From NCBI GenBank assembly GCA_013538855.1, contig JABXJS010000211.1, forward strand, positions 1 to 33,814: DNA of 33,814 nucleotides, in the 5' to 3' direction. The position numbers and the translations under genes are program-made. Origin of the DNA: Herpetosiphonaceae bacterium (lineage in GTDB: Bacteria > Chloroflexota > Chloroflexia > Chloroflexales > Herpetosiphonaceae). Position 1 is the first letter of the stretch, and each line of letters starts with the position of its first letter. Below, piece by piece: positions 1-33,814 of this stretch. The notes under the pieces were generated by a model. The model did not search any database. It was given only the letters and a program-made list of their open reading frames with translations, and was not told the DNA's origin.

Positions 1-66
1 ACGGTTCCTTTCTTGGTTGGCACCACAAAGGATACCGCACGATTCGGCCGCCACACCGTTTACCCT

Positions 67-80
67 GGCCCCAGGGAGTC
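67..80. repeat. Short inverted repeat at the left edge
   Basis: CCCTGG and CCAGGG form a 6-bp inverted repeat around a 2-nt centre, just after the stop of the 11-codon stub. No T-tract follows on either strand, so a terminator role is only a possibility. Nothing else could be recognised in positions 1-87. Confidence 0.3.
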
Positions 81-87
81 CTGTGAT

Positions 88-123
88 CTACTGAATATAC
101 AAAATGCGTTGACTCTCGCTCAT
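88..123 (-). pseudogene. Possible stub of a response regulator gene
   Basis: Reading leftward from the histidine kinase stop there is a well-formed translation start: GGAGGT at 132-137, 8 nt spacing, then ATG at 123. It opens only 11 codons, MSESQRILYIQ, before TAG at 88-90. The peptide looks like the beginning of a CheY-type receiver, where a hydrophobic strand (ILYI or ILYV) is followed by Glu-Asp-Asn. Here the acidic residues are missing and the similarity stops at the stop codon. A response regulator would be the expected neighbour of the kinase. It could be a decayed or deleted regulator gene, or just a short leader ORF. The call is inference from eleven residues. Confidence 0.3.
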
Positions 124-146
124 GGCAGGGCACCTCCGTGGTTGGC

Positions 147-2786
147 TTAGGCTGGTGCTGTCTCGGGTTCAACAATTGGGGCAGTTGCAATCGCAAAAGA
201 GAACGTGCTGCCTACACCTGGTTTACTGTCGACCCAAAGCTCACCGGCGTGGAGGTCGATCAGGCGGCGGGTGATCGATAAGCCTAGTCCAGAGCCAAAT
301 ATACCGCGGGCACCGGCGTGTACTTGGCGGAACTCTTGGAACAAATTGGCGATAGCATCGGCGTCCATGCCGATCCCCGTGTCTTGAACATTGATAATAA
401 TCCAGTCGCCGCTGGCAAGCGTGTGCGAGCCAACGGCGCTTGGATGGTCGATGATGCGGCGGTGGGCGCGAATCACCACTTGGCCGCGCTCGGTGAACTT
501 GAGGGCGTTGTTGAGCAGGTTGATGATGATTTGGCGCAGGCGCGTCGGGTCTGCGTCGATCGGCGCGAGGTGCGGATCAACGTCCACGCGCAGCTGAATG
601 CCCTTGCTTGCGGCGAAGGCGGCCAGCAGATCGACCGCGTCATCGACGATTGGCCGCACCGCCGTAGGCTCGCGCCGCAGGCTCATGCGCCCGGCCTCGA
701 TGCGCGCCATATCGAGAATATCGTTGATCAGCTCGAGCAGGTAGCGCCCATTTTTATTGATCGTCTCGAGGTCTTCGCGCTGGGCCTCGTCGATGCTCTC
801 GGTTAGCTCGTCGATCAGCACCGTGGAGAAGCCGATAATGGCGTTGAGCGGCGTGCGCAGCTCGTGGGAGACGCTAGCCAAGAACTGCGACTTGAGCCGG
901 TCGGCGGCCTGGGCTTGATCGAGCGCGTCGCGCAGCTCGGCGGTGCGCTGCTCAACCAGATCCTCCAGGTTTTGAAACGAGAAGGCATTTTCAATCGTTA
1001 GGCCGACCATATCGGCGAAGTTGAGCAGCAGCGAGGCGTCCTGCACCGAGACATTGCGATCCTGCTTGTAGTAGTCGGCGGAGATAATGCCAAGCACCTG
1101 CTCGCGGCCAACGATGGGGGCCTGAACATACGACTTGCTGTGCGAGGCGGCCTGCTTGCGCTGCAGCACCTGCGGATGTTCCCAAGGATTTTCAACAATC
1201 ACCGCTTGGCGCGATGTGACCACGCTGGCCTCCAGCGAGGGACCATCGAGTAAGATCGGCTCCTGCTGCACTGCCTGCAGAAAGTCGCGCGCATTCTCAT
1301 CGCCGCTGGAGCCGAAGGACACCGCCACGACCTTCAGTTGGTGGTCCTCGACCAAGTACAGCACAGCGCGATCAAAGCCGAGTCGCTCGCACAGCAGAAC
1401 GGGGATCTGCTGGAGCACAGAGCTCAGCGAGCGTAGGCGCTTCAGCTCGTTGCTGACCTCGTTAATCGCCCCCATCTGCTGGGCATTCAGCTCAAGCTCG
1501 CCAACTTTTTCGCGTAGCGCCTCGGTCATCGAGTTGAACGAGGCGCTCAGACGGGCGATCTCATCGTTGCCGCGCACCGGCAGCTGATGGCTCAGCTCGC
1601 CCTCGGCCACGCGCTGTGCGCCCTCGTCGAGCGTGCGCAGCGGGCGAATGATGGTGTTACCGAGGATTGCGGCTAAGCCAACGATGATCAAGCTGGTGAT
1701 GAGCAGCGTGGTGAGCAGATTCGAGCGCAGGCGATTCTGCTGCGTTTGAATAATCGCGCCGGCAGCCACAGCGGGCGAGACCACCTCGTCGATTGGCAGC
1801 ACCAGCCCGACGACCCAGCCAGTGGTCGCCATCGGAGCAAAGGCCAGATAGCGGTCGCCGCCATCGAGCTGCAAGCGCAGCACCCCCGACTCGTGATTTT
1901 GCAGCAGCTGGGCCAGCGTATCAAAGCCCGGATCAGCGTTGTCGAGCAGATTATCGGTGGTGAATGTCTCGTCCCAGTGCGTATCGCCGACCTCAAGGTC
2001 CGGACGCACAATAATCTGCCCGTTTGGCTCCATGAGGAAGGCGTAGCCAGCGCTGTCACTGGAGAGGCGCAGAATATCGGACTGAATGGTGGTAAGCAGG
2101 ATGTCCATACCCACGACGCCGACCAAGCGGCCGCTGATCGTCACCGGCACCGCCGTGGTGATGGCCAGATCGCGGGTGACGGCATCGACGTAAGGCTCGG
2201 TCCAGATCGGCCCTGAGCGCTGGATCGCGGCGATGTACCACTCGCGGCCGCGCGCATCGAACAGATCGGGCAGCTGGGATACAACGTCGGGATGGTCGAA
2301 GGCGACCACGCCGTTCTCGAGCGCGATGTAGCCGAGCGAGATGAGCTGATTGCCGCTGACCTGCGTGCGCAGCGCATCGACGACGACCTGCGCCTGATTG
2401 ACCGACAGCCGCAGATCAGCGGGCGGGTTGGCGACGGCACCGCGGTTGGCCAGCCAGAAGCGCTCGATGCGCAGCGGCGGTAGATCGGACTGGGCGGTGC
2501 TAAAGGCTTTGACTGCCACATCGCGCACGCTGAGTGTCTGAAGTTGGATGGCATTGATCGTCTGGTCGTACAGCTCAGCTTTGTCGATGGCCCGCTCTTG
2601 CAGCGTGCGCTCGGCCTGGGCCAGGAGGGTCGCCTTGCTCTGCTCGACCGCAGCATCACGGGCGCGGGCAATGCGATTGAGGCTCAAGCCGCCGACGATG
2701 ATCAGCGCAGGCAGCGCGAGACCTAAAGCAAAAACCAAAACCCGAGCTTGGATACCTAGCCCGATTCGTGACGGTCTGGATGCCAT
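147..2786 (-). CDS. Membrane sensor histidine kinase (Cache-HAMP-GAF-HisKA-HATPase)
   Basis: An 879-residue sensor kinase expected in the cytoplasmic membrane. From the N terminus: a membrane segment near 14-36; a long extracytoplasmic region to about 350 that reads as a double Cache sensor (it has the typical YIAAIQRSGPIWTEPYVDA stretch); a second membrane segment; a HAMP linker; a GAF domain near 455-595; a coiled coil; HisKA with the phospho-acceptor His641 in SHELRTP; and a HATPase domain with N box (NLLNNALKF), DTGIGM and GSGLGLSI. All catalytic motifs look intact. The frame is open upstream, but the start at 2786 is chosen because AAGGA lies about 9 nt before it and MASRPSRIG leads directly into the membrane helix. 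Family knowledge: it autophosphorylates on His and passes phosphate to a receiver. No intact response regulator is visible in the window; only a possible stub lies downstream. The ligand is unknown. Confidence 0.95.
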   Translation of the reverse strand: MASRPSRIGLGIQARVLVFALGLALPALIIVGGLSLNRIARARDAAVEQSKATLLAQAERTLQERAIDKAELYDQTINAIQLQTLSVRDVAVKAFSTAQSDLPPLRIERFWLANRGAVANPPADLRLSVNQAQVVVDALRTQVSGNQLISLGYIALENGVVAFDHPDVVSQLPDLFDARGREWYIAAIQRSGPIWTEPYVDAVTRDLAITTAVPVTISGRLVGVVGMDILLTTIQSDILRLSSDSAGYAFLMEPNGQIIVRPDLEVGDTHWDETFTTDNLLDNADPGFDTLAQLLQNHESGVLRLQLDGGDRYLAFAPMATTGWVVGLVLPIDEVVSPAVAAGAIIQTQQNRLRSNLLTTLLITSLIIVGLAAILGNTIIRPLRTLDEGAQRVAEGELSHQLPVRGNDEIARLSASFNSMTEALREKVGELELNAQQMGAINEVSNELKRLRSLSSVLQQIPVLLCERLGFDRAVLYLVEDHQLKVVAVSFGSSGDENARDFLQAVQQEPILLDGPSLEASVVTSRQAVIVENPWEHPQVLQRKQAASHSKSYVQAPIVGREQVLGIISADYYKQDRNVSVQDASLLLNFADMVGLTIENAFSFQNLEDLVEQRTAELRDALDQAQAADRLKSQFLASVSHELRTPLNAIIGFSTVLIDELTESIDEAQREDLETINKNGRYLLELINDILDMARIEAGRMSLRREPTAVRPIVDDAVDLLAAFAASKGIQLRVDVDPHLAPIDADPTRLRQIIINLLNNALKFTERGQVVIRAHRRIIDHPSAVGSHTLASGDWIIINVQDTGIGMDADAIANLFQEFRQVHAGARGIFGSGLGLSITRRLIDLHAGELWVDSKPGVGSTFSFAIATAPIVEPETAPA

Positions 2787-2820
2787 GGTGCGGTGTCCTT
2801 GGTATTGAGGTATCGGTGAT

Positions 2821-2842
2821 AGCGCTAGTTTACCATAGCGCT
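2821..2842. promoter_or_regulatory. Inverted repeat overlapping the kinase promoter -10
   Basis: AGCGCTA (2821-2827) and TAGCGCT (2836-2842) are perfect 7-bp arms around 8 bp. The -10 box of the histidine kinase promoter sits almost wholly in the spacer. This is the placement expected for a repressor operator, but the cognate regulator is unknown. Confidence 0.35.
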
Positions 2843-2855
2843 CAGCATACAGCAA
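2827..2855 (-). promoter_or_regulatory. Promoter of the histidine kinase gene
   Basis: On the minus strand TTGCTG (2850-2855) and TAAACT (2827-2832) are separated by 17 bp, and TGG precedes the -10, giving an extended -10. It lies about 40 bp before the kinase start at 2786. Assigned by pattern only. Confidence 0.55.
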
Positions 2856-2878
2856 AACCAGATTGCAGCGAGGGACAA

Positions 2879-2887
2879 TGGTATAAT
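2879..2887 (+). promoter_or_regulatory. Extended -10 promoter of the Na/Pi-like operon
   Basis: TGGTATAAT is a perfect extended -10. No good -35 lies at 17 bp (TTGCAG at 2863-2868 gives only 13 bp spacing), as is usual for extended -10 promoters. A start near 2894 would give a leader of about 50 nt before the ATG at 2946. Confidence 0.6.
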
Positions 2888-2945
2888 ACAGCGCAAAATC
2901 AGGCACCGCGTTCGCATCCTTTTCACATACAGAAGGAGGCCACCT

Positions 2946-4094
2946 ATGGGCGGTCTAGTACAAGAGGACGACTCGGCTGTTGCCGCTATGGCGGCGACCG
3001 ATCCAGAAGACACGTCTGCGCCTGCTAGCGGTCGGCCTGAGATCCGAAACACCTTTATGCGGCGCTTGCTCAAGGTCAGCTATGTGGTGGTTGGGCTGTT
3101 TATGTTTATCCTGGCTCTGCGGATGCTGAGCAAGGGCGCAGGTGGCCTCGGTGGTGTAGTGCGTGATCGGCTGGGCATTGAGTCGGCCGTTAACACGTTG
3201 GGGTTTGGCTGGCTCTTCGCCTATCTTGTGCTGAGCGGGTCGCCGGTTGCGAGTATTGCGCTATCTTTTCTAGATAGTGGTGTGATCACGCCACTGCAAA
3301 CGTTCACGATGATCACTGGCTCGCGGCTGGGGGCCTCGTTTATTGTGCTCGTCATCGGCTTTATCTACTACCTGCGCGGGCGACAGCGGGCGGCCTCGAT
3401 CTCGATTGGCATTCTGGCGCTGAGTGTGACGGCGACCACCTATCTGCCGGCGCTGGCGGTGGGCTACTGGCTGCTTGACAGCGGGATGCTCGACAAGACG
3501 CGCCTGACGCTGCCTAGCTCGGTCTCATCGTTTGTCGAAGAGATCTTCGACCCGATTGTGGCCTATGTGCTCAATCATACCGGCAACTTTATTATCTTTG
3601 TGCTGGGCGTGGGCGTGCTGCTGCTGGCCTTCAACCTGCTTGACCGTGCGCTGCCGCAGATCAACGCCGAGCACAACGCCTTTGGCCAAGTTGGCCGCAT
3701 GATCTATCGGCCGATGGCGATGTTTCTTCTGGGTGCGTTCGTTACGTCGCTCACGCTGTCGGTGTCGGTGTCGATCTCGATCTTGGTGCCGCTTTCGGCG
3801 CGCGGGTTTATTCGGCGCGAAAACACGCTGCCCTACATTATGGGGGCCAACATCACAACCTTCATCGACACGCTGGTGGCCTCGCTGCTGTTTACTAGTC
3901 CGTTTGGCTTTACGGTGGTGCTGGTTGAGATTATCAGTGTCACCATAGTTTCGCTGATTCTCTTGCTCTTTTTCTATCGGCCCTATGAGCGGTTGATTCT
4001 CCGACTGCTGGATCGGGTGGTTCAAGATACACCGATTCTCATTGCGTTTATGGTGGTGATGATCGTGACGCCCATCCTGCTTCTCTTTCTATGA
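2946..4094 (+). CDS. Na/Pi-cotransporter-like membrane protein
   Basis: A 382-residue polytopic membrane protein with roughly eight or nine hydrophobic segments after a polar N-terminal tail of about 40 residues. It shows the internal two-fold layout of the Na/Pi cotransporter (NptA/PNaS) family: TMITGSRLGAS in the first half and YIMGANITTFIDTLVAS in the second match the paired 'GANIGTT' re-entrant segments. The usual QSSS signature is not evident; the equivalent stretches read SGSPVAS and SVSVSIS. Transport of phosphate with sodium is therefore a family-based guess and another anion is possible. The start follows AAGGAGG at a good distance. It is the first gene of an operon: the universal stress gene begins 13 bp after its stop. 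Confidence 0.75.
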   Translation: MGGLVQEDDSAVAAMAATDPEDTSAPASGRPEIRNTFMRRLLKVSYVVVGLFMFILALRMLSKGAGGLGGVVRDRLGIESAVNTLGFGWLFAYLVLSGSPVASIALSFLDSGVITPLQTFTMITGSRLGASFIVLVIGFIYYLRGRQRAASISIGILALSVTATTYLPALAVGYWLLDSGMLDKTRLTLPSSVSSFVEEIFDPIVAYVLNHTGNFIIFVLGVGVLLLAFNLLDRALPQINAEHNAFGQVGRMIYRPMAMFLLGAFVTSLTLSVSVSISILVPLSARGFIRRENTLPYIMGANITTFIDTLVASLLFTSPFGFTVVLVEIISVTIVSLILLLFFYRPYERLILRLLDRVVQDTPILIAFMVVMIVTPILLLFL

Positions 4095-4106
4095 GCGGGT
4101 AACCAT

Positions 4107-4961
4107 ATGCATACGTTGGACATAGTCGTTTATCTGGATGGTTCTTCGGCGGCACGGCGTGCGGTGGTCTATCTTGCGCCGCTGGCGCACTTCGCTCATG
4201 TTCAAATTACGCTGCTGCTTGATCAGCAGCACGAGGCGCAGGCTGAGCTGCTGTTTTCCAATGCCGAGCGGCTGCTGCAGGCGGCCAACACCCCGGTGCG
4301 CTCGATCCGTGGCTCGACGCCCGAGCGGGCGATTGTGCTGGCGGCGCGGGCGTGCGACGCCGACCTGGTGGTGTTTGGGCCGCTGAGCCGCCAGGGCTGG
4401 CAGCGCTGGCTGGGCCAGCCCTCGGTGCGCTCGCTGGCACGGCGACTCACCACCTCGATGCTGCTGATGCGTGGGCGGCCCAATGAGCTGCGGCGGGCGC
4501 TGCTATGCGCCGCTGGCGGCTCGGAGGTGCTGCGCGACGCCGAGGTGACCGCCGACCTGCTCGGGCCGCTGCAGGCGCAGGTTACCATCCTGCATATTCT
4601 GTCGCAGATGCCGCTGATCTTTGAGCAGCGCATCAACGAGCCAGAGTTTCTGTGGGAGCAGATGCTGGCGGCAGATAGCCGCGTGCTCTCCAATATCGAG
4701 GCGGCGCGCACAATTCTGCACGCTGTTGATGTTGAGACCAAGGTGCGCATTCGGGTGGGCATGGTGGTCGAGGAGATTAAGGCCGAGCTGCGCACGGGCG
4801 GCTATGATTTGTTGGTCTTAGGTGCGCACCGTACGACAACTCCGCTTGATCGGGTGTTGCTCGAAGATATCAGCGCTGAGCTGCTGCGCGATAGCCCAGT
4901 GCCGGTGCTGTTGGTGCATAACATTAGGGGTAAAGATGATGCGGATTCTACTGCTAGATAA
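4107..4961 (+). CDS. Tandem universal stress protein (UspA family)
   Basis: A 284-residue soluble protein with two UspA-like alpha/beta domains in tandem, roughly 1-125 and 128-275. Each half begins with a beta strand ([21 protein letters not shown]) and ends with a Usp-like tail: [13 protein letters not shown] through SMLLMRGR in the first, [13 protein letters not shown] through [10 protein letters not shown] in the second. The second half has the better conserved nucleotide-binding end. USP proteins bind ATP or act as stress-responsive partners; the ligand here cannot be told. The start at 4107 is 13 bp after the transporter stop, and the 3' end overlaps the pabA start by 23 bp, so translation of the three genes is probably coupled. 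Confidence 0.85.
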
Positions 4962-5523
4962 CTATGACTCGTTCACCTACAACTTGTACCAGTATCTGAC
5001 GGAGCTAGGCGCTGAGGTGCTGGTGCGGCGCAACGATGAGATCGAGGTGGCCGATGTTGCGGCGCTTGATGTCGAGCGGATTGTCATCTCGCCAGGGCCG
5101 TGCACGCCTGCCGAGGCCGGGATCAGCCTGCCGCTGATCCGTGAGCTGTGTGTTGAGTACCCGATTCTCGGCGTGTGCCTCGGGCATCAGTCGATCGGGG
5201 CGGCCTTTGGCGGGCAGGTGGTGCGCGCGCCTGAGGTGCGCCACGGCAAAACCTCGCCGATCACCCATGCTGGCCAGGGCATCTTCGCTGGGCTGCCCTC
5301 GCCCTTCATCGCCACGCGCTACCACTCGCTGATCGTCGCTGCCGCGAGCCTGCCAGCGGTGCTTGAGGCCACCGCCTGGAGCGATGATGGGCTGATCATG
5401 GGCCTGCGCCATCGCACGCTGCCAATCGAGGGCGTGCAGTTTCACCCTGAGTCGATCATGACCGAGCATGGCAAGGCGCTGCTGGCCAACTTCTTGCGCA
5501 TCCCCAAGCCACAGCTGGCCTAG
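4939..5523 (+). CDS. pabA: Glutamine amidotransferase, anthranilate/aminodeoxychorismate synthase component II
   Basis: A 194-residue class I glutamine amidotransferase. It opens with [16 protein letters not shown], the classic TrpG/PabA N terminus. The nucleophile is Cys80 in GVCLGHQ, and His169 and Glu171 in FHPES complete the triad. It hydrolyses glutamine and passes ammonia to a chorismate-using partner (TrpE or PabB) for tryptophan or folate synthesis. No component I gene is in the window, so TrpG versus PabA cannot be decided and a dual role is common. Two ATGs (4936 and 4939) are adjacent; 4939 fits the family N terminus and the AGGGG at about 8 nt. Length is normal for the family. Confidence 0.9.
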
Positions 5524-5549
5524 ATCGAGCCGCAGCCGATCAACAAAAT

Positions 5550-5586
5550 GCACGGCCACAGCAAGTGAACCTCGCTGTGGCCGTGC
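5550..5586 (-). terminator. Terminator between convergent pabA and FAH-family genes
   Basis: A perfect 13-bp inverted repeat (GCACGGCCACAGC and its complement) with an 11-nt loop lies between the two convergent stops. Read on the minus strand it is followed by ATTTTGTT, as in an intrinsic terminator for the FAH gene. On the plus strand there is no T-tract, but the hairpin may still serve pabA. Confidence 0.75.
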
Positions 5587-5605
5587 TGTGTGCTTAGCGG
5601 CAGAT

Positions 5606-6475
5606 CTACTTAGCGACGATAGGATTACGCAGCACGCCGATGCCGACGATCTCGGTCTCGACCAGGTCGCCAGGCTTGAGATACTCTGGTGGTGTGCGGG
5701 CGAAGCCGACGCCAGCCGGCGTGCCGGTGGCGATGATATCGCCTGGCTCCAGGGTCATGCCCTGCGAGAGCACCGCGATCAGCGTCGGGATATCAAAGAT
5801 CAGGTCGCTGGTGGAGGACTCCTGCTTGAGGACGCCATTGACGCGCAGGCGCACGGTGAGGTTATGCGGATCGGGCACCTCATCGGCGGTGACGATCCAT
5901 GGCCCGATTGGGCATGAGCCATCGAGCGACTTACCCTTGAAAAATTGACCGTGGCGCTTCTGGAGATCGCGGGCCGAGATATCGTTGATCACCGTGTAGC
6001 CCCACACGTGATCCATCGCATCTGCGCGGCTGATGTTGACGCCGCTACGGCCGATCACAACCCCTAGCTCGGCCTCCCAGTCGATTTTTGTCGAGACGGC
6101 TGGATCGATCACGATTGCGCCGGTTGGTGCATTGACAGCGGTCGGCGGCTTGGTGAAGAAGACCGGGTGCTCAGGCAGGTTCGGCTCAAGCCCTTTGGCG
6201 ATGAGCGACTCGCGGGCGTGCTCGGCGTAGTTCATGCCGACGCAAAACACATTTTTGCGTGGGCGTGGCAGCGGTGCAAGCAGCTGATCGAGCTGGAACG
6301 GCATACCTGGTCGGGTCTCCAGATCGGCGAGCGCAGCGCTGATGGCCGACCATGCCGCCGGGCCAGCATCGACGACATCCTGAAGGCTGGTGTACTGATC
6401 GAGCAAGAAGATTCGATCATCAATATATACGCCCGGCCGCGGACCTGCCGCCGAGCGCACAGTGACAAAACGCAT
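5606..6475 (-). CDS. Fumarylacetoacetate hydrolase (FAH) family protein
   Basis: A 289-residue soluble enzyme of the FAH superfamily. A short N-terminal domain (1-70) is followed by the catalytic fold starting near NVFCVGMNYAEHA. The metal-binding acidic residues are visible in IDWEAELGVVIG (ExE) and the later Asp region, with the conserved NDISARDLQ, KSLDGSCPIGP and GDIIATGTPAGVG segments. Family members cleave C-C bonds of beta-diketo acids, decarboxylate oxaloacetate or hydrate dienoates; residue patterns alone do not fix the substrate, and acylpyruvase/oxaloacetate-type activity is as likely as aromatic degradation. AGGAG lies 6 nt before the ATG. It sits 8 bp after the phosphatase stop, so the two are probably co-transcribed. 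Confidence 0.9.
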   Translation of the reverse strand: MRFVTVRSAAGPRPGVYIDDRIFLLDQYTSLQDVVDAGPAAWSAISAALADLETRPGMPFQLDQLLAPLPRPRKNVFCVGMNYAEHARESLIAKGLEPNLPEHPVFFTKPPTAVNAPTGAIVIDPAVSTKIDWEAELGVVIGRSGVNISRADAMDHVWGYTVINDISARDLQKRHGQFFKGKSLDGSCPIGPWIVTADEVPDPHNLTVRLRVNGVLKQESSTSDLIFDIPTLIAVLSQGMTLEPGDIIATGTPAGVGFARTPPEYLKPGDLVETEIVGIGVLRNPIVAK

Positions 6476-6483
6476 GGTAGCTC

Positions 6484-7722
6484 CTAATTGGCCGCAAACT
6501 TAATCACTAATAAGGTCAGATCGTCGATTGGCGGGGTGCCATTTTGGAACGAGCGCACATCGCCCAAGATCGCCTCGGCCAAGCCGTGGGCTGACAGGCG
6601 ACCGTAGGCATTGACGGCAGCGATCAGCCGCTCGCGGCCATAGGCTTCGCCGCTGTTGTTGCGGGCATCGCACAGGCCATCGGTGTAGAGCACGAGCGCA
6701 TCGCCGATGCCGAAGGGCACGCTGATCTCTTCAAGGAAGGCCTCATCGGTGATGCCGATAGGCATGCCGCCGCCCTCGAGCAAGGTGACGCGGCCAGTGA
6801 CCGCGCGGTAGTGCAGGGGCCAATCGTGGCCGGCGCGCACATAGGTGAGCGTGCGGCTGTCGATGTTGAGGCGGGCATAGAGCATCGTGATCACAGCGGC
6901 GTCGATATTGGTTGAGCGTAGCAGGCGGTTGAAGCGCTCGACGGTGGCCAGCGGACTCTGCTGGTGGGTGTCGAGCAGCAAGCCTTTGGCCAGCGTCATC
7001 AGCAGCGCTGCCCCGGCCCCTTTATCGCAGACGTCGGCCATCACAACTTCGAGTGCGCTGTCGTTGAATGTGCGCACATCGTAGAAGTCGCCGCTCATCT
7101 CGTAGGCGGGAAATGTGGCGGCGGCGATGTCGATGCCGCTCAGCTCGGGGAACGTTGTGGGGATCAGCCGCCGCTGTAGCTCGCGGCCTAGCTCAAGCTC
7201 GCGGGCGGCGCGGGCGCGGCGCAACGCCTCGGCCTGCGCTTGCTCCAGGGCGGTGTAGGCTTCGGTGAGCAGGCGATTCTTCTGGCGCAGGCTTTCAAGG
7301 CGGCGCTCATCGGAGCGGCGCAGGTGATTGGCCACGCGGCGCAGCACATTAAACGCGAGCTGCGGATGGCTCTGGATCAGCGTCTCAAAGGCGTCGATGG
7401 GGATCTCTAAAACCTCGGTTGGCACAACAGCGACAGCGCCAGCGGCGCGGGTTCCATCGGGCTCGAGCAGGCTTAGCTCGCCGAAGAAAGCATTGGGGCC
7501 AAGCAGGCCCAGCGTTGTTTCTTCGGTGGAGCCTTGCTCAACAACGAGGCGGATTGTTCCGCTGAGCACGATGTAGCAGGCATCGCCACGATCATGCTGG
7601 TGGAACAGCCATGAGTCGGCTGGTAAGGCGCGCACCCGGGCATGCTGCTCTAGGGTGCTCAGCCCCTGATCGGAAAGGTCCGCAAACAGCGGTATGCGCT
7701 GAAAATACTCCAGAACTGACAT
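6484..7722 (-). CDS. Cyclic nucleotide-binding domain / SpoIIE-type PP2C phosphatase
   Basis: A 412-residue cytoplasmic signalling protein. Residues 1-125 form a cNMP-binding (CAP-like) domain with GDACYIVLSGTIRL and the phosphate-binding-cassette region FFGELSLLEPDGTRAAGAVA. A coiled coil follows at about 135-180, rich in Arg, Glu and Ala. Residues 185-412 are a SpoIIE/RsbU-type PP2C domain, with metal-binding aspartates in MSGDFYDV, VMADVCDKGAGAAL, LYTDGLCDARN and PIDDLTLLVI. Family members dephosphorylate anti-sigma antagonist (STAS) proteins in partner-switching pathways; no STAS or anti-sigma gene is nearby, so the substrate is unknown. The ATG follows AGGAGG. It heads an operon with the FAH gene. 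Confidence 0.93.
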   Translation of the reverse strand: MSVLEYFQRIPLFADLSDQGLSTLEQHARVRALPADSWLFHQHDRGDACYIVLSGTIRLVVEQGSTEETTLGLLGPNAFFGELSLLEPDGTRAAGAVAVVPTEVLEIPIDAFETLIQSHPQLAFNVLRRVANHLRRSDERRLESLRQKNRLLTEAYTALEQAQAEALRRARAARELELGRELQRRLIPTTFPELSGIDIAAATFPAYEMSGDFYDVRTFNDSALEVVMADVCDKGAGAALLMTLAKGLLLDTHQQSPLATVERFNRLLRSTNIDAAVITMLYARLNIDSRTLTYVRAGHDWPLHYRAVTGRVTLLEGGGMPIGITDEAFLEEISVPFGIGDALVLYTDGLCDARNNSGEAYGRERLIAAVNAYGRLSAHGLAEAILGDVRSFQNGTPPIDDLTLLVIKFAAN

Positions 7723-7749
7723 GCTGCCCTCCTGATCGACGTGGCTTGC

Positions 7750-7778
7750 AGCATAGCATGCTCATGCTTTCTGTGCAA
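7750..7778 (-). promoter_or_regulatory. Promoter of the phosphatase-FAH operon
   Basis: On the minus strand TTGCAC (7773-7778) and TATGCT (7750-7755) are separated by exactly 17 bp. The predicted start near 7743 gives a leader of about 20 nt, just enough for the ribosome-binding site. Confidence 0.65.
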
Positions 7779-7907
7779 ATAGACCTATGGCAGAGTGGGC
7801 GAGCTTGATCAGCCTTGTGGTGGCCTAAAGCACAACTCTAGACTGATGTTGCTGGTGCGAAGGTGTGATCAAATACAGTCAACCTAAATCACAGGAGATT
7901 TAATCCA

Positions 7908-8456
7908 ATGGAAGCCAAGCGGCGTATAAAAGTCAGCAAGTACTTGAGCAAACATCTGCGCCACCAACCAGAGCGGCTGGGCTTAGTCCTGCAGCCTGGC
8001 GGCTGGGTCGATGTTGATCAGCTCCTCGCTGCCTGCGCTCGCCATGGCATGGTGGTAGCGCACGCGGAGTTGGCAGAGGTGGTGCGCACCAACGACAAGC
8101 AGCGCTTCGCCTTCGACGCCAGCGGCACGCGCATTCGGGCGAATCAAGGGCATAGCGTGGCGGTGGATCTGCTGCTAGAGCCGAAAGAGCCGCCGACGTT
8201 GCTCTACCACGGCACGGCGACGCACACCTGGCCTGCCATCGCCCGCGAGGGCCTGCGGCCGATGGCGCGTCACCATGTCCATCTGTCGAGTGACACAGCG
8301 ACAGCCTACAAGGTGGGGCAGCGCCATGGCCCGCCGCTGATCCTACAGATCGATGCGGCGGAGCTGTATCGTCAGGGCCATGTGTTTTATCAGGCCGCAA
8401 ACGGCGTGTGGCTGACCGACTCGGTGCCAGTCACGGCGATTCGTCGCCTGGAGTGA
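7908..8456 (+). CDS. kptA: RNA 2'-phosphotransferase (Tpt1/KptA family)
   Basis: A 182-residue protein of the Tpt1/KptA family. An N-terminal winged-helix-like part (SKYLSKHLRHQPE, GGWVDVDQLL) is followed by the ADP-ribosyltransferase-like catalytic part with IRANQGHSV, LYHGTATHTWPAI, VHLSSDTATAYKVG and VFYQAANGVWLT. The family uses NAD+ to remove an internal RNA 2'-phosphate, giving ADP-ribose 1'',2''-cyclic phosphate. The Arg and His residues of the active site (in KHLRH and NQGHS) appear intact. In yeast the substrate is a spliced tRNA; bacteria lack that pathway, so the natural substrate here is unknown. AGGAG stands about 8 nt before the ATG. No gene partner is obvious; the next gene has its own promoter. 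Confidence 0.93.
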   Translation: MEAKRRIKVSKYLSKHLRHQPERLGLVLQPGGWVDVDQLLAACARHGMVVAHAELAEVVRTNDKQRFAFDASGTRIRANQGHSVAVDLLLEPKEPPTLLYHGTATHTWPAIAREGLRPMARHHVHLSSDTATAYKVGQRHGPPLILQIDAAELYRQGHVFYQAANGVWLTDSVPVTAIRRLE

Positions 8457-8480
8457 TATCCCGCTTGGGCAGACTGCTCG

Positions 8481-8489
8481 TGATATAAT
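8481..8489 (+). promoter_or_regulatory. Extended -10 promoter upstream of cvpA-mutS2
   Basis: TGATATAAT is a perfect TGn-TATAAT extended -10, about 37 bp before the cvpA-like ATG at 8526. No convincing -35 is present. It separates this unit from kptA. Confidence 0.6.
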
Positions 8490-8525
8490 GGCGGCGAGCC
8501 GTCTCTCAGCGCGAGGAACCTACCC

Positions 8526-9083
8526 ATGTCTTTTGTCGACATACTGATGTTGCTGTTTGTCATACTGGGTTTGGCACTTGGCTTCTTCAAAGGTTTGGTG
8601 AAAATTGCGATTGCCTTTATCACCTTCTACTTAGCAGTGATTATCGCTAGTCTCTATTTTCGATTTTTGGCCCGCTCCTTAGCCAGCAACTCATCAACAT
8701 CGCTGCCAGTCTTAGAGATGTTGAGCTTCCTGATCATCTTAATTGTTGCATACATCATCTTTTTATTTACGGCACTCTACACATTTCGCTATATCAAGGT
8801 TGGCGGTCGGCTTCAGTACTTAGATCGGATCTTGGGCACAGCGCTTGGCCTGCTGCTTGGAGCATTTTTTGCTAGTATCTTGGCTATGATGATGCGCTAC
8901 CTGTTTATCATTCAGCCGACAGTCGACACGCTCGATTTTCCAGCCATGCGCTTTTTACAGGCCAGCACCCAGAAATCTGTGCTGAAGGATATCTTCTTGA
9001 ATGGAATTCTGCCCATCCTGTACGCCCCTATCAGTCCGATTCTCCCTGGCACCGCTGATGAAATTTTCCGACGAATACGTTAG
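8526..9083 (+). CDS. CvpA family membrane protein
   Basis: A 185-residue protein with four hydrophobic segments (about 4-20, 24-50, 63-90 and 105-130) and a C-terminal tail of about 50 polar residues. The N terminus (SFVDILMLLFVILGLALGFFKGLVK) matches the CvpA/colicin V production family, where a helix and a Gly-rich turn are typical. Molecular function of the family is not settled; it has been linked to envelope homeostasis. GAGGAA precedes the ATG. The location directly before mutS2 repeats the order known from Bacillus and other Firmicutes (cvpA-like then mutS2), which supports both calls. Base composition is more AT-rich than its neighbours, as expected for membrane segments. Confidence 0.85.
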   Translation: MSFVDILMLLFVILGLALGFFKGLVKIAIAFITFYLAVIIASLYFRFLARSLASNSSTSLPVLEMLSFLIILIVAYIIFLFTALYTFRYIKVGGRLQYLDRILGTALGLLLGAFFASILAMMMRYLFIIQPTVDTLDFPAMRFLQASTQKSVLKDIFLNGILPILYAPISPILPGTADEIFRRIR

Positions 9084-9118
9084 CATAGTGTGTTCACTGC
9101 ACACCTAGAAATATACAT

Positions 9119-11524
9119 ATGATTGCCGATCACGTACTACATACGCTTGAATTTGATAAGGTCATCGACCAAATTGTTCGCTACACGTCTTTTAGTGCTA
9201 GCCGCGAGCTAGTCGAACAGCTATACCCGTCAACCGAGCGGGGTTGGATCAGTGAGGCACAGGCGCGAACAACTGCGGCACGAGCCTTATTGGAAGCGTT
9301 TCCTGAGACAACGATCGGCGGAGCACACGATGTTCGCCCAGCTGTGGAGCTGGCCCGCCGTGGTGGTATCCTCGATGTCCAGTCCATTGTCGCAATCAGC
9401 GGCACGCTGCAGGCGATGCGTAAGCTGCGCAGCCAGGTGCTGCGCGCTGATCCTGCGTTTCTGTCGCTGCGCCCACTCGCCGAGCAGCTGCCGCTGCTCA
9501 ATCTGCTCGAAGCCGATATCGAGCGCACCATCGGCCCCGACGGCGAGGTGCTGGACTCGGCCTCGGCGGAGCTGGCACGGCTGCGGCGGGCTGTGCGCGT
9601 AGCCTTTGACCGTCTGCAGGAAAAGCTCCAGTCGATCATTGGATCTACCCAGTATGCGAGCGCGCTGCAGGAGGCGCTGATCACGGTGCGCGATGGGCGC
9701 TATGTGGTGCCGGTGAAAGCAACCCACCGCCGCACGCTGCGCGGCATCGTCCATGACCAGTCATCATCAGGGGCCACGCTCTACATCGAGCCGCTGGCCA
9801 CCGTGGAGCTGAACAATGCGTGGCGCGAGCTACAGCTGGCCGAGCGCCAAGAGGTGCAGCGGATTCTGGCGGCGCTCTCCGAGCGTATTGCACAGGATGG
9901 CGGGGCGATCATTGCCGGCGTGCTGGCCACCGCCGAGCTTGATCTGGCGTTTGCAAAGGCCAAGCATAGCATTGCCCTCAACGCGGTTGAGCCGCTGATC
10001 GCAGCTACGCCGGCGGAGGTCGATCCGCATCCTGAGGCGGAGCTGTCGCTTGTGCAGGCGCGCCATCCGCTGCTCGATCAGCAGCGCGTGGTGCCCATCG
10101 ATATCTGGCTTGGCGGGCCAACGTCGATGGTGATTATCACCGGCCCGAACACCGGCGGCAAGACGGTGGCGCTGAAAACCACTGGTCTGCTGCTGCTGAT
10201 GGCCCAGGCTGGCCTGCATATTCCGGCGCGGCCTGGCTCGCGTGTGCCGCTGGTCGAGCAGGTCTTTGCCGATATCGGCGACGAGCAGAGCATCGAGCAG
10301 AGTCTTTCGACGTTCTCGTCGCACATGACCAATATCATCAGCATCTTGGATGCGGTGACGCCTAGCTCGCTCGTGCTGTTCGATGAGCTTGGCGCAGGCA
10401 CCGACCCTGTCGAGGGCGCGGCGCTGGCACGTGCAATCATCGAGCGCCTGCTCGATATCGGCTGTCTGGCGCTGGCGACAAGCCACTATGCCGAGCTAAA
10501 AGCCTTTGCGTACAGCACACCAGGCGTGGAAAATGCCTCGGTTGAGTTCGATGTCGAGACGCTGTCGCCAACCTACCGCCTCTCGATCGGTCTGCCTGGA
10601 CGCTCCAATGCGCTGGCAATCGCCGAGCGCCTAGGGCTAGCCTCCAGCCTCGTGGAGCGCGCCCGCTCGACGATCAGCCGCGATACAGTGCAGGTTGAGG
10701 ATCTGTTGGCTGGCATTCATCGCGAGCGCGCCCGCGCCGAGGCGGAGTCGCAGCGGGCCAGCGAGCTGCGCGAGGACACCGAGATCATCCGCGATCGGCT
10801 CAGCCGCGAGCTTTACGAGCTAGAGCAGTCGCGCGAGCAGCAGCTGTCAACCTATCAGCAGCAGCTGGAGGATGAGCTGCGCGAGGTGCGTAGCGAGCTG
10901 CGCCGCCTGCGTGATGAGTTTCGCTCGGTCAGCGTTAGCCGCCAGTGGATGGAGCAGGCCGAGCAGCGCATTAGCAAGCTCTCCGAGCGTATGCCGACCC
11001 CGCCCAAACCCCCTAAGCCGCCAGTTGCCCCCAAAGCCCCACAGCTCCAGCCAGAAGCTCGCCCGCTCGCCGTTGGCGATCAAGTCTATGTGAGCAGCGT
11101 GAAGCTCTCTGGCGAGGTGTTGGACATCGATCTTGAGGCCAACGAAGCAGAGGTGCAGCTCGGCGGCTTCCGCTTGCGCGTTGACCTGCGTGAGCTACGC
11201 CGGGAGAAGGGCGGAGCTACGCCGCCACTGCCCGACAAAAAAGAGCGCGCGATCAATCTACCGAAAGCACCCAATGTGTCTATGCAGCTTGATATGCGCG
11301 GGTGGCGCGCCGCTGATGTGCAGGATCAGCTTGATCACTATCTCAACGATGCCTATTTGGCAAACTTGGCCGAGGTGCGGCTTGTGCACGGCAAAGGCAC
11401 CGGCGCGCTGCGCCAAGTGGTGCGCACCATGCTGCGCTCGCATCCGCTGGTGGAATCGTTCAATAGCGGCTCGGCAGGCGAGGGTGGCGACGGTGTGACA
11501 ATTGCGAAGATGGTTGCGCGCTAG
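9119..11524 (+). CDS. mutS2: Endonuclease MutS2
   Basis: An 801-residue MutS2 protein. It has the MutS core and clamp helices (1-300), an ATPase with Walker A GPNTGGKT (342-349), Walker B in VLFDELGAGTDP, a long coiled coil rich in Glu and Arg (about 520-630), a Pro/Lys linker (PPKPPKPPVAPKAP), a KOW-like beta segment, and a C-terminal Smr nuclease domain with LDMRG (from 724) and HGKGTG. It lacks the mismatch-recognition domain of MutS. Family roles are suppression of recombination, and, in Bacillus, splitting or rescue of collided ribosomes. The N terminus fits the family, but no clear Shine-Dalgarno precedes the ATG at 9119, which is unusual in this window. A strong terminator follows. The NFACT/RqcH gene of the ribosome rescue pathway lies 12 kb away. 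Confidence 0.96.
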   Translation: MIADHVLHTLEFDKVIDQIVRYTSFSASRELVEQLYPSTERGWISEAQARTTAARALLEAFPETTIGGAHDVRPAVELARRGGILDVQSIVAISGTLQAMRKLRSQVLRADPAFLSLRPLAEQLPLLNLLEADIERTIGPDGEVLDSASAELARLRRAVRVAFDRLQEKLQSIIGSTQYASALQEALITVRDGRYVVPVKATHRRTLRGIVHDQSSSGATLYIEPLATVELNNAWRELQLAERQEVQRILAALSERIAQDGGAIIAGVLATAELDLAFAKAKHSIALNAVEPLIAATPAEVDPHPEAELSLVQARHPLLDQQRVVPIDIWLGGPTSMVIITGPNTGGKTVALKTTGLLLLMAQAGLHIPARPGSRVPLVEQVFADIGDEQSIEQSLSTFSSHMTNIISILDAVTPSSLVLFDELGAGTDPVEGAALARAIIERLLDIGCLALATSHYAELKAFAYSTPGVENASVEFDVETLSPTYRLSIGLPGRSNALAIAERLGLASSLVERARSTISRDTVQVEDLLAGIHRERARAEAESQRASELREDTEIIRDRLSRELYELEQSREQQLSTYQQQLEDELREVRSELRRLRDEFRSVSVSRQWMEQAEQRISKLSERMPTPPKPPKPPVAPKAPQLQPEARPLAVGDQVYVSSVKLSGEVLDIDLEANEAEVQLGGFRLRVDLRELRREKGGATPPLPDKKERAINLPKAPNVSMQLDMRGWRAADVQDQLDHYLNDAYLANLAEVRLVHGKGTGALRQVVRTMLRSHPLVESFNSGSAGEGGDGVTIAKMVAR

Positions 11525-11553
11525 CTGCGACGACGCCCGCACGCTGCAAAGTG

Positions 11554-11578
11554 GCCCACCGCTTGGTGGGCTGCTTTT
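11554..11578 (+). terminator. Intrinsic terminator after mutS2
   Basis: GCCCACC, a GCTT loop and GGTGGGC form a 7-bp stem (11554-11571), followed by TGCTTTT. It lies about 30 bp after the mutS2 stop. Confidence 0.85.
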
Positions 11579-11613
11579 GCATTTAACCAGTGCCGCAGCA
11601 CACTGGCTGGGTT

Positions 11614-11622
11614 TGCTATAAT
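11614..11622 (+). promoter_or_regulatory. Extended -10 promoter of the trans-sulfuration gene
   Basis: TGCTATAAT is an extended -10 located after the mutS2 terminator and about 45 bp before the GTG start at 11667. No clear -35 is seen. Confidence 0.6.
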
Positions 11623-11666
11623 CGCTGGTGGCAGTTTGCCATCCAACCTTCAAGGAGGAATCAACC

Positions 11667-12803
11667 GTGGACTATGATTTTGCAACGCGAGCTATTCACG
11701 TGGGCCAAGACCCAGAGACGGTGACCGGCGCAGTGATTGTGCCAATCTATCAAACGTCAACCTATGCGCAGCAGGCGGTTGGGCAGCACTCAGGCTATGA
11801 GTACTCGCGCACCGATAATCCAACCCGCACGGCGCTGCAGGAGTGCCTGGCCTCGCTTGAAGAGGGGCGCTACGGCCTGGCGTTCGCCTCGGGGCTGGCC
11901 GCAACCACAACGCTGCTGCTGATGCTCAAGGCTGGCGACCACGTGGTGTGCGGCGATGATGTGTATGGCGGCACCTATCGGCTGTTTCAGCGCGTGATGA
12001 CTGACCATGGCCTCAGCTTTGACTTTGTTGACACCAGCGATCCAGCTAGCGTCGAGGCCGCCATCCGCCCAGAAACGCGCCTGATCTGGCTAGAGACGCC
12101 GACGAATCCGCTGCTCAAGCTGGCTCCAATCACGACGATCAGCCGCCTGGCCCGTGAGCGCGGCGTGCTCACAGTCGTTGATAACACGTTTGCCTCGCCC
12201 TACAATCAGCGCCCGCTCACCCTGGGCGCGGATATCGTGGTTCATAGCACGACCAAGTATCTCGGCGGCCACTCCGATGTGGTTGGCGGAGCAATCGTCA
12301 CCTCCAATGATAGCGTGTACGAGCGCCTGAAGTTTTTGCAGAACGCCGCCGGCGCGATTCCGGGGCCGTTTGATAGCTGGCTGGTGCTGCGCGGCCTGAA
12401 GACGCTGGCGATTCGTATGCGCGAGCACGAGCGCAATGCGCAGGCGGTGGCGCGCTTTTTGAATGAGCATACGGCAGTCGAGCAGGTGATCTACCCTGGC
12501 CTGCCCTCGCATCCGCAGCATGCGCTGGCCCGTGAGCAGATGCGCGGCTTCGGCGGCATGATCTCGATTATTCTGCGCGGCGGCCCCGAGGCGGCCCAGC
12601 GCATGGTGGAGCGCACGAAGCTGTGGACGCTGGCTGAAAGCCTCGGTGGCGTCGAGTCGTTGATCGAGGTTCCGGCCGCGATGACGCACGCAAGCGTCGC
12701 TGGCTCGAAGCTGGAGGTGCCCGCTGGGCTGGTGCGCCTATCAGTTGGCATCGAGGACAGCAACGACCTGCTGCGCGATCTGGAGCAGGCGCTCGAAGCG
12801 TAA
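11667..12803 (+). CDS. Cystathionine gamma-synthase/lyase family PLP enzyme
   Basis: A 378-residue PLP enzyme of the Cys/Met metabolism family. The PLP lysine is Lys197 in HSTTKYLGGHSD. Other family marks are YEYSRTDNPTRTALQ, the Gly-rich ASGLAATT, LIWLETPTNPLLK, DNTFASPY and the C-terminal SLGGVESLIEVPAAMTHAS. Members make cystathionine from an acyl-homoserine and cysteine (MetB), or cleave cystathionine or methionine; sequence alone does not separate these, so no symbol is given. The start is GTG at 11667, 7 nt after a strong AAGGAGG; the frame extends upstream without a better start. The TPM gene begins 58 bp later and may be partly co-transcribed. Confidence 0.92.
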   Translation: MDYDFATRAIHVGQDPETVTGAVIVPIYQTSTYAQQAVGQHSGYEYSRTDNPTRTALQECLASLEEGRYGLAFASGLAATTTLLLMLKAGDHVVCGDDVYGGTYRLFQRVMTDHGLSFDFVDTSDPASVEAAIRPETRLIWLETPTNPLLKLAPITTISRLARERGVLTVVDNTFASPYNQRPLTLGADIVVHSTTKYLGGHSDVVGGAIVTSNDSVYERLKFLQNAAGAIPGPFDSWLVLRGLKTLAIRMREHERNAQAVARFLNEHTAVEQVIYPGLPSHPQHALAREQMRGFGGMISIILRGGPEAAQRMVERTKLWTLAESLGGVESLIEVPAAMTHASVAGSKLEVPAGLVRLSVGIEDSNDLLRDLEQALEA

Positions 12804-12861
12804 CGCGCGCCTGCATTGAGCGTAGTACTAGGTGACGCTTTCTCTGGAAGGAAGGAACGAT

Positions 12862-13878
12862 ATGAGATCTCAACGCTGGGTTGGGCTAATCCTGGCCCTG
12901 CTCTGTTGGTCGCTGATGGCACCATTAGCGCTGGCGCAAAGCCAGTCGGTGATCATCGACGACCAGGCGGAAGTGCTGGACGATGCACGAGTCACAACGG
13001 CGGCGCAGCCACTGGTAAAAGAGGGTGCGCAGGTTGTGGTGATCACCGTGCAGAGCGCAGGCGGCGATGGCCTGGCCTATCTGAACCAGCGCTTGAGGAG
13101 CCTCGGGATAGCCTCCGATACAAACAATCTGCCAGCAAGTACCTTGGTCTACTATGTGGCCATGGACGATCGGCTGAGCTATATCTACGGCGGCTCACAG
13201 TTTCGCACGGCGCTCGCGGACCAGGTTGAGACGTTGCGCCAAGACTATCTCAACCCTGGTCTAGCGGCAGGCAATCCGACCCGTGGCTTCGTCGATGTGC
13301 TGCAGGGCACGGCGAAGATCATCAGCAACCCGGTTGCGGCGCGCACTGAGTCAAGCGATTCTGGCTCGGGCAGCGGCCTCATCTGGCTGGTGGCGCTGGT
13401 GGCGGTGGGTGCACTGGCCTTCTTTGTGGTGCCATCGCTGCTCAATCGGCGCAGCCAGTCCAAGCAAGCGGGCGATGTTTTGGCGCAGACACGCGCGCGC
13501 TTCGACGCATCACGCAAGAGCGCCGGCGCAGCGATCGCCGACCTTGGCCGCCAGATGGAGGATGCCAGCGCGAAGCAAAAGTTCGATAGCGTGAGCTATC
13601 CGTCAACACAGGCCCAGGAGCTAGCCCGCCGCCATACCGCCGCGCTGCAGAAGTTTCGCGACATCCAGGTGAAGTTCGATGATGTCGAGGAGCGTATGGC
13701 CGCCATGCCCCAGCCGCGCGTGATCGACCTAGAGGCAGCGGCCGGAGCCTACGATGAGATCAAGCAGCATGCCCAGGCGATCAGCGCCGACCTGAACGAG
13801 ATGGATGTGCTGCGCAAGGAGCTCGATAAGATTGCCGCACAGGTGCCACAGGAGGTAGATCGCGCAAAAAAATCCTAA
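12862..13878 (+). CDS. TPM-domain membrane protein, zero-frame part (338 residues)
   Basis: The product has a signal peptide (1-26, ending ALAQ), a TPM domain at about 29-155 (VIIDDQAEVLDDARV, VVVITVQSAGGDG, YYVAMDDRLSYIYGG), a short Gly/Ser linker, a membrane helix near 173-194 (IWLVALVAVGALAFFVV), then coiled coil. AAGGAA precedes the ATG. Reading stops at TAA 13876-13878, directly after the heptamer A AAA AAA (13866-13872). The family architecture seen in other bacteria continues into a long coiled coil and a Gly-rich tail, which here lie in the -1 frame next door. A -1 slip on the heptamer gives a continuous protein of about 957 residues without any stop. TPM proteins are extracytoplasmic with varied roles (photosystem repair in plants); the role here is unknown. 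Confidence 0.85.
   Translation: MRSQRWVGLILALLCWSLMAPLALAQSQSVIIDDQAEVLDDARVTTAAQPLVKEGAQVVVITVQSAGGDGLAYLNQRLRSLGIASDTNNLPASTLVYYVAMDDRLSYIYGGSQFRTALADQVETLRQDYLNPGLAAGNPTRGFVDVLQGTAKIISNPVAARTESSDSGSGSGLIWLVALVAVGALAFFVVPSLLNRRSQSKQAGDVLAQTRARFDASRKSAGAAIADLGRQMEDASAKQKFDSVSYPSTQAQELARRHTAALQKFRDIQVKFDDVEERMAAMPQPRVIDLEAAAGAYDEIKQHAQAISADLNEMDVLRKELDKIAAQVPQEVDRAKKS
13850..13872 (+). promoter_or_regulatory. Candidate -1 frameshift site with upstream SD-like stimulator
   Basis: AGGAGGT (13850-13856) is followed by 9 nt and then A AAA AAA (13866-13872), read in the zero frame as GCA AAA AAA TCC TAA. This matches the known layout of the E. coli dnaX frameshift signal (SD-like element about 10 nt before A AAA AAG). 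A CCAG-CGCG-CTGG hairpin with flanking TGCT/AGCA pairs occurs 22 nt downstream, rather far for a stimulator. A lost base in an original A8 run is the main alternative. Confidence 0.5.
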
Positions 13879-15734
13879 CCGACGCTGCCGGGATGCTCCA
13901 GCGCGCTGGCGGAAGCACTGCGGTGCTCAGCCAAGCGCAGCAGCGCATCCAGCAGGCGGAGGCAAGCCTCCAGCGCCACGAGTTTCAAGCGGCGCAGGAG
14001 TCCGCCCAGGCAGCGTCGGCGATTGTAGTTCCGCTGCAGCAGCGTCTGCAGCGCATTGATGCCCTTGGTCAACAGCTTCAGGCGGCTGAAGATGCGCTAG
14101 CGCGCCTGCCAGCGCAGCAGGCGGCGACTGTGCGCGATCTGGTCCAGCAGGGCCGCGCTGCGCTGCAGCAGGCCACGCAGCAGCTGAGTCAGCCCGAGAG
14201 CGCCGATGCCACCCTGAACGAGGCTGAGTGGCTGGCCAATCACGCCTTTAAGCTTGGCCCCGAGTTTGAGAAGACCAAGCGCGACCTAGGCCAGCGCACC
14301 GCAGCGCTCCAGGAGCAGCTGCCCGCCTTTGAGCAGCGCCTAGAGCGCGGCCGTCAGGAGTTTGATATTGTCGATGAGTTCGCGCCATCGTCGTGGAGCG
14401 ACATTCGCGGCAATGGCTCCGAGGCGACCGCCGCTGTGCAGCAGGCGCAACAGCTGCTCGGCGACGCGACTACCGCCCTGCAGAACCCCGACAGCGCCGA
14501 CTGGAATGCGCTGCTGGAGAATGTTGAGACGGCTGAGGCGCGGCTGAAGTATGCCGATCAGCTGCTCAGCGTCATCACCACCCGCCTGCACGATCTGCGT
14601 GAGGCGCAGAAGAAGGCGGCCAGCGAGGTCGATACGGCCCAACGTGATATCAAGCTCGGCTGGGGCTATGTGCGCAACAACGATGCTGATGTGGGCAAGG
14701 AGCCGGAGGTGGCGCTCCAGCAGGCCGAGACGCTGCTGAGCGAGATTCAGCAAGCGATTGCCGCTGGGCGTCCAGACTGGCTCCAGGTGCTCCAGAAGGC
14801 CGCCCAAGTGCGCCAGCTTGCCGATAAAGCCTTGGCTGGAGCGCGCTCGGAGGTTGAAAACATGAATGCGCTGCGCAAGCAGGTGCAGGATGTCCAGCAG
14901 ACGGCGAGCGCCGAGCTGAACAAGCTGACCAACTTTGCACAGCTGCATCCGGTCGAGGTCACAGCGGCGCAGCGCCAGTCGATCAACAGCCTAGGCCAGC
15001 TCTTCCAGCAGGCGCAGCAGGCGGTGGCCAACGCTGACCGCAGCGAGGAAGATGCGCGCATCGCCGCGCTGAACCAGGCATTTAAGCAGTTCTCGACGGT
15101 GACAGAGCAGGCGCATCCGCTCTACGCTGGTATGTACGAGAGCTTCCAGAAGCTCGAGACGCTGCGCACCGAGGCCAACACGATGACCCAGACCGCACGG
15201 CAGTCGCTCGACAACACAGCGGCCTGGTATAACTCCTATGGCCATGTGCTGCCAGCCGGCTCGCAGGGCCGCGATCTGCTGGCGCAGGCGCAGCAGCAGT
15301 GGCGGCCGTTTAATCCGCAGGCTAGCGCGGACGAGCTGCAGCGCATCATTGATGCCAATAAGCAGGCGAACACCCTCGCCCACCAGGCGGCTGAGATCAT
15401 CCAGAAGGCGGCGCAAACCTACCAGAACCAACATCCCCAGCAGCAGGGCACCGACTTTGGCGATCTGCTGACGGGCATGGTCATTGGTCAGATGTTAGGC
15501 GGCGGCCAGCGCCATCGCTCCTGGGGCGGCGGCTTTGGCGGCGACTGGGGCCATCGCAGCGGCGGCGGCAGCTCTGGCGGCGGCAGCTTCGGTGGTGGCG
15601 GTGGTGGTATCTTCGGCGGCGGCGGCGGCTTTGGCGGCGGCGGCAGCTTCGGCGGCGGCGGTGGCGGCTTCGGCGGCGGCGGCGGCAGCTCTGGCGGCGG
15701 CGGCGGCAGCTTTGGCGGCGGCGGCGGCTGGTAA
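13872..15734 (+). CDS. TPM-domain protein, -1 frame part: coiled coil with Gly-rich tail
   Basis: This frame is open from the slippery site; its first ATG is 13893 and has no Shine-Dalgarno. The residues across the junction (AKK, then ILTDAAGMLQRAGG) read smoothly into coiled coil, as if one protein. About 540 residues are Ala/Gln/Glu-rich helical segments with near-periodic repeats (SQAQQRIQQAEASLQRHEF, LQQAETLLSEIQQAI). After a GDLLTGMVIGQMLGGG segment the last 80 residues are almost all Gly, Ser and Phe and end in Trp. This Gly-rich ending is common in TPM-domain proteins with this layout. It is either the C-terminal two thirds of a frameshift product, an interrupted pseudogene, or a separately reinitiated protein (ATG 14 nt after the TAA). 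Confidence 0.8.
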   Translation: MLTDAAGMLQRAGGSTAVLSQAQQRIQQAEASLQRHEFQAAQESAQAASAIVVPLQQRLQRIDALGQQLQAAEDALARLPAQQAATVRDLVQQGRAALQQATQQLSQPESADATLNEAEWLANHAFKLGPEFEKTKRDLGQRTAALQEQLPAFEQRLERGRQEFDIVDEFAPSSWSDIRGNGSEATAAVQQAQQLLGDATTALQNPDSADWNALLENVETAEARLKYADQLLSVITTRLHDLREAQKKAASEVDTAQRDIKLGWGYVRNNDADVGKEPEVALQQAETLLSEIQQAIAAGRPDWLQVLQKAAQVRQLADKALAGARSEVENMNALRKQVQDVQQTASAELNKLTNFAQLHPVEVTAAQRQSINSLGQLFQQAQQAVANADRSEEDARIAALNQAFKQFSTVTEQAHPLYAGMYESFQKLETLRTEANTMTQTARQSLDNTAAWYNSYGHVLPAGSQGRDLLAQAQQQWRPFNPQASADELQRIIDANKQANTLAHQAAEIIQKAAQTYQNQHPQQQGTDFGDLLTGMVIGQMLGGGQRHRSWGGGFGGDWGHRSGGGSSGGGSFGGGGGGIFGGGGGFGGGGSFGGGGGGFGGGGGSSGGGGGSFGGGGGW

Positions 15735-15742
15735 ACGGCGAT

Positions 15743-15769
15743 TGCCCGATCGAGGAGCTTGATCGGGCA
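15743..15769. terminator. Hairpin after the TPM gene
   Basis: TGCCCGATC and GATCGGGCA form a perfect 9-bp stem with a 9-nt loop, starting 8 bp after the stop at 15734. There is no T-tract, so it is a weak terminator candidate or an mRNA end-protecting structure. Confidence 0.45.
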
Positions 15770-15793
15770 CGGGCGAACAGTTCAGCGGCATCT

Positions 15794-15827
15794 GCATGCA
15801 ATGAGCGTAAGCACGTTCATTGCATGC
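15794..15827. terminator. Long hairpin between convergent genes
   Basis: GCATGCAATGAGCGT and ACGTTCATTGCATGC pair over 15 bp (one G-T) around an AAGC loop. It lies between the convergent TPM gene and the 66-residue protein gene and probably ends transcription from one or both sides, although no T-tract follows. Confidence 0.5.
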
Positions 15828-15849
15828 CGGCGCTGATCACGAGCCGATG

Positions 15850-16050
15850 CTACGCAGCAGCGCGGCGGCTCTCCCACGGTAGTTCCAACACAGAGCGAGT
15901 GACGACAGCTGGGCGTAGCAGCAGATTTGGTCCATAGCTAACCCACTGCGTGCCTTCTTTGGGGCAAACGAACGTATCTTCGGCGACAACATCTAACACG
16001 GCTCCGCAGTCTGGACAGCTGCGCTCTTCGGTCGAACGATACATTTCCAT
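15850..16050 (-). CDS. Small Cys-containing (partial zinc-ribbon) protein
   Basis: A 66-residue protein of unknown function. The N-terminal half has CPDCG, then 13 residues later a single VCPKEG, so it looks like a zinc ribbon with only one cysteine in the second knuckle. The rest (GTQWVSYGPNLLLRPAVVTRSVLEL) has no recognised motif. The start at 16050 is set by AAGGAGG 6 nt upstream; the frame is open further back, but that stretch contains the leader terminator and is unlikely to be coding. It has its own promoter and a leader that ends in an intrinsic terminator, so expression is probably controlled by read-through. It is divergent from the LysR gene, which could be its regulator; that is inference. 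Confidence 0.7.
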   Translation of the reverse strand: MEMYRSTEERSCPDCGAVLDVVAEDTFVCPKEGTQWVSYGPNLLLRPAVVTRSVLELPWESRRAAA

Positions 16051-16096
16051 CGTTGTCCTCCTTGTTGTAACCGCGATTGAGGGAGTTTTGGCACAT

Positions 16097-16136
16097 AAAA
16101 ACCCACCCCCGTTTTGGGAGTGGGCTTGCATTGCCC
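16097..16136 (-). terminator. Leader terminator before the 66-residue protein gene
   Basis: On the minus strand CCCACTCCC (16124-16116), AAAAC, GGGGGTGGG (16110-16102) pair over 9 bp (one U-G) and are followed by TTTTT (16101-16097). A smaller competing hairpin GGGC (16136-16133) with GCCC (16125-16122) shares bases with the terminator's 5' arm. This lies between the promoter and the gene start at 16050, as in an attenuator or riboswitch expression platform. Confidence 0.7.
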
Positions 16137-16167
16137 GAGGTTTAGTGGCTTCATCGCCCTGAACATA

Positions 16168-16196
16168 AGTATAGCGGAATTTCTGCATTTGTGCAA
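16168..16196 (-). promoter_or_regulatory. Promoter of the 66-residue protein gene and its leader
   Basis: On the minus strand TTGCAC (16191-16196) and TATACT (16168-16173) are separated by exactly 17 bp. A start near 16161 gives a leader RNA of about 65 nt up to the U-tract of the leader terminator and about 110 nt up to the ATG. Confidence 0.7.
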
Positions 16197-16256
16197 TCTG
16201 TCGCAGGTCGTAGCTCGCCGCAGTGGAGACTGTGGCTTTAGTCTGAGAAGACGCGC

Positions 16257-17186
16257 ATGCTCAATACCATTCATCTGTTTACATTTCTGATGGTGGCGGA
16301 GCTGGGCACATACTCGGCGGCGGCAGAGCGCCTGCACCTCACCCAGCCCGCCATCAGCCAGCAGATTCGCCTGCTGGAGAAACAGCTCGGTGGCGTGCGG
16401 CTCTTTCGGCGCGTGGCCCAGCGCATGGTGCTCACCCACGCTGGCGAGGAGCTGCTGCCCGCTGCCCGCGAGATTGTGGCGCTGGCCGAGCGCACCGAGA
16501 CCGCCCTGCTCGCGCTGCGCGGCCAGATCACCGGCCGCGTGACGCTGGCCTGCCCGCCAACCACCGGCGAGCACGTGCTGCCGAGCCTGCTCATGGCCTT
16601 TCAGCGCAGCTACCCCGCTGTGCACCTCCAGCTCGATGTGGCGACAACCGATCAGATTGTCGCCGCAATCAAGGCCGAGCGCGTGCAGATCGGCTGGGTC
16701 GATGAGCCAGTCCGTCAGCGCGGCTGGGAGTGCATCGCTGTGGCGCGCGAGCCGCTGGTGTTCTGCGTGCCACCGCAGCATCCATGGCTTGCAGACCCGC
16801 TGGTTACCGTTGGCATGCTGCGCGAGGTGCCGCTGATCCTGCCACCGCCAGGCAGCGCATGGCGTAGAGCGATCGATGAGGGCCTGCGGCGCGCCGGATT
16901 GGCGGCATCCGATCTGCATATACGCCTTGAGTGTGCCAGCGCCAGCGCAGTCCTCGCTGCTGTTCGCACGGGCATGGGCTTGGGCTGGGTGCCCTTGTCC
17001 TGCCAGCCAGCTCACGCCAGCATTGGCTCGCTGACTCCCGGTGGCCTGACTCTTGAGCAGGAGTGGTACATTATCGGCAGCAAGGCCGCAGCGCTTGGCC
17101 GCGCGGTGCACGACTGCCGCGCTTTTCTCGGTAGCTCCGCCACCCATTCGCTGCTGCGGATGGCGGGCCTCAACCCGCTGGTATAA
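16257..17186 (+). CDS. LysR family transcriptional regulator
   Basis: A 309-residue regulator. Residues 1-60 are the winged helix-turn-helix typical of LysR proteins (TYSAAAERLHLTQPAISQQIRLLEKQLG, then LFRRVAQRMVLTHAGEELL). A linker helix and a periplasmic-binding-protein-like effector domain (about 90-295) follow, beginning GRVTLACPPTTGEHVLPSLL. LysR proteins usually regulate a divergent gene and themselves; the divergent neighbour here is the 66-residue Cys protein. The effector is unknown. The Shine-Dalgarno is weak (GAGAAG, 6 nt). Its stop codon TAA lies inside the TATAAT box of the next gene's promoter. Confidence 0.93.
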   Translation: MLNTIHLFTFLMVAELGTYSAAAERLHLTQPAISQQIRLLEKQLGGVRLFRRVAQRMVLTHAGEELLPAAREIVALAERTETALLALRGQITGRVTLACPPTTGEHVLPSLLMAFQRSYPAVHLQLDVATTDQIVAAIKAERVQIGWVDEPVRQRGWECIAVAREPLVFCVPPQHPWLADPLVTVGMLREVPLILPPPGSAWRRAIDEGLRRAGLAASDLHIRLECASASAVLAAVRTGMGLGWVPLSCQPAHASIGSLTPGGLTLEQEWYIIGSKAAALGRAVHDCRAFLGSSATHSLLRMAGLNPLV

Positions 17187-17187
17187 T
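17179..17187 (+). promoter_or_regulatory. Extended -10 promoter of the kinase gene, overlapping the LysR stop
   Basis: TGGTATAAT is an extended -10; the LysR stop codon TAA (17184-17186) is part of the hexamer. A start near 17194 gives a leader of about 48 nt before the kinase ATG at 17242. No -35 is evident. Confidence 0.55.
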
Positions 17188-17241
17188 GCGCACGTTTGTG
17201 CCTGCACACCAGGTCGGTGTTTCAAGATAAAGGATTTGGTT

Positions 17242-19080
17242 ATGAATATTGCACCCTGTGTCCAATGTGGTTCGCCGCTAACGGCGGGAGCGCGCTTCTG
17301 CTCCAGCTGTGGAACGGCGGTGGCTAGCGCAGCTGTGCCGCTGCCGCGCGATGCACAAGGCATTCTGATGCGCGGCTTGGTGCTTGAGGAGCGCTATAAG
17401 CTGCTCAAGGTGTTGGGCCAGGGCGGCTTTAGCCGCGTCTATGGCGCGGTCGATCTGCGCCTGCGCACTCCCTGCGCCATCAAGGAAAATAGCGAGCACG
17501 ACCGCGCAGCCTACGAGCAGTTTATCGCCGAGGCCCAGCTCCTGGCCCGGCTCAAACATGCCAACCTCACGAAGGTGACCGACTATTTCGCCGATCCATC
17601 CGGCGGGCAGTTCTTGGTTATGGAGTATGTTCCCGGCCAAGACCTGGAGCAGCTTATGCGCGATGCGACCGCCCTGCTGCCTTGGCGTCAGGTTGCCGAG
17701 TGGGCCTTGATCGTCTGCGATGTGCTGACCTATCTCCATACGCAAGACCCGCCGATCATCCATCGCGATATCAAGCCCGCGAACCTGCGCCTCACCCCCG
17801 CTGGCACACTGATGGTCATCGACCTCGGCATCGCCAAGGTGCAGCAGGTCGGCCAGGCCACCAAGCGCGCAGCCCAGGCCTACTCGGGCGGCTACTCGCC
17901 CATCGAGCAGTACCTCGGCCAGGGCACCGATGCCCGCTCGGATTTGTATGCGCTCGGCGCGACGCTCTACCACCTGCTCTCCGGCCAGATGCCACCTGAG
18001 GCCGTGAATATTATGCGCGGCACCGCTGTGCCAGCGCTAGAGCAGCTGCGCCCTGATGTTCCGCCGCTGCTGGCGCGGGCGATTATGCGCTGCATGGCCG
18101 CCGAGCCGCAGGATCGCCCGCCATCAGCGCAGGCGCTCGCTATCGTCATCGAGAAGGTGCTCACCGAGCACGAGCCAGCGGTGCACGTCTCGGCACAGAC
18201 GCTGGTTGGCGCTGAGCAGCGCTCGGTAAGCCAGCCCGCGATCGGTGTGCAGTCGCGCACCACCACGCAGCCACGTTCGCAGGCGCGCCCGCCAATCGGC
18301 TCGCAGCCAACCCCCATCGCCGAGCGCGCCACCAACCAGCAGCTGCGCGTTGAGCCGCGCCCAGAGAATGTCATCTGGCCCAATGATCAGCGCGAGATGG
18401 TGCGCATTCCCGGCGGCCCGTTTCGCATGGGTGCCGAGGGCTTCGATACCGATGAGCAGCCGGTACACTCCGTCAACGTGCCAACGTTTTTGATCGATCG
18501 CTTCCCGGTCACCTGCGCGGAGTACGCGCGCTTTCTCGCGGCGACCGGCCATCCCGCCCCGCCCTACTGGGGCGACAGCGCCCCGCCCGAGGCGATCGAG
18601 GACCATCCCGTCGTCGAGGTGACGCTGGAGGACGCCCGCGCCTACGCCCGCTGGGCCGGCAAGCGCCTGCCTACCGAGCCAGAGTGGGAGAAGGCCGCGT
18701 GCTGGGATGCCGCACAGCAGCACGCCCGTCTCTACCCCTGGGGCGACACCTGGGACTCGCAGCGCACCAACGCGCGCGAGGGCGGCGCAGGCGGCACGGT
18801 GCCCATCGGTGCCTACACGCCCGCTGGCGATAGCCCGTATGGCGTCGGCGAGATGGTCGGCAATGTGTGGGAGTGGACGGCCTCGGCCTACAAGCGCTAC
18901 CCCTACGAGGCCAACGATGGCCGTGAGGATAGCAAGGCTGGCGGTCTGCGGGCCACGCGCGGCGGCTCCTGGTCGTGCTCGCCCGATTTTGTGCGCGCCG
19001 CCAACCGCAATGTGAGCGCCGCCAGCGACGCCGACTTCGAGCTAGGCTTTCGCTGCGCCGCCGATGATCCTGCCGCCTAG
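17242..19080 (+). CDS. Zinc-ribbon Ser/Thr protein kinase fused to an FGE-sulfatase-fold domain
   Basis: A 612-residue protein with three parts. Residues 1-24 are a zinc ribbon (Cys6, Cys9, Cys20, Cys23). Residues 52-310 are a Hanks-type kinase with Gly loop GQGGFSRVYG, Lys81, HRDIKPAN (174-176 HRD) and DLG (194-196) in place of DFG. After a Pro/Gln-rich linker, residues 384-612 are a formylglycine-generating-enzyme/SUMF1 fold (MVRIPGGPFRMG, RLPTEPEWEKAA, GNVWEWTAS, TRGGSWSC, LGFRCA). In true FGE two cysteines bind copper; here the first seems to be Cys579, but the second position appears to be Val. The domain is therefore more likely a binding or sensory module than an oxidase. No transmembrane helix was seen. 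The start at 17242 follows AAAGGA by 7 nt; the upstream extension overlaps the LysR gene and is rejected. Confidence 0.93.
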   Translation: MNIAPCVQCGSPLTAGARFCSSCGTAVASAAVPLPRDAQGILMRGLVLEERYKLLKVLGQGGFSRVYGAVDLRLRTPCAIKENSEHDRAAYEQFIAEAQLLARLKHANLTKVTDYFADPSGGQFLVMEYVPGQDLEQLMRDATALLPWRQVAEWALIVCDVLTYLHTQDPPIIHRDIKPANLRLTPAGTLMVIDLGIAKVQQVGQATKRAAQAYSGGYSPIEQYLGQGTDARSDLYALGATLYHLLSGQMPPEAVNIMRGTAVPALEQLRPDVPPLLARAIMRCMAAEPQDRPPSAQALAIVIEKVLTEHEPAVHVSAQTLVGAEQRSVSQPAIGVQSRTTTQPRSQARPPIGSQPTPIAERATNQQLRVEPRPENVIWPNDQREMVRIPGGPFRMGAEGFDTDEQPVHSVNVPTFLIDRFPVTCAEYARFLAATGHPAPPYWGDSAPPEAIEDHPVVEVTLEDARAYARWAGKRLPTEPEWEKAACWDAAQQHARLYPWGDTWDSQRTNAREGGAGGTVPIGAYTPAGDSPYGVGEMVGNVWEWTASAYKRYPYEANDGREDSKAGGLRATRGGSWSCSPDFVRAANRNVSAASDADFELGFRCAADDPAA

Positions 19081-19159
19081 CTGCCACCTCCACCTGGCTG
19101 CTGCCCGCGCGCCAGCACGCGCTGCCGTGCCCCCTGCGGAGAAGCTGTATGTTCAGGCC

Positions 19160-19217
19160 AGCGCACTGCGGCCCGACGATGCACTGCCTACGTGTGCTCG
19201 TCGGGCCGCAGTGCGCT
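19160..19217. repeat. 20-bp perfect inverted repeat after the kinase gene
   Basis: AGCGCACTGCGGCCCGACGA (19160-19179) and its exact complement (19198-19217) enclose 18 nt, which can extend the stem by GCAC/GTGC after one bulged T. It begins 80 bp after the kinase stop. It can end transcription or protect the mRNA end, or it may be a small repeat element. No T-tract follows. Confidence 0.75.
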
Positions 19218-19224
19218 GCTCAGC

Positions 19225-19549
19225 CCAAAAGTGTGGGTATTGTTTGAACAAGAACACCGTGCTATGGGTGCGCGCGCTCCAGCGTAGGCTTGGCCATGCT
19301 TGCTGCACGCGGGCGTGCTGCTGGTTGCGCGCCCAGCCCGCTGATGCCCAGCGCCGCTGGTTGCGTTGCCGCCTGCGCTGCACAGCAGCAGACTCTTGCT
19401 CCAAAAGGGTGGGTATTGTTTGAACAAGCACACCGTGCTATGGGTGCGCGCGCTCCAGCGTAGGCTTGGCCATGCTTGCTGCGCGCCACCATGCTGCTGG
19501 TTGCGCGCCCAGCCCGCTGATGCCCAGCGCCGCTGGTTGCGTTGCCGCC
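19225..19549. repeat. Tandem 149-bp direct repeat, period 176 bp
   Basis: Copy one spans 19225-19373 and copy two 19401-19549, offset exactly 176 bp. They begin CCAAAAG, then GTGGGTATTGTTTGAACAAG, and end GGTTGCGTTGCCGCC. They are nearly identical except for about 15 bp in the middle (ACGCGGGCG versus GCGCCACCA) and a few single bases. No credible ORF runs through them. The 27-bp spacer is unlike the sequence after copy two. Confidence 0.85.
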
Positions 19550-19694
19550 CGCTGATGCCTAGGGCGCTGCTTAAAACGTGAGCGGCCCTGCGGCGTAGCT
19601 TCGTCAACCTGTGTGTTGAGCACCGGAGCCACCGAAGAGCTTAGGGCGCTGGCTGCTGCCAGCAGGTTCGCTGCGCTGCCGCTGGATTAAATGA

Positions 19695-19730
19695 AAAGGC
19701 GGCTGTGCGCTTGCTCAGCGGCACAGTCGC
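19695..19730 (-). terminator. Terminator of the hydrolase transcription unit
   Basis: On the minus strand GCGACTGTGC (19730-19721) pairs with GCACAGCCGC (19708-19699), one G-U, over 10 bp with a 12-nt loop. CTTTTCATTT follows. It lies about 70 bp after the hydrolase stop at 19802. Confidence 0.75.
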
Positions 19731-19801
19731 GGTGGCGCTACACCGACGTTGGCGGCGGGCCAGGCAGTTCTCGTGGCTAGCGTTTGACGCTTGGTGCAGC
19801 G

Positions 19802-20494
19802 TCAGCCAACATGGCTCTGGCGGGGCAAGTGCTGAAGAAACCAGCTGCGCGCTAGCTCGGCGACGTGCTCGAGCGCGCCTGGCTCCTCAAAGAGATGGCC
19901 AGCGCGCGGCACGGTTTCCAACTGCTTCCGGCAGCGCAGTTGATCGAGCGCGTAGAGGTTTAGCTCAAGCACCTGTGGGTCGTAGCCGCCAACGATGAGC
20001 AGTGTGGGCGCTTGGACGTGCGGCAGGGCCTCGGCGGCGAGATCAGGGCGGCCGCCCCGCGATACCACGGCCCGGACCGCCTCGGGGCGCTGGGCTGCGG
20101 CGATAAGCGCGGCTCCGCCGCCAGTGCTGGCTCCGAAGTAGCCAACAGGCAGCGCTGCGGTGCGCGCATCGTGGCTGGCCCAGTCGGTGGCGGCGATCAG
20201 GCGCTCGGCGAGCAGCGGCAGATTAAAGCGCAGCTGGCCGGTGCTCCGGTCGGCTTGCTCCTCGGCGCTGGTGAGTAGATCGAACAGGAGCGTGGCGAGA
20301 CCACCGCGGTTAAGTGTCTCGGCGACGGCGCGGTTCCGTGGACTATGACGGCTGCTGCCGCTGCCGTGGGCAAATAGGACAATGCCCGTGGCTGAAGGTG
20401 GCAGTGTCAGGTTGCCGGTGAGGCTGATGTCCTGCCAGCGAATCTGGACGGTGTAGCTGGCAAAGTCGGGTGTGGGCGATTCATGTGATTGCAT
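19802..20494 (-). CDS. Alpha/beta hydrolase, dienelactone hydrolase family
   Basis: A 230-residue alpha/beta hydrolase. VLFAHGSGSSRHSPRN forms the oxyanion region, the nucleophile Ser lies in YFGASTGGGAAL, the acid is Asp in VGGYDPQVL and the base His in RAGHLFEEPGAL. The full triad is present. Substrates of this group are esters or lactones and cannot be specified. TAGGAGAG lies 6 nt before the ATG. The gene is downstream of an alcohol dehydrogenase and a phosphoribosyltransferase on the same strand. Related hydrolases are known fused to or next to phosphoribosyltransferases of the same type in other bacteria, so the grouping may be functional. Confidence 0.88.
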   Translation of the reverse strand: MQSHESPTPDFASYTVQIRWQDISLTGNLTLPPSATGIVLFAHGSGSSRHSPRNRAVAETLNRGGLATLLFDLLTSAEEQADRSTGQLRFNLPLLAERLIAATDWASHDARTAALPVGYFGASTGGGAALIAAAQRPEAVRAVVSRGGRPDLAAEALPHVQAPTLLIVGGYDPQVLELNLYALDQLRCRKQLETVPRAGHLFEEPGALEHVAELARSWFLQHLPRQSHVG

Positions 20495-20556
20495 CGTGGC
20501 TCTCCTACAGCAGATGGCGGCGGGCGCTCCGTTGCGGCGCAGCGCCCGCTAGCCGA

Positions 20557-21765
20557 TTACAAACCAGGAACAAGTTCGACCTTGATCCAGCCTGGCTCGC
20601 GCTCATTGAACGCCTTGTAGGCATCGAGCACGTTGGTCAGTGGCTCAACATTGCTCAATATCTTGGTTGGATCGACCATGCCGCCTTGCACAAGATCGAG
20701 GATGGTGGGGATGTAGCGGCGGTGGTGGCAGTTGCCCATGTTGATGGCCAGGTTCTTATTCATGGCCTCGCCAAGCGGGAAGGCGCGCATCGCCGGCGGA
20801 TAGACGCCGATGATCGACAGTGTGCCAGCCTTGGCCACGCTCTTGACCGCCCAGTCGACAACCTGCGAGGGCGCGCCGCCAGGCTTCCAGCCTGTGGATG
20901 GATCGGCGTTGGGCGCGACCTGCTCCACCTCACGCTCGAAGCGGCTCTCCTGCTTGCGCGAGGCGGCAGCCGGGCCGTGGTCGGCGTGCTGCGCATCGAC
21001 GCCGACAGCATCGATCACGCGATCCACGCCGATGGCGTTGGTGAGCTCACGGATCACCTGAACCGGGTCCTCGCGGTTAAAGTCGATCACCTCGGCTCCC
21101 TGCTTGCGGGCAAGCTCAAGGCGTGAGTCGACGCAGTCGATGGCGATGATGCGCCCGGCGTCCATCAGCTTGGCGCTGGCGATGGCAAACTGGCCGACGG
21201 GGCCGCAGCCATAGACGGCGACCGTGTCACCAGGCTCGATCTCGGCCATGTCGGCCCCAAAGTAGCCCGTTGGGAAGATGTCGGACAGCAGGATGGCCTG
21301 CTCGTCGGTAACATTGTCTGGGATTTTAACCAGGCCGATGTTGGCGTAGGGCACGCGGGCATACTCGGCCTGGAGGCCATTGAACGGGCCGCTGGCCTTG
21401 GGGCCGCCGAAGAACGCTGTGCCGGCCTGCGGGCCATTGGGGTTGGCGTTGTCGCACTGCGCATAGTAGCCAGCGCGGCAGTAGGAGCAGGTGCCGCAGG
21501 CGATTGTCGAGGGGATGATCACGCGGTCGCCGACCTTCACGTTGCGCACATTGCGGCCGAGCTCCTCGACCACGCCGACGCCCTCGTGGCCGATAATCGT
21601 GCCCGGCTCCATGCCGCTGAACGTGCCGCGGATCATATGCAGATCAGTGCCGCAGATGGCGCTGGCGGTGATGCGCACAATCGCATCAGTCGCATCTTGG
21701 ATGGATGGCTCGCTAACATCCTCTAGGCGGATATCGCCGATGGCGTGGAATACAACAGCTTTCAC
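20557..21765 (-). CDS. Zinc-dependent alcohol dehydrogenase (formaldehyde dehydrogenase-like)
   Basis: A 402-residue medium-chain dehydrogenase. The catalytic zinc ligands are in SAICGTDLHM (Cys) and GHEGVG (His); the structural zinc ligands are CGTCSYCRAGYYAQC. The nucleotide fold has VYGCGPVGQFA and the acidic ID at the end of the second strand, which favours NAD. The length and the insertion at about 258-300 (ADHGPAAASRKQESRF) resemble glutathione-independent formaldehyde dehydrogenases and related threonine-like enzymes. The substrate is uncertain. The start is GTG at 21765, set by AAGGAGG 5 nt upstream. It is 62 bp from the hydrolase and about 240 bp from the phosphoribosyltransferase; the latter gap shows no clear promoter. 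Confidence 0.9.
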   Translation of the reverse strand: MKAVVFHAIGDIRLEDVSEPSIQDATDAIVRITASAICGTDLHMIRGTFSGMEPGTIIGHEGVGVVEELGRNVRNVKVGDRVIIPSTIACGTCSYCRAGYYAQCDNANPNGPQAGTAFFGGPKASGPFNGLQAEYARVPYANIGLVKIPDNVTDEQAILLSDIFPTGYFGADMAEIEPGDTVAVYGCGPVGQFAIASAKLMDAGRIIAIDCVDSRLELARKQGAEVIDFNREDPVQVIRELTNAIGVDRVIDAVGVDAQHADHGPAAASRKQESRFEREVEQVAPNADPSTGWKPGGAPSQVVDWAVKSVAKAGTLSIIGVYPPAMRAFPLGEAMNKNLAINMGNCHHRRYIPTILDLVQGGMVDPTKILSNVEPLTNVLDAYKAFNEREPGWIKVELVPGL

Positions 21766-22002
21766 TCAGACCTCCTTGATATAAGACCAGTTCACACTGC
21801 AGACCAAGCAGCTGCGGCCCCAGACACCCGACAGGGTTGCGCCTGGCATCTACGCTCAGGTGCTTTGCTGGACAACCGCTCACACCTTGGATGGCGCTGC
21901 TTGGGTGGTGTGCTTGATTGCGGGGGTGCGCGTTATTCGCGGTAGTAAGGATCGCAAGGGCCATACCACGAGCCTGGTCTGTTGGCTGAGATGGGGCTGA
22001 TA

Positions 22003-22671
22003 CTAGGCGTTGAGCGAGCGGGCGAACTCCTGGCTGGCGCGTAGCAGCTCGGCGACCTCGCTGTCGCTGGTTTGACCAAAGTTGGCGTACCAGAGGCCCA
22101 CAGCACGCAGTGGCTGCGGCGTAGCGGCGCAGATCAACTCATCGACGCTAGGCCGCAGCATGGCACACACCTCCGGTGCGCCGACGGGCACGGCCACGAT
22201 GAGGCGCGCAGGCTGCTGCTCGCGCAGGGCGGTGATTGCAGCGCGCATGGTTGCGCCAGTCGCCAGGCCATCGTCGACCAAGATAATCGAGCGCTTAGCG
22301 CAGCGCAGCGGCGGGCGCTGGCCACGATACAGGTGCTCGCGGCGCTCTAGCTCGGCCTGCTCCTGCTGCGCCACACCACTGACAACGGCGGAGGGAATGC
22401 TGAGTTGATCGAGCACATCGTGGTTGAGCACCTGCACATTGCCCGAGGCCAGCGCGCCCATGGCCAGCTCTTCGTGGCCGGGCACGCCAAGCTTGCGCAC
22501 GACAAAGACATCGAGCGGCGCAGCTAGCGCCTTGGCGACCTCGAAGGCCACCGGCACGCCGCCGCGCGGCAGTCCAAGCACCAGCAGATCGGGGAGCGAG
22601 CGATAGCGCTCAAGCTGGTGGGCTAAAATTCTGCCAGCGTGAAAGCGGTCCTCAAATAGTGGTGGTTGCAT
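22003..22671 (-). CDS. Phosphoribosyltransferase domain protein
   Basis: A 222-residue protein of the type I phosphoribosyltransferase fold. The PRPP motif is VDDGLATGATM; LVLGLPRGGVPVAFEVAKAL, DVFVVRKLGVPGHEELAMGA and FEDRFHAGRILA are typical of a group annotated only as phosphoribosyltransferase and often found near stress or dormancy genes. No nucleobase specificity can be read. The start at 22671 follows AAAGGAGGG by 7 nt; a further upstream start lacks a ribosome-binding site. It precedes the dehydrogenase and hydrolase on the same strand. Confidence 0.88.
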   Translation of the reverse strand: MQPPLFEDRFHAGRILAHQLERYRSLPDLLVLGLPRGGVPVAFEVAKALAAPLDVFVVRKLGVPGHEELAMGALASGNVQVLNHDVLDQLSIPSAVVSGVAQQEQAELERREHLYRGQRPPLRCAKRSIILVDDGLATGATMRAAITALREQQPARLIVAVPVGAPEVCAMLRPSVDELICAATPQPLRAVGLWYANFGQTSDSEVAELLRASQEFARSLNA

Positions 22672-22761
22672 AGTGGTACCCTCCTTTGTGTGTTCACTGC
22701 TCCAAAAGCGAGCAGGATGCATGCCCGGCGACCAGGACTGCGCGGAGGGGCGAGCGCAGCG

Positions 22762-23343
22762 CTAGAAGACGGCGTCGATGTGGAGGGCGGCCTTGAGCAG
22801 CTGCTGATACTCGGCGCGGTCAACATCGTAAGCGCCGAACTGGCGCAGGTGCGGTGTCGTCCACTGCGTATCGAGCAGCACGAAGCCGCCGGCGCGTAGG
22901 CGCTGCACAAGCGCTACCAGCGCCGCCTTGCTGGCGTTTGGCGCGCTGCTCCACATGCTCTCGCCGGCAAAGAGACCCCGAAAGGCCACGCCATACAGCC
23001 CGCCGACCATCTGGCCGTCGAGCCAGGTTTCGACGCTGTGGGCGAAGCCAAGTTGGTATAATTGATAGTACACATCGACGAACTCAGGGCTGATCCATGT
23101 GCTCTCACGTCCAGGCGCAGGTGCGGCGCATGCCTCCATCGTTTGGCGGAAGGCAGTATCGACGCGAATGGTAAAATTAACCTTGCGCAGCGCGCGCCGC
23201 AGCGACTTTGGCTCATTGAAGCGTGCATCGAGTGGAATAATGCCACGTGGATCGGGCGCATACCAGTAAATTTCATCATCGTGCGCCATTGGAAAGATGC
23301 CCTGGGCGTAGGCGGTGAGCAAAAGCTGTGGCGTAAGCTGCAT
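22762..23343 (-). CDS. aat: Leucyl/phenylalanyl-tRNA-protein transferase
   Basis: A 193-residue Aat. It shows LLLTAYAQGIFPMA, IYWYAPDPRGIIPLD, RRALRKVNFTIRVDTAFRQTMEACA, STWISPEFVDVYYQLYQLGFAHSVETW, GGLYGVAFRGLFAGESMWS and LLDTQWTTPHLRQFGA, the full series of family motifs. It adds Leu or Phe from aminoacyl-tRNA to proteins with N-terminal Lys or Arg, making them ClpS substrates. The start at 23343 has GGAGG 5 nt before it. It is divergent from clpS, its functional partner, and this pairing supports the call strongly. Confidence 0.96.
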   Translation of the reverse strand: MQLTPQLLLTAYAQGIFPMAHDDEIYWYAPDPRGIIPLDARFNEPKSLRRALRKVNFTIRVDTAFRQTMEACAAPAPGRESTWISPEFVDVYYQLYQLGFAHSVETWLDGQMVGGLYGVAFRGLFAGESMWSSAPNASKAALVALVQRLRAGGFVLLDTQWTTPHLRQFGAYDVDRAEYQQLLKAALHIDAVF

Positions 23344-23392
23344 GGCTTCCTCCAAAACATCGGGCGCTGATCGCGACTACGATCATGGTACT

Positions 23393-23406
23393 ACTGTTGC
23401 AACAGT
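23393..23406. promoter_or_regulatory. 14-bp perfect palindrome between aat and clpS
   Basis: ACTGTTGCAACAGT is a perfect palindrome in the 167-bp gap between the divergent aat and clpS genes. It lies about 50 bp from the aat start and about 105 bp from the clpS start and may be an operator shared by both. It contains TTGCAA, which could be a -35 on either strand, but no matching -10 was found. Confidence 0.4.
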
Positions 23407-23510
23407 TCGTATAGGCCCCCGCGCCTGAGTTGGAGAAGACGAGAGCTGCTGTATGACGAGGAATGGTGTGTGGAAAGGATTTCTATGTAAGCAGAAAGCA
23501 GGAGTACACG

Positions 23511-23852
23511 ATGACTGAGCCACGCGATGTCGCTGTCGCTGAGCCTGAGACTACGACTACTCACGATATCGAATATCAGGTGCTCACAGAAGAAGATCTT
23601 GAAAAGCCCTACCGGGTGATGATCCAAAACGATGACGTTACGCCGATGGATGTGGTTGTTTGGGTTCTCCATACTATTTTTGAACTCTCGCCGCAGAATG
23701 CAATGAAAGTCATGTTTGAAGCCCACGAGACCGGTGTTTCGCTCGTGACCGTGCTGCCATTTTCCGAGGCGCATGATCGAGTGTATGCTGCGCATTCAAT
23801 TGCGCGGTCGATCGGCTACCCGCTGACGCTCTATCTAGAGCCAGATGTATAG
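23511..23852 (+). CDS. clpS: ATP-dependent Clp protease adaptor ClpS
   Basis: A 113-residue ClpS. An acidic flexible N-terminal tail (about 1-35) precedes the core: YRVMIQNDDVTPMDVVVWVLHTIF (NDD are the N-degron amino-group ligands), NAMKVMFEAHETGVSLV (the AHETG His is conserved) and the C-terminal beta strand PLTLYLEPDV. It delivers proteins with N-terminal Leu, Phe, Tyr or Trp to ClpAP or ClpCP. The start at 23511 follows AGGAG by 7 nt. Its neighbour aat makes the substrates. No clpA or clpC is in the window. Confidence 0.95.
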   Translation: MTEPRDVAVAEPETTTTHDIEYQVLTEEDLEKPYRVMIQNDDVTPMDVVVWVLHTIFELSPQNAMKVMFEAHETGVSLVTVLPFSEAHDRVYAAHSIARSIGYPLTLYLEPDV

Positions 23853-23909
23853 TGGTTGAGGCATGCAGCGGCGAGGCTGATTCGCAGCGATCGCTGTCTG
23901 GGTGCGCCC

Positions 23910-23950
23910 ATTCTAGGCCGCCAGCCAAGTCCAGGCTGGCGGCCTAGAAT
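23910..23950. terminator. 17-bp inverted repeat between convergent clpS and rqcH-like gene
   Basis: ATTCTAGGCCGCCAGCC (23910-23926) and its exact complement (23934-23950) enclose a 7-nt loop. It abuts the stop codon of the NFACT gene and lies 58 bp after clpS. It probably terminates both units; only ATTT follows on the plus strand. Confidence 0.7.
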
Positions 23951-25672
23951 TTAAGCGCTTCGCGGCTTGACACGCACGGTGCGCTCGGCGGTATAGAGCA
24001 CCAGCCCTGGCGGCGCGCCTTTCAGCCGTCGCACATGTTTGCGGCGTGCGATATCGACCTCGACGGCCCCATCGTGGCGGGCGGATGAGTAGTAGGCGGC
24101 AAGCTGCGCGGCGCGCTCCAGCGTGGCAGGCGGCACCTCCGCGCCCTGCATGCGCACAATCACGTGGCCGCCGGTGCGCCCACGGGCGTGCAGCCAGTAG
24201 TCGTCGCCCTGGCCGAGCTTGAACGTGACCTCATCGTTCTGCGCGGCGGAGCGGCCGACGTAGATTGTCCAGCCATCAGGCGAGGTGACGCGCAGCGGGC
24301 CTTGGCGTGGCGGCGCTTTAACTTTTTTCTTGGTCTTGGGGGCCTTGAGCACATCTTGCTCGTGCAGCTCGCGCTCCAGGGCCATGATCTCATCGTAGCT
24401 CTCGGCGAGGCGGATGAGGTCGACCATCTCGCGGCCGTAGGCGACCTGGGCCTCGGCATTTTCGAGCAGCTCGGGCAGGCCAGCGATGGCGCTCTTGGCC
24501 TTTTCGTAGTCGCGGAAGCGGCGCTGGGCGTTCTCGACGCCGCTGAGGTTAGGATCGAGGGAGATGATCGCCTTATCGAGCAGCAGCTCGTCCTGGCCAG
24601 GCTGCAGCGTGTGCAAATAGGCGTAGATCATCTCGCCCTCCCAGCGCAGCTGCTCGAAGTCGGCGGCGCGCTCAAGCTGGCCCCGAATCTGATCGGCCTT
24701 GGTCTGGGTGCGGCGAATCCACTCCTCGACGCGGCCGGCCAGCTTCTCGCGTAGCTGTGCGTGCGCGCCCTGCTGATCTAGCTCGGTGTAGGCTACCGCG
24801 AGGGCATCGTTCATCGAGTCAAACGCCTCGCAGTGCGCGTACTGCTGGAGCCAGAAGGGCGCGACGGCGCTAGGCATGCCGCTCTCGTCGCGGGCGATGC
24901 ACGGGCGCTGCTCGGAGCCGCTGATCAGCTGGCGCAGCGTGGCGGCGACGGCCTCGGGGTCGTCGATGGCGCTGAGCGGGGCGTCCGGGGAGCCGAGCGT
25001 GCGCATCGCCACCTCGCGGCCAGTCTGTGGCGAGATGCCGCGGTAGGCGCTCACCAGGGCGCGGGCGAGATTCGGCCCGGCTAGGCTGGCGATGCCGTTG
25101 GCGCTAACATTGTGCGGATCGCGCTTATCTTGGCGCGGCGGCAGCTCGTAGATGGCCCGCGGAACGATCGGGCGCTCGGAGCGGTCGCGGGTGAAGTGGC
25201 GCACCGACTCCATCACCAGGCCATCATCGTTGATGAGGATAATATTTGATGAGCGGCCGAGGATCTCGAGCACCAGCTCGCTGTGGAATGGCTCTGGCAG
25301 CGGCTCGTCGTCCTCGTCATCGGCGTCGCTCTGGTTGCGGGTTGGCGGGAACTTGGTTATACTGAAGGTTACAACTCGCTCTAGTGGCGGGCACTCTATG
25401 TTGGTGATGCGTCCGCCGCGCACATATTTGCGCAGCAGCAGCAGCAGCGGTGTGTCTGGGCCTGGGCCGCGGGTTGGTCGCGTTGGCACCAGATGCAGGC
25501 GCGCATGCTGGGCGTTGGCCGAGAGCATCAGCTGGTGGCGCACGCCATGGGCATAGATCTCAAGCCCGAAGCTTTCGGGGGTTGGTTGGGTTATTTGTTG
25601 TATGCGGCCATCGAGCAGCTTGGGCCGTAGCTCAGCTACGACTGCACCGACGACCAGCGCATCAATTATCAT
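23951..25672 (-). CDS. rqcH: NFACT family protein (RqcH/FbpA-like)
   Basis: A 573-residue NFACT protein. The N-terminal NFACT-N domain (MIIDALVVGAVVAELRPKLLDGRIQQI) is followed by LLLLLRKYVRGGRI, then helix-hairpin and long coiled coil (about 280-430), a basic linker (KAPKTKKKVKAPP) and the NFACT-R domain (IYVGRSAAQNDEVTFKLGQGDDYWLHARGRTGGHVIV). In Bacillus, RqcH adds alanine tails to nascent chains on stalled 50S subunits for degradation. An Asp-Arg pair reported as important for tailing looks like Glu-Arg here (PPLERVVTF), so activity should not be assumed. The start at 25672 follows GGGAGG by about 6 nt. The gene is close to aat and clpS. Confidence 0.88.
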   Translation of the reverse strand: MIIDALVVGAVVAELRPKLLDGRIQQITQPTPESFGLEIYAHGVRHQLMLSANAQHARLHLVPTRPTRGPGPDTPLLLLLRKYVRGGRITNIECPPLERVVTFSITKFPPTRNQSDADDEDDEPLPEPFHSELVLEILGRSSNIILINDDGLVMESVRHFTRDRSERPIVPRAIYELPPRQDKRDPHNVSANGIASLAGPNLARALVSAYRGISPQTGREVAMRTLGSPDAPLSAIDDPEAVAATLRQLISGSEQRPCIARDESGMPSAVAPFWLQQYAHCEAFDSMNDALAVAYTELDQQGAHAQLREKLAGRVEEWIRRTQTKADQIRGQLERAADFEQLRWEGEMIYAYLHTLQPGQDELLLDKAIISLDPNLSGVENAQRRFRDYEKAKSAIAGLPELLENAEAQVAYGREMVDLIRLAESYDEIMALERELHEQDVLKAPKTKKKVKAPPRQGPLRVTSPDGWTIYVGRSAAQNDEVTFKLGQGDDYWLHARGRTGGHVIVRMQGAEVPPATLERAAQLAAYYSSARHDGAVEVDIARRKHVRRLKGAPPGLVLYTAERTVRVKPRSA

Positions 25673-25701
25673 CGTCACCTCCCTGTTGCCAGAACTGTGC
25701 A

Positions 25702-25731
25702 ATCGTAGCCGAAGATCGGGACCGTCGTCAA
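25702..25731 (-). promoter_or_regulatory. Promoter of the NFACT gene
   Basis: On the minus strand TTGACG (25726-25731) and TACGAT (25702-25707) are 18 bp apart in the 83-bp gap to the divergent gmk gene. No equally clear promoter for gmk was found in the gap. Confidence 0.5.
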
Positions 25732-25755
25732 CATGAAATCAAGGAGGCACACCGA

Positions 25756-26388
25756 GTGGAGCACGCTGAACTGAATCCCATCTTACGCAGTGAGCCGCCT
25801 GTCCCCCTGCTAGTGGTGATCTCCGGGCCTTCCGGTGTGGGCAAGGACACGGTGCTAATGCGTATGCGTGAGCTCGGCCTGCCGTTTCACTTTGTTGTCA
25901 CCACCACGAGCCGGGCCAAGCGGCCAGGGGAGCTAGAGGGCTTCGACTATAACTTTGTCTCCAAGGAGCAGTTCGAGGCGATGATCGCCAACGATGAGCT
26001 GCTGGAGCACGCGGTGGTCTATGGTGAGTACAAGGGTATTCCCAAGCCGCAGATCCGCGACGCCCTGCGCAGCGGCAAGGATGTGATCATGCGCATCGAC
26101 GTGCAGGGCGCGGCGACGATTCGCAAGCTGGCTCCTGGCGCGGTGCTGATCTTCTTGGCCCCATCGTCGCCAGAGGAGCTGGCGGCGCGGCTACGACTGC
26201 GCCGCACCGAGTCGCCCGAGGCGCTAGAGCGGCGGCTGGCCCTGGCCGAGGAGGAGCTGCAGCGCGTCGACGAGTTCGACTATGTGGTGCTCAATCCAGA
26301 GGCACGCATGGACGAGGCCGCCGGCATTATTCAGTCGATCATCCGCGCCGAGAAGGCGCGCATCCGCCCGCGCCGGATTAATCTCTAG
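25756..26388 (+). CDS. gmk: Guanylate kinase
   Basis: A 210-residue guanylate kinase, converting GMP and ATP to GDP and ADP. The P-loop is SGPSGVGKDT (23-32). TTTSRAKRPGELEGFDYNFVSKEQF binds GMP, and LLEHAVVYGEYKGIPK, IMRIDVQGAATIR and IFLAPSSPEELAARLRLR are standard. The start is GTG at 25756, 8 nt after AAGGAGG; the frame upstream is antisense to the NFACT gene. Length is normal. A palindrome follows shortly after the stop. Confidence 0.95.
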   Translation: MEHAELNPILRSEPPVPLLVVISGPSGVGKDTVLMRMRELGLPFHFVVTTTSRAKRPGELEGFDYNFVSKEQFEAMIANDELLEHAVVYGEYKGIPKPQIRDALRSGKDVIMRIDVQGAATIRKLAPGAVLIFLAPSSPEELAARLRLRRTESPEALERRLALAEEELQRVDEFDYVVLNPEARMDEAAGIIQSIIRAEKARIRPRRINL

Positions 26389-26410
26389 CTACGCTCTAGA
26401 AATCCCCCCG

Positions 26411-26441
26411 AAGGGTGATTAAAAAATCGTTAATCACCCTT
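26411..26441. promoter_or_regulatory. 12-bp inverted repeat between gmk and the small-RNA promoter
   Basis: AAGGGTGATTAA (26411-26422) and TTAATCACCCTT (26430-26441) are exact complements around 7 nt. It starts 22 bp after the gmk stop and its right arm overlaps the first two bases of the TTGACA -35 at 26440. It can be the gmk terminator (no T-tract follows) or an operator controlling the next promoter. Confidence 0.6.
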
Positions 26442-26467
26442 GACATTTGCTCGGGCTGAAGTATACT
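26440..26467 (+). promoter_or_regulatory. Consensus sigma70-type promoter of a candidate small RNA
   Basis: TTGACA (26440-26445) and TATACT (26462-26467) are 16 bp apart, the best promoter match in the window. A start near 26474 is expected. Confidence 0.8.
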
Positions 26468-26473
26468 ACAGAC

Positions 26474-26552
26474 AAACCTTCTCCTCTCTCTTCTCTCCCA
26501 TCAGCGGTCCCAATTCGGCGGACCGTTGATGGTTTAACGGCCTTTTTGTTTT
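26474..26552 (+). ncRNA. Candidate small RNA or attenuated leader, about 80 nt
   Basis: Directly after the strong promoter comes a 23-nt tract of only C and T (26477-26499), containing CTCCTCTCTC, which is complementary to Shine-Dalgarno sequences. Then CCATCAGCGGTCC (26498-26510) pairs with GGACCGTTGATGG (26520-26532), 13 bp with one G-U. An overlapping alternative hairpin, GGaCCGTT (26520-26527) with AACGGCC (26536-26542), is followed directly by TTTTTGTTTT. No ORF or ribosome-binding site is present. The layout fits a trans-acting RNA with a C/U-rich target-binding region and an intrinsic terminator. The mutually exclusive hairpins also allow an attenuator, but the next gene starts 350 bp away and has a promoter of its own. 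No match to a known family is recognised. Confidence 0.55.
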
Positions 26553-26693
26553 GGCAATCACGTCCACTTCAATCATCAATAGCACACGCTTAATCACTGC
26601 CGCTAACCCTGACACTCTGCTGCTGATCTTAGGTGCACTATCCCCCATGCTAGGGATTAAGAACTACCAGGCATAGGTGAGCAGAGTGTAACT

Positions 26694-26734
26694 TTACGTT
26701 AAGCTCTATCTTGTCCTACAATACGCAGTATTGT
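26694..26734 (+). promoter_or_regulatory. Promoter and overlapping palindrome of the giant secreted protein gene
   Basis: TTACGT (26694-26699) and TACAAT (26717-26722) are 17 bp apart. A 17-bp palindrome, ACAATAC-gca-GTATTGT (26718-26734), covers the -10 and the likely start site, the classic place for a repressor operator. The leader would be about 170 nt. Confidence 0.45.
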
Positions 26735-26899
26735 GCCCAAATGATCTAGGTGCGACCCTGCGCGGCTAGGCTGGCGCTGTCCATGGCTGCGCGAAAATCG
26801 AGTATGCTTGGTGAAACACTGGCTCCACGAGTTGAGCGACGACGCATGACGGCGGTGGAGCGCTGTCTACTTTTAAGGGACTGGAAGGAGTCTATGTTG

Positions 26900-33637
<6,738 letters not shown>

Positions 33638-33652
33638 GCGGGCCAGTTTGTC

Positions 33653-33687
33653 AGCGGCTGTGGTGCAATGCCACAGCCGCTTTTTTT
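33653..33687 (+). terminator. Intrinsic terminator of the giant gene
   Basis: AGCGGCTGTGG (33653-33663) and CCACAGCCGCT (33671-33681) form a perfect 11-bp stem with a 7-nt loop, followed by an unbroken run of seven T (33681-33687). It starts 16 bp after the stop. Confidence 0.95.
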
Positions 33688-33814
33688 GTAGAAAACATGC
33701 CCCGCTTCATTCAGTACATCTGCCTGCATAGCTCCGCTGGGTGCTGTGTTGGCGCAGAAGGTGCGCCCGTGGGCTAGCCGCCCGCTGATGTGCTGCGCTG
33801 CGGTTGCGTGTTGG

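Follow-up and report, generated by a model that had tools for sequence, protein, structure and literature searches.

The analysed window, 33,814 nucleotides in length, comes from a draft genome in the family Herpetosiphonaceae, where it forms one contig; the nearest named relatives are Herpetosiphon. It carries a gene for a TPM-domain membrane protein with its coding sequence divided over two reading frames, and the following features belong to it:

12862..13878, + strand: zero-frame open reading frame giving the short product, 338 aa (translation)
12958..13314, + strand: TPM domain, residues 33-151 (Pfam PF04536; Foldseek)
13375..13443, + strand: predicted membrane helix, about residues 172-194 (hydropathy)
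13850..13856, + strand: Shine-Dalgarno (SD)-like AGGAGGT, 9 nt 5' of the heptamer (sequence, resampling)
13866..13872, + strand: slippery heptamer A_AAA_AAA (sequence, conservation)
13872..15734, + strand: -1 frame of 620 codons, encoding the part of the long product beyond the junction, with the helical array and the Gly-rich tail
13876..13878, + strand: zero-frame stop TAA, one codon past the heptamer (sequence)
13879..13889, + strand: 5' arm of the long-range helix, CCGACGCTGCC, 6 nt past the heptamer (pairing, covariation, RNAalifold)
13890..14008, + strand: loop of the helix, 119 nt in the window, with no folding of its own conserved in the alignment
14009..14019, + strand: 3' arm of the helix, GGCAGCGTCGG (synonymous constraint, pairing, covariation, RNAalifold)
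15504..15731, + strand: Gly-rich tail of the long product, predicted to be disordered

The short product consists of an N-terminal hydrophobic segment or signal, the TPM domain, one membrane helix and ~135 aa of helices; three long helices are predicted in this form, and the last of them ends at the heptamer. The TPM domain, recognized in a first-pass annotation of the sequence, scored 38.5 bits against the PF04536 (TPM_phosphatase) profile (curated cut-off 22.1), and Foldseek matched this part of the protein to the structures BA41, Psb32 and TLP18.3. Helix-bundle matches in the PDB fold search were not significant, and structural support is thus confined to the TPM part. A -1 slip at the heptamer would add about a dozen predicted helices and then the Gly-rich tail, giving a long product of 957 residues; both product lengths, and the 620 codons open in the -1 frame to 15734, agree with those first annotated. 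The gene is not dnaX (DNA polymerase III tau/gamma), as it encodes a TPM domain and no other Pfam family.

At the junction, the zero frame reads GCA AAA AAA TCC TAA. The first-pass annotation had correctly placed AGGAGGT nine bases before the A7 run and had put the stop directly after the heptamer; the stop in fact lies one codon later. The window contains two A7 runs, where 0.4 would be expected, and the exact AGGAGGT-N9-A7 pattern occurs twice in the 6.3-Mb genome. Relatives of the gene were sought in 82 genomes of the order and 158 of the class, and full-length relatives were confined to the order Chloroflexales, apart from one weak match outside it; a search of named genomes with the ORF2 protein matched only four Herpetosiphon. 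Loci were read for 56 relatives. The heptamer region is present in 45 genes, the window's included; these 45 were chosen for bearing the heptamer, and loci without it were kept apart. A_AAA_AAA in the zero-frame phase (X_XXY_YYZ) is found in 44 of the 45 genes, with the phase constant throughout.

Synonymous sites at the signal are constrained in the relatives. In a synonymous comparison of the 45 genes, the three codons of the heptamer were among the four most constrained of 139 conserved columns (AAA 45/45, AAA 45/45 and GCA 40/41); the remaining pair of conserved lysine columns were mixed AAG/AAA (29:16 and 28:17). Several GC-rich relatives use almost no AAA in the rest of the gene, AAA and GCA being rare codons, and the chance probability of the site was ≤0.0002 in several GC-rich genomes. 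The constraint profile has two peaks, one at codons 333-343, covering the heptamer and about six codons after it, and one at codons 384-387, ~50 codons downstream; these correspond to the two arms of the long-range helix. A third, weaker stretch of constraint lies at about 14385-14417 of the window (about codons 509-519 of the long product). The genome has a tRNA-Lys(CUU), which would explain AAA instead of AAG as the second codon, since AAG would then be a poor choice at that position. The tRNA loci read in G000 did not include a tRNA-Lys(UUU), and a pattern search for it found nothing and is uninformative; AAA codons require this tRNA, which is probably either absent from the draft or one of the matches left unread.

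The helix starts 6 nt after the heptamer in every frame-broken genome, within the roughly 5-8 nt at which a 3' structure would be placed. It has 11 bp in the window and 10-14 bp in 43 of the 45 genomes, compared with a mean of 1.4 and a maximum of 4 in synonymous shuffles, and it closes a loop of 119-133 nt, mostly 131, among the relatives. In the alignment, 96.8% of the helix cells were paired and 6 of the 11 pairs showed two-sided changes, with 38 compensatory cells vs 10.0 in shuffles (reached in 0/500). Pairing fell from 97% to 25-54% when the arms were slid by 1-3 columns. RNAalifold, unprompted, predicted exactly the helix 13879-13889/14009-14019 and nothing else, and single-sequence minimum free energy folds contained long-range pairing in 44/45 genes. 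No conserved structure was found inside the 119-133-nt loop in the consensus fold, and Rfam has no family at the frameshift site. One genome, G017, has the heptamer with a perfect helix of only 7 bp, and the helix is gone in the four relatives lacking the heptamer that were examined.

The SD-like element was conserved in a looser manner. Pairing at ≤-7 kcal/mol was found in 44/45 genes, whereas synonymous resamples gave a mean of 22.7 and a maximum of 29, and the mean pairing exceeded that of all 100/100 resamples. The expectation that AGGAGGT would be conserved thus holds for an SD-like stretch beyond what protein and codon usage require, not for the exact letters.

Two frame states occur among the 45 genes. 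In 28 genomes (families f1 and f4), the A7 run and the frame break are both kept, as the first-pass annotation had asked of relatives: the long protein lies in the -1 frame, open for about 570-629 codons, and the zero-frame stop is always one codon past A_AAA_AAA (TAA in 12, TGA in 10 and TAG in 6). In the other 17 (f3, one f4 genus, G055 and G059), a single-base difference in the spacer puts the long protein in frame 0; the A-run is kept, and a -1 slip reaches a stop within 2-6 codons, although such stops are not individually improbable, as 9-42% of positions in the same genes are equally near one. This swapped state, like the long-range helix, goes beyond what was first annotated. The proteins align without gaps through the junction in both states, and the frame change must therefore fall exactly at the heptamer. 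On a tree calculated with the junction masked, four state changes were counted (bootstrap range 4-4), and G059 and G077, which belong to the same genus, differ in state; the frame state thus switched at least four times.

Some loci depart from this pattern. In family f2 (L079, L086, L087 and L088) the orthologue is short-only, ending for example in ..TTRLRE*, and has no heptamer, and in the f3 genera g11, g20 and g19 (L090, L084, L089 and L092) the genes are long-only, with heptamer and helix both lost; each form can therefore stand alone. Among drafts, G065 has A6, G069 has A8 and G055 has A10 without the helix. The A10 run of the last (locus L060) reads GCC AAA AAA AAA ATG, and possibly marks a change to transcriptional slippage, by analogy with the proposal made for dnaX genes with long A-runs.

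Slippage of RNA polymerase on the A-run (programmed transcriptional realignment) would also join the two frames, as a fraction of the mRNAs would gain an extra A and so code for the long protein. A-runs can slip during transcription, this mechanism has been proposed for two-ORF dnaX genes whose runs are longer (PMC3711429), and the A10 run of G055, where the helix is absent, would suit it. For the gene as a whole we consider it improbable, since the run is exactly seven A in 44/45 genes, short of the usual 8-9 (PMC3711429), since the covarying helix lies 3' of the run and is untranscribed while the polymerase sits on it, and since the SD-like element has no part in transcription. In addition, the run is kept in the phase suited to tandem tRNA slippage, and in the known case of stem-assisted slippage, a Roseiflexus IS, the stem is 5' of the run (PMC5009743).

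Even less probable are two overlapping genes, in which ORF2 would be started by termination-reinitiation with the SD-like element serving its start. An ATG does overlap the A-run and stop in the genus Herpetosiphon and in G053 (AAAAAAATGGTAA), and the window has an ATG at 13893. The start is not conserved, however: 19 of the 28 frame-broken genomes have no ATG, GTG or TTG in the first ten -1-frame codons, which disfavours reinitiation, and the swapped genomes retain heptamer and helix without any need for it. Loss of one base from an A8 run, by recent deletion or by a sequencing error (a pseudogene or artefact), which the first-pass annotation had said would explain the same picture without regulation, can be set aside almost entirely as a general account: homopolymers are error-prone and the draft G069, alone among the relatives, has A8 and one frame through the junction, but its gene is broken by another frame break upstream, the long ORF2 encodes a conserved protein, heptamer and helix are under synonymous constraint, and close and distant relatives share the A7 run and the identical break (28 genomes of many genera, including the finished CP000875.1 [L033/G007]).

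Very probably, then, this TPM-domain membrane-protein gene of Chloroflexales contains a dnaX-type cassette for programmed -1 ribosomal frameshifting; conservation, helix and covariation, all read from comparative sequence data, lend strong support to the programmed frameshift originally suggested. We infer that ribosomes slip at the heptamer in the following manner. A ribosome would arrive at GCA AAA AAA with the 16S rRNA anti-SD able to pair with the upstream AGGAGGT and with the long-range helix standing 6 nt downstream, and a fraction of ribosomes would continue in the -1 frame after both lysyl-tRNAs had re-paired with the mRNA one base further back. In the window and 27 relatives, ribosomes that do not slip would make the short protein, with its TPM domain, membrane helix and first helical bundle, and those that slip would make the long protein, extended by the helical array and the Gly-rich tail. 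In the 17 swapped relatives, frame 0 would give the long protein and slippage the short one. As these genomes keep heptamer and helix even though the long form needs no slip, the short protein appears to be wanted as well. Selection may accordingly act on the short:long ratio, perhaps for mixed assemblies of a membrane-anchored scaffold, and a working idea is that in such a helical scaffold the short form would act as a cap or spacer for the long form. We also favour, with considerably less assurance than the cassette itself, a history in which the order retained the cassette with its long-range stem, and single-base changes in the spacer repeatedly exchanged the product that is made by slippage. 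If this is true, selection would be on the short:long ratio itself, with the ratio near balance where the swap is tolerated.

The three parts of the E. coli dnaX signal (A_AAA_AAG, an SD-like element and a stem-loop) are found here in the same order and with similar spacing, and in both systems a short and a long product share their N-terminus. The genes are nevertheless unrelated, the heptamer of the TPM gene is A_AAA_AAA, and its 3' stem closes a loop of more than a hundred nucleotides, whereas that of dnaX is a local hairpin. The slip is required for the short product in most dnaX systems and for the long product in those of some bacteria (PMC3711429, PMC5009743); the TPM gene differs in having both orientations within one order, with at least four switches. 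Elements of the IS3 family (IS911, IS3411) likewise combine an A-rich slippery site with an elaborate 3' structure, and in the IS3411 type the pairing partners lie 44-104 nt downstream (PMC5009743). The TPM gene, in contrast, has no transposase and a single long closing helix, and no apical-internal loop pairing of the IS3 type was conserved in its alignment.

Poly-A heptamers with a -1 break are also known from cellular genes, including those of Herpetosiphon, in chlD-type Mg-chelatase and other GeneTack clusters (PMC3711429), which are different genes from the one described here. The main text of PMC3711429 makes no mention of TPM, DUF477, Roseiflexus or coiled coils; an A7 (A_AAA_AAA) cassette of another gene gave only 10% frameshifting in E. 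coli (PMC3711429). YdjH-type proteins resemble the long product in having a TPM domain, membrane association and a long coiled coil or low-complexity tail, and YdjH, a TPM protein with a long coiled coil, is a partner of PspA elsewhere; they differ in that the passages of PMC11237479 on which this comparison draws describe no frameshift in such proteins.

No earlier report of this gene as recoded was found in the literature searched. Well-supported programmed frameshifts are known from few bacterial chromosomal genes beyond dnaX, prfB and mobile elements (PMC5009743). The TPM cassette offers a covarying stimulator together with about 45 natural variants, and forms a natural experiment in which the long product would be slipped in some genera and unslipped in others, and in which the evolution of frameshift efficiency under a swap of roles becomes testable. 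Two forms of a membrane protein with a TPM domain would also seem to be needed, and genes of this kind are likely to be misinterpreted by gene callers and pseudogene filters.

Several observations concern the neighbourhood of the gene and similar proteins elsewhere, with features as follows:

L119 3576-5702; L120 1095-3233: ~710-aa coil proteins of genus g6
L122 15712-16644; L124 4779-5705: gene with a TerB domain in the vicinity of the frameshift gene
window 11628-12803; L125 7698-8831; L126 6895-8046: Cys/Met PLP-dependent enzyme gene

The small-genome f3 genus g6 has ~710-aa proteins with a membrane helix and coils and no TPM domain; a relationship to ORF2 was tested and was not convincing. 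The genomes G041, G034, G049 and G064 have another TPM gene, at a distance of ~12 kb from the one with the frameshift. The TerB-domain gene is found in two f4 genera, and a lipoprotein-like gene is located directly upstream of the frameshift gene in L122 and L128. In f1 and f2, the gene directly upstream encodes the Cys/Met PLP-dependent enzyme, a Pfam assignment made on the window copy only.
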